Assembly (NCBI RefSeq): GCF_002077135.1
Contig: NZ_LDOS01000002.1
Span: 124,001-188,000 of the forward strand
DNA length: 64,000 nucleotides
Direction: 5' to 3'
From: Metallibacterium scheffleri
GTDB lineage: Bacteria; Pseudomonadota; Gammaproteobacteria; Xanthomonadales; Rhodanobacteraceae
In this document: piece by piece, positions 1-64,000 of the stretch
How the letters are laid out: every line of letters begins with the position of its first letter
How positions within the stretch are numbered: position 1 is the first letter of the stretch
Position numbers and translations under genes: made by a program
Notes under the pieces: model-generated
Seen by the model: only the letters and a program-made list of their open reading frames with translations
What the model was told of the DNA's origin: nothing
Databases searched by the model: none

Positions 1-83
1 CGCGATACAAGTCGTGTGGCACGCGGCAGCTTGTCCCGGACTATCCAAGCGAGGCGCTCGGCACTATCGTGCGCGCAGACGGC

Positions 84-893
84 ATGGGCGGGCGCAGGCG
101 AGGTGGTGGCGTGGTCGGCTGGAGGGTTTTGCTCGTAGCTTTGGGAGTGGTCGCGCTGGCGGCGTGCGCGCCCGTGCGACAGCGTCCGTCAGTGGCGCCG
201 CGGCCATCATCGCCGGCGATGATCCATTTCCATGGCAGCGCCATGTTCAGCACGCGCATGGCGTTGCCGCCGGGTGCCACGCTCAGTGTCAGCCTGCTGC
301 AAACGAACGCCCGGGGTACGCGCATGCTGGCGCAGGCAGGCGGCATGCCAGCGTCGAATTCGCCGGTGCCATTCTCGTTCGATGTGCCACGCACGCTGCT
401 GCAACCCGGATACGACTATGCACTGAGCGCGAGCATTACCGATGCGCACGGTCGCGCGCTCTGGGTTCAGGCCACGCCCGCGCCGGTCGATCGCACGGTG
501 GCCGATGAGTCGGTAACCCTGTGGCTGGTGCGCGCGGTGGAGCCGCCGCGACCCGCAACCGTGGTCACGGCACCGATCCGTCGCGGACCCGCCTACGTCG
601 TCGCTGAAGGTCGCGAGCCGCAGTGGTCGGCGCGCATCTATGGTCTGGGCGCCACGCGCAGCATGCGCACCTCGATCGGCCATGACGACCCGCTGTTGCA
701 ACGCTATGCCAGGGTCAAGCGGCAGCGCCTGAACTCGGGTGTGGTGGTTTACACCACGGCCGACGGGTTCATCAGTCTGACGATCAGCCCGGGCACCTGC
801 CGCACGCATGGCAGCAAAAAAGTGCTGGCGTGGCGGGCGGTGCTGGAAACCCCCGCAGCCAGCTATCGCGGCTGCGCGCGCGGTTTCCCCTGA
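84..893 (+). CDS. YbaY-type lipoprotein with COG3650-like C-terminal half
   Basis: Predicted outer-membrane lipoprotein of 269 residues from ATG 84; an in-frame GTG at 69 is the alternative start. A hydrophobic stretch ends in the lipobox LAAC with Cys28 as the lipidated residue. Residues about 45-135 resemble the YbaY/YscW pilotin-type beta-sandwich, with the usual 'ALPPGATLSVSLLQ' strand. The C-terminal third contains PQWSARI, an 'ISLTISPGTC' strand and a final YRGCARG, like the small envelope proteins of COG3650. The two-part layout is seen directly; its role in the envelope is not known. It is the first complete gene in the window and lies 56 bp before the FKBP gene. Confidence 0.7.
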   Translation: MGGRRRGGGVVGWRVLLVALGVVALAACAPVRQRPSVAPRPSSPAMIHFHGSAMFSTRMALPPGATLSVSLLQTNARGTRMLAQAGGMPASNSPVPFSFDVPRTLLQPGYDYALSASITDAHGRALWVQATPAPVDRTVADESVTLWLVRAVEPPRPATVVTAPIRRGPAYVVAEGREPQWSARIYGLGATRSMRTSIGHDDPLLQRYARVKRQRLNSGVVVYTTADGFISLTISPGTCRTHGSKKVLAWRAVLETPAASYRGCARGFP

Positions 894-949
894 GCGCCAC
901 GGGCGGTCATCCCCGGCTAGAATCCGCGTTTTGCCCGAGCCCGAATCCC

Positions 950-1444
950 ATGCCGATCGCCAAGGATCACGTCGTCAGCCTGCACTACCGCGTCAGCGAG
1001 GGCAGCCAGCCCATCGAGAGTTCATTCGAGCGCAACGAACCGCTGTACGTGCTGATCGGCCACCAGAACATCATCCCGGGTTTGGAGCAAGCGCTGCTGG
1101 GTCGCGAGGCGGGCGAGCGTTTCAACGTGACCGTGCCGCCCGAGCAGGCCTATGGCCAGCGCCAGGATGGCATGCTCGTGCGCGTGCCGAAAAAATACTT
1201 CGCCCATGCCGGTCAGCTGCGCCCCGGCATGCTGGTGCCGCTGGCGCTGAAGGATGGTGGCCAGGAGTGGGTGACGGTGGTCAAGGTGGGCATGACCACG
1301 GTCGATGTGGATCGCAACCCGCCGATGGCCGGCAAGACGCTGGATTTCGAGGTGGAGATTCTCGCCGTGCGTGATGCCAGTGCCGAGGAAGTCGCGCATC
1401 ACCACGCCCATGGCGCGGAAGGTGGCGCGCACGGCCACGGGTAG
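950..1444 (+). CDS. slyD: FKBP-type peptidyl-prolyl isomerase, SlyD family
   Basis: Cytoplasmic proline isomerase/chaperone of 164 residues starting MPIAKDHVVSLHY at ATG 950. The FKBP halves surround the insert-in-flap segment: 'PLYVLIGHQNIIPGLEQALLG' and 'VPPEQAYGQRQ' are characteristic of SlyD proteins. The C-terminus is histidine-rich (HHHAHGAEGGAHGHG), matching the metal-binding tail known to bind nickel in E. coli SlyD. A -10-like TAGAAT lies at 919-924, giving a short leader. The family is clear; a hydrogenase-nickel role is not implied by the neighbours, since no hydrogenase genes are present. Confidence 0.9.
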   Translation: MPIAKDHVVSLHYRVSEGSQPIESSFERNEPLYVLIGHQNIIPGLEQALLGREAGERFNVTVPPEQAYGQRQDGMLVRVPKKYFAHAGQLRPGMLVPLALKDGGQEWVTVVKVGMTTVDVDRNPPMAGKTLDFEVEILAVRDASAEEVAHHHAHGAEGGAHGHG

Positions 1445-1515
1445 GTGGTCCGTGCATGGTACGGCCGGCGTGCGCATCCATAGCCGACAGCAGGAAGCAG
1501 GAAACAAGGTCGGGT

Positions 1516-1998
1516 TCAGCGCAGCACGCGCTTGCCATACAGGAAATGCCGGCTCCAGTAGGGGTTGTCCAGCGCGTCCAGACGCACCGTGCCGCCGGTA
1601 TCCGGCGCATGCACGAAGCGGTCCTTGCCGACATAGATGCCGACGTGGCTGACGCCGTTGCCATCGGTCTGGAAGAACACCAGATCGCCTGGCGCGAGCT
1701 GCGCGCGGTCCAGACGCGGGTCGGGCAGGCGGCTCATCGCGCGCGAGGTGCGCGGCAAATCCAGGCGCGCTTCGGTGCGGAACACGTAATCGACCAGGCC
1801 GCTGCAATCGAAGCCACCGGCGGGCGTGTTGCCGCCCCAGTGGTACGGCGTACCGACCAGGCTGATGGCGCGAAACAGCACGTTGTTGGCGGCCATCGCC
1901 ATGGTGCTGCCCGGCTGCGGGCGCTGCGGCGCGCTGGCGCAGGCGGTCAGCAGCAACAGCACGAGTGCCGGCAGGATGGGTCGCAACCTTCGCTGCAT
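1516..1998 (-). CDS. NlpC/P60 family lipoprotein (peptidoglycan endopeptidase)
   Basis: Small lipoprotein of 160 residues with a signal peptide ending LLTAC (Cys20), followed by one NlpC/P60 cysteine peptidase domain. The catalytic Cys65 is in FDCSGLVDYVF, His118 in SHVGIYV, and a third polar residue is probably His130. The family cleaves the D-Glu to diaminopimelate linkage in cell-wall stem peptides; E. coli Spr/MepS and NlpC are similar in size and layout. ATG 1998 is chosen because it puts the hydrophobic core directly after MQRRLR; upstream in-frame codons would add an unlikely leader. It is transcribed away from the FKBP gene and towards it in convergent orientation. Confidence 0.88.
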   Translation of the reverse strand: MQRRLRPILPALVLLLLTACASAPQRPQPGSTMAMAANNVLFRAISLVGTPYHWGGNTPAGGFDCSGLVDYVFRTEARLDLPRTSRAMSRLPDPRLDRAQLAPGDLVFFQTDGNGVSHVGIYVGKDRFVHAPDTGGTVRLDALDNPYWSRHFLYGKRVLR

Positions 1999-2066
1999 GG
2001 TCGAGCCTCGCTTGTGCCGCGACGAGGTTAGCGCGGTCGCGCGGCAACGCAAGCCGCGTGGCGTCG

Positions 2067-2621
2067 TTACTGGCGCGCGAGGCTGGCGTGCGCCTTGCCA
2101 TCACGCAACTCGAACGTGAAGGCATACACCAGGCTGAAGGGCCTGGCGCTGCGCGAGCTGATCGTGCGCCCATCCAGCTCGTGTTGCGTGGAGATGACGA
2201 GTGGTGCGAACTGCCATTGTCGCGTGCAGGCCGCGATCGCGGCCATGAATTCGGCGGCATGGTCGATCAGTTGCAATTGCGCAGGTGGATCCGGTTGCAC
2301 GCGCTGCACGCGGCCATCGGCACCGATCACCAGTTGCACCACCAGGGTCACCGGCGCCAACTTCAGTGCCAGCAACGACGGCGGGTACTGTGGATTCTCG
2401 AAGCGCGCCAGCGTTGCGCCGGAGAAGGCTTCGCCGGCGCTGAGCACATAACGCCGCGTGTCCGCACCATGCACCGGTTTGTAGCTGCCGGTGCCGGTGG
2501 GCAGCGGGGACGTGGCACTGGGTGGTGCGCTGGCGCAGCCAGCGAGCAGCAGGCAGGCAAGGGTCGCGCCGCCGCGCACGGCCTGCGGCCAGCACGTTGC
2601 AGTCATCGTGCCAGGATTCAT
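2067..2621 (-). CDS. TonB C-terminal-domain-like lipoprotein
   Basis: A 184-residue lipoprotein (lipobox LLAGC, Cys29) that is last in a three-gene operon. Its start overlaps the stop of the M56/TonB gene by ATGA (2618-2621), so translation is probably coupled. The body has TonB_C-like elements: 'NPQYPPSLLALKLAPVTLVVQLVIGADGRVQRVQ' spacing and a late QWQFAP motif equivalent to the W-F-P of TonB C-terminal domains. It lacks the proline-rich spanning region of true TonB and is anchored by lipid rather than a transmembrane helix. It may act with the M56 sensor, but its partner is unknown. No strong Shine-Dalgarno is visible, consistent with coupling. Confidence 0.7.
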   Translation of the reverse strand: MNPGTMTATCWPQAVRGGATLACLLLAGCASAPPSATSPLPTGTGSYKPVHGADTRRYVLSAGEAFSGATLARFENPQYPPSLLALKLAPVTLVVQLVIGADGRVQRVQPDPPAQLQLIDHAAEFMAAIAACTRQWQFAPLVISTQHELDGRTISSRSARPFSLVYAFTFELRDGKAHASLARQ

Positions 2622-3922
2622 GCAGAGCGCTTTCGGGTGTGTTGAGTCGCAGGAGTTTGCTCCGCGTAGATCAGAAATTGGATGGGCACTTCGATCCATG
2701 CCGCAACCGGCTTGCCATTCCGGGTCGCAGGCTTGAAATGCCACTTGGCAGCCGCCTGCAGCGATGCGTTGACCAGGTTTTGCGCTGGCTGCGGGCCGGG
2801 CTTGTGTACTTGCTTGATGGACAGCGGCATGCCCTGTGTGCCGACCAGAACGGCCAGATAGACCGTGCCCTGCTCGTGCTTTTTGACTGCGTCGATGGGG
2901 TAACGCGGCGGCAACTTGTCGTTGACGCTGATGTCTTGCGTGGGTGGATTCATGCCGGCCACGGTGCGTGTGGCGATCGGCACGGCGCTGTGCGCGGCCA
3001 GCACCGCGCCGCCGAGCAGAATCAGAATGAGGGTTGTTCCAGCAGCGCGCCGCCGAGCAGAACGACGGGTTTGTGCAAGCATGGCGATGCGCTCCTTGAG
3101 TTGGCGTGGGTGCGAGACGCCGCTGCCGAGCGGCAGCGGCAGGGTGGATGCGGCCTGCAGCAGGGTGCCGGCGTAACTGCGCAATGCCGGGGGCTGCCGC
3201 GAGGCGAACAGGCGCGCATCGCAGGCCACCTCCTGGTCCAGGGCGAAGGTGCGCTGCGCCCATGGGCGCAGCGGATGCCACCAGAACAGTGCGCCGAGCA
3301 GGGCGGCCAGCAGATTCCACCAAGCATCGCCCTGCGCGCGATGGCACAACTCGTGGTGCAGGATCTGCCACCGTTGCGTGGCATCGAAGCGCCGTTCGAA
3401 ATCCGGCGGCAGCAACAACAGAGGGCGCGGCGCCCACAGCAGCGCCGGGCCAGCCGGGTGGCGGCGGATGTCCAGACGTGCGTGCCGGCCCTCGACACCA
3501 TGCCGCGCCAGCGTGTCGCCGGGGAGCACGCGCAGCGCCAGACGCAGGGCGGCGTAGCGGCCCAGCAACACGAGCAGCGCGCAGGCGGAACCGAACAGCC
3601 ACAGGCCGACCAGCAGCGTGCCGATCCAATCGGGCAGCAGCGAGGCCACCGGCGCGGTCGTGCCCGATCCCGCGTGCGCGAGCACGATGACGGATCGAGT
3701 CAGCGCCGGCCAGCGCAGCGGCGCCAGCGGCCACAAGTTTGCCGCGAGGCTGGCCAGCATCGCGACTGGCGGCAACAGCCACAGCGCGTAGGCGCAGCGC
3801 GGACCCGCCAGCGCGCGCAGCGGACGGCGCAGCGCCAGCACGGCGAGCAGGCTGGTGGTGAACCATGCGGCCAGCGCGGGCGTGGCCAGCAGCAGCGCGT
3901 GCGGCAGCATGTCGGCGCTCAT
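2618..3922 (-). CDS. M56 (BlaR1-type) membrane metallopeptidase fused to a TonB C-terminal domain
   Basis: A 434-residue inner-membrane protein. Several hydrophobic helices in the first 130 residues precede a zinc-peptidase motif HELCH at 190-194, followed by 'FALDQEVACDARLFA', the third-ligand region typical of peptidase M56. A later transmembrane helix ('TTLILILLGGAVLAAH') leads to a periplasmic TonB_C domain with PRYPIDA and KWHFKPA. M56 proteins such as BlaR1/MecR1 are sensor-proteases that inactivate a BlaI repressor. Here the sensor is a TonB-like domain rather than a penicillin-binding domain, so the signal is probably not a beta-lactam. The start overlaps the regulator stop (ATGA, 3919-3922). 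Confidence 0.85.
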   Translation of the reverse strand: MSADMLPHALLLATPALAAWFTTSLLAVLALRRPLRALAGPRCAYALWLLPPVAMLASLAANLWPLAPLRWPALTRSVIVLAHAGSGTTAPVASLLPDWIGTLLVGLWLFGSACALLVLLGRYAALRLALRVLPGDTLARHGVEGRHARLDIRRHPAGPALLWAPRPLLLLPPDFERRFDATQRWQILHHELCHRAQGDAWWNLLAALLGALFWWHPLRPWAQRTFALDQEVACDARLFASRQPPALRSYAGTLLQAASTLPLPLGSGVSHPRQLKERIAMLAQTRRSARRRAAGTTLILILLGGAVLAAHSAVPIATRTVAGMNPPTQDISVNDKLPPRYPIDAVKKHEQGTVYLAVLVGTQGMPLSIKQVHKPGPQPAQNLVNASLQAAAKWHFKPATRNGKPVAAWIEVPIQFLIYAEQTPATQHTRKRSA

Positions 3923-4320
3923 GAGCGTTTGCTCCGGCGTGTGGATTTCGCGGGGCCTTCGGCTTCGATCGCGTCCAGCAGGGCGCGGATCTCGGCGATG
4001 TCCTTGCCGCTGAGTGCGCCGCTGCGGCTGAAGTGCGCCAGCAGGGGCGGCAGGCGCCCGCCGAACAGGCGCTGCAGCAGACCGCCGGCTTCGTCGTCCA
4101 CCCAGGCATCGCGGTCCTTGCGCGCGGTGTAGATGTAGCGGCGGCCGTCGCGCTCGACCGCGACCATGCTCTTGTCGCGCAGGCGCGCGAGCAGGGTCTT
4201 CACCGTGGTCGGGCTCCAGCCGGAACGCTCGGCGAGGTGCGCGATGACCTGCTCGGCAGTGCTGGGGCCGAGCTCCCAGAGCGATTCCATGACACGGCTT
4301 TCGGCGGGCGTGATCGACAT
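3919..4320 (-). CDS. BlaI/MecI/CopY family transcriptional repressor
   Basis: A 133-residue winged-helix repressor with the family sequence 'SITPAESRVMESLWELGPSTAEQVI' and recognition-helix region 'WSPTTVKTLLARL'. The C-terminal half is the dimerisation and cleavage part. In this family an M56 protease cleaves or releases the repressor from inverted TACA/TGTA-type operators. It is the first gene of the three-gene operon, overlapping the M56 gene by 4 bp. The upstream DNA contains three alternating half sites (see 4340-4365), so it most likely controls its own operon. The inducing signal cannot be read from the sequence. Confidence 0.9.
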   Translation of the reverse strand: MSITPAESRVMESLWELGPSTAEQVIAHLAERSGWSPTTVKTLLARLRDKSMVAVERDGRRYIYTARKDRDAWVDDEAGGLLQRLFGGRLPPLLAHFSRSGALSGKDIAEIRALLDAIEAEGPAKSTRRSKRS

Positions 4321-4339
4321 GGCGCATCCAACGACAGAT

Positions 4340-4365
4340 GTAGTCGATATGACTACGCCTGTAGT
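4340..4365. promoter_or_regulatory. probable BlaI-family operator, three alternating half sites
   Basis: A perfect inverted repeat GTAGTC-N5-GACTAC (4340-4356) is followed by a further GTAGT (4361-4365) that pairs with ACTAC (4352-4356). TGTAGT/ACTACA cores are typical of BlaI/MecI operators. It lies 20-45 bp upstream of the repressor start codon, where repression of the operon would be expected. Seen in sequence; binding is inferred. Confidence 0.65.
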
Positions 4366-4430
4366 TGTCGCGTGTCAAGAGGTATCGCCGCGCACGCCGC
4401 ACGCACGACCCCGGCACGCTTTGCGCGCAG

Positions 4431-4751
4431 TCAGCCGGCTGCGGCGAGGCCGTCTTCTTCGCGGGCGAGCCTGCGTTCGAAGTCCAGCGAACGTTGCAGT
4501 GCCGCGGCGCGCAGCACTGGCGAGATCGGCTGGCCTTGGCACAAGTCCGCGAACAAGGCCTGATGGTGGCTGGTGAAACCGGGGTCGGCCTGCGCTTCGG
4601 CAAGCGCGATGATCAGCGTAGCCAGCCAGCCGCTGTCGGGATTGCGCAAAGCCAGAAGCATTTCGGAGGTGGCGGCCATGGCGGCATTCTCGGGGGTGAT
4701 GTGTGGAACGAGTGACATGAGTGAATCTGAAGCAGATTCCATGCCATACAT
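4431..4751 (-). CDS. hypothetical protein, helical, 106 residues
   Basis: An open frame of 106 codons with no stop and a plausible protein composition: 'VPHITPENAAMAATSEMLLALRNPDSGWLATLIIALAEAQ'. It is predicted helical and soluble, without a signal peptide, and I do not recognise a family. Starts at 4751 (MYGMES), 4742 (MESASD) or 4715 (MSLVPH) are possible and no Shine-Dalgarno decides between them. The upstream region 4752-4800 is AT-richer than its surroundings and could hold a promoter shared with the divergent dadA-like gene. Moderate confidence that it is a real gene. Confidence 0.5.
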   Translation of the reverse strand: MYGMESASDSLMSLVPHITPENAAMAATSEMLLALRNPDSGWLATLIIALAEAQADPGFTSHHQALFADLCQGQPISPVLRAAALQRSLDFERRLAREEDGLAAAG

Positions 4752-4918
4752 TTACACATTGCGGAAACAATGATTTACGAATGCTTCTGCACGTCACTTT
4801 TCGCGATGATGCCTGTGCGGCGCGTCACATCGCGACGCGCATGCGACCTTGCGCGGCAACTTGTCGTTGCGTTGAAAACGCCGCGCCGCGCAACGACCTG
4901 ATGCACATGGCGCTGGCC

Positions 4919-4930
4919 TACAATGCCTGC
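4919..4930 (+). promoter_or_regulatory. -10-like TACAAT 6 nt upstream of ATG (leaderless start)
   Basis: TACAAT (4919-4924) plus 6 nt precedes ATG 4931. The usual spacing from -10 to the transcription start would put +1 on the A of the ATG. The same spacing recurs at four other ATGs in the window (9644, 47946, 56962, 59004). No convincing -35 is visible. Confidence 0.5.
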
Positions 4931-6184
4931 ATGAGCAGCAAAAACGATGTGCTGATCCTGGGTGCGGGCGTGATCGGTTTGGCCTGCGCGCTGCAGTTGT
5001 TGCGCGATGGCGCCCAAGTCACCGTGATCGAGCAAACCGCGCCGGGCGCCGGCGCCTCGCACGGCAATTGCGGCACCATCACGCCCAGCCACGCGCCACC
5101 GCTGACCGCGCCGGGGGTGGTGCTGCGCGCGCTGCGCTCGTTGCTGCGCGCGGACGCGCCCTTGCGTATCAGTCCCATGCCGGACTTGGCGCGCTGGCGC
5201 TGGTTGTTTGGCCTGGCGCGGCAGGCACGGCCTGCCGCGTTCTGGCACGCCGCGCAGGCGCGCGCCGCGCTGCTGCAGCGCGCGCGTGAACTGCTGCCGC
5301 AGATGCTCGCGCGCGAAGGCATCGACGCCGGCTGGAGCGAGCAGGGCCTGTTGCTGGTATTCCGCGATGCGCGTGCGCTGGCGGCCGAGCAGCATGATGT
5401 GGAGGTGCTGCAGCGCCTGCGAATTCCGGTACGCGTGCTGCAGGGCGCCGAGGTCGAGGCGCGCGAACCGGCGCTACGTCCCGGCGTGGCCGGTGCCATC
5501 GAGCACACGGGGGATGCCATGCTGCGCCCGGAGCGGCTGGTCGCGGGTCTGGCGGCGCGCGTACAGGCACTGGGCGGCGTGATCGAATCCGGCGCGCGCA
5601 TCGAAGGCTTCGATACGGGCGCTGCGCGCATCACCACGGTGCACACCACGCGCGGCAGTTTCCGCGCTGCGCAGGTGTTGCTGGCGCTGGGCGCGTGGTC
5701 GCCGCTGCTGGCGCGACGCCTGGGTTTGCACATACCGGTGCAGCCCGGCAAGGGCTATTCGATGACCTGGGACGCACAGCCCGGCGCGCCGCGCACGCCG
5801 CTGGTGCTGAAGGAGCGCAGCGTGTGCGTCACCGCCTGGCAGGATGGTTTCCGTCTGGGCAGCACGATGGAATTTTCCGGCTGGTCCGGTGGACTCAACC
5901 CGGTGCGTCTGGCCGCCTTGCAGCGTGCCGCGGGTGAATATCTGCGTGCGCCGCCGCGCACGCCGGCACGCGAGCAGTGGTGGGGTTGGCGGCCGATGAG
6001 TCGCGACGAGGTGCCGCTGATCGGCCCCAGCACGCGCTGGCGCAACCTGTGGCTGGCCACCGGCCACGGCATGCTGGGCGTGAGCATGGCCGCGGCCACC
6101 GCCGAGCTGATCGCGCAATTGCTGGATGCGCGCGCGCCGACGCTCGATGCCGCGCTGTATGCGCCGGCACGCTTCGGTTTGTGA
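4931..6184 (+). CDS. FAD-dependent D-amino acid dehydrogenase-like oxidoreductase (DadA family)
   Basis: A 417-residue DAO/DadA-type flavoprotein. The N-terminus has the FAD-binding motif GAGVIG (11-16) and the acidic end of the second strand (VIEQ), with the SHGNCG segment typical of DadA. The C-terminal 'GWRPMSRDEVPLIGPSTRW...LATGHGMLG' is the family's signature for the flavin-substrate region. DadA enzymes oxidise D-amino acids to 2-oxo acids and ammonia, passing electrons to quinone. An alr gene lies elsewhere in the window, but no dadX is adjacent. ATG 4931 is preferred over the upstream in-frame ATGs because TACAAT at 4919-4924 lies 6 nt before it, suggesting a leaderless message. Confidence 0.85.
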   Translation: MSSKNDVLILGAGVIGLACALQLLRDGAQVTVIEQTAPGAGASHGNCGTITPSHAPPLTAPGVVLRALRSLLRADAPLRISPMPDLARWRWLFGLARQARPAAFWHAAQARAALLQRARELLPQMLAREGIDAGWSEQGLLLVFRDARALAAEQHDVEVLQRLRIPVRVLQGAEVEAREPALRPGVAGAIEHTGDAMLRPERLVAGLAARVQALGGVIESGARIEGFDTGAARITTVHTTRGSFRAAQVLLALGAWSPLLARRLGLHIPVQPGKGYSMTWDAQPGAPRTPLVLKERSVCVTAWQDGFRLGSTMEFSGWSGGLNPVRLAALQRAAGEYLRAPPRTPAREQWWGWRPMSRDEVPLIGPSTRWRNLWLATGHGMLGVSMAAATAELIAQLLDARAPTLDAALYAPARFGL

Positions 6185-6270
6185 GGCGTGCGCCCGCGCT
6201 GCGGCATTCCGACGGCGTCGCGCGCAAGCTGATCGGACTAGGATGGCGTTGCAATCACTGGAGAACGACC

Positions 6271-6480
6271 ATGCAACTCAACGTAGGCAGTCTGGACCGC
6301 ATCATCCGTATCGCCGTCGGCATCGCGTTGCTGGCGCTGATTTTCATTCTGCCGGGCAAGGAGCGTTGGTGGGGTCTGATCGGTTTGCTGCCGCTGGGCA
6401 CAGGCCTGTTCGGATTTTGTCCCGCGTACACGCTGTTCGGTCTCAATACCTGCCCGATGAAGGCGCGCGCCAAGTCCTGA
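6271..6480 (+). CDS. DUF2892 (YgaP-type) small inner-membrane protein
   Basis: A 69-residue protein with two hydrophobic segments (about 12-28 and 35-52) joined by a short loop, ending 'GFCPAYTLFGLNTCPM'. The opening 'MQLNVGSLDRIIRIAVGIALL' and the CPAYxLFGxxTC motif are the hallmark of DUF2892, also found as the membrane part of YgaP rhodanese. The two cysteines may be functional, but their role is not established. A GGAG Shine-Dalgarno (6260-6263) precedes ATG 6271. It lies 87 bp after the dadA-like gene and may be cotranscribed. Confidence 0.85.
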   Translation: MQLNVGSLDRIIRIAVGIALLALIFILPGKERWWGLIGLLPLGTGLFGFCPAYTLFGLNTCPMKARAKS

Positions 6481-6520
6481 TCGAGGCTGCGGCCGCCATG
6501 GTTTTCACGGAGGCATGGCC

Positions 6521-7306
6521 ATGAGCGATTTCAGCCTGCATCGCGGCAGCGCGCCCTTGCTGGTGAGCCTGCCGCACAATGGCATCGAGTTGCCGCCCGC
6601 GATCGCGGCCACGTTCACGCCCGCAGCGCTGCGCGTGGCCGACACTGACTGGCACATGGCGCATCTGTACGGGTTCGCGCTGGAGCTGGGCGCCAGCGTG
6701 CTGGTGCCGCGCTGGTCGCGCTACGTGGTCGATCTGAACCGTGCGCCGGATGGCGCGGCGCTGTATCCGGGGCGCGTCGAGACCACGTTGTGCCCGACCG
6801 AAACTTTCGCCGGCGTGGCGATCTACCAGCCCGGCGCCGCCCCCGACAAGTTCGTCGTCGCACAGCGCCGCGCGCGTTACTGGCAGCCGTATCACGACGC
6901 GTTGCGCGACGAACTGGCGCGGCTGCGCGCGCGGTTCCCGCGCGTGCTGCTGTGGGACGGTCACTCGATCCGCGGACGCGTACCGCGTCTGTTCGATGGC
7001 GAGTTGCCGGAGCTGAATCTGGGCAGCGCGGACGGCCTCAGTTGCGATCCGCAGGTGCAGCGCGCGATCGACCACGTGCTGGCCGCGCAGCACGGCTACA
7101 GCTACGTCATCAACGGGCGTTTCAAGGGCGGCTACATCACCCGTCACTACGGCCAGCCGCAGCTGGGCGTGCATGCGCTGCAGATGGAACTGGCGCAACG
7201 CACCTACATGGACGAGGACAGCTTCGCCTGGGACGGCGCGCGCGCCACACGCTTGCAAAGCCTGCTGCGCACGCTGCTGCAGGCCGGGCTGGCTGCGGTC
7301 ACCTGA
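6521..7306 (+). CDS. hutG: N-formylglutamate deformylase
   Basis: A 261-residue N-formylglutamate amidohydrolase, which releases formate from N-formyl-L-glutamate in the last step of the five-step histidine-degradation pathway. Family motifs are 'LLVSLPHNGIELP', 'ADTDWHMAHLYGFA', 'VDLNRAPDG', 'LWDGHSIRG' and 'NGRFKGGYITRHYG', with the His and Asp metal ligands in place. GGAGG at 6509-6513 is 7 nt from ATG 6521 but only 1 nt from the in-frame ATG 6515, so 6521 is chosen. No other hut gene is in the window, so it may serve another formylated substrate or an unlinked hut operon. Confidence 0.9.
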   Translation: MSDFSLHRGSAPLLVSLPHNGIELPPAIAATFTPAALRVADTDWHMAHLYGFALELGASVLVPRWSRYVVDLNRAPDGAALYPGRVETTLCPTETFAGVAIYQPGAAPDKFVVAQRRARYWQPYHDALRDELARLRARFPRVLLWDGHSIRGRVPRLFDGELPELNLGSADGLSCDPQVQRAIDHVLAAQHGYSYVINGRFKGGYITRHYGQPQLGVHALQMELAQRTYMDEDSFAWDGARATRLQSLLRTLLQAGLAAVT

Positions 7307-7387
7307 ATTCATGGCCCAGGTCATGGCATGTTGCTGCATGGCGCACTCGACTCATGTCGGTCGGGTTGCGACATCTCGATCAGGTCG

Positions 7388-7447
7388 TGACTGCGGGCAC
7401 GGGGTCGCCCGATGCACGATATTGCCGACCAGTCGTGCCCGCGGTCA
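7388..7447. terminator. 14-bp imperfect inverted repeat between convergent genes
   Basis: TGACTGCGGGCACG (7388-7401) and CGTGCCCGCGGTCA (7434-7447) pair with one mismatch across a 32-nt loop. It sits between convergent hutG and can and overlaps the can stop codon. It could be a bidirectional transcription barrier, but the loop is long and there is no U tract, so the terminator call is tentative. Confidence 0.35.
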
Positions 7448-8110
7448 GCGTGTGAAATCCAGTGGCCGCGTCAACCGCGCCAGCGCTTGGGCCTGCGCCT
7501 CGACGAGCGCCGCGGGGCTTTCCACGCGCATGCCCAGCGGGCGGATCTGGCCGTCGAACAGGCTGTAAATCCACGCGTGCACCGCCAGCTTCTGACCACG
7601 TGCCCAGGCGTCCTGCACCACCGTGGTCAGGCATACGTTGGCGGCCTGTTCGATCACGTTGAGTTCGCACAGGCGCGCGTGACGCAGACTGTCCAGGTCG
7701 ACCTCGTCGAGCATGGCGCGGTGCTTCAGCATGACGTCGCCGACATGCCGCAGCCAGTTGTCGACCAGGCCCATGCGCCGCTGTTCCAGCACCGCCTGCA
7801 CGCCGCCGCAGCCATAGTGGCCGACCACCAGGATGTGCTTGACCTTGAGCACATCGACCGCGAACTGGATGGTGCTGAGGCAATTCAGATCGCCGTGCGC
7901 CACGACGTTGGCGACATTGCGGTGCACGAACACCTCGCCCGGCGGCAGGCCGATGATCTCGTTGGCCGGAACGCGGCTGTCGGCGCAGCCGATCCACAGG
8001 TATTGCGGCGCCTGCTGGCGCGAGAGGCGCTTGAAGAAGTCGGGGTCGCGCTCGCGCAGCGAGTGGGCCCAGGTGCGGTTGTTGGCAAGAAGTTCGGCGA
8101 TTTCAGGCAT
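7445..8110 (-). CDS. can: beta-class carbonic anhydrase
   Basis: A 221-residue zinc enzyme for reversible hydration of CO2 to bicarbonate. The zinc ligands are visible as Cys42 (CADSRVP, with Asp44 and Arg46), His98 and Cys101 in 'VVGHYGCGG'. Length and sequence ('LWIGCADSRVPANEIIGLPPGEVFVHRNVANVV') fit the E. coli Can type. ATG 8110 gives the family's usual N-terminus. It lies 49 bp downstream of asnS on the same strand and is probably cotranscribed with it. Confidence 0.95.
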   Translation of the reverse strand: MPEIAELLANNRTWAHSLRERDPDFFKRLSRQQAPQYLWIGCADSRVPANEIIGLPPGEVFVHRNVANVVAHGDLNCLSTIQFAVDVLKVKHILVVGHYGCGGVQAVLEQRRMGLVDNWLRHVGDVMLKHRAMLDEVDLDSLRHARLCELNVIEQAANVCLTTVVQDAWARGQKLAVHAWIYSLFDGQIRPLGMRVESPAALVEAQAQALARLTRPLDFTR

Positions 8111-8159
8111 GCGTACAGGATAACCCAGAGTGCCAAAACGCCCCGTATCCGGAGCCTGT

Positions 8160-9557
<1,398 letters not shown>

Positions 9558-9631
9558 TGCCGTTCACTCCCCGGGCGCATGCGCGCGCCTGTGGCCAAAA
9601 CCCGGATCGTACCCGAGCCTCGCGTGCGCGC

Positions 9632-9643
9632 TAAACTGCGCAC
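9632..9643 (+). promoter_or_regulatory. -10-like TAAACT 6 nt upstream of ATG (leaderless start)
   Basis: TAAACT (9632-9637) is followed by exactly 6 nt and then ATG 9644, so transcription probably starts on the initiation codon. No Shine-Dalgarno is present. The geometry matches the sites before 4931, 47946, 56962 and 59004. Confidence 0.55.
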
Positions 9644-9988
9644 ATGAAACCGGTTGCATCCTTGCCCATTACCCTCAGTGCCGCCGCACGAGCGCGCTGC
9701 GCCGAGTTCCTCGCACGCCAGCCCGCGGCGCGTGCGGTGCGGTTTTCGGTCAAGCGCAGTGGCTGCTCGGGTTACAGTTATGTGGTTGACCTGGCGGATG
9801 AACTGGGTGCCGATGATCTGCTGGCCGAATATGAGGGCCTGCCGGTCGCGGTGGCCGAAGCCAGCCTGCCGATGTTGCAAGGCGTGCAGGTGGATTTCCG
9901 CCGCGAGGGCCTGAACGCGGCGTTCGTGTTCGAAAACCCCAACGCCACCGGCGCTTGTGGCTGCGGCGAGAGCTTCACCGTCGGCTAG
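9644..9988 (+). CDS. A-type iron-sulfur cluster carrier (IscA/ErpA family)
   Basis: A 114-residue HesB-like protein that carries and transfers Fe-S clusters to apo-proteins. The three cluster cysteines are present: Cys41 in RSGCSGYSY, and Cys105 and Cys107 in the C-terminal ACGCGESF. It stands alone, with no iscS, iscU, hscA or suf genes nearby, which is typical of ErpA or SufA-like orphans. The sequence alone does not separate IscA, ErpA and SufA. It is divergent from asnS, with a leaderless-type promoter. Confidence 0.88.
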   Translation: MKPVASLPITLSAAARARCAEFLARQPAARAVRFSVKRSGCSGYSYVVDLADELGADDLLAEYEGLPVAVAEASLPMLQGVQVDFRREGLNAAFVFENPNATGACGCGESFTVG

Positions 9989-10144
9989 CCGGCCCGGCGC
10001 ACGCCCGCAGCAGCTTGCCGCATAGGCTTGCTGCCGGCTAGACTTCCGCTCCTGTCTGCCCTGCGCAGGCAGTTCTTGCCTCACCGCCGGCCTGTCGCCG
10101 CGCCGGGAGGCTGCCCCTTTCGGGGCCATCCACGAGGACACATC

Positions 10145-10552
10145 ATGCGCCATTACGAAGTCGTGTTTCTGGTCCATCCGGACCAGAGCGAGCAGGTTCC
10201 AGCCATGCTCGAGCGTTACAAGAATCTGGTCGAGGCCGATGGCGGCAAGGTCCATCGCATCGAGGACTGGGGCCGTCGCCAGCTCGCCTACACCATCCAG
10301 GATCTGGCCAAGGCGCACTACGCGATGCTCAATATCGAGTGCGGCGCCAAGATCATCGCCGAGCTGGACACGGGCTTCCGCTTCAACGATGCCGTGCTGC
10401 GGCACCTGATCACGCGTCGCGACGACGCGGTGACCGAACCTTCGCCGATTCTGAAGGCCAAGGAAAAGGAAGAAACCAAGTCCCCGCGGCGTCGCGATGA
10501 GGATGGCGAGGGCAGCATGCCTGTCGCCGAGTCGCGCGAACAGGCCGCCTGA
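10145..10552 (+). CDS. rpsF: 30S ribosomal protein S6
   Basis: S6, 135 residues, a small-subunit protein that pairs with S18 on 16S rRNA. '[25 protein letters not shown]' and '[13 protein letters not shown]' are diagnostic. The C-terminal tail is acidic and charged, as in other gammaproteobacteria. A Shine-Dalgarno-like GAGGA (10132-10136) precedes ATG 10145. First gene of rpsF-rpsR-rplI. The 5' leader is GC-rich and could fold (short inverted repeat CCCC-tttc-GGGG at 10115-10126), but I could not confirm an S6:S18-binding motif. Confidence 0.98.
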
Positions 10553-10563
10553 GGAGTATCGCC

Positions 10564-10794
10564 ATGTCCAAATTTTTTCGTCGTCGCAAGTTCTGCAAAT
10601 TCACCGCCGAGGGCGTGATCGAGATCGACTACAAGGATCTCAACACCCTGCGCCAGTACCTCACCGAAAACGCCAAGATCGTACCCAGCCGCGTATCCGG
10701 CACCAAGGCGCGCTATCAGCGCCAGCTGGCCACGGCGGTCAAGCGCGCGCGTTTCCTGGCGCTGTTGCCCTACACCGACGCGCATGACGTTTGA
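10564..10794 (+). CDS. rpsR: 30S ribosomal protein S18
   Basis: S18, 76 residues, with the classic '[22 protein letters not shown]' and '[30 protein letters not shown]'. It binds S6 at the platform of the 30S subunit. It lies 11 bp after rpsF with GAGGAG at 10550-10555 and is cotranscribed with rpsF and rplI. Cys8 is retained. Confidence 0.98.
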
Positions 10795-10862
10795 GCGTCG
10801 CCATTGCTGATTCGGACAGCCATCCGGCTGCGCCTCACGCGCTAACGAATTGAGAGAACCAC

Positions 10863-11309
10863 ATGGAACTGATCCTGCTTGAGAAAGTGAAGAACCTGGG
10901 CAGCCTGGGCGACAAGGTCCAGGTCAAGCCTGGTTACGGGCGCAATTATCTGGTGCCGCACGGCAAGGCCGCGCCGGCCACGGCGGCCAATCTCGCCGAC
11001 TTCGAGAAGCGTCGCGTCGAGCTGGAGGCCAGGCACAACGCGCTGCTGGCCACGGCCGAATCGCGCCGCGCCGCGCTGGAAGGACAAGAAGTCAGCCTCA
11101 GTGTCAATGCCAGCCCCGAGGGCAAGCTGTACGGTTCGGTCGGCCCGCGCGAAATCGCCGAGGCATTCAGTGCGCGCGGTCTGGTGGTGGAGAAGAGCGA
11201 GGTGATCCTGGCCGAAGGCCCGATCCGCGTGACGGGCGAGACCACCCTGACGCTGGCGCTGCATGCCGATGTCAGCGTCACGGTCAAGGTGATCGTGCTG
11301 GCGCTTTGA
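10863..11309 (+). CDS. rplI: 50S ribosomal protein L9
   Basis: L9, 148 residues: N-terminal domain '[36 protein letters not shown]', the long connecting helix (about 40-75) and a C-terminal rRNA-binding domain. Full length. Last gene of the ribosomal-protein operon, closed by a strong hairpin at 11331-11360. Confidence 0.98.
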
Positions 11310-11330
11310 TGCCGCGCCATGCCGGTTGAT

Positions 11331-11363
11331 CACGATGGGCGCCTGCGGGCGCCCATCGTGTTT
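11331..11363 (+). terminator. rho-independent terminator after rplI
   Basis: A perfect 13-bp stem CACGATGGGCGCC with a TGCG tetraloop (11331-11360) is followed by TTT, 22 bp after the rplI stop codon. The U tract is short, but the stem is very stable and well placed. It separates the ribosomal operon from dnaB. Confidence 0.8.
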
Positions 11364-11551
11364 CATGCAGCGCGATTTTCCGGCGGCGTGTGATTGCGTC
11401 GCAGGCCCTGCGATGGCGCGCGCGCACATTCGCACACAGCTTATGCACAGGTTTGTGCTCTTCCGCCCCGCCCCGCCGCGGTCCATCATCCCCGCTTGAT
11501 CATCCCCGTCTGGCCGTGCGTTGCCCGGCCACCGCGCAAGCTGGAGTTGCC

Positions 11552-12943
11552 ATGCCGTCCCTGATGCCCGAACGCAAAGCCGCGCCGTCGATCGATAGTC
11601 TGCGCATTCCTCCGCATTCGATCGAGGCCGAGCAGGCCGTGCTGGGCGGCATCATGCTGCAGCCGGAGGCTTGGGACCGCATCGCCGATCTGGTCACCGC
11701 CGAGGATTTCTACCGGCGTGACCACCGCCTGATCTTCGCCGCGATCGGGCAACTGATCGAGCGCAATCAGCCTTGCGATGCGATCACCCTGGGCGAATGG
11801 TTCGAGTCGCAGCAGCAGGCCGGCGACGTCGGCGGCATGGGTTACCTGGCCGAGCTGGTCAACAACACGCCCAGCGCCGCCAACGTGCGCGCCTACGCCG
11901 AGATCGTGCGCGAGAAATCCCTGCTGCGCCGGCTGATCGATGCGGGCGTGCACATCGCCGAGGACGGCTACCGGCCCGAGGGGCGCGCCACGCGCGAGCT
12001 GGTGGATCTGGCCGAGCAGCGCGTGTTCGCCATCGCCGAGGGCGGCAAGCGCGCCGGGCAGGGCTACGTGGGCATGCACGAGACCGCGCGCGAAGTGCTG
12101 CGTCTGCTGCAGGAGCGCTACGAACATCGCGGCCAGCTCACCGGGCTGGCCACCGGCTTCACCGATCTGGATCACCTGACCTCGGGCCTGCAGCCCTCCG
12201 ATCTGGTCATCGTCGCGGCGCGTCCGGCCATGGGCAAGACCGCGTTCGCGCTGAACATCGCCGAGCACGCCGCGCTGCGCAGCAAGAAGACCGCGCTGGT
12301 GTTCTCCATGGAAATGTCGGCCACGCAGCTGGGGTTTCGCCTGGTGTCCTCGGTCGGGCGCATCGACCAGACGCAATTGCGCAACGGCGATATCCCCGAC
12401 GAGGACTGGCCGCGCGTGACCAATGCCATGAGCCTGCTCAGCGGCGCACGCATCTTCGTCGACGACACCCCGGCGCTCGCGCCGATGGAGTTGCGCGCGC
12501 GCGCGCGGCGCCTGCAGCGCGAGCACGGCCTCGGCCTGATCGTCATCGACTACCTGCAGCTGATGCAGGTGCCCGGCAACACCGAGAACCGCGCCACCGA
12601 AATCTCCGAAATCTCGCGCGGGCTCAAGGCGCTGGCCAAGGAACTCAACGTGCCGGTGATGGCGCTGTCGCAGCTCAACCGATCCTTGGAGCAGCGCACC
12701 GACAAGCGCCCGGTGATGGCCGACCTGCGCGAGTCCGGCGCCATCGAGCAGGACGCCGACGTGATCATGTTCATCTACCGCGACGAGTACTACCACAAGG
12801 ATTCGCCCGACAAGGGCCTGGCCGAGGTGATCATCGGCAAGCAGCGCAACGGCCCCACCGGTACGCTCAAATTGGCGTTTCTGGGTCGTTACACCAAGTT
12901 CGAAAACTACGACCCTGGCCAGTACGGCGGTAGCTTCGAGTGA
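11552..12943 (+). CDS. dnaB: replicative DNA helicase DnaB
   Basis: The hexameric 5'-3' helicase of the replication fork, 463 residues. The N-terminal domain begins 'RIPPHSIEAEQAVLGGIML', the linker is at about 160-190, and the RecA-like ATPase has Walker A PAMGKT (Lys229) and 'GLIVIDYLQLM' Walker B. ATG 11552 follows a CTGGAG Shine-Dalgarno and gives the usual gammaproteobacterial start; the longer in-frame reading upstream is rejected. No intein is present. It overlaps alr by 4 bp (GTGA). Confidence 0.97.
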   Translation: MPSLMPERKAAPSIDSLRIPPHSIEAEQAVLGGIMLQPEAWDRIADLVTAEDFYRRDHRLIFAAIGQLIERNQPCDAITLGEWFESQQQAGDVGGMGYLAELVNNTPSAANVRAYAEIVREKSLLRRLIDAGVHIAEDGYRPEGRATRELVDLAEQRVFAIAEGGKRAGQGYVGMHETAREVLRLLQERYEHRGQLTGLATGFTDLDHLTSGLQPSDLVIVAARPAMGKTAFALNIAEHAALRSKKTALVFSMEMSATQLGFRLVSSVGRIDQTQLRNGDIPDEDWPRVTNAMSLLSGARIFVDDTPALAPMELRARARRLQREHGLGLIVIDYLQLMQVPGNTENRATEISEISRGLKALAKELNVPVMALSQLNRSLEQRTDKRPVMADLRESGAIEQDADVIMFIYRDEYYHKDSPDKGLAEVIIGKQRNGPTGTLKLAFLGRYTKFENYDPGQYGGSFE

Positions 12944-14016
12944 GCCGGCTGGCCGTCGCAAGCATCGATCTCGCGGCGCTGACGGCCAACCTCGCGCGCT
13001 TGCGTGCGCTGGCGGCGCCGGCGCGGCTGATGGCGGTGGTCAAGGCCGATGGCTACGGCCATGGGCTCGAGCGCGTGGCGCGCGCCCTCGCCGGTGCCGA
13101 TGCTTTCGGCGTGGCGGCCATCGCCGATGGTCAGCGCCTGCGCGCGGCCGGGCATGCCGAGCGCATCGTGGTGTTGTCCGGCCCGGATGCGCCCGGTGAT
13201 CTGGCCGAGCTGCGCCGCCTCGATCTGGATGCGGTGATCCATCACCGCAGTCAACTGGAATGGCTGGAGGCCGAGGCCGGCGGCGCGCCGTTGCGCGTGT
13301 GGCTGAAAGTCGATTCGGGCATGCATCGCCTGGGTTTCGCGCCACAGTGCGTGGCCGAAGTGCACGCGCGCCTGGCACGCCTGCCGCAGGTGCATCCCGA
13401 GATTGTGCTGATGACGCACTTCGCCGCCTCGGACGAGTTCGGCAATGCGCTGACCGCGCAGCAGATCGAGGCCTTCGCGGCGGCCACGCGCGGTCTGCCG
13501 GGGCCGCGTTCGTTGTCCAACTCGGCGGCGCTGCTGGGCTGGCCGGCGGCACGCGGCGACTGGGTGCGTGCTGGCGGCCTGCTGTACGGGCTGTCGGTGG
13601 TGCGCGGCAAGACGGGTGCCGATCATGGCGTGGTGCCGGCCATGCGTCTGGCCACGCGCCTGATCGCAGTGAACCGCGTTGCCCAGGGTGAAGCCATCGG
13701 CTATGCCGGCACTTGGCGCTGCCCCGAGGCCATGCCGGTGGGCATTGCCGCGATCGGTTATGGCGATGGCTATCCGCGCAGCGCGCCCAGCGGCACGCCA
13801 GCGTTGCTGCGCGAGCGCGAGGTGGCGCTGATCGGACGCGTGTCGATGGACCTGCTGGCGCTGGATTTGCGCGCCGTGCCCGACGCCCGGGTCGGCGATG
13901 AAGTGGTGTTGTGGGGGCCGGATCTGCCGGTCGAGCACATCGCCGCCGCCGCCGGCACGATCAGCTACGAGCTGACCTGCGGGGTCACACGGCGCGTCCT
14001 TTTCGTCGAGCGCTGA
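12940..14016 (+). CDS. alr: alanine racemase
   Basis: A 358-residue PLP enzyme interconverting L- and D-alanine for peptidoglycan. PLP-binding Lys35 and the following Tyr39 lie in 'MAVVKADGYGHG'. The C-terminal domain has 'IGYGDGYPR' and the 'GRVSMDL' segment. The start is GTG 12940, overlapping the dnaB stop, so translation is coupled. dnaB-alr adjacency is common in gammaproteobacteria. Confidence 0.96.
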   Translation: MSRLAVASIDLAALTANLARLRALAAPARLMAVVKADGYGHGLERVARALAGADAFGVAAIADGQRLRAAGHAERIVVLSGPDAPGDLAELRRLDLDAVIHHRSQLEWLEAEAGGAPLRVWLKVDSGMHRLGFAPQCVAEVHARLARLPQVHPEIVLMTHFAASDEFGNALTAQQIEAFAAATRGLPGPRSLSNSAALLGWPAARGDWVRAGGLLYGLSVVRGKTGADHGVVPAMRLATRLIAVNRVAQGEAIGYAGTWRCPEAMPVGIAAIGYGDGYPRSAPSGTPALLREREVALIGRVSMDLLALDLRAVPDARVGDEVVLWGPDLPVEHIAAAAGTISYELTCGVTRRVLFVER

Positions 14017-14289
14017 CCGGCGGCCAGTGACCTGCGCTGCTGTTCCATGCAGTGCCGCATGGGGGGTGCCGTGCCCGTCACGGGTGCGTGGTCGGGGCCG
14101 GCCAAACTGAACCTGCGCTGCGCGCGGTGTGAACTTTGCTGCGATGCAGCGGGTCAGATTCCGCGTCGGCCGCCCCGGGATGAATTCGGGGCGGCGCTGT
14201 CGCGGTGCACGCAACCTCGCGCGCCGCATCCCGCCCGCTTGCAGTCCTGCCGCGCGCAGCCCTGCCGCAACGTCCAGTGAGGAATCCGC

Positions 14290-15045
14290 ATGCAAGCAAC
14301 CGATGTCGCCCAGCAGGCTTTCGCCATGCCGCTGGCGCACCCCGCCTATCCGCGCGGTCCGTACCGTTTCGTCAACCGCGAGTTCTTCGTCATCGCCTAT
14401 CGCACCGATCCGGCGCGCCTGCGCGCGCTGGTGCCGGAGCCGTTGCTGCCGCTGGACGATACGGTCAAGTTCGAGTTCATCTCGATGCCCGATTCGACCG
14501 GCTTCGGCCATTACCACGAGTCGGGCCAGGTCGTACCGGTGACCTACAAGGGCAAGCCCGGCACGTACCAGATCGCGATGTTTCTCGATGACGAGGCACC
14601 GCTGGCCGGAGGCCGCGAGATCTGGGGCTTCCCCAAGACCATGGGTAAGCCGACGCTGCGCGTAGAGAAGGACACGCTGCTCGGCACGCTCGATTACGGT
14701 CCGGTACGCATCGCCACCGGCAGCATGGGCTTCAAGCACAAGACGCTGGATGTGGACGCGGTACGCAAGAGCCTGAGCGTGCCCAATTATCTGCTCAAGA
14801 TCATCCCGCACGTGGATTGCACGCCGCGTATCTGCGAGCTGGTCGAGTATGACCTCCAGGACCTGGTGGTGAAGGGCGCGTGGAGCGGCCCGGCCGCACT
14901 GGAACTGCACCAGCATGCGCTGGCGCCGGTGACCGATCTGCCGGTGCTCGAAGTGGTCTCGGCGGTGCACGTGCTGACCGACCTGACCCTGGGCCTCGGC
15001 CGCGTGGCGCACGACTATCTGGCCGCGCCCGCCGCGAAAAAATGA
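14290..15045 (+). CDS. adc: acetoacetate decarboxylase
   Basis: A 251-residue Adc-family enzyme converting acetoacetate to acetone and CO2 by a Schiff-base lysine. The active-site stretch '[15 protein letters not shown]' carries the catalytic lysine in the expected place. '[16 protein letters not shown]' and '[17 protein letters not shown]' are further family marks. A GAGG-type Shine-Dalgarno (14278-14282) precedes ATG 14290. It is first in a likely operon with bdhA and a patatin gene, which together would process ketone bodies or polyhydroxybutyrate products. Confidence 0.9.
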
Positions 15046-15090
15046 GCGTGTCGCACGCTTGATCCCATTCCGCCAACAAGGAGTTTTCGC

Positions 15091-15882
15091 ATGAACATGC
15101 AGCTCAGCCTCAAGGGCAAGACCGCCATCGTCACCGGCGCCGCCAGCGGCATCGGCCAGGAAATCGCCGAAACCTACGCGCGCGCGGGCGCCAAGGTCGC
15201 CATTGCCGATCTGAACCTGGATGCCGCCAAGGCCACCGCCGACGCCATCAACAAGGCCGGCGGCACGGCCATGGGCGTGGCCATGAACGTCGCCGACGAG
15301 GGCCAGGTGAATGCCGGCTGCGCCGAGGTGGCCAAGGCTTTCGGGACGGTGGACATCCTGGTGTCCAACGCCGGCATCCAGATCGTCAATCCGATCGAGA
15401 AATACAGCTTCGCCGACTGGAAAAAGCTGCTCGCCATCCACCTCGACGGGGCCTTCCTCACCACCAAGGCGGTGCTGCCCGGCATGTACGCCAAGAAGGC
15501 CGGCGTGGTCATCTACATGGGCTCGGTACATTCGCACGAGGCCAGCAAGCTGAAGAGCGCCTACGTCACCGCCAAGCACGGTCTGCTGGGTCTGGCGCGC
15601 GTGCTGGCCAAGGAAGGCGGCGACAAGGGTGTGCGCGCCAATGTCATCTGCCCGGGATTCGTGCGCACGCCGCTGGTGGAAAAGCAGATTCCCGAGCAGG
15701 CCAGGGAGCTGGGCATCAGCCAGGATGAGGTGATCAAGAACGTGATGCTCAAGGACACCGTCGACGGCGAGTTCACCACCACCGCCGACATCGCCAACCT
15801 GGCCTTGTTCCTGGCGGCTTTCCCGAGCAACGCGCTCACCGGCCAGTCGATCATCGCCAGCCACGGCTGGTGCATGAACTGA
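15091..15882 (+). CDS. bdhA: D-3-hydroxybutyrate dehydrogenase (SDR family)
   Basis: A 263-residue short-chain dehydrogenase oxidising 3-hydroxybutyrate to acetoacetate with NAD. The cofactor motif is TGAASGIG (13-20), followed by 'NAGIQIV', and the catalytic Tyr-x3-Lys is in 'YVTAKHG'. The ending '[14 protein letters not shown]' fits the BdhA type. AAGGAG (15079-15084) is 6 nt before ATG 15091. The product is the substrate of the upstream acetoacetate decarboxylase, so the two genes form a short degradative route. Confidence 0.9.
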
Positions 15883-15912
15883 ACTTCGCGACCATCGCAC
15901 AGGAGCAAACCC

Positions 15913-17148
15913 GTGGCGCGCCGCACACCCCTACGCAAATCAGCAGGCAAGGAACAGGCCCCGGCCCAGGTCGGCGCAGCCCGCGCCGCGCCGCGGGTCA
16001 CGGCGACCGCGGCCAAGGACGCGCTGCACCAGCACGTCGCCGAATACGCGGAAATCGCGCTGGTGCTGCAAGGTGGCGGCGCGCTGGGTGCCTATCAGGG
16101 CGGCATCTACGAGGCGCTGGACGCGGCCGCTGTGCGCATCGATCGCGTCGCCGGTATTTCCATCGGCTCGATCAATGCCGCGCTGATCGCCGGCAATCCG
16201 CCCGCGCAGCGCGTCAAGGCGTTGCGCGAATTCTGGCATCGCGTCACGCGGCAGCCGCTGTTGCCGCCCTCGCCGTGGGAGTGGTTCGAGGATGCGCTGG
16301 AATGGCCCGCGCCGCTGCGCGAGTGGCAAGGCCACATCGAAGGCCTGCGCGCGATCATGGAAGGCCAGCGCGGATTTTTTCATCCGCGCCAGGATCTGCT
16401 GCAGAGCCCGCACTTCACCAGCTTCTACGACACCGCGCCGCTGCGCGCCACGCTCGAGAGCCTGGTGGATTTCAAGCTGCTCAATAATGGCCCGGTGCGC
16501 ATCAGCGTGGCCGCGGTCAACGTGCAAAGCGGCAATTTCGAGATCTTCGACAGCGCCGAGCAAACTCTGGGGCCGGAGCACATCATGGCCTCGGGCGCGC
16601 TGCCGCCAGGATTTCCGCCGGTGCAGGTGGGGGACCAGTTCTACTGGGATGGCGGGCTGGTTTCCAACACGCCGCTGATGCAGGTGCTGGGCGGGCATCC
16701 CAAGCGGCACACGCTGGTGTTTCAGGTGGATCTGTGGAACGCCCAGGGTGCGTTGCCCAGGGACCTGGCGCAGGTGCTGTCGCGGCAGAAGGACATCCAG
16801 TTCTCCAGCCGCACGCGCGCGGCCACCGATCTGCTGCAGCGCGCCCACGAGCAGCGCCACATCCTGCGCGAGCTGCTGACGCGCATCCCGCCCGGCAAGC
16901 GCGATGCGCTGTGCGACCAGGTGGCCGAGATGGCGCGCGACGAGCGCTACAACGTCGTGCACATGATCTACCGCGACAAGCCGATGGATGGCCAGGAAAA
17001 GGATTACCAGTTCGGCCGTCGCGCCATGTTGCGCCACTGGGCCGCGGGCCGCGCGGATACGCGCGCCACGCTGGCCCATGTTGACTGGTTCGCCTTGCCC
17101 GATGCGGAGCACCCGTTCCGCACGCACGATCTGCATCGCGGCGGCTGA
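15913..17148 (+). CDS. patatin-like phospholipase (DUF3734 type)
   Basis: A 411-residue patatin-family acyl hydrolase. The oxyanion motif GGGALGAYQGG (54-64), nucleophile Ser83 in GISIG, and Asp246 in the DGG motif (YWDGGLVSNTPL) make up a complete catalytic dyad. The C-terminal extension (about 300-400) matches DUF3734. The start is GTG 15913 with AGGAG at 15901-15905. No signal peptide, so cytoplasmic or peripheral. Third gene of the adc-bdhA-patatin cluster, a grouping seen in other gammaproteobacteria. A role in lipid or PHB-granule turnover is inference. Confidence 0.9.
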   Translation: MARRTPLRKSAGKEQAPAQVGAARAAPRVTATAAKDALHQHVAEYAEIALVLQGGGALGAYQGGIYEALDAAAVRIDRVAGISIGSINAALIAGNPPAQRVKALREFWHRVTRQPLLPPSPWEWFEDALEWPAPLREWQGHIEGLRAIMEGQRGFFHPRQDLLQSPHFTSFYDTAPLRATLESLVDFKLLNNGPVRISVAAVNVQSGNFEIFDSAEQTLGPEHIMASGALPPGFPPVQVGDQFYWDGGLVSNTPLMQVLGGHPKRHTLVFQVDLWNAQGALPRDLAQVLSRQKDIQFSSRTRAATDLLQRAHEQRHILRELLTRIPPGKRDALCDQVAEMARDERYNVVHMIYRDKPMDGQEKDYQFGRRAMLRHWAAGRADTRATLAHVDWFALPDAEHPFRTHDLHRGG

Positions 17149-17265
17149 GCGCCAGCCGCGGCGGACGCACGGAACGCCGCGTGGCAGGGACGCGGCCATG
17201 GTCCGGCGTGAGCCGGTTCGATCCTCCCGCTCGATTTTCCCAGCGCCGTCACGAGCCTCGCCAGC

Positions 17266-18471
17266 ATGAAATGCATCCGGAGTCCTGCCGCGCGTCATCC
17301 CCGTTGGCGCATCGCCGCGCTGGTGCTGGTCGCCGCCCTGGGCAGTGCCATCGCCGCGGCCCGCCCGGATCTGCCGCCGCTGCCCACGATTCCCGCCTTG
17401 CCGTTACCGCCGCGCATGCTGGCGCCGCAGATCGGCGCGCGGGCGGCGGTGCTGCTGGATGTGAACAGCGGGCAGACGCTGCTGGCGCAGAATGCCGACG
17501 CGGCGGTGAATCCATCGGGTCTGGTCAAGCTGATGACCGCGTTCGTGCTCGGCCAGGCCGAGCAGCAGGGCTTGCTGCACGCCGGCAGCACGGTGCGCGT
17601 GCCGGTATCGGCGTGGCGCGTCGCCGGATCGCGCATGTTCATCCAGCCGGGTCTGCCGGTAACCGTGGCGCAGCTCGAGGACGGCCTGCTGATCGACGGC
17701 GGCAACGATGCCGCCATCGCCATCGCCAAGGACGTGGCCGGCACCACCGGCGGCTTCGTCGATCTGATGAACCACGACGCCGCGGCACTGGATTTGCGGC
17801 GCACGCACTTCGTCAATCCCGACGGCTTGCCGCAAGCCGGGCAGGTGAGCACGGCCATGGACCTCGCGCGTCTGTCCAGCGCGCTGGTGCGGGATTATCC
17901 GGCCGTGCTCGGCGTCGCGGGTCGCGCCACGTACACCTATGACCACATCCGGCAGTTCAACTACAACCCGCTGGCCGGACAGCGCGATGTCGACGGCCTG
18001 GGCGTGGGCCTGACCAATCACAATCTCTGGGATCTCGACATCTGCGCGCACAGGTCCGGGCGCACGCTGATCGCCGTGGTCATCGGCGCGCCATCGCGCG
18101 CGGCTGCCGGCAGTGACGCCAGCGCTCTGCTCACCTATGGCTGGAACGGCTGGCGGCAGGAAAACATCGGCAAACCCGGGCAGGCCGTGGCGCTGCTGAA
18201 GAACCTCGACTGGAGCCCCGACGTGCTGTCCGTGGTCACGCCTTACACAGTGAACGTGGTCGTGCCTGCGCAGCGCGGCGCGCACGCGCTGACCCGTTTC
18301 GTGGCCTTGCCCGGCATCCAGGCGCCGATCAAGGCCGGGCAGACCGTCGGCAGCCTGGACATCCTGTGGCACAAGCAGGTGTTGCGCAGCGTACCCGTGG
18401 TCGCAGCCAGTGCCGTGCAGCCCGCCGACTGGTTCGTGCGCATGCTGCACAGGGCCGAGGCGGATATCTGA
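17266..18471 (+). CDS. PBP5/DacA-like protein lacking all three catalytic motifs
   Basis: A 401-residue exported protein (signal peptide about 1-32) colinear with D-alanyl-D-alanine carboxypeptidases. The fold is evident from 'LLDVNSGQTLLAQNADAAVNPS', 'MDLARLSSALVRDYP' and 'YNPLAGQRDVDGL', plus a C-terminal PBP5_C domain (about 300-385) and an amphipathic tail. But SxxK reads Gly85-Leu-Val-Lys88, SxN reads Gly145-Gly-Asn147, and KTG reads Gly246-Val-Gly248. The nucleophile serine, the second serine and the KTG lysine are therefore all absent. It is probably a non-enzymatic peptidoglycan-binding or regulatory paralogue. The reading frame is intact, so it is not an obvious pseudogene. Confidence 0.85.
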   Translation: MKCIRSPAARHPRWRIAALVLVAALGSAIAAARPDLPPLPTIPALPLPPRMLAPQIGARAAVLLDVNSGQTLLAQNADAAVNPSGLVKLMTAFVLGQAEQQGLLHAGSTVRVPVSAWRVAGSRMFIQPGLPVTVAQLEDGLLIDGGNDAAIAIAKDVAGTTGGFVDLMNHDAAALDLRRTHFVNPDGLPQAGQVSTAMDLARLSSALVRDYPAVLGVAGRATYTYDHIRQFNYNPLAGQRDVDGLGVGLTNHNLWDLDICAHRSGRTLIAVVIGAPSRAAAGSDASALLTYGWNGWRQENIGKPGQAVALLKNLDWSPDVLSVVTPYTVNVVVPAQRGAHALTRFVALPGIQAPIKAGQTVGSLDILWHKQVLRSVPVVAASAVQPADWFVRMLHRAEADI

Positions 18472-18610
18472 CGCGCCGGGCCCACCCGGGCTGGCGGCGC
18501 GTGCCGGTGCGATTTGTATGCGTACTGCAATGCGCGGGGAATCTCGGGTTCGCGCCGGCAATGGCATAGTGCGCGCAGGTCGGCATGACCCGCTGCCCAC
18601 AGGATTGATC

Positions 18611-20701
18611 ATGTGCCGCATCGCCACGTTCAACCGCGTCGCCGGCAGCCTGCTTGTGCTGCTGCTGGGTCTTGCGCTGGCCGGTTGCAGCGGTGGCGGT
18701 GGCGGCAGCAGCCCCGCGCCGACCACGCCGCCGGGCGGCGTGACCAGCCTGACGCTGAGCGCGTCGCCGTCCACGCTGAGCGTCAGCGCGGGCGCATCGA
18801 CCACCTTCACCCTCAATGTCAGCCCGGCTTCCTACAGCCCGGTCACGGTGAGCCTGCTCAACGCGCCCAGCGGCATGCAGATCAGCACCAATGCCGGCGC
18901 CAGCGCGGGCTCGGGCACGCAGACCGAAACGCTCAGCACGGCCGCTTCGACGGCAGCCGGAACCTACACCGTGACGCTCAGCGGCAGCAGCGGCGCGCTG
19001 AGCGGCACCACCACGCTGACCGTGCAGGTGCAGGCCGCAGCGACCGGCGCGCTGCAACTGAGCGCGACGCCCGCGGTGCTCTCGCAGCCGGCCGGCGGCA
19101 GCACCACGTTCGATGTCAGCGTGAGCCCGGCCGCGGCCAGCCCGGTCACGCTCACGCTGGTCAATCCGCCAGTGGGCATGCAGGTGAGCACCAACGCCGG
19201 CGCGGTGGCGGGATCGGGCACGCAGAGCGTGACCCTCACCACCACGACCGCGGTCACGCTGGGCACCTACTCGCTTACGCTGGATGGCAGCGGCGGCGGC
19301 CAGACGGCCAGCACGCAACTCACCGTGCAGGTGCAGCCCGCGCTGCCGGCCGCGTTCGTGCAGATCGAGCAGGACACCTTCAACTATTTCTGGAACACCA
19401 CCAACGCCAGCAATGGCCTGGCCCCGGACCATTACTCCACCGCCAACGGGCCGTCGCCGTATGCCAGCATTGCCGCCACCGGCTTCGCGCTCAGCGCCTA
19501 TCCCATCGGCGTGCAGAATGGCTGGGTCACGCATGCGCAGGCCGCGCAGCGCGTGCTGACCACGCTCGACTTCCTGTACAACGCGCCGCAGGGCACTAGC
19601 GCCAGTGGAGACAGCGGCTATGAGGGATTTTTCTACCACTTCCTCGACTTGAACACCGGCCTGCGCTATGGCACCACCACGGGGCTTTCGTCGGTGGACA
19701 ACGCGCTGCTGATGGCCGGCGTGCTGTTCGATGCCAGCTATTTCAATGACGGCAGCAGCACCGACAACCAGATCCAGACCCTGGCCAACGCACTGTTCCG
19801 GCGCGTGAACTGGCAGTGGATGGCGCAGGCCGACTACCCGCTGGTCAACCTCGACTGGACGCCGGCGTCGGGCTTCTCGCCCTACAACTGGCAGGGCTAC
19901 AACGAGGCGATGATCGTCTACATCGAAGCGCTGGGCTCGCCCACCTACGCGCTGCCGACCAGCGCCTGGACCGGCTGGACCGCGACCTACCCCAACTTCT
20001 GGGGCACGTATTACGGTCGCCAGCAACTCAGCTTCGGGCCGCTGTTCGGCTCGCAGTATTCGGAGGCGTGGATCGATTTCCGCGGCATCCAGGATGCCTA
20101 CATGCGGAGCCAAGGCATCGATTACTTCATCAACAGCCGCCGCGCCACCGAGTCGCAGCAGGCTTATGCCGAGGCCAATCCCGGCGGCTGGACCGGCTAC
20201 GGCGCCGACCTGTGGGGCCTGACCGCCTGCGACGGCCCCGGCACCTTCAGCTTCACCAACGGCAGCGGACAAACCCTCAGCTTCCAGGGTTACTACGCGC
20301 GCGGCGCCGGTCTGCAGGACGCCTACGACGACGGCACCATCGCACCGACCGCGGCGCTCAGCTCGATCGTGTTCGCGCCCGGCATCGTCATCCCCACCAT
20401 CCAGGCCATGCAGGCCAACTACGGCAGCTACATCCTCGGCCAGTACGGTTTTCACGACGCCTTCAATCCCAGCTTCCAGTACACCAGCGTCACGCCCGCC
20501 TCCGGCACCGTGGTGCCCGGCGTCGGCTGGGTGGACAACCAATATCTGGGCATCGACCAGGGCCCGATCCTGATGATGCTGGAGAATTACCGCAGCGGCC
20601 TGGTGTGGAACGTGATGCGCCAGAACAGCGTGATCCAGGCCGGCCTGAAGAGCGCCGGCTTCACCGGCGGCTGGCTGTCGGGAACCCCGGCCTTGCAGTG
20701 A
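18611..20701 (+). CDS. secreted lipoprotein glucanase, glycoamylase-like (GH144-type)
   Basis: A 696-residue lipoprotein: signal ending LALAGC (Cys26), a Gly/Ser/Pro linker, two Ig-like repeats (about 47-140 and 150-240, each with 'STxxVSxxPAxxSPVTxxLxNxPxGMQxSTNAGA'), and a C-terminal alpha/alpha-barrel domain from about 245. The catalytic part has 'IEQDTFNYFWNTT', 'GYEGFFYHFLDL' and 'YNEAMIVYIEALGSP', typical of the glycoamylase-like family that includes GH144 endo-beta-1,2-glucanases. It likely cuts extracellular beta-glucan such as beta-1,2-glucan, but the substrate is inferred. AGGA precedes ATG 18611. Confidence 0.8.
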   Translation: MCRIATFNRVAGSLLVLLLGLALAGCSGGGGGSSPAPTTPPGGVTSLTLSASPSTLSVSAGASTTFTLNVSPASYSPVTVSLLNAPSGMQISTNAGASAGSGTQTETLSTAASTAAGTYTVTLSGSSGALSGTTTLTVQVQAAATGALQLSATPAVLSQPAGGSTTFDVSVSPAAASPVTLTLVNPPVGMQVSTNAGAVAGSGTQSVTLTTTTAVTLGTYSLTLDGSGGGQTASTQLTVQVQPALPAAFVQIEQDTFNYFWNTTNASNGLAPDHYSTANGPSPYASIAATGFALSAYPIGVQNGWVTHAQAAQRVLTTLDFLYNAPQGTSASGDSGYEGFFYHFLDLNTGLRYGTTTGLSSVDNALLMAGVLFDASYFNDGSSTDNQIQTLANALFRRVNWQWMAQADYPLVNLDWTPASGFSPYNWQGYNEAMIVYIEALGSPTYALPTSAWTGWTATYPNFWGTYYGRQQLSFGPLFGSQYSEAWIDFRGIQDAYMRSQGIDYFINSRRATESQQAYAEANPGGWTGYGADLWGLTACDGPGTFSFTNGSGQTLSFQGYYARGAGLQDAYDDGTIAPTAALSSIVFAPGIVIPTIQAMQANYGSYILGQYGFHDAFNPSFQYTSVTPASGTVVPGVGWVDNQYLGIDQGPILMMLENYRSGLVWNVMRQNSVIQAGLKSAGFTGGWLSGTPALQ

Positions 20702-20729
20702 GTGCCGGCTGGCGATGCGGAGCGAGGCT

Positions 20730-20752
20730 GCGCCCGTCAGGTCTGCGGGCGC
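20730..20752 (+). terminator. possible hairpin terminator after the glucanase gene
   Basis: A 7-bp stem GCGCCCG/CGGGCGC with a 9-nt loop lies 28 bp after the stop codon. It is not followed by a clear U tract, so a rho-independent role is uncertain. Confidence 0.35.
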
Positions 20753-20878
20753 GGTTCATACCTTGGGCCGAGCGGGCAACATCGACTCAACAAGACGATT
20801 TGCGGGAACGCGGTCCGTCACATGCCCTCTGGTGCTGGGTCAGCCGCCCCTTCCTTTGTTTGCCAGAATCGACGCCGC

Positions 20879-20896
20879 TGTGTAGATTACGACACA
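20879..20896. promoter_or_regulatory. inverted repeat before vapB (possible autoregulatory operator)
   Basis: TGTGT-N8-ACACA (20879-20896) lies 11 bp before the antitoxin start codon. Type II antitoxins usually bind such palindromes in their own promoter. The -10 would overlap it (TAGATT, 20883-20888). Confidence 0.4.
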
Positions 20897-20907
20897 CGGA
20901 GACGCAC

Positions 20908-21108
20908 ATGGCTACCAACCTCGCAATCGATCCAGACCTGCTAGACCGCGCCCTTGAGGTGAGCGGTGAGCGCACGAAGAAGGCAGCGGTGACCAAAGCC
21001 CTTCAGGAGTTCATCGCGCGGCGCCAGCAGAAACGAGTCCTCGACTTGATGGGAAAGCTGGACTGGGACCATTCGTATGACTACAAAGCGGAGCGCTCGC
21101 GCAAGTGA
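20908..21108 (+). CDS. vapB: VapB-type antitoxin
   Basis: A 66-residue antitoxin with an N-terminal ribbon-helix-helix stretch ('TNLAIDPDLLDRALEVSGERTKKAAVTKALQEFI') and a toxin-binding tail ('VLDLMGKLDWDHSYDYKAERSRK'). It overlaps the toxin gene by GTGA (21105-21108), the usual TA arrangement. It opens the accessory island directly after the glucanase gene. Confidence 0.88.
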   Translation: MATNLAIDPDLLDRALEVSGERTKKAAVTKALQEFIARRQQKRVLDLMGKLDWDHSYDYKAERSRK

Positions 21109-21530
21109 CGCTCCTCGTCGATACAAGCGTCTGGTCACTCGCACTACGACGAGACGTTGAGGTCGAGGAACCCGCGGTTCAGGCACTGAAGGAGGCGCTC
21201 GCCGGTGCAGACGTCGTCGTTACCACTGGCCTCGTCTTGCAGGAGCTGCTGCAAGGCTTCGCGGGCGCCAAGGCGAGCGCGCAGATAGTGGAGCGTTTCT
21301 CTGCGCTGGCGTTGATCCAGCCAGACCGTGAAGACCATATTGCCGCGGCAGGCCTTAGAAACGCATGCCGCAGGGCGGGTGTGCAGATTGGCACAGTCGA
21401 CGCAGTCATCGCGCAGCTTTGCATCAGGCACGAGCTCGTTCTGTTGAGCACCGATCAAGACTACGTGCATGCAGCGAAGCATTGCAGCCTCAAAGTCTGG
21501 TCGACCAAAGCCGCAAAGCCGCGTCGGTGA
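21105..21530 (+). CDS. vapC: VapC-type PIN-domain ribonuclease toxin
   Basis: A 141-residue PIN-domain protein beginning with GTG 21105. Acidic residues of the PIN active site are seen in 'LLVDTSVWSLAL' (Asp), 'VLQELLQGF' (Glu) and 'GTVDAVIAQLC' (Asp), with a last 'LLSTDQDY'. VapC toxins cleave tRNA or rRNA and are neutralised by VapB; the exact RNA target cannot be predicted. The frame is complete and the catalytic residues are present, so the module is probably functional. Confidence 0.88.
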   Translation: MTLLVDTSVWSLALRRDVEVEEPAVQALKEALAGADVVVTTGLVLQELLQGFAGAKASAQIVERFSALALIQPDREDHIAAAGLRNACRRAGVQIGTVDAVIAQLCIRHELVLLSTDQDYVHAAKHCSLKVWSTKAAKPRR

Positions 21531-21623
21531 CGGCTACCCCATCGTTCAACCGGACGCGCTACGGCAGGCCACCTTGGCTCGGTTGGCGGCACGCGGTACA
21601 TTTTCGCCAACCCAGGGGAAACA

Positions 21624-21673
21624 GGGTCAGGTTCCGTTTTTGACCCCGCTTTTGGAGTAAGTGAACCTGACCC
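21624..21673. repeat. REP-like palindrome (GGGTCAGGTTC ... GAACCTGACCC)
   Basis: Perfect 11-bp arms at 21624-21634 and 21663-21673 with an inner TGACCCC (21641-21647). GGGTCAG/CTGACCC arms are typical of extragenic REP/BIME units mobilised by RAYT-type transposases in xanthomonads. No RAYT gene lies in the window. Confidence 0.5.
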
Positions 21674-21838
21674 CGTTATCTCCATTACTACGGTTATGGG
21701 ATACGAAATCCGGGGGCAAGGTCAAGGACTCTTACGCGCTCATCTACGCACGAAACCTAGCCTGGCGGTACACGATATATTCTCGCCAGTCAGTGTCTGG
21801 CGTCCTGCCGTCGTCTGCCGCTTAGATCGAACGTTGAG

Positions 21839-21926
21839 CGTCTGCTTCGGGCCGGCGGATGCCGGCCGCACCGCCGGTGTTTGGGAGCACTGGCGTCGGA
21901 GCGATCCGAGTGACATGCTGCGACCC
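21839..21926. repeat. dispersed repeat, copy A
   Basis: About 88 bp, nearly the same as copy C (29742-29829): shared blocks include CCGGCCGCACCGCCGGTGTTT and GAGCACTGGCGTCGGAGCG. It ends GCG|ACCC, the point where copy B is interrupted by the group II intron. Not coding. Confidence 0.75.
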
Positions 21927-22000
21927 GTTGCCGTCATTCGCAACGATGACCCAAGAGCGCTGGACTACTCGGAATCGGGTGGACGTCGGTGGAGACCATG

Positions 22001-22531
22001 ATGGATACAAGATTGGCGGTTCTGTTCTTCAGCATGATTTTCCCGACCTGCGTACAGGCTTCATGCCCCGCAGAAAGTGTCATCGGGATGTATCCGCAAA
22101 CCGCCTCAGCGACTACGCGTAGACTAGTGCGCAGGGATTATTCAATCGGACGGGACATGTTATTTGGCGTCCTGGGTAATCCGCGCAGCTATGCAACTGC
22201 GAAACTTTATTTACTTCACTCCGCTTCTAATGGGTATGCACCTGCTGAGACGCTTCTCGGCTTGATGCACGAGAAAGGATGGGGAGTGACGAAAAATTAT
22301 ACAATCGCGACTTCATTTCTAATGAAAGCAGCCAGCCAGCGCTATGCGCCTGCGTACCTATTACTTGGAGACATGTCCGCTGAAGGACATGGTGTTGGAG
22401 TTGACGTAAAGCAAGCGCGCACCTTTTATGAGCACGCCTTGAAGAATTCAGAGGTTGGATCATTGCCATTCAAAGCTGCAAAGCGGAACCTTAGGGATGG
22501 CCTGATGAGCCCGACGTTCCCCAGCTTTTGA
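22001..22531 (+). CDS. secreted Sel1-repeat protein
   Basis: A 176-residue protein with a signal peptide ('RLAVLFFSMIFPTCVQA', cleavage near residue 20). Two to three Sel1-like (TPR-related) repeats follow: 'AKLYLLHSASNGYAPAETLLG', 'ATSFLMKAASQRYAPAYLLLG' and 'ARTFYEHALKN'. Sel1 repeats mediate protein-protein contacts in the periplasm. GGAG (21991-21994) is 3 nt from ATG 21998 and 6 nt from ATG 22001, so 22001 is preferred. Base composition is AT-richer than the flanking chromosome, consistent with transfer. Function unknown. Confidence 0.75.
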   Translation: MDTRLAVLFFSMIFPTCVQASCPAESVIGMYPQTASATTRRLVRRDYSIGRDMLFGVLGNPRSYATAKLYLLHSASNGYAPAETLLGLMHEKGWGVTKNYTIATSFLMKAASQRYAPAYLLLGDMSAEGHGVGVDVKQARTFYEHALKNSEVGSLPFKAAKRNLRDGLMSPTFPSF

Positions 22532-22813
22532 GTAGCGCGATGCGCTGGAGTTGCCTCGCCGGATGGCCGACCGCTCGACTGCGAAGACGGGACGTTGCGA
22601 AGCATGCGGCCCAGGTGCACAGTCCGACCCACAGCGGTCTGTGGCGACCACTGAAATCGGCAAAAAATATGCCATAGCATTGGTGCATCGACGGGGGTCG
22701 GGAAATTCGGAGTGGGTGGCGGAATCTGGGCTGGCGCTGGCGCGATACGTACATATACGTTACGACGCGGACGTTGTCCCAACTCTGGGGTGACGTAAAG
22801 AAATGGTGACATC

Positions 22814-23008
22814 ATGATTCGTCCAGCAAAAATCGCTGCAGCAATGGTTGCTCTGGCATTCTGTTCGTTTGCCTTGGTCTTGCTGGCCCTAAATCTTAAA
22901 TCAAGGATCCTTCTTATAATTGCATATCCTGCATGTATTATAGGCATTCTGGGTGGCGTAATTTCTGTATTCATTACTATATTTCATTATCTAAAGCATC
23001 CTCCGTAA
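22814..23008 (+). CDS. small two-helix membrane protein
   Basis: A 64-residue, strongly hydrophobic frame with two likely transmembrane helices (about 7-27 and 33-57) and a short basic N-terminus (MIRPAKIAA). The DNA is AT-rich compared with the surroundings. GGTGAC (22804-22809) may serve as a weak ribosome-binding site. No family recognised. It stands alone between the Sel1 gene and the group II intron. Its coding nature is likely but not certain. Confidence 0.5.
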   Translation: MIRPAKIAAAMVALAFCSFALVLLALNLKSRILLIIAYPACIIGILGGVISVFITIFHYLKHPP

Positions 23009-23114
23009 AAATGAGCTAAAAGTATATAGGTAGTTTTGCAGGATCCGGTGAATTTTAAAGTAGCGCCGGCGCCAACAAGCAATAAAGAAAGCGGGCAGTC
23101 GGAACGGAATCGAG

Positions 23115-23199
23115 CCTAGGGCAAAGGCGGGGCCGCCCGCCTCGGCCGTTGACAGGACTGGCCACACTGGCGGTGGGGCGGTCTGAGTGGCACAGTGCG
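23115..23199. repeat. dispersed repeat copy B, left part (interrupted by the group II intron)
   Basis: The last ~34 bp (ACTGGCGG...GTGGCACAGTGCG) align with copies A and C with about 7 mismatches; the earlier part is more diverged. The repeat stops at TGCG (23199) and resumes as ACCCGT at 27837, showing the insertion point of the intron. Confidence 0.65.
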
Positions 23200-23313
23200 G
23201 TAGAGTCGGGATGTGGCGCGGTGGCGTTAGGTTCGGCATATCGGTTGCCGTCTCTTTCGATTGACGGTGCCTTACTGTCCGAACCGTGACTCCGTTTCCA
23301 CATCCCTCTCATC

Positions 23314-23346
23314 GAACCGGACATGCAGATCTCCCGCATCCGGCTC
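23314..23346 (-). ncRNA. group II intron domain V
   Basis: Read on the minus strand: GAGCCGGATGCGG, then GAGATCT, then GCATGTCCGGTTC. This is the catalytic stem with the AGC-type triad near the 5' side and matching lower and upper helices. It lies 12 nt after the stop of the maturase 3' fragment, as expected. The remaining ~114 nt to the 3' splice site should include domain VI, which I could not fold with confidence. Confidence 0.8.
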
Positions 23347-23358
23347 TCGGACAAGACC

Positions 23359-23445
23359 TCACGCCTTCGTCCACGGCTGGTCACACGCAAGTGCGGTCAG
23401 ACGTACGAGACCAAAATGCCCGTAGAGGTGCGAGAGTGGATAAGT
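23359..23445 (-). pseudogene. group II intron maturase, 3' fragment
   Basis: The frame reads ACTTAT (Thr-Tyr), then PLSHLYGHFGLVRL and ends WTKA-stop at 23359-23361, the standard C-terminus of bacterial group II intron reverse transcriptases. The missing N-terminal part is at 26091-27398, on the other side of the IS21-type element. The hexamer ATAAGT (23440-23445) is repeated at 26091-26096 and is the likely target duplication. Confidence 0.85.
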
Positions 23446-23450
23446 TGCAT

Positions 23451-23531
23451 ATTCCGGTCAAGAGAAGCCAGCATTCCGGCGCATGGGAAGCCAGCGTTCC
23501 GGTTGATGGGAAGCCAGCATTCCGGTTGATG
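23451..23531. repeat. IS21 left-end repeats
   Basis: Three full repeats start near 23462, 23486 and 23509 (GAAGCCAGC[A/G]TTCCGG), plus a terminal partial ATTCCGG at 23451. They are oriented opposite to those at 25973-26086. Confidence 0.85.
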
Positions 23532-23575
23532 AGAGGACAGCAGGCGGCGACGCAGTCGGGTGAGGTGAACGGAGT

Positions 23576-24325
23576 CTAGTTTCTGTCGGTGGCGTTGTCC
23601 TGTGCAGGCGGCGATGGGGGTTGTTTGCGCAAGGACTCGCCGTTGAGTTCGACGGTTTCGGCGCCGTGGACGAGGCGGTCGAGGATGGCGTCGGCGAGGG
23701 AAGGATCGTGGAACTGGGCGTGCCAGAGTTTGAGCGGCAGCTGGCTGGTGACGATGAGGCTGCCGCGCTGATGGCGGTCTTCGAGGAGTTCGAGCAGCAG
23801 GGGCTGATGGACGGGGGCGAGCGGGACGAGGCCGAAGTCATCGAGGATGAGCAGGTCGATGCGGCTTTGGGTTTTGAGCCAATGGCTGAGGCGGCCTTGG
23901 GCGTGGATGGCGGTGAGTTCCTCGCCGAGGCGCGGCAGGCGCAGGTAGCGGACGGACTTCTTCTGGTCGATGGCGGCCTTGGCGAGGGCGCAAGCGAGAT
24001 AGCTTTTGCCGACGCCGGTGGGGCCGAGCAGCAGGAGGTGGTGGTGCTGGCGCAGCCAGTTGAGGCTGAGCAGGGCGTGCCAGCGGGTTTTGCCGAGGCC
24101 GCGCGGGGTACGCAGGTCGACGTCGGCGGGATGGGCGTGCTGGGGGAGTTTGGCGAGTTTCAGGCGCCGGGCCTGGGCGAGGCTGTCGCGATGCAGGGAC
24201 TCGGCCTCGAGCAGGAGCGCGAGGGCATCGAGGAGTGCGTCGTCGGGTTGCAGCCGGACCAGGGCGTCGGCGGCGCCGCGCAGGCCGAGGCGGGCGAGTT
24301 GGGCATGCAGGGGTTCATGCAACAT
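23576..24325 (-). CDS. istB: IS21-family helper ATPase IstB
   Basis: A 249-residue DnaC/DnaA-like AAA+ ATPase that helps the IstA transposase with target selection. Walker A is GPTGVGKS (101-108) and Walker B is 'RIDLLILDDFG', followed by 'LIVTSQLPLKLWHAQF' (sensor region). The start at 24325 overlaps istA by 11 bp. Full length, no frameshift. Confidence 0.93.
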   Translation of the reverse strand: MLHEPLHAQLARLGLRGAADALVRLQPDDALLDALALLLEAESLHRDSLAQARRLKLAKLPQHAHPADVDLRTPRGLGKTRWHALLSLNWLRQHHHLLLLGPTGVGKSYLACALAKAAIDQKKSVRYLRLPRLGEELTAIHAQGRLSHWLKTQSRIDLLILDDFGLVPLAPVHQPLLLELLEDRHQRGSLIVTSQLPLKLWHAQFHDPSLADAILDRLVHGAETVELNGESLRKQPPSPPAQDNATDRN

Positions 24326-25919
24326 GGTGGGGCTCCAGGGTGAAGGGGGTGCTGGGCGCTTCAGGCGTCCTGCCGCCCGCGGCACTCGCCCTTCCATGGG
24401 CGTCGTAGTAATCGCCGCCGCGGATGTGCTCGTGGGTGCGCGGCGGAGATGACGGCGCGTCATGGGCGTCGCGGACGATCGGAGTGGTCAGCAAGCGGCG
24501 CACGGACTGGTAGCCGATGGCCTGCAGTGCGAGGGCGCGGGTGCAGGCCGTCTCCAGGGCGGCGGGGCCGTGATCGCGCGCGAGGGCGAGCACGCCCTGG
24601 GCGCTGCGGATGGCTTGTTCGGGATGGCGGCGCTGGGCGAACAGGGCCTCGATCAACGCGAGCGTGTTGGGGCCGATGGCGGCGGCGCGCCGGTGCAGTT
24701 TGGGATCACGGAAGGCCTGGTGGTGCGCGGGCATGTGCGCCGGATCGGTGACGAAGCGCTGCGTGGGCGCAGCGCGGCGGTGCAGCGCGATGCGCGTATC
24801 GCGTTGCAGGACCTCGACGTGGGCGGTGGTCAGCCGCACCTCGACGGTCTGGCCGACATGGGCATAGGGCACGCTGTAGTACTGGCGATGGACGTCGACG
24901 TGGTAGTCGCGGGCCACCTTGCGGGTCAGGTAGGTGGGGACTTCGAAGCGCTGCGCCGGCAGCGGTGCCAGATGGGGCCGCTCCTGCGCCAGCAGGGCTT
25001 GGCGCGAGCCCACGCGCTTCTGGAAAGGCGCGGCGTTGAGCGCGGCCACGGCTTCCGCCAGCCAGGCATTGAGCTGGTCCAGTGAGCCAAAGATGCGGTC
25101 CCGGGCGGCCGCCAGGATGCGCATCTCGACGATTTTGACCGCGCCCTCGACGCTGGCTTTGTCCTTGGGTTTGCGTACCCGCGCCGGGATGATCGTGATG
25201 CCGTAGTGGCGGGCGAAGTCGGCATACACCGCCGTCAGCCGCGGCTCGTAACGGTCCGGCGCGGCGATCAGGGCGCGCGGGTTGTCCGGCACGCCGATCT
25301 GCGGCACGCCGCCGAACGCCACGAAGGCCTGGTGTTGGCCCTGCAGCCAGCTCGTGGCGGTCTGATCCGCAAACCCCTGTGCATGGATCGCATTGGAATA
25401 GCCCAGCGCCGCCACGAAAATCTGCGCCGGACGCACGGCGTCGCCGTCGGCATAGCGCAGGGTCAATCCGGCAAAGTCGAAGTACGCCTTCTCGCCCGGC
25501 ACGTGATCATGCCGGTAGCTCAGGTCGCGGTCGGCGGCATACGCCGCCAGCTCATCGCAAAACACGCTGTAGCCAATGCCCTGCGCATGCCGCGCACGGT
25601 ATTCGTTCCACAGCAGACGTCGCGTGACGCCCTTGCGCCCCAGCTCACGCACCACCAGGGCATAGTCGGGCCGCGCCTGGATGCGCACGTGACTCGGATG
25701 CGGCGCACGTTGGTACAGACGCCGCTCCAGCTCCACATCCGTCAGCGCCGGATCCGGCGGCCAGCCCAGCCCGGCCGCGACATGCCGCTTGAACACGCGC
25801 TCCACCGTCGAGCGCGCCACCCCCAGCGCACGCGCGATCTCGCGCTGGCTGAGTCCCTGGTCAAAGTGCAAGCCAAGTACTTCTCGGATCTGTCGCATCA
25901 GCAGTCTCGGTTGAGTCAT
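24315..25919 (-). CDS. istA: IS21-family transposase IstA
   Basis: A 534-residue DDE transposase. The N-terminal helix-turn-helix ('GLSQREIARALGVARSTVERV') is followed by a catalytic core with Asp148 (YFDFAG), Asp212 (GVPDNPR) and Glu258 (ASVEGAV). The C-terminal segment includes the beta-barrel-like 'YYSVPYAHVGQTVEVRLT'. Intact length for the family. It is transcribed in the same direction as the interrupted intron maturase. Confidence 0.93.
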   Translation of the reverse strand: MTQPRLLMRQIREVLGLHFDQGLSQREIARALGVARSTVERVFKRHVAAGLGWPPDPALTDVELERRLYQRAPHPSHVRIQARPDYALVVRELGRKGVTRRLLWNEYRARHAQGIGYSVFCDELAAYAADRDLSYRHDHVPGEKAYFDFAGLTLRYADGDAVRPAQIFVAALGYSNAIHAQGFADQTATSWLQGQHQAFVAFGGVPQIGVPDNPRALIAAPDRYEPRLTAVYADFARHYGITIIPARVRKPKDKASVEGAVKIVEMRILAAARDRIFGSLDQLNAWLAEAVAALNAAPFQKRVGSRQALLAQERPHLAPLPAQRFEVPTYLTRKVARDYHVDVHRQYYSVPYAHVGQTVEVRLTTAHVEVLQRDTRIALHRRAAPTQRFVTDPAHMPAHHQAFRDPKLHRRAAAIGPNTLALIEALFAQRRHPEQAIRSAQGVLALARDHGPAALETACTRALALQAIGYQSVRRLLTTPIVRDAHDAPSSPPRTHEHIRGGDYYDAHGRASAAGGRTPEAPSTPFTLEPHHVA

Positions 25920-25972
25920 GGGAACCCCGCGGGCAAAACCCGCGAGGATGACTCACCTCAACTGCGCGCCAG

Positions 25973-26086
25973 CTGGCTTCCCATGAACCGGAATACTGGC
26001 TTCCCATGCTCCGGAATCGTGGCCTCACATCAACCGGAACACTGGCTTCCCATGAACCGGAATGCTGGCTTCACATGAACCGGAAT
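25973..26086. repeat. IS21 right-end repeats
   Basis: Five tandem but spaced copies of CTGGCTTCCCATGAACCGGAAT-like sequence (from about 25973, 25995, 26019, 26042 and 26064). They are inverted relative to the left end. These extend the truncated maturase reading frame by a few meaningless codons. Confidence 0.85.
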
Positions 26087-26090
26087 CTCC

Positions 26091-27398
26091 ATAAGTCCCG
26101 CCCCGACTTCGTCTGACCTTGTGCTTGGTGCGCAACCACCGGCGCAACCGCGTCGCAGTGTAGCTGTCGAGCGCCCGGTAGGCGCGACTGACCGTTCCTA
26201 CTTGAAAGTAGTTCGCCCAGCCGCGCAGCGTGCGATTCAACGTGCCCACCAGCTCCGTGGTCTCTTGCCACGTCAGCGATACCGCTGTCATCGCATGGAC
26301 CTTCTCGACCATGCGCCGGATGCTCTTCTTCGACGGCCGCATGCCCAGACGGGCCTTGCCGGTCGTGCGCGAATACATCCGCCCAAACGTGTAACCCAGG
26401 AAATCGAACTCACCTTCCGGGACCTTGCAGATGCGTGTCTTCTCCTCGTTGACCGTCAGCTTCAGCTTGCCCATGAGCTCACGCAGGCAGGACAAGGCCT
26501 CTTCGGCCTTGCCCCGCCGGCACAGGATCACGAGATCGTCGGCGTAGGTCACAATGCGAGAGCCAAGGCGTTGCTCCAGTCCGAGCTTCTTCCATCCCAG
26601 CACAAAGCGGCGCATGTACAGATTGGCCAGCAGCGGCGAGATGGGGGCACCCTGCGGAATGCCGCGGCGCTGATCCTTGGCTGCGGTCGCGCGTGTCTTC
26701 CGGCCTCGATCGTCGGTCTGCTCCACGGAGCACTCCAGCCACATCTTCAGCAGATGCAGCACCCGCCGGTCCACGATGCGTCGCACCAGCGAGCGCATCA
26801 GTTCGGCGTGCGGAATGCTCCCAAAGTAGTCCGCAAGGTCGGCGTCCACGACGTCCAGATGTCCTCGGAACAACGTCTCCTCCACCTCGATCACCGCCTG
26901 CTGGGCATTGCGGCCCCGCCGGTAGGCGTACTGCTCGGGTGGAAGGTCGGCTTCGATGATCGGATCGAGCACCAGCATCGCTGCTGTCATGCACACCCGA
27001 TCCCGCAGGGTCGAGATGCCCAGTGGCCTGAGCTTGCCCGTGGCCTTCGGGATGAACACACGTCGGATGGGGTCGGGTCGGTAGGTCTCCTGCCTGAGCG
27101 CAAGCGCCAGTTCACCGAGCCACTGCTGCACCCCGTATGCCTCGACGGCCGCGAAATCCTGACCGTCCACACCCGGTGCGCCCTTGTTGGCGCGGCACTG
27201 GGCATAGGCGTGAGCCAGAACATCCTCACGGCTGATCTTGTCGTACAGGGCGTAGAAGCGATACCCGGCTTCCGCCTTCGCTTTCGCGTGTAACGCCGTC
27301 TGCAGCTTCTGAACGCTTTTCGGAGTTGCTAGGTTGCCCAATCTCCTGTCCCTCGCCACGTCTTGCGTCTGTCTTGAACCAAGGCCCCTTCCCTCCAC
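26091..27398 (-). pseudogene. ltrA: group II intron reverse transcriptase/maturase, 5' fragment (disrupted)
   Basis: About 436 residues of a group II intron-encoded protein. Reverse-transcriptase blocks are visible: 'KGAPGVDG', '[12 protein letters not shown]', '[17 protein letters not shown]' and the catalytic YADD (285-288), followed by the X/thumb domain '[19 protein letters not shown]'. The frame reaches RRSRGGTY and then enters the IS21 end repeats, so the last ~28 residues are displaced to 23359-23445. The open frame continues in the IS to 26025 only by chance. The RT domain itself is complete; splicing/maturase activity is probably impaired. Confidence 0.9.
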
Positions 27399-27836
27399 CG
27401 GCGTTACCCGGCTTCGTCGGTACTACGAGCCTCTCCGTCACCCCAAGGCGCCCGGCCTGTCCCTCGCGGGCGTCCGGTCGATCATCGCTGACCACGCCAT
27501 GGGGCTTCCCGTGTTGCGCGCGCTTCCCTTGTGTACATGCTGTCGCCACTACCCCGGCGCAGCGGCTGGCGGTCCTGCTTCGCTCATCCCTCCAGCCGTA
27601 TCAGCCTTCCCCGAAAGGGCCATCGGGTCGGCCTGCGCATCGTCCTTTTCGAGGCTTGCTCGGCGTTCACTCGCGTTACGGCCTGTACACTCGCGCTGTC
27701 ACCGTATGTCGTGACACGCTTAACCGAAGGCTTCAGCCATTTCGTTGCCTCCATGACTGCTCCGGTTGCTTCCGGCTGGAGCGGTTGCCGGGTGGGACTT
27801 GCACCCACTGGAAAGCGCCGCCTTCTCACGGCGCAC
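27399..27836 (-). ncRNA. group II intron 5' ribozyme region (domains I-IV part)
   Basis: 438 nt from the 5' splice site GTGCGCC to the maturase start. It holds GC-rich inverted repeats and 'GGGTGCAAGTCCCAC', a motif commonly found near the start of domain I. No protein gene is supported here; an overlapping frame at 27226-27549 is a shadow. Individual domains were not resolved. Confidence 0.6.
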
Positions 27837-27895
27837 ACCCGTAGAAGACATTCGTTACTACCGCTAGAACTAGATGCTTGAGAACGGGTCACACA

Positions 27896-28768
27896 ATGCA
27901 CATCGAAGAAAATTGTGAAACCTTGGACGAATTTTGGGATGCAATTTCGCCGCTCGGGAGACATTTCGGAGACCATCCAAGTGGCAAGGTAACTAACTTT
28001 GTCTACCGGGGCCATGGAAACGCTGATTGGAAGCTAATTCCAAAGATCTACCGATCGGAAGTACTAGCGGACGCTAAACTTGGAATGCAGGTGACACGCA
28101 AAGATTATTCAGGACACTTCTTTTTCGAGTGGGGTCTGCTAGAGAGATTCATGCACTTTTGCGACACGACAGGCCTAGAAATTCCGAACGACTCAACTGA
28201 GTTCCGCAAAATGTTTTCCTGGGCGAGCATGCAGACACGCCATGTTACAAGAACTCACGGATGGCCTGATGATTGGGCCATCCCTTTGATTGCTTTAGCA
28301 CAACATCACGGACTTCCCACGCGGCTGCTTGATTGGACTTACAGCTCTTATGTAGCAGCCTATTTCGCCGCCGAGTCTGCAGTAAGATTAAAACTCAGCG
28401 ACCCGGGTGCTAGGCTCGCGATTTTTGGCTTCGATCTGGATTGCATTCGGTTGGTAGATAGTCTCAAGTACATCACCGTCTCAGGCAGCACTTCGCCTAA
28501 CGTATCGCGCCAAGGTTCTTTGTTTATTTTAGTAGACAATAGCGGCTACATCGGCGACGAGTTTATTCGTGACGTTTCACTTGAGTCGAAAATTAAGGAT
28601 CACCAAAACTCGCTCATTAAGATTACTCTGCCTGCGGCAGAGGCGGCAAATTTATTGTTGCGCTGCCTAAAGTTCGGGCTGTCAGCAGCTACGATGTTCC
28701 CTGGCTACGACGGAGCGGCACGTGCTGTACTGGAAATAAAGGCAGCACAAAACTACGAAGCGTTTTAA
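27896..28768 (+). CDS. FRG-domain protein
   Basis: A 290-residue protein with the FRG signature: 'FVYRGHGNADWKLIPKIYR' (about 36-53) and 'ALAQHHGLPTRLLDWTYSSYVAAYFA' (about 134-158). FRG proteins are named for a conserved F/Y-R-G and are often found in bacterial defence and stress islands; the biochemical activity is unknown. ATG 27896 is preferred; TTG 27878 is in frame. No good Shine-Dalgarno. The gene is strikingly AT-richer than the core chromosome. It lies just 60 bp outside the group II intron and 85 bp before a membrane-protein gene on the same strand, its likely partner. Confidence 0.85.
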   Translation: MHIEENCETLDEFWDAISPLGRHFGDHPSGKVTNFVYRGHGNADWKLIPKIYRSEVLADAKLGMQVTRKDYSGHFFFEWGLLERFMHFCDTTGLEIPNDSTEFRKMFSWASMQTRHVTRTHGWPDDWAIPLIALAQHHGLPTRLLDWTYSSYVAAYFAAESAVRLKLSDPGARLAIFGFDLDCIRLVDSLKYITVSGSTSPNVSRQGSLFILVDNSGYIGDEFIRDVSLESKIKDHQNSLIKITLPAAEAANLLLRCLKFGLSAATMFPGYDGAARAVLEIKAAQNYEAF

Positions 28769-28853
28769 ATGAAATAATCGCATATGATAATCGACATAGG
28801 GCGACTCGTAGCGGCCAGTCAGTGAAAATGCACTCTGACCCGGATTTTGAACG

Positions 28854-29612
28854 ATGAATATCCTCGAGACAATTCTAACTTCTTCATGGCTTGGCACTGT
28901 ACTTGGCGTATTGGGCGTTGTTTTGTCTATTGTTTTTTATCTGCGCTCAAAGAACAACCTAAGAGTTGCCTATTTGCAGACTTGCGAATTATTGATTGGC
29001 GGCGAGGGAGCCTTGCCTGATTCCATGGAAATTAAGTACAAGGGAAATACGGTCTCGCAACTTTGGCGATCTACTTTCGTAATCTGGAATTTGGGGGAAG
29101 TGACAATTGATGGCGATGCAGTAGTTGAATCGGACCCTCTACGAATCCACTTCCAAGGAGATAGCGCAGAAGTTCTCGCGGTGGAAGTGGTTCGAGTAAC
29201 GCGATCGGTCATTGGATTAAAAGCCGCTATTGATGTCAAAAGGAATATTCGCCTGGCATTTGAATATTTAGATCACGGCGATGGCGCGCTCATCTCAGTT
29301 CTGCACACAAGTGGCCGGCCAATACTTTTAGGGTCAATCAAAGGGCTCCCACATGGTATTGAGTATCGCGGATCGGTTGATTCCGGGGGCTTTAAAGTCC
29401 CGCACGGTACTTCTGATGCGGCGCTCTACCTGGCGATGCTTTTGTGGTTGGTTATTGCGACTGCGCTCCACTTTGCAGTCCGCATTTCCATGCACAATTC
29501 CTCCTTGTGGTCAGGAATTGTCGTGGGATGTGTGTTGCTGTACGCAATCGTCAAGGTGATGGCTGCACCCCGTGCGCCGCAGTCGCTCTGGCAGCAGTCA
29601 GGTGATGTCTAG
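28854..29612 (+). CDS. membrane protein with one N- and two C-terminal helices, FRG-gene partner
   Basis: A 252-residue protein that I do not recognise as a named family. It has a transmembrane helix at about 11-30, a ~150-residue beta-rich soluble domain ('STFVIWNLGEVTIDGDAVVESDPLRI'), and two closely spaced helices at 190-209 and 221-236. Such a layout suits a membrane effector or anchor. It follows the FRG gene closely on the same strand and shares its low-GC composition, so the pair probably moved together. A defence role is inferred from context only. Confidence 0.7.
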   Translation: MNILETILTSSWLGTVLGVLGVVLSIVFYLRSKNNLRVAYLQTCELLIGGEGALPDSMEIKYKGNTVSQLWRSTFVIWNLGEVTIDGDAVVESDPLRIHFQGDSAEVLAVEVVRVTRSVIGLKAAIDVKRNIRLAFEYLDHGDGALISVLHTSGRPILLGSIKGLPHGIEYRGSVDSGGFKVPHGTSDAALYLAMLLWLVIATALHFAVRISMHNSSLWSGIVVGCVLLYAIVKVMAAPRAPQSLWQQSGDV

Positions 29613-29991
29613 CTTTTCAACCCGGGTGACAGACTGCTTACCAGCACCGATAGAATCAAGCCGTTCGGCGGTAAGTTTTAAGAGAAATCGGCTTCACCGA
29701 AACCAGGGAAACCGGGGTCTTCAGAGTGCACTTTCCCTGACCGTCTCCTTTGGGCCGGCGGCTGCCGGCCGCACCGCCGGTGTTTTGGAGCACTGGCGTC
29801 GGAGCGATCCGAGTGGCACAATGCGACCCTAAGCAGACTGCGGCGCCCGGGGTGGAATTCTGGTGGCCGGTAGCTCACAGTGTTCGAGCGACGTTGTGCG
29901 CAACATGGGTTCTGGGTGCCTCGGAACGTTGAACGATTTGGCGCTAGGATAGAAGGGGAGATATGTGTGAACTCAGGAGCAGGGGCACTGG
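29613..29991. other. non-coding stretch with dispersed repeat copy C and upstream region of the NERD-kinase-helicase gene
   Basis: 379 bp with no supported gene. It contains repeat copy C (29742-29829). The last 60 bp carry AGGAG (29976-29980) and AGGGGC, the likely ribosome-binding area for ATG 29992. Confidence 0.6.
29742..29829. repeat. dispersed repeat, copy C
   Basis: About 88 bp, near-identical to copy A (21839-21926), including the terminal GCG|ACCC. It is one of the two intact copies that reveal where the group II intron entered copy B. Confidence 0.75.
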
Positions 29992-32900
29992 ATGAAAATA
30001 TTCAACAACGGCCGTGGAATTCACGTTCGTGAGGTTCCTGGGTTAGACAAGCTCAAGGCCCTACCAGACAGTTGGCAGGCATTTACGAACCTCGATCTGT
30101 CGTTGCCGGGAAAAGGCACGCGAGAAATAGACGTGGTTCTCGTAACAGAAGATCGCCTTCTGCTGGTCGATTTGAAGGACTGGAAGGGGCCGATCAGTAG
30201 TCGTGATGGCAATTGGTTCAATGGAAACCGTAGCAACGGTCGATCTCCCGTAGGAAAAATCGCCGAGATCGTGCGCGAACTTCATCCCATCCTAAAGAAA
30301 TCATTATCAGAGCAGGCCAAGAAGGAAGGCTTAATTGATTCCCTGCCCACGCCGATGATCCAGTCGGCAGTAGTGCTGACGAATAGTAAGGACCGGACTC
30401 AGATTGCCGATAATGAGTCAGCGTTCGTCTTCCACATAGATGACTTCGTCAAGGTTGTCCGAAATAAGGATGAAAGAATCAAGGCCTTTGGCCCTGTCTA
30501 TTTCGAAGACTTCACGAGCGAAGCCTGGATACAGCGGCTCAGACGCTTCTTCAATGTGGGTGGTGGAATATTCCAGGTTGGCAAGCGCCATTATGGTGGT
30601 TTTGTAGCGCGTAGTGACACATCCACGTTCCAGCATCCTGGTGAAGTCTATGCTGAGTTCAACGTGGAGGAGTCTGGAATCGACAACTCCTTTGGGCTCT
30701 TGCGCCGCTGGGATTTCTCAAAGGCCGACACGCGATTTCAGACTGAAATTGGCCGCGCGGAAATAGCGGGTCGCGAAAGGAAGGTTATCGCTTGGTTGGA
30801 TGATCGAAATCCTAAATGTGGTGAGTCGATTTTTAAACCAAAGGCGGAGGATCCGGAACGTGGTGTCTCTTACTGGGAAGTTTTCGAGCGCCGACGACGG
30901 ATGAAGCGCCTGAGCGAATTTACTCAGTCGGAGTTCCCTGGTACCACCGCAGGAGAACGCGTCTCCCTGGCGCGACAAGTTCTGTCGGCGGTGGCCCCGA
31001 TTCATGCCTTGAACGCCGCGCACCTGGACTTGGGCGCTCACAGCGTATGGGTGGAGCTACCAAGTACGGTAAGGCTCTCGCACTTGATGGCCGCATCTTT
31101 ACCTGAAGTCCAAACCCTAGGCGAATCTCGGTTTCAGTTCCTTTCAACTACCTGCGTGCCCGAGGACATCCTTGGTGGGCCAGTCGATTTACTTCGCAAG
31201 GATGCATTCCTATTGGGCTGTGTGATTCACGCTTTGTTATTCGGGGAAGTTCCCCGCGGCGAGCCGCCGGAATGGAACAGTGCAATTGATGCCGACGGAG
31301 AGTTCTCGACCCTACACCCATGGTTCGAGAAATGTCTGGACATGGACCAGTCCAATCGGTTCAGTGACGCGGGCAAGATGCTTGAAGCGTTCAACGTTGC
31401 CCTTGTCACGGGCAGTGACGAGAAGTCGACAATCGAGGGGCTTGAGCGTTACCGGACGTTGAAGACGCAGAGGGACGTTTTTAAGGCCTATCCAGAAACG
31501 GAACTTATAAGCGACGATGAACGAGCGATTATCTGGAGAGCGGACTCGGAAGAACAACTTCGCCTCGTAAAGATGTGGCAGTCGCTCGCGCTCGGAAACG
31601 TCGTTAAGGAGCGTTCTAGGATCTTGGCGTTCTTAGATCATGCTCAACAATTGGCAGAGGCCCCGCCTAAGGGATCTGCTCGACTGCTGAGTGTGCATTG
31701 GACCGGCGACGCAATTGTCCTAGTTCAGGAGTATGTCCCCGGTAAAACGCTTGCGGAGAGCCTAGAGTCCGGCTCATTTGGCGAGGCAGCTGCGACGATA
31801 GAGTTCGTCATCCAGCTGATCGATGTAGTTGAGAACCTGCATGGGCGGACGGTGGCTCATGGAGACATAAAACCAGACAACATTGTTGTGGATGAAAGCG
31901 CGGGCAAGCCAATACCCGTTCTCATTGACATAGCCGACTACTCATCCGCCCAGGACGGGTCTCGCCGATCCCGGGCCTATTCACCCGCTTCGGGTGGAAG
32001 ATTCGAGCGAGATCGCTATGCAGTGACAAAGATCGCAGAGGATCTGCTAGCGAGGCTGGACATTCATACGGAAATGGCTCGACGAATCGAAAAGGCCGTC
32101 GAGGAATGTCGCATGGGTCCGCCAGCGAACGGGACATTGCTACCACTGCGCGAGGCTCTCGAATTCGCTACGAAATCACCCATTGAAAGTGAGCTGCCGA
32201 GTTTCACAATCGGGCTTCCTCGCGCTGAGTCTGGCCCGATGCTTCCTGACGAAGGGCAGTTCTGGATAGTTAAGGGCGACAAGCGGCTCAGAATCGTTGG
32301 CGCAGTCGAGGAGATTTCGGTCGAACTAGACGCTAACGGAGCGCCCGCTAAGGCGTGGCGCAACAAACTTGAGCAAGCGCAGGCATCTCGGCTCACAAGG
32401 CAAAAGGTCTGCGGATTTCGCGCAGATCTAGTGATCGAGGGTGGGCGGAGTCAGCTAGAGGCTATTTCGTCGATCCTCGAACTGCCAGAGGTTGCGGCCG
32501 CACTGACCGCGCCACCAGCGCAGATAGAGGACGAAAGCGGGCAAGAGCTGTCTCAAGTCGCCAGTATCGAGGCAAAAGAGGACGAGCTAGTAGAGCGAGA
32601 GCTAGCTGGCGAGGGTGAGACTGCGAGTAGGTTGGATGTGCCGCTATTGTGGGAGCGTTCGATTCGGATCGAAGGTGAACTCAAGACGGAGGTTCTCGCC
32701 TTAGGTGACAGCACGTATCGCTCACAATCGCGTCTCCACGTATTGCCGATTCAGTTATCGGTCGGAGATCTAGATTTCGATCGAAAGGACGTAGTTGCAG
32801 TCGAGCGGCTCGACAGTAGCGGTATTTGGCGCAAGATCGGAGCCCTCGACGTTCAAAAGACGTCCGCGGACGCTTTGGCCATCCACGGTTACGGGGACGG

Positions 32901-34914
32901 CTCCCGAGGTCCCATCGTTCGCGATGGCGACCGTTTACGGTTCCAAAGTCGCATGGAGAACACGAGCTGGCAGCGCCGAGAGGAGGCAACGAGTCGAATT
33001 CTCAGGAGAAACTCCGTTGCTCCTGAACTGCTCGATGCCTTTTATCCGGCCACAGGAAAGTTGCCGCGCGACGTCGCCGTTGAGGTGGAAGAAGAGCTAC
33101 TGGTGGAACGTTATAGGCTCAACCCAACGCAAGTGGCCGCGTTCAAAGGGATCGTCACGCATCGGCCGTTGGGCTTACTACAGGGGCCGCCCGGAACAGG
33201 GAAAACGCGCTTCATTGGTGCGCTGGTGCACTACGCGCTAACTCACGGGCTAGCGCGAAACGTGCTGGTGGCCAGCCAGTCGCATGAGGCTGTCAACAAC
33301 GCGGCAGAGGCAGTACTGACCCTGTTCGGTAAAGACCGAGACTCGCTAAGCATGATTCGGGTTGGTGCCGAGGGCCAAGTTTCCGAATCGTTGAGGCCAT
33401 ATCACGCCGCTGCCGTCGAACGAGCATACAAGGATGACTTTGTCGCGACCCGCGAACTGAGAATGAGCGTCGTTGCGGGATTTCTCGGGTTGAGCCAGGC
33501 CGAATGTGAGGCCGTGATGTTCTTTGAAGACACGGTCCGGCCCATACTGGCCCGTGTCTCTGAGTTGGTCGAGACAAGCAGCGAAGCCGCCCGAATCAAC
33601 TCATTAAAGGAAACTGTGCAACAGCGCCTGCTAGATCGCGGCATCGACGTCAACCTGTCGGAGGTTGAGCCGAGCGAGGTCGAGGACATGGTCACCTCGA
33701 TCTTCTTCTCTAGGCTTCCGAATGAGACTGCTCACAGGGTTGAGCGACTTCGACACATTGCAGAGCTCGGACGGGACATCGTCGGAACCGTCTCTACCTG
33801 GCAGAGGAGTTACGAAACCTTCCTGGCCGGCACCCGGCAAGTAGTCTCGGGCACGTGCGTAGGCCTTGGTCGTTCTTCCTTAGGGCTCACGAAGACAGCC
33901 TTTGATCTCGTGATTGTGGATGAGGCAGCGCGTTGCACTCCGAGCGAGCTGGCGGTTCCGATACAGGCGGGGAAGTGGGTCGTGTTAGTGGGCGACCACG
34001 CGCAACTCGAACCCCAGCATTCTCCCGACGTTGTGGATGCTCTCACGAGGGAGTTGAAGATAGCGGCGGCCGAGGTAGTCAAGAGCGATTTTGAACGCGC
34101 ATTCGAGTCGGCCTACGGCATACGGGCGGGGCATACGCTGAAGAAACAGTATCGAATGCTTCCGCCAATCGGCAGATTGGTTTCCAATTCGTTTTACACA
34201 CGAGCTCTGCAGCACGAGCGGACCACGCCGGAAATTCCTCTGGAGGCCTTGCCGCCTGAGTTGGCGGTTCCGCTCGTGTGGGTGAGTACTGACACGATGG
34301 GCGCCAGTGCATATCAGAGAAGCGGAGGTACTAGGCGGGGGAGTTTGCAGAATGCCGCCGAGGCGGATGTGATCGTCTGGCTGCTTAAGCGATGGTCCGA
34401 ACACGAGTTGTTCTTGAATTGGATCAAGACTTTGCCGGACGGGAAACAGGCGATCGGTGTTATATGCGCGTATGCGGCACAGCTTGAGCTCGTGAGAGGA
34501 AAGCTTCAGTCCGAAAGCCTCCCAGAAGTATTCAGACGTACAATCAAGGTTGACACCATCGACAGCTACCAAGGCAAAGAAAACCTCATCGTGATTCTAT
34601 CGCTGGTTCGAAACAACGCAGATGGAATCAAGGATCGTGGGGCGCCCACAATACAACCAGGTTTTATGGCGAAGAAGAATCGAATCAATGTTGCCCTAAG
34701 TCGGGCGATGGATCGTCTCGTCATCGTGGGTGCAAAGGCAGCATGGAGAGAAGGATCTCCGCTTGGTGCTGTTTCGGCCGGTTTCGACGAAGAAGCCAAA
34801 GGCAATGACGCCATGCTCCTGAACGCGTCCGAGCTTCTGGTTTCGCCAAAATCGGCGAAGAAGGGAAAAGCAAAGGCTGCTAGCCACACCAAGCAAAAGG
34901 TAGGTGGCGCATGA
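29992..34914 (+). CDS. NERD nuclease-pseudokinase-kinase-SF1 helicase fusion, candidate defence protein
   Basis: A 1,640-residue multidomain protein. Residues about 1-130 form a NERD (PD-(D/E)xK-like) nuclease domain with 'TREIDVVLVTEDRLLLVDLKDW' (Asp47, Asp60, Lys62). Residues about 200-480 look like a degenerate protein kinase ('AAHLDLGAHSVWVE' in place of HRDLKxxN). Residues about 500-730 contain a second kinase domain with HGDIKPDN (623-630) and 'VLIDIADYS' for the metal-binding loop. A linker leads to an SF1-type helicase: Walker A GPPGTGKT (1065-1072), VDEAA (1309-1313), 'KKQYRML' and 'TIDSYQGKEN' (about 1522-1531). Kinase plus NERD recalls PglW of type 2 BREX, but no other BREX gene is present. 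The gene overlaps its downstream partner by ATGA. Confidence 0.88.
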   Translation: MKIFNNGRGIHVREVPGLDKLKALPDSWQAFTNLDLSLPGKGTREIDVVLVTEDRLLLVDLKDWKGPISSRDGNWFNGNRSNGRSPVGKIAEIVRELHPILKKSLSEQAKKEGLIDSLPTPMIQSAVVLTNSKDRTQIADNESAFVFHIDDFVKVVRNKDERIKAFGPVYFEDFTSEAWIQRLRRFFNVGGGIFQVGKRHYGGFVARSDTSTFQHPGEVYAEFNVEESGIDNSFGLLRRWDFSKADTRFQTEIGRAEIAGRERKVIAWLDDRNPKCGESIFKPKAEDPERGVSYWEVFERRRRMKRLSEFTQSEFPGTTAGERVSLARQVLSAVAPIHALNAAHLDLGAHSVWVELPSTVRLSHLMAASLPEVQTLGESRFQFLSTTCVPEDILGGPVDLLRKDAFLLGCVIHALLFGEVPRGEPPEWNSAIDADGEFSTLHPWFEKCLDMDQSNRFSDAGKMLEAFNVALVTGSDEKSTIEGLERYRTLKTQRDVFKAYPETELISDDERAIIWRADSEEQLRLVKMWQSLALGNVVKERSRILAFLDHAQQLAEAPPKGSARLLSVHWTGDAIVLVQEYVPGKTLAESLESGSFGEAAATIEFVIQLIDVVENLHGRTVAHGDIKPDNIVVDESAGKPIPVLIDIADYSSAQDGSRRSRAYSPASGGRFERDRYAVTKIAEDLLARLDIHTEMARRIEKAVEECRMGPPANGTLLPLREALEFATKSPIESELPSFTIGLPRAESGPMLPDEGQFWIVKGDKRLRIVGAVEEISVELDANGAPAKAWRNKLEQAQASRLTRQKVCGFRADLVIEGGRSQLEAISSILELPEVAAALTAPPAQIEDESGQELSQVASIEAKEDELVERELAGEGETASRLDVPLLWERSIRIEGELKTEVLALGDSTYRSQSRLHVLPIQLSVGDLDFDRKDVVAVERLDSSGIWRKIGALDVQKTSADALAIHGYGDGSRGPIVRDGDRLRFQSRMENTSWQRREEATSRILRRNSVAPELLDAFYPATGKLPRDVAVEVEEELLVERYRLNPTQVAAFKGIVTHRPLGLLQGPPGTGKTRFIGALVHYALTHGLARNVLVASQSHEAVNNAAEAVLTLFGKDRDSLSMIRVGAEGQVSESLRPYHAAAVERAYKDDFVATRELRMSVVAGFLGLSQAECEAVMFFEDTVRPILARVSELVETSSEAARINSLKETVQQRLLDRGIDVNLSEVEPSEVEDMVTSIFFSRLPNETAHRVERLRHIAELGRDIVGTVSTWQRSYETFLAGTRQVVSGTCVGLGRSSLGLTKTAFDLVIVDEAARCTPSELAVPIQAGKWVVLVGDHAQLEPQHSPDVVDALTRELKIAAAEVVKSDFERAFESAYGIRAGHTLKKQYRMLPPIGRLVSNSFYTRALQHERTTPEIPLEALPPELAVPLVWVSTDTMGASAYQRSGGTRRGSLQNAAEADVIVWLLKRWSEHELFLNWIKTLPDGKQAIGVICAYAAQLELVRGKLQSESLPEVFRRTIKVDTIDSYQGKENLIVILSLVRNNADGIKDRGAPTIQPGFMAKKNRINVALSRAMDRLVIVGAKAAWREGSPLGAVSAGFDEEAKGNDAMLLNASELLVSPKSAKKGKAKAASHTKQKVGGA

Positions 34915-36431
34915 GCGGTACTCGTCGCGTGCTTTCGTTGTCCAAGCCGGCAACAGGAGGCGAACCGGAGCCGACCGACGTTCGAGTACCCGTCGGGATT
35001 TTCGACGTGCAACTTCCGGCCAGACAGTTTGTGGTGAAGTACAAAGCGGCTGAAGTTGGCGATGTGTCGCTAACGACCGAGTTCTTGCTGCGGCTGTTAT
35101 ATTCCGCCGATGGTTTGTCGGAGGAAATTGCGGCAGATTTCTTTGGCTTCAACGCCAACGAAATGGCGTACGTTGTACGTGACGCCGAAGCTCGAGCCTA
35201 TATATCTCGCTCCGATGGGCGCATCTGGCTAACAGATGCCGGCAACGCCCTCTTCAAGGAGGGCGACAAGCCGCAGATCTACGACGTCGTCAAGAAAACG
35301 GAGAGGATTGGATTTGATTTGCTCTCTCTTGCGCCGTGCGATCGTGAGTCCCAATCCGAGTTCGAAAGATCGTTACCTGAGCTTGCAATTCGAGATCCGA
35401 ATCTGGTGGCCAACGCTTCGAGGCATATTCCAGAGTCCTTTCGCAGATTTTACGGAGAAATTTCAAGCCGAAGGGACAGGGAGGCGGTGGATCAACTTAA
35501 GAGGTCCTTGTACTCGGTCGATGATGTAGTCGCTGGCGACCGATTTGCTGCAATCGTCCCGTTCGTCGCCATGGCCTCAGTTCGGCGGCCTAGTGAGCCA
35601 GAGGCGCTTCTGGAGAAGTGGAGAACAGGGCAGGAACTCGCCGACCGAGACCGAGTCGTGCATGGTGTGGCCGAGTTTCTGGAAAATCTGCGGACTCTAA
35701 AGACTCCTGAGGATGCCAACGCGTTCGACGTCTTGGCGACTATCGCGCCAGAGTACCTAAAGGAGTATGTGAATCGCTCTGGTTTTGCGCCGCTTCGCTA
35801 CTTCAAGGCGTTGGCTGGGCGCGCCGGTGAGTTGCGCCGCAATAGACCCACTGTTGGCATTGTTGGAGCGCTATATCAACCTGAGAACGCCGAGCGAATT
35901 GCAACGGCTATCGGCTACGCGAACGATCGCGCGCTTGGCAATGACGACGTCTTCTTGTGGGTCGTGCCGAAGCAGCCGGCATGGGGAGCGTCGCGATCCT
36001 TCCTGGACCTTCTCGAAACGCTCGCAAAGGAAGGCGTTGATATAGACGCTACGGGCAGGAAGATGGAGCGTTCCCCCATCTTAATTGACGAAGGCAAACC
36101 TCAGTGGCGGCTGATCAAAGCTGCTCCCAGAACGTACTGCAGGCCAAATACTGGGGCGATTCCAAGCTCGCTTGAAGTTCTCCTGATTCCACGCAGAGTT
36201 TCCGCCGTTGTCGTTCACGCGCCAATTGGCGAGGATCGTGGATTTCCGATTCCGCTGGGTATTCTCAGCTTTGATGCGACCATTGTTCGCCGCGTTCATC
36301 AGTATCTTACGGATCACCTGCCAGCCGAGGTGACGAAGTACGGTTCAATGGATGGATTTAACGCCCGGAGCTGTCTTGAATGGAGCCAAGATACCGGCGC
36401 GGAAGCTGTTCCGAACTCCGAGACGAGTAAA
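34911..36431 (+). CDS. unknown partner of the NERD-kinase-helicase protein, 3' end overwritten by IS
   Basis: About 507 residues up to the IS1111-type element; the open frame continues to 36509 through IS sequence (from SKKRLPASNG onward). No family recognised. The N-terminal ~120 residues include a likely winged-helix stretch ('LTTEFLLRLLYSADGLSEEIAADFFGF...YISRSDGRIWLTDAGNALF'). The middle is helical, and residues about 305-400 have alternating strands and helices ('PTVGIVGALYQPENAERIATAIGYA'). ATG 34911 overlaps the previous stop (ATGA), so the two are one operon. Whether the native C-terminus is lost or only the stop codon is unclear. Confidence 0.7.
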
Positions 36432-36433
36432 AA

Positions 36434-36504
36434 GAGACTTCCCGCTTCCAACGGCCTCGAGGGCCATGATGGTTTTTACAACCGTCAGCAGAAGGGGAAG
36501 TCTC
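36434..36504 (+). promoter_or_regulatory. inverted repeat that can sequester the transposase ribosome-binding site
   Basis: GAGACTTCCC (36434-36443) is the exact complement of GGGAAGTCTC (36495-36504), which includes the AGGGGAAG Shine-Dalgarno directly before ATG 36506. In a transcript entering from outside the stem would hide the start site. The 51-nt loop holds further small hairpins (GGCC-tcgag-GGCC). Confidence 0.5.
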
Positions 36505-36505
36505 G

Positions 36506-37603
36506 ATGAGCACTATAACCATGGGCGTGGATTTGGCGAAGAACCTGTTTTCCGTATGTGCGGTGGATGGCGCCGGACACGTGCAGCGGCGGCAGGATCT
36601 CGGGCGTGAAGCGTTTGCGCTGTGGCTGGCGCAGGTGCCGGCCGGCACCGTGGTGGCGATGGAGGCATGCAGTGGCGCGCACCATTGGGCGCGGCGCTGT
36701 TTGGAGGTCGGTCTGCAGCCGCGCTTGATGGCGGCGCAGTTCGTGACGCCGTTCCGCAAGAGCCGCACACTGAAGAACGACCGCAACGACGCCGAGGCGA
36801 TTGCCACGGCGGCACGCCAGGGCAACATGCGCTTTGTGCCGGTCAAGTCGGTCGAGCAGCAGGCGCGGCTGGCATGGCATCGCGTGCGCGAGGGCTACAA
36901 GACCGAAGGGCTGGAGATCAGCAACCGCCTGCGCGGTCTGCTGGCCGAGTTTGGCATCGTGATGGCGCAGGGTGACCGGGCGTTGCGCATCGCCTTGGCG
37001 GATCTCGACGCAGCGGCATCGTTGCCTGCGGAGCTGAAGGAACTGCTGCGCGATCTCAGCGCGCACTGGGCGCAGGTGCGCGACCGCATCGCCGCGTGCG
37101 ATGCGCGCATCGAAGCGCACGCCAAGGCGGATGAGCGCTGCGTGCGGCTGCGCGCGCTGATCGGCATTGGCCCGCTCACCGCCGATGCGATGGTGGCGAG
37201 CGTCGGCTCGGCCAAGGAGTTCAAGAACGGCCGGCAACTGGCCGCATGGCTCGGCCTGGTGCCGACCCAGCACTCCAGCGGCGGGCACACCCGCCTGGGC
37301 ACGATCAGTTGCCGCGGCGATGCCTACCTGCGCACGCTGCTGATCCAGGGCGCGCGCAGCAGCCTGCAGCGCGCCAAGGTGACTGCACAGGATCGGGCCA
37401 CGCCCGAGCAGATCTGGATCCGCCAACTGGCGTGTCGGATGCCGTTCGGCAAGCTGCTGGTGGCGATTGCGAACAAACACGCGCGGCAACTGTGGGCGAT
37501 GCTGGCGCGCGAGGAAGCCTACGACGCCGAGGCGTGGCTGAAGCACCCGATGGTGCAGCGCCCGGCCGGCAAGCGCGCGGTGAGGATCGCCGGCATGGCA
37601 TGA
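36506..37603 (+). CDS. IS110-family transposase (DEDD recombinase)
   Basis: A 365-residue transposase. The RuvC-like DEDD residues are Asp9 (MGVDLAKN), Glu53 (AMEACSG), Asp92 and Asp95 (KNDRNDAEAI). The C-terminal Transposase_20 half has 'LIGIGPLTADAMVASVG' and 'AAWLGLVPTQHSSGGHTRLG', with the serine region found in this family. IS110 recombinases are guided by a bridge RNA encoded in the element. Length is normal and the frame intact. Confidence 0.93.
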   Translation: MSTITMGVDLAKNLFSVCAVDGAGHVQRRQDLGREAFALWLAQVPAGTVVAMEACSGAHHWARRCLEVGLQPRLMAAQFVTPFRKSRTLKNDRNDAEAIATAARQGNMRFVPVKSVEQQARLAWHRVREGYKTEGLEISNRLRGLLAEFGIVMAQGDRALRIALADLDAAASLPAELKELLRDLSAHWAQVRDRIAACDARIEAHAKADERCVRLRALIGIGPLTADAMVASVGSAKEFKNGRQLAAWLGLVPTQHSSGGHTRLGTISCRGDAYLRTLLIQGARSSLQRAKVTAQDRATPEQIWIRQLACRMPFGKLLVAIANKHARQLWAMLAREEAYDAEAWLKHPMVQRPAGKRAVRIAGMA

Positions 37604-37935
37604 CACGAACGCACATCCTTTCACGTCAGCGCGAAGTGGTCGACAACGGTCAGACCGACCCGGAGAGAACCTGACTAACCTGCCGGACGTCACCCCGTGT
37701 TTCGGCTGATCCCCGAACACCGACGATACCGAAAGACGAACGAGGTCTCCGGGTGCGGTTTATACCCTGGTCCGCGCCAGCATCAGCGGCGCAACAAGAC
37801 CGTTTATGGAAATGCAGTCTGACATTCGTTGCATCACCACGCAGCACTGACACGCACGACGCAGCAAAGAGGACAACACGATGACCAGCCATGGCCCGAA
37901 AGCTCAAGGCAAGAACCTCAAGCGCGCGGCGTTGA
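37604..37935 (+). ncRNA. candidate bridge-RNA region in the IS right flank
   Basis: 332 nt without a supported gene, between the transposase stop and the right inverted repeat. In IS1111-type elements the bridge RNA that specifies target and donor is encoded in this position. The sequence has several possible hairpins (for example around 37660-37720), but I could not define the loops. Call by position and family knowledge only. Confidence 0.4.
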
Positions 37936-37948
37936 CGGGAAGTCTCTT

Positions 37949-38194
37949 ATGGTAGGTTAGCCGTAGAATCGATTGGCGGTTTGCCGGACCCGCGCCAGAA
38001 TTCTTCGAGTTCGGTCTTCCGAACGCTCAGGCCAATCTACGATGGCGTTTCAACCGGCTTTCTGCCGTTTTTTTGGTGACACAACGATGGAGCGTAAAGG
38101 TCTGCTTCGGGCCGACAGCGGCCCCTCGCGTGTTTGCTGTAGATGGTTGTGGCAGGCGTGGCCTATGCTGACAGCCGTCTTCCGGGAGCGTCGC
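37949..38194. other. non-coding region before radA
   Basis: 246 bp between the IS and radA. It has a weak CGGC-N5-GCCG stem followed by seven T (38054-38073) that could be a remnant terminator, and 'TCTGCTTCGGGCCG' (38101-38114), resembling the start of the dispersed repeat. Nothing coding is supported. Confidence 0.45.
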
Positions 38195-39574
<1,380 letters not shown>

Positions 39575-39602
39575 ACGTTCACCGCCACCTCAGGAGCGTG
39601 CC

Positions 39603-40070
39603 ATGAGCGCCAGTGAGCCATTGCGTCTGCAGATCAGCCAGGTGGGCGACTACGCCTTCCGCATCGAGTTCGATGGCACGCAACTGGAAGCATTGCTGAC
39701 CGACGAGCCCGCGCCGCTGGGTCACGACAGCGGGCCCAATCCATCGCGCGTGCTGCTGGCCGCGATCGGCAACTGCATGGCCGCCAGCCTGGTGTTCGCG
39801 CTGCGCAAGTTCAAGAACCAGCCCGGCCCGATCACCGCCGGCATACGCGCCACGCCCGAGCGCAACGCCGAAGGGCGCTGGCGCATCCCGCGCGCGGACA
39901 TCGAGTTGCGTCTGGCCGAGCCCGGCGAGAGCCACGTGCAACTCGAACGCATCATGGCGCAGTTCGAGAACTTCTGCGTGGTCACGCAAAGCGTGCGCGA
40001 AGGCATCGACGTGCAGGCGCGCGTGCTCGACAGCAACGGCAAGCAACTGCACCCGCCGCCGCAGACTTGA
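39603..40070 (+). CDS. OsmC family protein
   Basis: A 155-residue OsmC/Ohr-fold protein with 'GPNPSRVLLAAIGNCMAASLVFALRKF', which carries the conserved first cysteine, and 'FCVVTQSVREGI', which holds the second (Cys in FENFCVV). Members reduce organic or inorganic peroxides with a cysteine pair. AGGAG (39591-39595) is 7 nt before ATG 39603. It lies 28 bp after radA, followed by a terminator. Confidence 0.85.
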   Translation: MSASEPLRLQISQVGDYAFRIEFDGTQLEALLTDEPAPLGHDSGPNPSRVLLAAIGNCMAASLVFALRKFKNQPGPITAGIRATPERNAEGRWRIPRADIELRLAEPGESHVQLERIMAQFENFCVVTQSVREGIDVQARVLDSNGKQLHPPPQT

Positions 40071-40071
40071 G

Positions 40072-40110
40072 CCGAAAGCCGATGGCACCGCTGCGGCTTG
40101 CGGTTTTTTT
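40072..40110 (+). terminator. rho-independent terminator after the osmC-like gene
   Basis: AAGCCG (40076-40081) pairs with CGGCTT (40094-40099), extended by outer CCG/CGG, followed by seven T (40104-40110). It starts just after the stop codon. Confidence 0.7.
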
Positions 40111-40140
40111 GCACGCAGTCCCGGGTCGCGAGTTCCGCCG

Positions 40141-40512
40141 CTAGCGCCCCAGTTCCGTCAGTTCGCGATGCAGCAGCTCGGGCTGCTCCACGTTCAGTTC
40201 GAGCAGGCGCTTGAGCCGCGCGAAGCTGTCCAGGTCGATGCGGTCCCAGGCAAAGGCGAGCTGCGTCGCGTCGCTGCGCATCAGGCTCACGCCCATGCTC
40301 ACCGGCAGGTTCTCGAAGATGCGCAGGTCCATGCGAAAGCGCGTGCCGGGCGGCTGGTCGCAGCCAGCGGGGTGCGAGACCAGCACGCCGCGCAGCGACA
40401 GGTCGATGAGATCCGCGGGCCAGGAGCCGTCGCGCGCGTACAGCTTCACCGCGCCTTGCAGGGCGATGCGCTGAAAACGACGGCGTTCGCCGGAGGGGCG
40501 CGAGGCTTCCAT
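40141..40512 (-). CDS. PilZ-domain protein
   Basis: A 123-residue single PilZ domain, a cyclic-di-GMP receptor type. The RxxxR element is seen in 'GERRRFQRI' and the second motif in 'DLSLRGVLVSHP' (D/NxSxxG). Such proteins link c-di-GMP to motility or exopolysaccharide. The start at 40512 places the RRRFQR motif at about residue 10. It lies 83 bp downstream of the ypjD-like gene on the same strand. Confidence 0.88.
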   Translation of the reverse strand: MEASRPSGERRRFQRIALQGAVKLYARDGSWPADLIDLSLRGVLVSHPAGCDQPPGTRFRMDLRIFENLPVSMGVSLMRSDATQLAFAWDRIDLDSFARLKRLLELNVEQPELLHRELTELGR

Positions 40513-40595
40513 GACGGTGCGGTCCGCGGGGCGGTGATGCGATTGTGCGCATGCCGCGCCGTGCGCGGCAAGCCGTGCGCTGGTTTCGACGCGAC

Positions 40596-41387
40596 TCAGC
40601 CGCTGCGGCGCAGCAGCAGTTCCAGCACGAACTTGCTGCCGAAGAACGCCAGGATCAGCACCGCCATGCCGGCCAGCGTCAGCCACACCGCCTGGCGCCC
40701 GCGCCAGCCCCAGCGCCAGCGACCCAGCAGCAGCACGCCGAACACCAGCCAGGCCAGGATCGACAGCACGGTCTTGTGCACCAGGTGCTGGTCGAACAGG
40801 TTGGTGACGAATAACGCACCGCTCAGCAAGGTCAGGCTGAGCAGCGCGAAACCGGCGCCGATCAGGCGGAACATCAGGCCCTCGGTGAGGGTCAGCGGCG
40901 GCAGCGCGGCGAGGAAGGCCGGCATGCGATGCCGGCGCAGCGAGCGTTCCTGGAATGTCAGCAGCAGCGCCAGCAAGGCGGCGATCGACAGCAGCCCGTA
41001 GCTGAGCAGGGCCAGGGTCACATGCAGCTTGATCTGCCAGTCGAGCGCCAGCGGCGTGGTGGGCGGCGCCAGAAATACATCCACTGCCAGCAGCGCCGCG
41101 GCCAGTGGAAACAGGATCACGCCCAGCGCCGCCACCGGGCGCCACAGGTTGACGATCAGGGTCAGCGCGGCGATGACGCAGGCGATCAGCGACAGCGCGG
41201 CGAAAAAGTGCAGGTCCAGCGCGCCGCGATGCGCCAGCGCGATCTCGCTGGCATGCGCCAGTACCGCCAGCGTCGCCACGCCCAGCGCCGCGGCGCGCGG
41301 CGCCTCGCGCCCGTCCAGCACCGGGCGCGCCAGCAGCGCGGCGGCGGCCAGGTACAGCGCGATCGCGGCGAAGGTCAGCGGCAGCAT
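40596..41387 (-). CDS. YpjD-like inner-membrane protein (CcsA/cytochrome c assembly family)
   Basis: A 263-residue integral membrane protein with about eight hydrophobic helices. The conserved 'LDWQIKLHVTLALLSYGLLSIAALLALLL' segment and 'LFDQHLVHKTVLSILAWLVFGVLL' place it in the CcsA/HemX-like group. A histidine in each of these helices matches haem-handling relatives. E. coli YpjD sits beside ffh, as here. ATG 41387 is chosen over the in-frame TTG 41393; a CACACT hexamer ends 6 nt before that ATG. Function unproven in this family branch. Confidence 0.85.
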   Translation of the reverse strand: MLPLTFAAIALYLAAAALLARPVLDGREAPRAAALGVATLAVLAHASEIALAHRGALDLHFFAALSLIACVIAALTLIVNLWRPVAALGVILFPLAAALLAVDVFLAPPTTPLALDWQIKLHVTLALLSYGLLSIAALLALLLTFQERSLRRHRMPAFLAALPPLTLTEGLMFRLIGAGFALLSLTLLSGALFVTNLFDQHLVHKTVLSILAWLVFGVLLLGRWRWGWRGRQAVWLTLAGMAVLILAFFGSKFVLELLLRRSG

Positions 41388-41463
41388 GCGCAAAGTGTGG
41401 CACAGCGCGGCCGGGCTGCAATCGCGCCGCTATACTGCGCGCTTTCCGCCTGATTTTGCGCCC

Positions 41464-42840
41464 ATGTTCGAGACCCTCAGCCAGCGCCTTGGCGCTACCG
41501 TCGAGCGTTTGCGCGGCCGCGGCCGCCTGACCGAGGAAAACATCCGCGAGAGCCTGCGCGAGGTGCGCATCGCGTTGCTCGAAGCCGATGTCGCGCTGCC
41601 CGTGGTGCAAGCATTGATCGAGCGCGTCAAGGTGCGCGCCGTGGGTCAGGAGGTGCTGAAGAGCCTCACCCCCGGCCAGGCTTTGGTGAAGGTGGTGCGC
41701 GACGAGCTGACCGCGCTGATGGGCACCGCCAACGCGCAGCTCGATCTGGCCGCGACGCCGCCGGCGGTGGTGCTGATGGCCGGCCTGCAAGGCGCCGGCA
41801 AGACCACGACCGTGGCCAAACTGGCGCGTTTTCTCAAGGAACGCGCGAAGAAGAAAGTGCTGGTGGTCAGTTGCGACGTGTACCGTCCGGCCGCCATCGA
41901 GCAGTTGCGCGTGCTGGCCGCGCAGGTCGACGTCGGCTTCGTGTCTGCTGCCGCCGGCGCCAGGCCGGTGGACATCGCGCGCGCCGCGCTGGAGCAGGCG
42001 CGGCGTGAAGTCGCCGACGTACTGATCGTCGATACCGCCGGCCGCCTGGCGATCGACGCGGCGATGATGGACGAGATTAAGGCGCTGCACGCGGCGCTGA
42101 AGCCGGTGGAGACTCTGTTCGTGGTCGATGCCATGACCGGCCAGGATGCCGCCACCACCGCCAAGGCCTTCGCCGAGGCGTTGCCGCTGACCGGCGTGAT
42201 CCTGACCAAGACCGATGGCGATGCGCGCGGCGGCGCGGCGCTGTCGGTGCGCTACGTCACCGGGCGCCCGATCAAGTTCCTCGGCGCCGGCGAAAAGACC
42301 GACGCGCTGGAGCCGTTCCATCCCGACCGCCTCGCGCAGCGCATCCTCGGCATGGGCGACGTGCTCAGCCTGGTCGAGGAGGTCGAGCGCAAGGTCGATC
42401 AGGACAAGGCGCAGAAACTGGCCATGAAGGTGGCCAAGGGCAAGCGCTTCGACCTCAACGACATGAAGGACCAGCTCGAGCAGATGCTCAACATGGGCGG
42501 TCTGGCCGGGCTGATGGACAAGCTGCCAGGCGTGTCGGGATTGCCCGACAGCGTCAAGTCCAAGGTCAACGACCGCGAGGTGCAGCGCATGATCGCGGTG
42601 ATCAACTCGATGACGCGCAAGGAGCGCCGCCATCCCGATTTGCTCAACGGCTCGCGGCGTGCGCGCGTGGCGCGTGGCTCGGGCATGCAACCGGCCGATG
42701 TCAACCGCCTGCTCAAGCAGTACCAGCAGATGGAGAAAATGATGTCCAAGATCTCGCGCGGCGGAATCAAGGGCATGATGCGGCAGATGCAGGGCGCTTT
42801 GCGTGGCGGCGGTCTGCCGCCTGGCGCAGGCGCGCGCTGA
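41464..42840 (+). CDS. ffh: signal recognition particle protein Ffh
   Basis: The SRP54 GTPase, 458 residues, which with 4.5S RNA targets nascent membrane proteins. N domain; G domain with G1 GLQGAGKTTT (Lys113), DTAGR and TKTDGDARGG; and a Met-rich M domain at the end (about 300-450: 'LEQMLNMGGLAGLMDKLP', 'MEKMMSKISRGGIKGMMRQM'). A -10-like TATACT (41432-41437) lies 26 bp before the start. Complete. Confidence 0.97.
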   Translation: MFETLSQRLGATVERLRGRGRLTEENIRESLREVRIALLEADVALPVVQALIERVKVRAVGQEVLKSLTPGQALVKVVRDELTALMGTANAQLDLAATPPAVVLMAGLQGAGKTTTVAKLARFLKERAKKKVLVVSCDVYRPAAIEQLRVLAAQVDVGFVSAAAGARPVDIARAALEQARREVADVLIVDTAGRLAIDAAMMDEIKALHAALKPVETLFVVDAMTGQDAATTAKAFAEALPLTGVILTKTDGDARGGAALSVRYVTGRPIKFLGAGEKTDALEPFHPDRLAQRILGMGDVLSLVEEVERKVDQDKAQKLAMKVAKGKRFDLNDMKDQLEQMLNMGGLAGLMDKLPGVSGLPDSVKSKVNDREVQRMIAVINSMTRKERRHPDLLNGSRRARVARGSGMQPADVNRLLKQYQQMEKMMSKISRGGIKGMMRQMQGALRGGGLPPGAGAR

Positions 42841-42857
42841 GGCAACTGCACGTTGCC
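42841..42857 (+). terminator. hairpin directly after ffh
   Basis: GGCAAC-TGCAC-GTTGCC forms a perfect 6-bp stem starting right after the ffh stop. The nearest T tract is 16 nt later (42874-42880), so intrinsic termination is doubtful. Confidence 0.3.
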
Positions 42858-42933
42858 GGTAACCTGCGTTCGATTTTTTTGCGCCTGCAAGCGCCGCGGA
42901 CGTCTGGATGGGCGCGTTGAACCGGAGAAGCCG

Positions 42934-43920
42934 ATGCCCGAGCAACACCGCACCGATGCCCTGTGGGTCGTGGTGCCGATGTACAACGAGGTCGAGGTGC
43001 TGCCCGAGTTCCAGGCGCGCCTGACGCGCGTGCTCGATGCGCTGGATCTACCCGCGCGCGTGTTGTACGTGGACGACGGCAGCCGCGACGCGAGCTGGGC
43101 CTTGGCGCAGGCGTTGGCGCAGCGCGATCCGCGCGTGCACGGACTCAAGCTGAGCCGCAACTTCGGCAAGGAAACCGCGCTGACCGCGGGCCTCGACGCC
43201 GTGGCGTGCGCCGAGAACGTGGCTGCGTGCGTGGTCATCGACGCCGATCTGCAGGACCCGCCCGAGGTGATCCCCGAGCTGATCGCGCGCTGGCGCGAGG
43301 GTGCCGACATGGTTTATGCCACGCGCCGCCGCCGCCTGGGCGAGAGTGGCATCAAGCGGCTGACCGCGGCGCTGTTCTACCGGCTGATGCGCCGGCTCTC
43401 CGCCACAGCGGTGCCGCAGGACACCGGCGATTTCCGCCTGCTGTCGGCGCGCGCGCTGCGCGCGCTGGCCGGGCTGCGCGAGCGCCAGCGTTTCATGAAA
43501 GGCCTGTTCGCGTGGATCGGTTATCCGCAGGCGCAGGTGCTGTACGACCGCGCGCCGCGCGCCGCCGGCACGAGCAAGTGGAATTACGGGCGCCTGTGGC
43601 GCTTCGCGGTCGAGGGCATCACCTCGTTCTCCACCATGCCGCTGCGCCTGGCGACCTGGGTCGGCGTGCTCACCTCGGTGCTGGCCTTCGCCTACGGCGC
43701 GTGGATCGTGCTCAAGGTATTCGTGTGGGGCATCAGCGTGCCAGGCTATGCCTCGCTGATCGTCGCCATCCTGTTCCTCGGCGGCATGCAACTGCTGGCG
43801 CTGGGCATCATCGGCGAATACGTCGGGCGCACCTATCTGGAGGTCAAGCAGCGGCCGCTGTATCTGATCGAGGACAGCCTTGGCACGGTCGCGCCGCAGC
43901 CCGTGGACACGGCGCCATGA
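42934..43920 (+). CDS. polyprenyl-phosphate glycosyltransferase (GT2, ArnC/DPM1 family)
   Basis: A 328-residue membrane glycosyltransferase that moves a sugar from a nucleotide donor to undecaprenyl phosphate. The GT2 domain has 'VVVPMYNEVEVLP', 'YVDDGSRDAS', 'LSRNFGKETALTAGLDA' and 'VIDADLQDPPEV' (DxD region). Two C-terminal transmembrane helices (about 245-265 and 280-303) are followed by 'GEYVGRTYLEVKQRPLYLI'. It closely precedes an ArnT-like transferase, matching an ArnC-ArnT type pair for lipid A or other envelope modification. The sugar is unknown; no other arn genes are present. Confidence 0.88.
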   Translation: MPEQHRTDALWVVVPMYNEVEVLPEFQARLTRVLDALDLPARVLYVDDGSRDASWALAQALAQRDPRVHGLKLSRNFGKETALTAGLDAVACAENVAACVVIDADLQDPPEVIPELIARWREGADMVYATRRRRLGESGIKRLTAALFYRLMRRLSATAVPQDTGDFRLLSARALRALAGLRERQRFMKGLFAWIGYPQAQVLYDRAPRAAGTSKWNYGRLWRFAVEGITSFSTMPLRLATWVGVLTSVLAFAYGAWIVLKVFVWGISVPGYASLIVAILFLGGMQLLALGIIGEYVGRTYLEVKQRPLYLIEDSLGTVAPQPVDTAP

Positions 43921-43954
43921 GCAAGGCCGCCTGGCACCACAACGAGAACCCACG

Positions 43955-45769
43955 ATGACTGCATCCACCCGGCGGCGCGCGCTGTGGCTGCTGTTGCTGG
44001 CGCTGTGGCTGGGGCTGTGGTTCGCCGGCAGCCAGTACCGATCGCTGCTGGAGCCGGACGAAGGCCGTTACGCCGAGGTGCCGCGCGAGATGGTCGCCAG
44101 CGGCAACTGGGTCACGCCGCGCTACGACGGCGTGCTGTTCCTCGACAAGCCCGCATTGCAGTATTGGGGTACCGCGCTGGCCTACGAGGCTTTTGGCGCC
44201 AGCAACTGGAGCGCGCGCCTGTGGGGCCTGCTCACCGGACTGCTGGGCATGCTGGCCGTGGGCTGGGCTGGCGCGCGCGCGTTCGGACGCGTGGCTGGCT
44301 GGAGCGCGGCCGCGGTGCTGGGCAGTAGCCTGCTGTGGGTCATCGGCAGCCATCTGAACACGCTGGACATGGGCGTGGCCGCGTTGCTCGGGACATCGCT
44401 GTGCACGTTCATCCTGGCGCAGTTGCCGGATGCCTCGGCGCGCGCGCGGCGCGGCTGGATGCTGCTGACCTGGGCGGCGATGGCCGCGGCGTTTTTGTCC
44501 AAGGGCCTGATCGGCATCGTGTTCCCCGGTGGCGCGCTGTTTTTCTACATGCTGTGGACCGGGCAGTGGCATCTGCTCAAGCGCATGCAGTGGCTGCTCG
44601 GGCTGCCGTTGTTCCTGTTGCTGGCGTTGCCCTGGTACATCGCGCTGCAACTGCGCCACGAGCAGTTTCTGCACTATTTCTTCATCGGCCAGCAGTTCAC
44701 GCGCTATCTGTCGGATCGTTTCGACCGCTCGCATCCGTTCTGGTTTTTCCTGCCGGTGGGCGTGATCGGCATGTTCCCGTGGCTGGCGCTGCTGCCGGCG
44801 GCGCTGCGCCTGCCGCCGCGCCAGGACGGCTTCGACGTGCGCAAGCTGCTGTGGATCTGGACGCTGATGATCTTCGTGTTCTTCAGCATCTCGCACTCCA
44901 AGCTGCCGCTGTATCTGTTGCCGGTGTTTCCCGCCGTGGCGCTGCTGGTCGGCGATGCCATCGCGCGTCTGCGCGCGCGTGCGCTGGGCATCGGTCTGCT
45001 CATCGCCGCGGCGCTGCTGCTGGTCGCCGTGCCGCTGGCGCTGCTGCGGCCGGTGCCGGGTGACCTGATCGCGCTGGGCGCCGCGTTCCACGGCTATATG
45101 CGGCATCTGGCCGTGGCCATGGTGCTGGCGTGCGCATTGCTGGGGCTGGCGGCGTGGCTGGCCTGGCGTGGACGCAAGCTGGCCGGTGTCGGCGTGGCCG
45201 CGTTCGCCGGGCTGGGCTTGATGCAGGCGGCGCTGATCGGCTTCCAGGCGCTGGCGCCGGCGTATTCGGCGGCGCCGCTGGCGCAGGCCATGCGGCCCTG
45301 GCTGCAGCCGCATGCACCGGTGTACATGGTCGATACGCTGCAGCGCGGCCTGCCATTTTATCTGCGTCGCCAGGTCACTCTGGTGGGCGCGGCGCCCTAC
45401 GACTTGCTCGACGGTCTGCGCTGGCAGCCGCAGTTGCTGTGGCCGCTGCCCGCGTTCGAGCAGGCCTGGCGTGTGCAGCCGGATGCGCTGGCGGTGATCG
45501 CGCCGCAGCGTTTCGCCGCGCTGCTGCTGCACGGCCTGCCGATGCGCGTGATCGCCACCTCGCCGAAGTGGGTGCTGGTGCGCAAACCGCCTGCGGCAGT
45601 GGATGCGCCCGGCGCGGGCGCCATGGATAATCGCGCGCCGACTTCCACCACAACCATCCCATGCCCGCACGCTTCCAGGTCCGCCGTTCCGCCATCCACG
45701 GCAACGGCGTGTTTGCCCGCCGCGCGCTTGCCGGCGGCAGCCGCGTCCTCGAATACAAGGGCCGGCTGA
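43955..45769 (+). CDS. ArnT/PMT-like glycosyltransferase (GT83/GT39 type)
   Basis: A 604-residue integral membrane transferase with about 12 hydrophobic segments. The first periplasmic loop has 'SLLEPDEGRYAEVPREMVASGNWVTPRYDG', with the acidic DEGRYAE catalytic motif of ArnT, followed by 'FLDKPALQYW'. It would transfer a sugar from undecaprenyl phosphate to lipid A or another envelope acceptor. The last ~36 residues are low-complexity and overlap the next gene by 109 bp, so the true stop region may be unusual. It forms a pair with the GT2 gene 34 bp upstream. Confidence 0.85.
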   Translation: MTASTRRRALWLLLLALWLGLWFAGSQYRSLLEPDEGRYAEVPREMVASGNWVTPRYDGVLFLDKPALQYWGTALAYEAFGASNWSARLWGLLTGLLGMLAVGWAGARAFGRVAGWSAAAVLGSSLLWVIGSHLNTLDMGVAALLGTSLCTFILAQLPDASARARRGWMLLTWAAMAAAFLSKGLIGIVFPGGALFFYMLWTGQWHLLKRMQWLLGLPLFLLLALPWYIALQLRHEQFLHYFFIGQQFTRYLSDRFDRSHPFWFFLPVGVIGMFPWLALLPAALRLPPRQDGFDVRKLLWIWTLMIFVFFSISHSKLPLYLLPVFPAVALLVGDAIARLRARALGIGLLIAAALLLVAVPLALLRPVPGDLIALGAAFHGYMRHLAVAMVLACALLGLAAWLAWRGRKLAGVGVAAFAGLGLMQAALIGFQALAPAYSAAPLAQAMRPWLQPHAPVYMVDTLQRGLPFYLRRQVTLVGAAPYDLLDGLRWQPQLLWPLPAFEQAWRVQPDALAVIAPQRFAALLLHGLPMRVIATSPKWVLVRKPPAAVDAPGAGAMDNRAPTSTTTIPCPHASRSAVPPSTATACLPAARLPAAAASSNTRAG

Positions 45770-46143
45770 TCACCCACGCCGAAGCCAATGCGCTGTATGA
45801 AGGCAGCATCGAGCAGGGCCATACCTTCCTGTTCGATCTCAACGAGCACTACATCATCGACGGCAACCAGGGCGGCAACAGCGCGCGCTGGATCAACCAC
45901 AGCTGCGCGCCCAACTGTCGCGCCGAGGTGCATGTGGATCAGGACGGCGATGCGCTGCGTGACCGCGTGATCATCGAAGCCCTGCGCGACATCGCGCCCG
46001 GCGAGGAGCTCACCTACAACTACGGCATCGTGCTGGACGTGCCGCATACGCCGCGCCTGAAGCGCCTGTGGGCTTGCCGCTGCGGTGCGGCGCAATGCAC
46101 GGGGACCCTGCTGCAACCCAGGCGGCGCGTGCGGCGTGTGTGA
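45661..46143 (+). CDS. SET-domain protein-lysine methyltransferase
   Basis: A 160-residue protein made of a SET domain plus post-SET. 'GNGVFARRALAGGSRVLEYKG' opens the fold, 'RWINHSCAPNC' and 'GEELTYNYG' form the SAM/pseudoknot core, and the post-SET zinc-binding cysteines are in 'CRCGAAQCTGTL'. Bacterial homologues methylate ribosomal or histone-like proteins; a lysine-rich H1-like protein is encoded elsewhere in the window (60558-60974), but any link is speculation. A -10-like GATAAT (45625-45630) is inside the upstream gene, suggesting its own promoter. The start overlaps the upstream gene by 109 bp. Confidence 0.85.
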   Translation: MPARFQVRRSAIHGNGVFARRALAGGSRVLEYKGRLITHAEANALYEGSIEQGHTFLFDLNEHYIIDGNQGGNSARWINHSCAPNCRAEVHVDQDGDALRDRVIIEALRDIAPGEELTYNYGIVLDVPHTPRLKRLWACRCGAAQCTGTLLQPRRRVRRV

Positions 46144-46378
46144 AAGTCAGCATGCATGGACGCGCGCAGGCGCGACGCGACCCGCCCATGCCGTGATGAG
46201 CATGCAGCAGCGCCTGATGCAACCGGGCCAGCGGCTCGCGGCGGCGGATTGCGTCGCGCACCTGCTGCCAGGCAGTTCGTGCAGCTGAGCAAACGCGTGC
46301 ACTGAGTGTTGCGCAGGGCGTCATGCCGGCGCGCGTGACCTGCGCCATGCTTGCGCCTTGTCCGCGTGGAGCCGCGTC

Positions 46379-47863
46379 ATGCAGGAGTTCGCCGACTACG
46401 CGCAATACGACGCGCTGGGTCTCGCCGCGCTGCTGGCGCGCGGCGAGGTCAGCGCCGCCGAAGTGCTGCACACCGCGCAATGTCGCGCGGATCGCGCGCA
46501 GCCGCGACTCAACGCGCTGGTGCGGCGCATGGACGCCGCGGCCGACGCGACACTGCGCGCGGGCCTGCCCGCAGGCGTGTTCAGCGGCGTGCCGTACCTG
46601 CTCAAGGATTTGATGCAGGCCTACGCCGGGGTGCCGATGAGCATGGGCAGCGCGGCGCTGCGCGACTACGTGCCCGCCGAGGATGACGTGCTGGTGCAAC
46701 GGCTGAAGCGCGCCGGACTGGTGATTTTCGGCAAGACCAACGTGCCCGAGTGGGGCCTGGTGGCCTATACCGAGCCGAAGGCGTTCGGCGCCACGCGCAA
46801 CCCATGGGACCTCACGCGCACGCCCGGCGGTTCCAGCGGCGGCAGCGCCGCGGCGGTGGCCGCGCGCATCGTGCCGGCCGCCGGCGCCAACGATGGCGGC
46901 GGCTCGATCCGCATTCCCGCGGCGTACTGCGGCCTGTTCGGGCTCAAGCCCAGCCGCGGCCGCGTCAGCCCCGGCCCCGAGGACGGCGAGGTGTGGATGG
47001 GCGCGGCCTGCGAACACGCGCTCACGCGCAGCGTGCGCGACAGCGCCGCGTTGCTGGATGCCGTGGCGGGTGCGGCACCGGGGGATCCATTCGAGATCGC
47101 ACCCGCCGGAAGTTTTCTCACCGCCACGCAGGCACCGCCGCCGCGCTTGCGCATCGCCTTCAGCGTGGATTCGCCGCTGCGCACGTCGGTCGCGCGCGAC
47201 TGCGTGGATGCAGTGCACGCGACCGCGCGCCTGCTCGAATCGCTGGGCCACCACGTCGAGGAGGCCGCGCCGCGCATCGATGGCATGGCCTTGATGCACG
47301 CCTATCTGATGCTGTATTTCGGCGAGGTCGCGGCGCAGGCGCGCGAGTTGCGCGCGCTGGTTGCGCACGCACGCGTCGTGCAACTGGAGCCGGCCACGCG
47401 CGCGCTGGCGGCGATCGGCGAGGCGATCAGCGCCGGCGAGTACATGCGCAGCCAGCATCGCTGGAATGATTTCGGACGCGCGCTGGGCACACACTTCGCG
47501 CAGTACGACCTGTACCTGACCCCGACCACCGCCGATCTGCCGCCGCGCATCGGTGAACTCGCGCCGACGCCGTTGCAGGAACATCTGCTGGCACTGGCCG
47601 CACGCCTGCGCGCGGGCGGGTTGCTGCGCCGCCTGGGCATCGTCGAGCAGGTGGCAATGCGCAATCTGGCGCGCACCCCGTTCACGCAGCTGGCCAATCT
47701 CACCGGCGTGCCGGCGATGAGCGTGCCGTTGCACTGGAGCGATGCCGGCCTGCCGGTCGGCGTGCAGTTCATGGGCCGATTCGGCAGCGAGACGCTGTTG
47801 TTCGCGCTGGCCGCCGAGCTGGAACGCGCGCAGCCCTGGGCGGAACGGGCGCCAGCGGAGTGA
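46379..47863 (+). CDS. amidase (amidase signature family)
   Basis: A 494-residue Ser-cisSer-Lys hydrolase. The catalytic residues are Lys76 (LLKDLMQ), Ser152 (TPGGSSGGS) and Ser176 (GGGSIRIPA). It resembles GatA and 6-aminohexanoate-cyclic-dimer hydrolases, but there are no gatB/gatC neighbours, so it is probably a standalone amidase. GTGGAG (46365-46370) precedes ATG 46379. No signal peptide. The substrate cannot be inferred. Confidence 0.9.
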   Translation: MQEFADYAQYDALGLAALLARGEVSAAEVLHTAQCRADRAQPRLNALVRRMDAAADATLRAGLPAGVFSGVPYLLKDLMQAYAGVPMSMGSAALRDYVPAEDDVLVQRLKRAGLVIFGKTNVPEWGLVAYTEPKAFGATRNPWDLTRTPGGSSGGSAAAVAARIVPAAGANDGGGSIRIPAAYCGLFGLKPSRGRVSPGPEDGEVWMGAACEHALTRSVRDSAALLDAVAGAAPGDPFEIAPAGSFLTATQAPPPRLRIAFSVDSPLRTSVARDCVDAVHATARLLESLGHHVEEAAPRIDGMALMHAYLMLYFGEVAAQARELRALVAHARVVQLEPATRALAAIGEAISAGEYMRSQHRWNDFGRALGTHFAQYDLYLTPTTADLPPRIGELAPTPLQEHLLALAARLRAGGLLRRLGIVEQVAMRNLARTPFTQLANLTGVPAMSVPLHWSDAGLPVGVQFMGRFGSETLLFALAAELERAQPWAERAPAE

Positions 47864-47933
47864 ATGCGGCACAGACGACAAAACCTGCGCGGCCGCAGGC
47901 ATCCTGGCGGCTTCCCGGCATCCGGTGCTCCGC

Positions 47934-47945
47934 TAAACTGGCGTG
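47934..47945 (+). promoter_or_regulatory. -10-like TAAACT 6 nt before a leaderless mini-ORF
   Basis: TAAACT (47934-47939) plus 6 nt precedes ATG 47946. This is the same geometry as at 4931, 9644, 56962 and 59004, but here the ATG opens an 8-codon frame rather than the GT9 gene itself. Confidence 0.5.
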
Positions 47946-47972
47946 ATGCGTCCGACCCCAGGTTTTTCGTGA
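47946..47972 (+). CDS. 8-codon leaderless leader peptide coupled to the GT9 gene
   Basis: ATG 47946 encodes MRPTPGFS and stops at TGA 47970-47972. That stop overlaps the GTG start (47969) of the glycosyltransferase as GTGA, like translationally coupled genes. No Shine-Dalgarno is present, so translation would begin on a leaderless end and re-initiate at the GTG. This is an inference from spacing and overlap; no homologue is claimed. Confidence 0.4.
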   Translation: MRPTPGFS

Positions 47973-49015
47973 GTCCCGACTGGCAGGCCGCGCGCCGCGC
48001 CGTGGCCAGGCGCCTGCTGCGCCGCTCCGCGCAGGCCGGGGGTGCTACGCCGATCGATGCGGCGTCGATCACGCGCGTGCTGGTGGCGCGGCCCAATCAC
48101 CGCCTGGGCAACGTGTTGCTGCTGACGCCCTTGCTGCAGGAACTGGAGCGCGTGTTGCCGCAGGCACGCGTGGACGTGCTGGCTGGACCGCCGTTCGCGG
48201 CGTGCCTGCTGCAGGGCTACGCCGCGGTGGATCGCGTGGACACGCTCGGTGCGCGCCCGCTGCACGAGCCGCGTGTGCTGTGGTCGCTGTGGCGCGCTCT
48301 GCCGGGGCGCGGTTATACGCTGGCGCTGGACGCGGCCGAACGCTCGCAGTCGGCGCGCTGGGCGGTGACGCGCAGCGCGGCGCGCTGGCGCGTAGGCATG
48401 GTCGATGGCGATGCCGCGGGCCTGACCCAGGCCGTGCCCCACGCGGACTGTGGCGTGCACCAGGCGCAGATGCCGGTGCGCATGCTGCGCGTGGCGCTGG
48501 GGCTCGATCCCGACGCGCCGCTGCCACCGCTGGCGTTGCGCCTGCGCGCCGATGAGAGCACCGCCGCCGAGGCACGCCTGCGCGCCTTGCTGGGCGCGGC
48601 CGATGTCGCCGCGCCGCGTGTCGGAGTGTTCGCCGAGGCCACCGGCGCCAAGCGTTACGACGACGGGTATTGGCAGGCGCTGGTCGCGGCGCTGCGCGCG
48701 CGCATGCCGCGCATGCGTCTGGCTGAGATCGTGCCGGCGCATGGCCGTCCCATGCTGCCGCAACTGCCCGGCCTGCACACCGCGCCGCTGCGCGCGGCGG
48801 CGGCGCTGTGCGCCAGCTTCGATCTGGTGATCGCGGCCGACTCGGGGCTGATGCATCTGGCGGCGGCTTCCGGCGTGCCGCTGCTGGGCTTGTTCAAGGC
48901 GACCGATCCCGCGCGATACGGGCCCTACGGCGCACGCCAGCGCGCACTCGTCACGCCGCATCTCGGGGCGGCGGACATCGCGCGCGCGGCATCCGACTTG
49001 CTGCCGCGGGCGTGA
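47969..49015 (+). CDS. glycosyltransferase family 9 (heptosyltransferase-like)
   Basis: A 348-residue GT-B enzyme of the ADP-heptose:LPS heptosyltransferase superfamily. 'VLVARPNHRLGNVLLLTPLLQELERVLP' is the diagnostic N-terminal motif, and 'LVIAADSGLMHLAAASGVPLLGLFKATDPARYGPYG' the C-terminal donor-binding motif. It may add a heptose or related sugar to LPS core. The start is uncertain: GTG 47969 follows the usual gene size and the mini-ORF overlap, while ATG 47864 directly after the amidase stop would add 35 unlikely residues. Confidence 0.85.
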   Translation: MSPDWQAARRAVARRLLRRSAQAGGATPIDAASITRVLVARPNHRLGNVLLLTPLLQELERVLPQARVDVLAGPPFAACLLQGYAAVDRVDTLGARPLHEPRVLWSLWRALPGRGYTLALDAAERSQSARWAVTRSAARWRVGMVDGDAAGLTQAVPHADCGVHQAQMPVRMLRVALGLDPDAPLPPLALRLRADESTAAEARLRALLGAADVAAPRVGVFAEATGAKRYDDGYWQALVAALRARMPRMRLAEIVPAHGRPMLPQLPGLHTAPLRAAAALCASFDLVIAADSGLMHLAAASGVPLLGLFKATDPARYGPYGARQRALVTPHLGAADIARAASDLLPRA

Positions 49016-49100
49016 CGCGTGGGCGACACGGCGGTTGCGCGATGCGGATCAGCTCGGATGCGCGCCCGCGCCGACTCCCGGCGTGCGCTGTCGCTCCAGC

Positions 49101-49541
49101 TCAACCGCAGCCGGCGAAACCGTCGCTGGCCATCTTGGCTTCGTACGGTGCGGCGACTTGCGCGCCCGGCGTCAGCGCGGCCTTGGCGGTGGCCCATGCG
49201 GCTGGCTTCACGCGCAGCAGCCAGCCGTTTTTGTACGGATCGGTGTTGGCCATTTTCGGGTCGGCGATCAGCGCGTCGTTGACCGCGGTGACCTCGGCGT
49301 CGAAGGCGATCTTGGCCGGGCCCACCCACTTGCCCGATTCGATGGTGGCGCAGGACTTGCCGGCCTGCACTTCCTTGCCGGCTTTCTTGGGCGTCACCGC
49401 CACCAGTTGTCCGGCCATGGCCACGGCCACCTGGGTCATGCCGGCGACCACGCTGCCGTCGGCTTCCTCGCGGTACCACATGTTGTTGGCAACGTCGTAA
49501 AACAAATCGTCTGGGAACGAACAACCGCGCACGGTCGACAT
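49101..49541 (-). CDS. lipoate-binding GcvH-like protein (LbpA type)
   Basis: A 146-residue lipoyl-domain protein. The lipoylation site is the lysine of ESGKWVGP in the hairpin, and the flanking beta-sandwich resembles glycine-cleavage H protein ('GMTQVAVAMAGQLVAVTPKKAGKEVQAG', 'NTDPYKNGWLLRVKP'). The 'KWVGP' type is characteristic of the lipoate-binding proteins of the sulfur-oxidising heterodisulfide-reductase-like (sHdr) pathway rather than of GcvH. There are no gcvT/gcvP genes nearby, and a DsrE gene lies just upstream, supporting a sulfur role. GAGGAG (49550-49555) precedes ATG 49541. Confidence 0.75.
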   Translation of the reverse strand: MSTVRGCSFPDDLFYDVANNMWYREEADGSVVAGMTQVAVAMAGQLVAVTPKKAGKEVQAGKSCATIESGKWVGPAKIAFDAEVTAVNDALIADPKMANTDPYKNGWLLRVKPAAWATAKAALTPGAQVAAPYEAKMASDGFAGCG

Positions 49542-49701
49542 GGTCAATCTCCTCGTTGGCAGCAGTGGAATGGATCGGCGCGCGAGCCGGGATCGGGTCA
49601 CGACCCGCGCGCACCGAAACATTGTGGACATACAAGCGGCAGCTAAACAAGTTCGGGTGTCACGCCCGGCGCGACCCGTGCGTGTTGCGGAGCAATAATG
49701 C

Positions 49702-50094
49702 CTACCAGGTCAGCAGACGTCCGGCCGCGGCCAGCGATGGCAGGGCCGCGCTGGGCGTCATCATCGGCACCGGGTAGCCCAGGTCTGCGACGGTCATGCC
49801 GAAGAGTTCCAGCGACTGCAGGCAGCCGATGATTTGTACGCCGTTGTCGGTGGCCAGCTTGATGAATCCGGCCACGTTCTTGCCGCCGGGCATGGGAACA
49901 ATGGATTCGGCCTTGCCCTTGGCCAGCAGTTCGGTGGCCGGGCCGGTGAAATACATCACCACGTTCTGCTCGGCGGCCGCGGCGGTGGCGGCCAGAAAAA
50001 ACGCCGACGGCAGGCGTTTGGGATTTTCCGCGCCGGTGATCAGGATGATGACCAGATCGGCGGCCGGAGGAGTGGTGGTTTTTGCATCGGACAT
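49702..50094 (-). CDS. DsrE-family sulfur-transfer protein
   Basis: A 130-residue DsrE/DsrF-like protein. The conserved cysteine lies in 'GVQIIGCLQSLELFG', the position of the persulfide-carrying residue in DsrE-type proteins. Such proteins pass sulfane sulfur in dissimilatory and sHdr sulfur oxidation. The start is ATG 50094, with GGAG (50101-50104) 6 nt away; GTG 50106 is an alternative. It is first of a dsrE-lbpA pair and has an FNR-type box upstream. No dsrF/H or tusA in the window. Confidence 0.8.
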   Translation of the reverse strand: MSDAKTTTPPAADLVIILITGAENPKRLPSAFFLAATAAAAEQNVVMYFTGPATELLAKGKAESIVPMPGGKNVAGFIKLATDNGVQIIGCLQSLELFGMTVADLGYPVPMMTPSAALPSLAAAGRLLTW

Positions 50095-50131
50095 GATGAT
50101 CTCCACGACAGGCGCGTTGCGCGCGACACCG

Positions 50132-50137
50132 GATATG
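50132..50137 (-). promoter_or_regulatory. -10-like CATATC before dsrE
   Basis: CATATC on the minus strand (50137 to 50132) is 32-37 bp downstream of the FNR-type box centre and would give transcription from about 50125, a ~30-nt leader to ATG 50094. Confidence 0.4.
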
Positions 50138-50162
50138 CTGGCGTGCGCCGGCTTCGCCGGTT

Positions 50163-50176
50163 TTGATCCAGATCAA
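50163..50176. promoter_or_regulatory. FNR/ANR-type box TTGAT-N4-ATCAA before dsrE
   Basis: A perfect FNR consensus palindrome TTGATccagATCAA. Its centre (50169.5) is about 44 bp upstream of the expected start near 50125, close to the class II activation position (-41.5). It overlaps the end of the neighbouring metallo-beta-lactamase gene by 4 bp. Binding by an oxygen-responsive FNR/ANR protein is inferred. Confidence 0.7.
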
Positions 50177-51591
50177 GTTTGCTGCGCATGACCGCCGAGC
50201 AGGATGGGCTCGCCCGCGCCGGGCATTTGCCAAGCGTATCCTGCGCGATCGAGCAGCGCGCCGAAGGCCTGCATGCCGCGCGCGTAATCTCCGTGCACCA
50301 GCAGCACGCGCTGCGGCTGTCCGCAGCGCCGCAGCCAGGCCAGCAATTCGCTTTGTCCGGCGTGCGCCGAAAAGCCATTGATGGTGTGGATGCGCGCGCG
50401 CACCGCGATGTCGTCGCCGAACAGGCGCACGCTGCGCGCGCCATCGATGATCTCTCGCGCCGGCGTGCCATTGGCGGCGTAGCCGACGAACACGATGCTG
50501 TTGTCCGCCTGTCCCAGATTGTGGCGCAGGTGATGGCGCACGCGTCCGCCGCTGGCCATGCCCGAGCCGGCCATGATCACCGCGCCGCCGCGGATCCGGT
50601 TGATGGCCATCGAGTCGGCAGTCTCGCGCGTCATGCGCAGACCTGGCAGCTGCATCGGATCGTGTTGCGTCAGCTCTTCGACGAAGCTCGCGCGCAGCGC
50701 GTCGCGGTGCGCGAGGAAGATCTCGGTGGCCGAGATCGCCATCGGCGAATCGAGGAACACCGGCAGCGGTTGCGGCAGCGCGCCGGCGCGGATGCCGCTG
50801 TACAGCGCGTAGAGGATTTCCTGCGCACGCTCCAGGGCGAAGGTCGGGATGATCACATTGCCGCCGCGCTGCAGGGTGACGGCAACGGCTTGCACCAGCT
50901 CGTCCACCGATGCTTGCCACGGACGGTGATCGCGGTCGCCGTAGGTCGTTTCCATGACCACGATGTCGGGCGCGGCAGGCGGTGGCGCAGGATCGTCCAG
51001 CAGGGGCCGCCCGGGATTGCCGATATCGCCGGAGAACAGCACGCGCAGGCGCTCGTCGCCATCCTCGATCTCGAGCAGCACCGAAGCCGAGCCGAGGATA
51101 TGCCCGGCGTTGACGAAGGTGGCGTGGATGCCGCCGGCCACCTCGCGGCGCTCGCCGTAGCGCAGCGGCGCGGCGAACGCGTCGATGCAGCGCAGCGCGT
51201 CATTGATGCCATACAGCGGCAACGACACGGTTGCGCTGGCGCGGCTGGCGCGGCGTGCGGCGCGGCGCGCCTGCTCTTCCTGCAGGCCGGCGGCATCGAG
51301 TAGCACCAGGCGCGCCAGTTCGCGGGTCGCGTCCGTGCCGTAAATCGCGCCGCGAAAGCCGCGTTGGTGCAGCAGCGGCAGGCGTCCGCAGTGATCCAGA
51401 TGCGCGTGCGTCAACAACACCGCGTCGATGTACGCCGCATCGAATGCGAAGGCGCCGCTATTGTCTTCCTCCAGTTCGCGGCCGCCCTGGAACAGCCCGC
51501 AGTCAACCAGCACGCGCGCGCGTGCGGTCTCGATCAGGTGACAGGAGCCGGTGACCTGCTTGGCGGCGCCGTGACTGGAAAAGCGGATCAC
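50173..51591 (-). CDS. beta-CASP metallo-beta-lactamase RNA hydrolase (CPSF73-like)
   Basis: A 472-residue zinc hydrolase of the RNA-processing MBL subfamily. Metal motif 2 is THAHLDHCG (His62, His64, Asp66, His67), with 'GHILGSASV' and 'SGDIGNP' as further ligands. The beta-CASP insert has 'PTFALERAQEIL', 'FLDSPMA' and 'AGSGMASGGRVRHHL'. The end 'INGFSAHAGQSELLAWL' completes the active site. Likely an RNA endo/exonuclease. GTG 51591 overlaps the upstream PRPP-synthetase stop (GTGA), so the two are coupled. Confidence 0.88.
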   Translation of the reverse strand: MIRFSSHGAAKQVTGSCHLIETARARVLVDCGLFQGGRELEEDNSGAFAFDAAYIDAVLLTHAHLDHCGRLPLLHQRGFRGAIYGTDATRELARLVLLDAAGLQEEQARRAARRASRASATVSLPLYGINDALRCIDAFAAPLRYGERREVAGGIHATFVNAGHILGSASVLLEIEDGDERLRVLFSGDIGNPGRPLLDDPAPPPAAPDIVVMETTYGDRDHRPWQASVDELVQAVAVTLQRGGNVIIPTFALERAQEILYALYSGIRAGALPQPLPVFLDSPMAISATEIFLAHRDALRASFVEELTQHDPMQLPGLRMTRETADSMAINRIRGGAVIMAGSGMASGGRVRHHLRHNLGQADNSIVFVGYAANGTPAREIIDGARSVRLFGDDIAVRARIHTINGFSAHAGQSELLAWLRRCGQPQRVLLVHGDYARGMQAFGALLDRAGYAWQMPGAGEPILLGGHAQQT

Positions 51592-52499
51592 GGCGTCGCC
51601 AGCATGGTGACGATGCCGTCGGCCAGCAAGCCGGTCAGGTCGATCGGCGTGGCGGCGTGTGCGACGCTGTTGCTGCACATGACGCGTGCCGCGCCGGCGG
51701 CGAGGATGGCCGGCAGCGCGTCGCCCGCGCACAGGCCGTGCACGGCCACGCACACCGGCGGCGGCGTGTGCTGCGTGCGCAGGTGTTCGAGCGCGGCGAT
51801 CAGGGTGCGGCCGGAGCTGATCACATCGTCGATCAGCACCGGCGTGTGCCCTGGCCAGCGCGTCAGGTCGGGCACGCTGATGCGCACCGCGCTGTCGCCC
51901 AGCCGGGTCTTGTCCAGTATGACCAGGGGCGCGCCCACGCGGCGCGCGACGTCCTCGGCCCATTGCATGCTTTCGCGATCGGGGCCGAGGATCAGCGGCC
52001 GGCTGACGTTGCGCGTGATCCAATCGGCCAGCAGCGGCGCGGCATGCAGGGCGTGCGCGCGCAGCGTGTAGATCTCGCCCAGGTCATGGATGCGGTGCAG
52101 ATGCGGGTCCACCGTCAGCAGCCAGTCGCAGTGCGCCGACAGCAGGGCCGCATAGACGCGCGCCGAGATCGCCTGACCGGGCGCGAAGCGCGCGTCCTGG
52201 CGCATGTAGGCCAGGTACGGCGCCACCAGGCCGATGCGTCGCGTGCCCAGTTCGCGCAGCGTCGCCGCGGCCATCAGCAGCGGCACGGTCTTGGCATCGG
52301 GATGATCCAACGTGCAGACCAGCACCGATTCGGCCTCGGGCGCAGGTGGATCGAGGCGCAGCAGCGCTTCACCGTCGGGGAAACGGTGCACCTCGCATGT
52401 GGCTACGCGCGCGTCATGTCCGCGCGCGCGAAGCGTTTGCGTGATGCGCGCGGCGGTGGCTTCGTTGCCGGGCAGGGGGTACAGGTTGATCAGGGTCAT
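51588..52499 (-). CDS. ribose-phosphate pyrophosphokinase-like protein
   Basis: A 303-residue PRPP-synthetase-fold protein. 'EVHRFPDGEALLRL', 'GLVAPYLAYMRQDARFAPGQAISARVYAALL' and the PRPP loop 'VLIDDVISSGRTL' are the family marks. It is divergent from the housekeeping Prs in sequence. Its tight linkage to an AMP-phosphorylase-like gene suggests it handles ribose 1,5-bisphosphate or PRPP from nucleotide breakdown; this is inference. It lies 4 bp downstream of the AMP-phosphorylase-like gene and is coupled to the MBL gene. Confidence 0.85.
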   Translation of the reverse strand: MTLINLYPLPGNEATAARITQTLRARGHDARVATCEVHRFPDGEALLRLDPPAPEAESVLVCTLDHPDAKTVPLLMAAATLRELGTRRIGLVAPYLAYMRQDARFAPGQAISARVYAALLSAHCDWLLTVDPHLHRIHDLGEIYTLRAHALHAAPLLADWITRNVSRPLILGPDRESMQWAEDVARRVGAPLVILDKTRLGDSAVRISVPDLTRWPGHTPVLIDDVISSGRTLIAALEHLRTQHTPPPVCVAVHGLCAGDALPAILAAGAARVMCSNSVAHAATPIDLTGLLADGIVTMLATP

Positions 52500-52503
52500 T
52501 GCA

Positions 52504-54051
52504 TCAAGCCTCCACGTGCACGATGTCGGGGTGCCGCTGCACGTAATCCAGCGCATAAGCGAGCTCGCCGCGCGACTCGGCGTGCAGCACGAACAGCGGC
52601 TGTTCGCGCGCGATGCGCTCGCCGACGTGCACGCCCAGCCAGAGTCCGGCACAGGGTGCTTGCGGCGCGCCGGCCAGCTTGGCCGCGCGTGCCAGCAGGC
52701 GGTTGTCGATGCGCGTCACGCGCCCGTCGCGCAGGGCAGTCAGTGGATGCCGGAACGCCGCGACGCCGGGCTCACGCAGGCCGCCCTGGGCCAGGCAAAT
52801 GGCCTCGAACTTGCGCCACGCGCGGCCCTCGTCGAGGCAATTGCGCGCCAGCGCATGCGCGGCCTCGCCCTGCGCCAGATCGCCCAGTTCGAGTACCGCC
52901 GCGGCCACCTGCAGGGCGCGCTGACGCAGGTCGTCAGGCGCATTGGCGGCGTTGCGCAGCACTGCCAGCACATCGTGCGCCTCCAGCGCCGGGCCGATGC
53001 CGCGCCCCACCGGCTGGCTGCCGTCGGTGATCAGACCCTGCACATGCAGACCGACGGCGCGCGCGGTATGGCTGAGCGCGTGCAGCAATGCTTGTGCTTC
53101 GGCCTGGCTGCGCACCTTGGCGCTGGGTCCGACCGGGATGTCGATCAGCACGTGCGTCGATCCGGCGGCCACTTTTTTCGACAGCACCGAGGCGACCAGC
53201 TGACCCTGACCATCCAGATCGAGCGTGCGTTCGACGCGGATCAGCAAATCATCGGCCGGGCTCAAGTTCATGGCGCCACCCCAGACCATGCAGCCGCCTT
53301 CGGACGCGACCACGCGGCGCATGTCCTGCAGACTCAAATCAACGCGCGTGAAGGTTTCCACGGTGTCGGCGGTACCGGCCGGCGAGGTGATCGCGCGCGA
53401 GCTGGTCTTGGGCATGAGCAAGCCAAGGCTGGCGGCGATGGCCACCACGATGGGCGTGGTGCGGTTGCCGGGCAGGCCACCGATGCAGTGCTTGTCCACC
53501 ACGCGCGGATGCGGCCAGTCCAGGCGGCTGCCGGCGTGCACCATGGCGCGGGTCAGGCCGACGACCTCGGCGGCGCGCAGGCGCCGATTGGCGCAGGCCA
53601 CCAGAAACGCCGCGATCTCCACATTGGACAGGCGCCCGGCCACGATCTCGCCGATGATGGCGTCGAACTGGTTTTCGTTGAGTGCCGCGCCGAAAATCTT
53701 GGCGCGTACGTAGCTCATGCTGTCGCTGGGCGGCGCGTTGCGCAGGCGCAGGCGTTCGCCCGCGGCCGGCGCCAGGCGCCGCCACGCCGATTCCGACAGA
53801 CCCGCCTCATCGGGCGCGAGCAGATCGCCCGTGGTCAGGATGTTGAGCGTGGCGACGATGCTGCGCTGCGCGCCCTGCACCTCGACGCGCGCATGCGCCT
53901 CGAAGCCCTCGGCGCGGCATACCGGCGAGTCGGCGCGCAGCACCACCACCGGCTCGTGGTGCGTGTCGATGCCGAGGCGCCGCGCGCGCAGCGGAACCAG
54001 GTCGGCAGCGACCGGTTCGGCTGGCGATGACGGGCAGGTGGGCGTGGCCAT
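52504..54051 (-). CDS. AMP phosphorylase/thymidine phosphorylase family protein
   Basis: A 515-residue nucleoside/nucleotide phosphorylase. The N-terminal ~85-residue domain found in archaeal AMP phosphorylases but not E. coli DeoA is present. The core 'VDKHCIGGLPGNRTTPIVV' and 'PKTSSRAITSPAGTADTVE' is of the AMP-phosphorylase type. In archaea this enzyme turns AMP plus phosphate into adenine and ribose 1,5-bisphosphate. Here RuBisCO is absent and a PRPP-synthetase homologue follows instead. The start at 54051 has no strong Shine-Dalgarno. An FNR-like palindrome lies ~70 bp upstream. Confidence 0.88.
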   Translation of the reverse strand: MATPTCPSSPAEPVAADLVPLRARRLGIDTHHEPVVVLRADSPVCRAEGFEAHARVEVQGAQRSIVATLNILTTGDLLAPDEAGLSESAWRRLAPAAGERLRLRNAPPSDSMSYVRAKIFGAALNENQFDAIIGEIVAGRLSNVEIAAFLVACANRRLRAAEVVGLTRAMVHAGSRLDWPHPRVVDKHCIGGLPGNRTTPIVVAIAASLGLLMPKTSSRAITSPAGTADTVETFTRVDLSLQDMRRVVASEGGCMVWGGAMNLSPADDLLIRVERTLDLDGQGQLVASVLSKKVAAGSTHVLIDIPVGPSAKVRSQAEAQALLHALSHTARAVGLHVQGLITDGSQPVGRGIGPALEAHDVLAVLRNAANAPDDLRQRALQVAAAVLELGDLAQGEAAHALARNCLDEGRAWRKFEAICLAQGGLREPGVAAFRHPLTALRDGRVTRIDNRLLARAAKLAGAPQAPCAGLWLGVHVGERIAREQPLFVLHAESRGELAYALDYVQRHPDIVHVEA

Positions 54052-54086
54052 GACGCGACGAGGCACCGGATGCGGCGGCAGCCCCG

Positions 54087-54092
54087 ATTGTG
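54087..54092 (-). promoter_or_regulatory. -10-like CACAAT before the AMP-phosphorylase-like operon
   Basis: CACAAT on the minus strand (54092 to 54087). Transcription would start near 54080, placing the palindrome at 54113-54128 about 40 bp upstream. Confidence 0.4.
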
Positions 54093-54112
54093 CGCGTGTG
54101 CCGCGTCCGCGT

Positions 54113-54128
54113 CTTGACCTGCGTCAAG
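54113..54128. promoter_or_regulatory. FNR/Dnr-type palindrome CTTGAC-N4-GTCAAG
   Basis: A perfect palindrome with TTGAC/GTCAA half sites and a 4-nt spacer, the variant used by some FNR/Dnr-family regulators. It is centred about -40 from the inferred start of the AMP-phosphorylase operon. It resembles the site before dsrE (50163-50176). Confidence 0.55.
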
Positions 54129-54146
54129 CGCGCCACACGTCCGCGC

Positions 54147-55403
54147 TCATTGAAACAGCAATTTGTCCACTGTGCCTTCGTCGACGGGCTCGTTGAACAG
54201 GCGCCGCACCAGCAGATCGCTGCCCAGCACCTGCGGCGCGAACAGCACATCCGGCTGCACGCGGCGAATCTTGTTCAGATGCTGCGCATCATTGACCGCG
54301 GCGATGGTGCGCACGCCCGGCGCCAGCTCCTTGACCGCCAGCACCACGAAGGCGTTCTCGGCGTCGTCCTCGCGCAGGGCGAACACCGCCTTGGCCTGCG
54401 CCACGCCGGCCTCGCGCAGCACGCTGTCGCGGGTCGGATCGCCCTCGACGCGATCGGCATCCTCGGGGTAGGGCAGCGGGCGCCCGGGCGCGACGATCAC
54501 CGTGACCGGCACGTTGCGCAGGCGCAACTGCTGCCACAGCGTCAAGGCCAGACTGGACATGCCGATGATGACGTAATGGTTCTGCCGTTGACTTTTTTGC
54601 ATGCGGCCCTCCAGCACGCGCTTGATGCTGCCACCAACCAGCGGTCCGATCACCACCGACAGCGTGGTGGCAAACACGGTGATGCCCAGCACGATCAGCG
54701 AGACCGTGAACATGCGTGCTTCGACGCTATGCGGAACGATGTCGCCGTAACCCACCGTGGACATGGTGACGATGGAAAAATAGAACGCGCCCGACAGATC
54801 GCGGATCGGCGGGTCGAAGCCGGCGCCGAACCACAAGCTGCCAAGCACGCCGTAGGCGAGCAGGCCGCCGACACTGAGCAGCGCGAAGATCGAACTGGCG
54901 GCCAGGCTGCTGCGACGGAAGTGGCGCGCGTAGAACAGCAACAGCAGGATCAGCGCCGCGCCGCCGACAAACACCGGGCTGGCGCTGTGCGTTCGCCCCA
55001 GCGCCAGCCCGGCGGAGAACAGCGCCAGCAGCAGGCTGATCACCCAGGCCACGCGCGCGCGCGCGAGCAGCGCGAACGCCATCAGGATCAAGCCCAGGCC
55101 CAGCAGCATGCGCGGCAGCGCGAGCAGGGTGGCGATCTGCAGCAGCGCCGGGGCGCCGTATTGTTCGAAGCGTTGCCACGCGCCCAGCAGCGGTGCGATC
55201 TGCGCGCGCAATTGCAGCGCTCCGATGACGGCAGCCAGCAGCGCCGCCAGGGCCTGCGGGCCGTACTCCTGCCAGCGCGCGCGCAAGCCGCGCAGCGGCG
55301 TGGCCAGTTGCGCCTGCAGCTTGCGCCAGTCACGTGCCGCGCCATGCCGCCGCGATGCGGGGGGTGGCGATGCGGATGGCTCGGGTGTGGAGGCTTCGCT
55401 CAT
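54147..55403 (-). CDS. kch: voltage-gated-like potassium channel with RCK domain (Kch family)
   Basis: A 418-residue inner-membrane channel. About six hydrophobic segments (60-250) include the selectivity filter TVGYGD (216-221) in the pore loop, followed by a cytoplasmic RCK/TrkA-N domain ('HYVIIGMSSLALTLWQQL', about 268-400) that gates K+ flow. Length and layout match E. coli Kch. It starts 4 bp after the GlcD-like gene stop, so it is the second gene of that operon. Confidence 0.88.
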   Translation of the reverse strand: MSEASTPEPSASPPPASRRHGAARDWRKLQAQLATPLRGLRARWQEYGPQALAALLAAVIGALQLRAQIAPLLGAWQRFEQYGAPALLQIATLLALPRMLLGLGLILMAFALLARARVAWVISLLLALFSAGLALGRTHSASPVFVGGAALILLLLFYARHFRRSSLAASSIFALLSVGGLLAYGVLGSLWFGAGFDPPIRDLSGAFYFSIVTMSTVGYGDIVPHSVEARMFTVSLIVLGITVFATTLSVVIGPLVGGSIKRVLEGRMQKSQRQNHYVIIGMSSLALTLWQQLRLRNVPVTVIVAPGRPLPYPEDADRVEGDPTRDSVLREAGVAQAKAVFALREDDAENAFVVLAVKELAPGVRTIAAVNDAQHLNKIRRVQPDVLFAPQVLGSDLLVRRLFNEPVDEGTVDKLLFQ

Positions 55404-55407
55404 GGCT

Positions 55408-56838
55408 TCAGCTTGCCGCAGGCAGCACCTTGCCTGGATTCATCAAGCCCTGCGGATCGAGCGCGCGCTTGACCGCGCGCATCATCTGCAGCGCGACCGG
55501 GTCTTTGTAGTGGATCAGCTCGGCGGTTTTCAGCAGGCCGACGCCGTGCTCGGCCGAGAAGCTGCCGCCGACGCGAACCGCCGCATCGTGCAGCAGCGCG
55601 TTGCAGGCGTGTTCGTGCTGCGCGCGAAACGCATCCGCATCGGCCTGCACGGGCGCCTGGATGTTGTAGTGCAGATTGCCATCGCCCAGATGCCCGAAGA
55701 TCACCAGCCGCGCCTGCGGCATCATCTGCGTCAGGCGCGTCGCGGTGTCGGCCACGAATGTGGCCATGTGCGATACCGGCACCGCGATGTCGTGCTTGAT
55801 GTTGAGTCCCTCGCTGGCCTGCGCCAGCGGGATGTGTTCGCGGATGGCCCACATCGCCTCGGCCTGTGCCAGCGATGCCGCCACGGCGCAATCGAGCGCG
55901 GCGCCGGCTTCCAGCGCCGCGCCCAGCACGGTTTCCAGCCGCGCCTGCGCGTGCGCGTCGTCCTCGCTGTCGGACAGCTCGAGCAGCACGAACCAGGGCG
56001 CGGCGTCGATCGGCAGTGGCGCGTGCAGCGCCGGGAAGTGCCGTGCCACCAGCCGCAGGCATGCGCTGCTGATCAGCTCGAAGCCGGTGAGGTCGGCGTC
56101 CAGCGCGTCGCGCGCGCGATTCAGCAGCGCCACGGCGGCGGCGACGTCGGCCAGCGCCACCCAGGCGGTGCGTCGCGCCGCGGGCTGCGGATAAAGCATC
56201 AGGCTGGCGGCGGTGATGATGCCCAGCGTGCCCTCGGCGCCGATCAGCAGATCGCGCAGGTCATAGCCGGTGTTGTCCTTGCGCAGCGTGGACAGCCCGC
56301 GCCAGATCTCGCCCTGCGCTGTCACCGCCTCCAACCCCAGACACAGCGCGCGCGCGCTGCCATAACGCAGCACCGCGGTGCCGCCGGCGTTGGTGGACAG
56401 CACGCCGCCGATGGTCGCACTGCCCTCGGCGGCCAGACTCAGCGGTAACAGCAAGCCGGCTGCGCGTGCAGCGCGCTGCGCCTCGGCCAGCACGCAGCCG
56501 GCCTCGGCCACCAGCACGCGGTCGGCCACGTCGATGCTGCGCACGCGGCGCATGCGCTTGAGCGCGAGAACAATCTGCGTGCCGCTGGCATCCGGCGTGG
56601 CGCCGCCGACCAGCCCGGTGTTGCCACCCTGCGGCACGATGGCCACGCCGGCGTCGCGGCACAGGCGCACCACCGCGGCCACCTGTTCGGTTGTGCCCGG
56701 CAGCGCCACCGCCCGCGGCACGCCGCGATAGCGCTTGCGCCAATCCTCGGCGTAGCCGGCCATGTCCGCTGGCGCGGCAAGCACGTAGTCGGCGCCCAGC
56801 GCCGCACGCAGTGCTGGCAATAGATCAGTCGTGGTCAT
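55408..56838 (-). CDS. FAD-linked oxidase, D-2-hydroxyglutarate/D-lactate dehydrogenase family (GlcD-like)
   Basis: A 476-residue flavoprotein. The PCMH-type FAD domain has 'IVPQGGNTGLVGGATPD' and 'GSATIGGVLSTNAGG'. The C-terminal FAD-oxidase_C domain has 'FGHLGDGNLHYNI' and 'SAEHGVG', with the metal/substrate histidines. The sequence fits D-2-hydroxyglutarate dehydrogenase or D-lactate dehydrogenase; the exact 2-hydroxyacid cannot be assigned. GGAAGG (56844-56849) precedes ATG 56838. Followed at 4 bp by kch. Confidence 0.85.
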   Translation of the reverse strand: MTTTDLLPALRAALGADYVLAAPADMAGYAEDWRKRYRGVPRAVALPGTTEQVAAVVRLCRDAGVAIVPQGGNTGLVGGATPDASGTQIVLALKRMRRVRSIDVADRVLVAEAGCVLAEAQRAARAAGLLLPLSLAAEGSATIGGVLSTNAGGTAVLRYGSARALCLGLEAVTAQGEIWRGLSTLRKDNTGYDLRDLLIGAEGTLGIITAASLMLYPQPAARRTAWVALADVAAAVALLNRARDALDADLTGFELISSACLRLVARHFPALHAPLPIDAAPWFVLLELSDSEDDAHAQARLETVLGAALEAGAALDCAVAASLAQAEAMWAIREHIPLAQASEGLNIKHDIAVPVSHMATFVADTATRLTQMMPQARLVIFGHLGDGNLHYNIQAPVQADADAFRAQHEHACNALLHDAAVRVGGSFSAEHGVGLLKTAELIHYKDPVALQMMRAVKRALDPQGLMNPGKVLPAAS

Positions 56839-56949
56839 GTTGCCTTCCGGTCCAACGCGTTCCTGGCTGATTGCAGCGCGGCGGCGGACGCGGGCGCCGC
56901 GTCACTGCGCGCACGACGGCAAATGCGGGTTCGTGCCCGCCGCGTCGGC

Positions 56950-56961
56950 GATACTACCGCG
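56950..56961 (+). promoter_or_regulatory. -10-like GATACT 6 nt upstream of ATG (leaderless start)
   Basis: GATACT (56950-56955) is followed by 6 nt and ATG 56962. Same spacing as at 4931, 9644, 47946 and 59004. Confidence 0.5.
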
Positions 56962-58908
<1,947 letters not shown>

Positions 58909-58991
58909 GGTGGAAGCGGGAGTGGAGTTTTTCGTGGTTTACAGCCTTTCCCCCCCCGGGTCCCGCGCATGACGAATCCAGCGCACTCGCC

Positions 58992-59003
58992 TAAGCTGCG
59001 CGC
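58992..59003 (+). promoter_or_regulatory. -10-like TAAGCT 6 nt upstream of ATG (leaderless start)
   Basis: TAAGCT (58992-58997) plus 6 nt precedes ATG 59004 of tsaB. Same spacing as the other four sites. Confidence 0.5.
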
Positions 59004-59696
59004 ATGATCCTGCTCGCGCTGGAAACCGCCACCGATCAATGTTCCGCCGCGCTGTACCGTGACGGCGCGGTGTACGCGCGCAGCCTGCACGCGCCGCGGC
59101 GCCATGCGGAACTACTGCTGCCGTTGCTGGATCAACTGCTGGCCGAAGCCGGCGTGGCGCGCAGCGCCATCGACGCCATCGCATTCGGTCGCGGGCCCGG
59201 CTCCTTCACCGGCGTGCGCCTGGCGTTATCGGTGGCGCAAGGCATGGCCTTCGCGCTCGATCGCCCAGTGCTGCCGGTGTCCACGCTGGCGGCGCTGGCA
59301 CTGGATGCGCCGCGCGACGCACACGACATACTTGCCGTGCTGGACGCGCGCATGGGCGAGGTCTACGTCGGCGCGTTCCGCCGCGTTGGCGACGTTGCGC
59401 TGCAGACCCTGGGCGAGGAAACGGTGGGACCCGCCGCGGCGCTGCGCGTGCCCGCAGCGGGTGCGTGGTTTGGCATCGGCAGCGGCTGGGGCGTCTATGC
59501 CGAGGCGCTGCGCGTCCGCCTGGGCGACGCCGGGCTGTCCGGTGTGGATGCCGCCGCGCAGCCACAGGCCGCGTCCGTCGCGCGGCTCGCAGCACCCTTG
59601 TTCGCCGCGGGTGGCGGTCTGCCTGCCGCGCAGGCTTTGCCTGTCTATCTGCGCGACAAGGTTGCCTTCACCCGAGTCGAGCGCAACCTGGTTTGA
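59004..59696 (+). CDS. tsaB: tRNA threonylcarbamoyladenosine biosynthesis protein TsaB
   Basis: A 230-residue TsaB (YeaZ), the scaffold partner of TsaD in t6A37 modification of ANN-decoding tRNAs. 'LALETATDQCSAALY', 'LLPLLDQLLAEAG' and 'FGRGPGSFTGVRLALSVAQGMA' are diagnostic. Complete. It converges with nrdJb; the stop codons are 4 bp apart (59696 and 59701). Confidence 0.93.
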   Translation: MILLALETATDQCSAALYRDGAVYARSLHAPRRHAELLLPLLDQLLAEAGVARSAIDAIAFGRGPGSFTGVRLALSVAQGMAFALDRPVLPVSTLAALALDAPRDAHDILAVLDARMGEVYVGAFRRVGDVALQTLGEETVGPAAALRVPAAGAWFGIGSGWGVYAEALRVRLGDAGLSGVDAAAQPQAASVARLAAPLFAAGGGLPAAQALPVYLRDKVAFTRVERNLV

Positions 59697-59700
59697 GCCT

Positions 59701-60402
59701 TCAACCGCACTTGCTGTAGCCACAGCTCAGGCAGGTGGCGCAGCCGTCCATGAGCACCATGGCGGGCGTGTTGCACTTGGCGCAGAGGGTGGCGCCGGGT
59801 GGATAGCCGGAAGTGTCAGCGCCTACGGCGGCGGATTCGGGCGATTTCAGCGTGGCCTCGTAGGCACTGCGCTTTTCGGCGATCAGCGCGCGCTGCTCGG
59901 CGGAAAGCTCGCCGTCCTTGATCATGCCAATGCTTTTCAGGTGCCGCTCGATGATCAGTCCGAGTTCGGCCACGATCGATGGCATGTACACCCCGCCGGG
60001 TTTGAAGTAACCACCACGCGGATCGAACACGGCCTTGAGTTCCTCGACCAGGAAGGTGACGTCACCACCCTTGCGGAACACGGCGGACATGATGCGCGTC
60101 AGCGCCACGATCCACTGGAAGTGGTCCATGTTCTTCGAGTTGATGAAGATCTCGAAGGGACGCCGCGACTCGTGCGGGGTGCCGGCGTTGAGCACGATGT
60201 CGTTGATGGTGACGTACAACGCGTGCTCGAACAGCGGTGATTTGATCTTGTAGGTGGAACCAACCAGCACCTCGGGGCGTTGCAGGCGCTCGTGCATCTG
60301 GATCACTTCGGCCTCGGGCACGGCAGGCGCTGCGTTACTGCTGGCGGCATCCGCGCGGGCAACGCTGTAGCTCTTGATCTTGTGGGTGATCTTGATGGTC
60401 AT
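59701..60402 (-). CDS. nrdJb: ribonucleotide reductase class II C-terminal subunit NrdJb (TSCPD domain)
   Basis: A 233-residue protein corresponding to the C-terminal part of vitamin-B12-dependent ribonucleotide reductase. The TSCPD-like region is followed by a cysteine cluster (Cys207, 210, 221, 224, 227, 232) thought to bind zinc or shuttle electrons. In Pseudomonas aeruginosa NrdJ is likewise split into NrdJa and NrdJb. Here the two are separated by an H1-like gene (60558-60974) on the same strand. Confidence 0.88.
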   Translation of the reverse strand: MTIKITHKIKSYSVARADAASSNAAPAVPEAEVIQMHERLQRPEVLVGSTYKIKSPLFEHALYVTINDIVLNAGTPHESRRPFEIFINSKNMDHFQWIVALTRIMSAVFRKGGDVTFLVEELKAVFDPRGGYFKPGGVYMPSIVAELGLIIERHLKSIGMIKDGELSAEQRALIAEKRSAYEATLKSPESAAVGADTSGYPPGATLCAKCNTPAMVLMDGCATCLSCGYSKCG

Positions 60403-60557
60403 GTTGGGTCTGCCGAGTCGCGGATGCGAGGAATCGAGGAATGCGTGATCGAGCGGCGGGGGGGCGCGGTGAGGAGTGCGCGATCACGCGGGGCGCGACA
60501 GGCACCGGAAAATGCGCCGCAGGCGCCGACTACGGCGCCCGCGGCGGCTTGCGGTTG

Positions 60558-60974
60558 TTACTTCTTCTTGCTCTTGGCAGTGGACTTTTTGGCGGCCTTC
60601 TTGACCGTCTTCTTGGCGGTGGCCTTTTTTGCCGCCGCTTTCTTGACCGCCTTGACGGCCTTCTTCACCGCCTTGACAACTTTCCTGGCGGATTTCTTGA
60701 CCGTTTTCTTGGCGGCAGTTTTCGGTGTCGCCTTTTTCACGGCTTTTTTCACAGCCTTTTTCACCGATTTGCCGGCGCTGGCCTTCTTCGCGGCGGCCTT
60801 TTTCGCAACCGCTTTCTTGGCCACTGGCTTCTTGGCCGCGGCTTTCTTCTTTGCAGCCGGCTTTTTCCTGGCTGGGGTGCCTGCCACAGGCGCAGGCGTT
60901 GCGATGACCGGCATGACAGCGGCGGGCATGCCCGTGACGAGGGTCATTTCGGTATTGATGTGTTCGCTTTGCAT
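60558..60974 (-). CDS. lysine/alanine-rich histone H1-like protein
   Basis: A 138-residue, highly basic protein. After ~35 residues ('MPAAVMPVIATPAPVAGTPARKK') it consists of KKAxxKKA-type repeats like the C-terminal domain of eukaryotic H1 and bacterial AlgP/BpH-type proteins. Such tails bind and condense DNA non-specifically. It lies between nrdJa and nrdJb on the same strand, 64 bp after nrdJa. The repeats (AAG/AAA-rich) are prone to length change. Its role there is unknown. Confidence 0.75.
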   Translation of the reverse strand: MQSEHINTEMTLVTGMPAAVMPVIATPAPVAGTPARKKPAAKKKAAAKKPVAKKAVAKKAAAKKASAGKSVKKAVKKAVKKATPKTAAKKTVKKSARKVVKAVKKAVKAVKKAAAKKATAKKTVKKAAKKSTAKSKKK

Positions 60975-61038
60975 GACTTCAGCTCCGACAGTGGTTGAAC
61001 CATGAGACGTGCGGGACGCGGATGCATTCCCTCGGTGC

Positions 61039-63186
61039 TCAGAACTTGCCGTAATAACCTTCCTTCAACGCATCGAACAGATTGGCGGCGGTGTGCATCT
61101 CGCCGTCGTACTCCACTTCCTCATTGCCTTTTGCCTCGACCACGCTACCGTCTTCCAACTCGAAGCGGTAGAGGGTGCTTTCCAGATCCGAATCCTTGAC
61201 CAGCACACCCTGGAAGGTCGCGGGATTGAAGCGGAACGTCGTGCAGCCCTTCAAGCCCTGCTGGTGGGCGTAGCGGTAGATGTCCTTGAAGTCCTCGTAG
61301 GGATACTCGGTGGGAACATTGGCGGTCTTGGATATGGAACTGTCGACCCACTGCTGCGCGGCGGCCTGGATATCGACGTGCTCTTTCGGCGAGATGTCGT
61401 CGGCGGCGACGAAATAATCCGGCAGCTTCGACCTGGGATCCTCGCTGCCAGGCATGGCCTCGGCGTTGATCAACGCGCGATAGGCCAGCAGTTCAAAGCT
61501 GTAGACCTCGACCTTTTCCTTGCTCTTGCGGCCCTCGCGAATGACGTTGCGCGAGTAATGGTGGGCGAAGCTGGGCTCGATGCCGTTGCTGGCGTTGTTG
61601 GCGAGACTGAGCGAGATGGTGCCGGTCGGTGCGATGGAGCTGTGGTGCGTGAAGCGCGCGCCGACCTGCGCAAGTTTTTCCACCAGATCCGGGCGTACTC
61701 CGGCGATGCGTTGCATATAATGACTGTATCTCGCGTGCAGCACGCGGCCGGGCACGCTGTCGCCGACCTTGTAGCCGTCGCGCACCATTTCCGGGCGCTG
61801 GCGCAACATGGCGCCATTGACCGTGAAGTCCTCCGCAAGGATCGGAGCGGGGCCCTTCTCCTCGGCCAGTTGCAGCGCCACTTCCCAGCCGGCGATGGCC
61901 ATCTCGCGTGCGACCTCCGCGGTGAAGCGACAGGCATCCGGACTGCCGTAGCGCTGCTTGAGCATGGCCAGCGTGCTGCCGAGGCCAAGAAAGCCCATGC
62001 CGTGGCGGCGCTTGCGCTGGATCTCGTGGCGCTGCTGCGGCAACGGCAGGCCGTTGATCTCGACCACGTTGTCGAGCATGCGCGTGAACACGCGCACCAC
62101 CTCGCGGTACTCGTCCCAGTCGAAGCGCGCCTTGGGTCCGAAGGCGTCGCGCACGAACAGAGTGAGATTGACCGAGCCCAGCAGACACGAACCATAGGGT
62201 GGCAGTGGCTGCTCGCCGCACGGATTGGTGGCGCGGATGGCCTCGCACCACCAGTTGTTGTTCATCTCGTTGACGCGATCGATCAGGATGAAGCCCGGTT
62301 CGGCGTAGTCGTACGTCGACACCATGATCATGTCCCACAGGTGTCGTGCCTTGACGTGGCCGTAGATCTTGCAGGCCACCATGCCATCCGCGCGGTCGAC
62401 GTAATTCTCGTGCGTGGGCCACTCGCGCCAGATCACCTGCGCGGGGTCGTCCAGCACGACCTCGTCCTGTTCCTTGACGTGCACCGGGAACAGCAGCGGC
62501 CAGTCGGCGTCGTCCGCGACCGCCTGCATGAACGCATCGGTGATCAGCAGCGACAGATTGAACTGGCGCAGGCGACCCGCCTCGCGCTTGGCCCGGATGA
62601 ATTCGCGCACATCGGGATGGGCCACGTCGAAGGTACCCATCTGCGCGCCGCGGCGACCGCCGGCACTGGATACGGTGAAGCACATCTTGTCGTAGATATC
62701 CATGAACGACAGCGGGCCGCTGGTGTAAGCGCCGGCGCCCGAGACATACGCACCCCGCGGGCGCAGCGTGGAAAATTCATAGCCGATGCCGCAGCCAGCC
62801 TTCAGTGTCAGCCCGGCCTCGTGCACTTTCTCTAAAATATCGTCCATCGAATCCGTGATGGTGCCCGAGACGGTGCAATTGATGGTGCTGGTAGCGGGCT
62901 TGTGCGCCAGCGCGCCGGCGTTGGAGGTGATGCGCCCGGCCGGAATCGCGCCGTGGCGCAGCGCCCACAAAAATCGCTCGCACCAGTGCTCGCGCAATTC
63001 CGGCGTGGCCTCAACCTCGCTCAGCGCGCGCGCGATGCGCTGATAGCTGGCGTCGATGTCGGCATCCACCGCCGCGCCCTGCTTTGATTTGAGACGGTAC
63101 TTCTTGTCCCAGATGTCGAACGAAGCAGGTTGCAACGGAATCGCTGCGGCGTCGGGAAGTGTGGTGGTGGCGCGTGCCGTGCTCAT
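61039..63186 (-). CDS. nrdJa: B12-dependent (class II) ribonucleotide reductase catalytic subunit NrdJa
   Basis: A 715-residue adenosylcobalamin-dependent reductase that makes deoxyribonucleotides from ribonucleotides with or without oxygen. Active-site Cys104 lies in 'STINCTVSGT' and the radical motif is NPCGE (Asn321, Cys323, Glu325). 'GYEFSTLRPRGAYVSGAGAYTSG' and 'SSIAPTGTISL' are family marks. The cysteine-rich C-terminus is in the separate NrdJb. ATG 63186 is chosen after an AAGGAG. Expression probably responds to NrdR (see 63430-63445). Confidence 0.95.
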   Translation of the reverse strand: MSTARATTTLPDAAAIPLQPASFDIWDKKYRLKSKQGAAVDADIDASYQRIARALSEVEATPELREHWCERFLWALRHGAIPAGRITSNAGALAHKPATSTINCTVSGTITDSMDDILEKVHEAGLTLKAGCGIGYEFSTLRPRGAYVSGAGAYTSGPLSFMDIYDKMCFTVSSAGGRRGAQMGTFDVAHPDVREFIRAKREAGRLRQFNLSLLITDAFMQAVADDADWPLLFPVHVKEQDEVVLDDPAQVIWREWPTHENYVDRADGMVACKIYGHVKARHLWDMIMVSTYDYAEPGFILIDRVNEMNNNWWCEAIRATNPCGEQPLPPYGSCLLGSVNLTLFVRDAFGPKARFDWDEYREVVRVFTRMLDNVVEINGLPLPQQRHEIQRKRRHGMGFLGLGSTLAMLKQRYGSPDACRFTAEVAREMAIAGWEVALQLAEEKGPAPILAEDFTVNGAMLRQRPEMVRDGYKVGDSVPGRVLHARYSHYMQRIAGVRPDLVEKLAQVGARFTHHSSIAPTGTISLSLANNASNGIEPSFAHHYSRNVIREGRKSKEKVEVYSFELLAYRALINAEAMPGSEDPRSKLPDYFVAADDISPKEHVDIQAAAQQWVDSSISKTANVPTEYPYEDFKDIYRYAHQQGLKGCTTFRFNPATFQGVLVKDSDLESTLYRFELEDGSVVEAKGNEEVEYDGEMHTAANLFDALKEGYYGKF

Positions 63187-63429
63187 GTGCTGCTGGACTC
63201 CTTGTGCATGGCTGCGCGGATTTGACGGTGCGCGCGCAGGCGCGGAATGCGGGCCACGACAGGAAATGCCGAGGCGCGGCGCGGCAGGCGAAGCGGTTGC
63301 ATTGCCAGCGCACTGCAGGCACGACCGCGCCGACGTGCCGGGCTTGAATTCAAGGCATGTCCTGACATCGTTGAATCCCTCCCGGTGGTCCCGCCGGCTC
63401 CCACAGGTTGGGTCGCACTGCAATTGCGA

Positions 63430-63445
63430 CCACAACATCTTGTGG
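63430..63445. promoter_or_regulatory. NrdR box upstream of nrdJa
   Basis: CCACAACATCTTGTGG, a perfect 6-bp inverted repeat with a central 4 nt, matches the NrdR consensus acaCwAtATaTwGtgt. It lies just downstream of the inferred transcription start (about 63453), so binding would block transcription. A second box 31 bp away (63399-63414) is only weakly conserved. Confidence 0.65.
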
Positions 63446-63459
63446 CGAAGCAGGCGGCA

Positions 63460-63488
63460 AAACTAGCGCCGGCACGCCAAGGTGTCAA
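63460..63488 (-). promoter_or_regulatory. sigma-70 type promoter of nrdJa
   Basis: On the minus strand TTGACA (63488-63483), a 17-bp spacer and TAGTTT (63465-63460). The leader to ATG 63186 would be about 265 nt. A clear consensus -35 and ideal spacing. Confidence 0.65.
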
Positions 63489-63742
63489 CGCATTTCTGTG
63501 CTGCCGCGCACGTGCTTGCGCCAAGGCTGCGCACACGTCGGGTTGCGTGGCCGCACGTTGCAAAATCCGGACGGCGGGCCGTGATTGCCGACTTGCCGTT
63601 TCGAGGCGTACGCCATGCGTGGCTGCCTGTACGCCTGCGCCTGTCAATCCAGCGCCAAGCGATTTCGCGAACCGTGACGTGATGCGTGCATGTGTGTGCC
63701 ACAGTGCCGATAATCGCCCTGCCTTTTCCAGGGACCACCCGC

Positions 63743-64000
63743 ATGCGTCGCGCCTGTCTGTTGCTGCTGTCATTCTTGTGCACTGCGGTCGCCGCTCAGG
63801 CCATCGCCGCGCCGGCCTCGGCCACGCTGCGCTGGCGTGGCGATTTCACCACCGCCCACAGTCTCGCTGATGGCCTTGCCAAGGCCTGGGCGCGCGACGA
63901 GGGCGGCAGGCTCGATGTGGATTCGTTCAACACCATCTCCGGCATCGACCAGGCACTCGATGGCAGGGTTGATATCGCGGGCAGCGCGCGGCCGCCGTTT
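63743..64000 (+). CDS. PstS-like periplasmic binding protein, N-terminal part (cut by window end)
   Basis: The 86 residues visible start MRRACLLLLSFLCTAVAAQA, a signal peptide with probable cleavage near residue 23. 'LRWRGDFTTAHSLADGLAKAWARDEGGRLDVDSFNTISGIDQALDGRVDIAGSARP' is the opening of a phosphate/PBP-like solute-binding fold. Members bind phosphate or other oxyanions, but this may also be a divergent binding domain outside a transporter. The reading frame continues past the window. No transporter genes are visible. Confidence 0.7.
   Translation, partial: MRRACLLLLSFLCTAVAAQAIAAPASATLRWRGDFTTAHSLADGLAKAWARDEGGRLDVDSFNTISGIDQALDGRVDIAGSARPPF

Follow-up and report, generated by a model that had tools for sequence, protein, structure and literature searches.

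A probable Mokosh type I locus of the NERD form in Metallibacterium scheffleri, with an IS110-family element in place of the end of mkoB

The window, which is the whole 64,000-nucleotide stretch of Metallibacterium scheffleri DNA that was analysed, carries a long gene for a multidomain protein, a second gene that overlaps its end, and an insertion element at the 3' end of that second gene. The two genes are called mkoA and mkoB here, after the models that their products match.

27878-28768, + strand: FRG-domain gene, placed by PADLOC in the candidate defence family PDC-S15 (Pfam FRG 1.3e-21; PADLOC 2.8e-31), a neighbour that lies outside Mokosh
29992-34914, + strand: mkoA (very probably Mokosh type I, NERD form), 1640 aa, from the open reading frame, PADLOC MkoA and Pfam
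30049-30378, + strand: NERD nuclease-like domain, MkoA residues 20-129 (Pfam PF08378 3.4e-10)
30679-31401, + strand: pseudokinase, MkoA residues 230-470 or so, boundaries approximate and set by eye
31489-32151, + strand: kinase, MkoA residues 500-720 or so, boundaries approximate (Pfam Pkinase 9e-14 at 565-660)
33118-34737, + strand: SF1 helicase core, MkoA residues 1043-1582 (Pfam AAA_11 and AAA_12)
34911-36509, + strand: mkoB, 532 aa, from PADLOC MkoB and comparison with the relatives L003 (510 aa) and L005 (507 aa)
36432-37948, + strand: IS110-family element at the 3' end of mkoB (NCBIfam NF033542 5.6e-95; inverted repeats)
36506-37603: IS110-family transposase, within the element

A preliminary description of this DNA had reported both open reading frames and their ATGA overlap, and these were confirmed at 29992-34914 and 34911-36509. 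It had ended the partner at 36431, with 507 residues, which is near the native end of mkoB, but the frame continues to 36509 through the insertion element. Compared with L003 and L005, native mkoB codons reach about 36424-36431, and the last 25-28 or so codons, along with the stop, are IS110-family sequence. The element carries 13-bp inverted repeats (36432-36444 and 37936-37948); its outer ends were set by these repeats, and its start may lie a few bases earlier. The genome holds eight further near-complete matches to it at 100%, plus partial ones, all found with a query that ended before the element's right end, and the other eight copies match from about 36421-36424 onward. This probable Mokosh type I copy is nearly complete, with a few codons at the end of mkoB given over to the mobile element.

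MkoA is built, in this order, of a NERD domain, a pseudokinase, a kinase and a Upf1-like SF1 helicase. Pfam recovered the NERD, kinase and helicase domains in the order in which they had been described, and both kinase motifs quoted earlier are present: HLDLGAHS at residues 344-351, in the degenerate first kinase, and HGDIKPDN at residues 623-630, in the second. Conservation was followed in 18 NERD-form MkoA sequences, namely the window's with L003-L014 (13 aligned) and five further ones, L056-L060. D47, D/E60 and K62 of the NERD domain are kept in all 17 members that have the region in frame; L058 has a stop inside mkoA, and its frame is without that part. The pseudokinase lacks the catalytic lysine and DFG in 18 of 18 aligned members and keeps H344 and D346, and in a PDB profile search positions 310-424 match kinases. 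D625, N630 and D646 of the second kinase are kept in all 18, and K527 in 17, with a cysteine in L059. Within the helicase, AAA_11 matches residues 1043-1341 (6.3e-34) and AAA_12 residues 1364-1582 (1.1e-36). The best PDB match of the MkoA profile is Upf1/NAM7, over the helicase (1.5e-54), Sen1 and DNA2 match as well, and the six helicase motif residues that were checked are kept in 18/18. An AlphaFold2 model of MkoA residues 1-743 had a mean pLDDT of 51.5 and was too poor for use.

In every relative that was opened, mkoB lies directly 3' of mkoA: 12 of 12 in L003-L014 (three loci from one search, eight opened of 166 plasmid records and one opened of 4 phage records) and five of five in L056-L060, 17 of 17 in total. 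A search of viral_contigs gave three loci, all of them partial helicase matches. Among 99 genomes of relatives, mkoA was found in one, the window's own, and in 0 of the 98 others (E <= 1e-50). An order-wide sample gave mkoA in 2 of 398 genomes, the second being a NERD-less form, and a phylum-wide sample gave 7 of 398, the window's own included. The mkoA-mkoB pair is accessory and sporadic.

Five congeners were examined for the surrounding island, and the contig of one of them, G012, ends before the informative point. Three (G009, G007 and G006) have the DNA of the gene at 15913-17148 and then, after about 56-74 bp, radA DNA; a fourth, G002, has radA about 85 bp after the homologue of position 14004. 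The pair sits in DNA that is missing beside radA in the congeners. The left boundary of the island is not sharp: the DNA at 17.30-20.78 kb belongs to the genus and is placed elsewhere in G012, so the zone absent from congeners was taken as about 20.8-37.95 kb. Other likely defence genes had been claimed nearby, and this was borne out for the FRG gene, two genes before mkoA, which is the one neighbour tested. A VapC-type toxin gene also lies near the pair. Among the loci opened in other genomes, BREX genes flank the NERD-form locus L010, and a CBASS-like set (SAVED, ThiF, Mov34 and a nucleotidyltransferase) adjoins L070, which has the PLD form described below.

MkoA matches the PADLOC model PDLC03921 with E 0 and 1597.9 bits (residues 1-1615 against model positions 1-1603 of 1607), and MkoB matches PDLC03923 at 3.6e-103 (residues 25-476 against positions 7-443 of 454). 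Because both proteins match MkoA and MkoB near full length, the locus was assigned to Mokosh type I, and the gene pair is very probably this named anti-phage system (mkoA-mkoB) in its NERD form. The preliminary description had presented the pair as an unnamed candidate; PADLOC already names this architecture, so the claim of novelty falls, and as a new defence system the locus adds nothing. The anti-phage role that it had proposed is supported by the accessory nature of the locus and by the matches of both proteins to the Mokosh models.

The primary paper on Mokosh is reportedly Millman 2022. In the excerpted text of PMC11672841, type I consists of an RNA helicase and a PLD nuclease on separate genes, plus an STK domain, and type II is a single gene, MkoC, with the helicase followed by PLD. 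Type I calls for an MkoA that joins a serine/threonine kinase to a COG1112-type RNA helicase, and the window's MkoA has a kinase and a Upf1-like helicase (PADLOC MkoA, Pkinase, AAA_11, AAA_12 and the PDB matches); a separate adjoining mkoB is present too (PDLC03923, the ATGA overlap and the 17 of 17 relatives). The table of PMC10952713 gives NERD among the domains of Mokosh type I, and the window has this domain as well (PF08378 3.4e-10; catalytic residues in 17/17). The window's MkoB does not have the PLD nuclease that the excerpt of PMC11672841 assigns to a separate gene, which lowers the fit to that wording of type I. It is not fatal to the identity, because Mokosh (type I) takes in this form or its NERD domain both in PADLOC and in the table of PMC10952713. 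Mokosh type II was rejected: MkoC matches at 2.1e-25 with its best stretch at residues 1445-1583, the window has two genes, and PLD was not found in them.

No Pfam family was assigned to the window's MkoB. Its N-terminal part probably carries a winged helix at about residues 56-107, as the preliminary description had suggested. In a Pfam search on the MkoB alignment, which gave nothing else that could be assigned, wHTH-PRTase_assc weakly matches 5 of 13 members, and a local HHH-EE element appears near these residues in an AlphaFold2 model; the best E-value is 0.0048, and the model, made from four sequences, has a mean pLDDT of 34.7 and is too poor for use. A PLD domain was looked for in MkoB because the published type I description names one. 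The HxKx4D (HKD) motif is absent from all 18 NERD-form MkoB proteins, and Pfam found no PLD in the 14 of the 18 that were scanned (13/13 at E<=1; L060 at E<=0.1). In profile comparison the N-terminal half of the NERD-form MkoB aligns with one PLD-form set (hhalign 96.8%, E 3e-10, 188 columns) and more weakly with the other (58.5%, E 9.6e-5, 114 columns), and its C-terminal half aligned with neither. The claim that this half of the NERD-form protein is a decayed PLD domain was dropped because the profile comparison aligned the N-terminal parts alone.

In 34 type I and type-I-like loci (18 + 13 + 3), no MkoA with a NERD domain is paired with an MkoB that has a PLD domain or HKD motif. The NERD form, with NERD in MkoA and no HKD in MkoB, comprises 18 loci including the window. 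The PLD form comprises 13, in which NERD is absent and MkoB has a PLD domain or HKD motif. The remaining three loci (L079-L081) have neither, and a PP2C phosphatase gene lies directly downstream; the PP2C call comes from annotation in all three and from Pfam in two. A profile of the NERD region found no match in any of the 16 NERD-less loci, 12 of which encode an MkoB with a single HKD motif or a pair of them. The MkoB of L082 has a PLDc_2 match (7.5e-7) without a strict HKD and was scored as PLD form on Pfam. The MkoB of the PP2C form has lost the HKD but aligns over nearly its whole length, 442 columns at E 3.5e-42, with one of the PLD-form sets. A profile built from the three PP2C proteins found no further ones at E <= 1e-3 in 35 loci, available flanks included. 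The canonical kinase loop motif was not matched by pattern in 8 of 15 NERD-less MkoA proteins, and the kinase of those eight may be inactive or unlike the others because the catalytic-loop pattern gave nothing.

The assignment of the NERD-less loci is uneven: PADLOC was applied to L061, L065 and L066, its MkoA model brought up L082, and the other 12 were placed on their architecture and the similarity of their MkoB. For the three PP2C loci, Mokosh-like is the most fitting label. L083, with two helicases found by PDLC03920 in one genome, was dropped for lack of a kinase among the Pfam matches listed (for one protein, 25 of 32). L055, a partial match near a contig end, and L062, an mkoA fragment beside IS3, were left uncounted. 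No published description of the NERD/PLD exclusion was found among the matches listed, in a literature search with most subscription journals outside its coverage.

A helicase tree of 35 rows, with L082 left out, places the NERD form in one clade (support 100/99) and the PP2C form in another (100/100); rows of the PLD form fall on at least two sides. Support is weak (82/66) where the NERD clade joins the PLD/PP2C group, and long branches carry both outgroup rows and two rows of the PLD form, so the root and the direction of change are unsure. Since the loci are related, the architecture counts are not independent events, and one change per clade would explain them. Read within these limits, the exclusion of NERD and PLD suggests that the effector has been exchanged between forms, in a direction that the tree does not root.

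Taken together, these results may point to a shared core with exchangeable effectors, a reading to which we give slightly less than an even chance. The core would be a kinase-like domain, a Upf1-like helicase and an MkoB of common N-terminal half. In the NERD clade the nuclease would have shifted from MkoB, where PLD was lost, to MkoA, where NERD was gained together with the pseudokinase as a cassette, one that PglW and DndF are described as having too. In the PP2C clade the PLD site would have decayed and a PP2C gene been added, and reversible phosphorylation may itself be the output.

The same features can be read against the Mokosh identity. The NERD form might be an unnamed NERD-kinase-helicase defence system, separate from Mokosh and lumped with it by PADLOC: it is a single clade with PADLOC models of its own, and its MkoB is without the PLD nuclease of the excerpted type I description and has a C-terminal half that does not align with PLD forms. 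However, the helicase and the N-terminal half of MkoB are homologous to those of the PLD form, as the hhalign comparisons indicate, the gene order is common to both forms, and the NERD form or domain goes under Mokosh (type I) in PADLOC as well as in the table of PMC10952713. A separate system is thus very unlikely. The locus could instead derive from BREX type 2 through PglW or from MADS through MAD6. The preliminary likeness to PglW was sound as domain homology, and a shared module stays: NERD and pseudokinase match PglW in PADLOC (1.9e-25, the best of two stretches at residues 14-359), and MAD6 matches at 1.9e-34 (the best of two stretches at 22-488). Both scores lie far under the equivalog cut-offs, at 87.4 bits against 990 for PglW (NCBIfam) and 119.2 bits against 460 for MAD6. 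BREX type 2 would set PglW beside PglZ, BrxC and PglX; no PglZ domain was found in the genome, in line with the earlier exclusion of BREX, and the excerpted accounts of PglW describe no SF1 helicase. Membership in either system was rejected, and such a derivation is next to negligible as an explanation.

A DNA repair or housekeeping helicase with kinase domains and no part in defence would explain why the helicase core resembles Upf1, Sen1 and DNA2. It fits poorly with the absence of mkoA from the 98 other relatives, with homologues on plasmid, phage-record and island DNA, and with the BREX and CBASS-like genes beside L010 and L070 among the loci opened, and we regard it as highly improbable. 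A further reading accepts Mokosh type I and is compatible with our preferred explanation, but holds that the window's copy is inactive, since the element lies inside the 3' end of mkoB and the frame now terminates in IS sequence. Against this, native MkoB has about 504-507 residues and its PADLOC match already stops at residue 476, only a short tail that relatives do not conserve has been lost, and the mkoA motifs that were checked are intact, which makes an inactive copy unlikely.

In excerpt, the review PMC12926258 gives the mechanism of Mokosh as unknown, and PMC11291487 gives it as degradation of viral transcripts. For the NERD form of Mokosh type I, the domains lead us to a tentative mechanism, which as a whole may well prove wrong. 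The Upf1-like helicase would act as a sensor that engages phage nucleic acid, either RNA or RNA-DNA. The pseudokinase and the kinase in tandem with it would gate or transmit activation through phosphorylation, and the NERD domain would be the cutting effector. MkoB, with its probable N-terminal winged helix and no recognisable nuclease site of its own, would serve as a binding partner. The outcome would be the destruction of phage nucleic acid, and perhaps of the host's too. If the NERD/PLD exclusion holds in a larger sample, the mechanism of Mokosh could be brought down to simple point-mutation tests, with a single nuclease to mutate in each form, and a further defence family would be linked to the NERD-pseudokinase-kinase cassette of PglW and DndF.

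Among known systems, the MAD6 of MADS is represented by a 612-position model named protein kinase, which, judged from its length, is too short to include the helicase of MkoA. PglW of BREX type 2 and a subset of DndF have an N-terminal NERD domain, a pseudokinase and an active kinase, as MkoA does (PMC12839542 and PMC10853773, in excerpt). PglW continues into other C-terminal domains in the excerpted accounts, which give neither it nor DndF the SF1 helicase that MkoA has; the partner genes of the PglW and DndF systems differ from the window's, and PglZ is missing from the window's genome. The PLD form of Mokosh type I (PDLC03920 and PDLC03922) shares the kinase-like domain and SF1 helicase, and the MkoB encoded after them is homologous in its N-terminal half. 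NERD and a second kinase domain were not found in its MkoA, and its MkoB carries a PLD (HKD) nuclease. The closest likeness is to the NERD form of Mokosh type I (PDLC03921 and PDLC03923), with matches over nearly the full lengths and the same gene order, overlap and domain set. The window differs from it solely in the end of mkoB, which the IS110-family element has replaced.

MkoA relatives (E <= 1e-30) occur in 166 PLSDB plasmid records, of which 107 name Acinetobacter, so by raw record count, uncorrected for sampling, the MkoA family is common on plasmids of this genus within PLSDB. In the record of Pseudomonas phage vB_PaeS-D14H, which holds a NERD-form locus, mkoAB lies with integrase genes on both sides, and this placement suggests that a prophage or integrative element carries the pair. 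On plasmid 1 of Polaromonas sp. JS666, mkoA and mkoB, also of the NERD form, are flanked by pglX and pglZ of a BREX type 1 cluster.

Two mkoA copies look broken. That of the NERD-form locus L058 (8.0-13.0 kb) has a stop inside the gene, and that of L062, a fragment, ends next to an IS3 element.

In the window, a group II intron (23200-27810, minus strand) appears to be split by an IS21-type istAB element. The parts of both, and a gene between the FRG gene and mkoA, are as follows:

27671-27810, minus strand, group II intron D1-D4
26025-27398, minus strand, group II intron maturase ORF
23576-25919, ORFs of the IS21-type istAB element, inside the intron span
23200-23348, minus strand, 3' part of the group II intron
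28854-29612, 252-aa protein with hydrophobic stretches

Searches of Pfam and PADLOC with the 252-aa protein returned no family match.

The MkoB of the PLD-form locus L082 (1790-3535, minus strand) matches the PLD domain, yet the strict HKD motif is absent. Mokosh-like pairs also occur on Hyphomicrobiales plasmids (L079, L080 and L081, about 6.9-7.8 kb); in these three, MkoA lacks NERD, MkoB lacks the HKD motif, and the third gene encodes a PP2C phosphatase.
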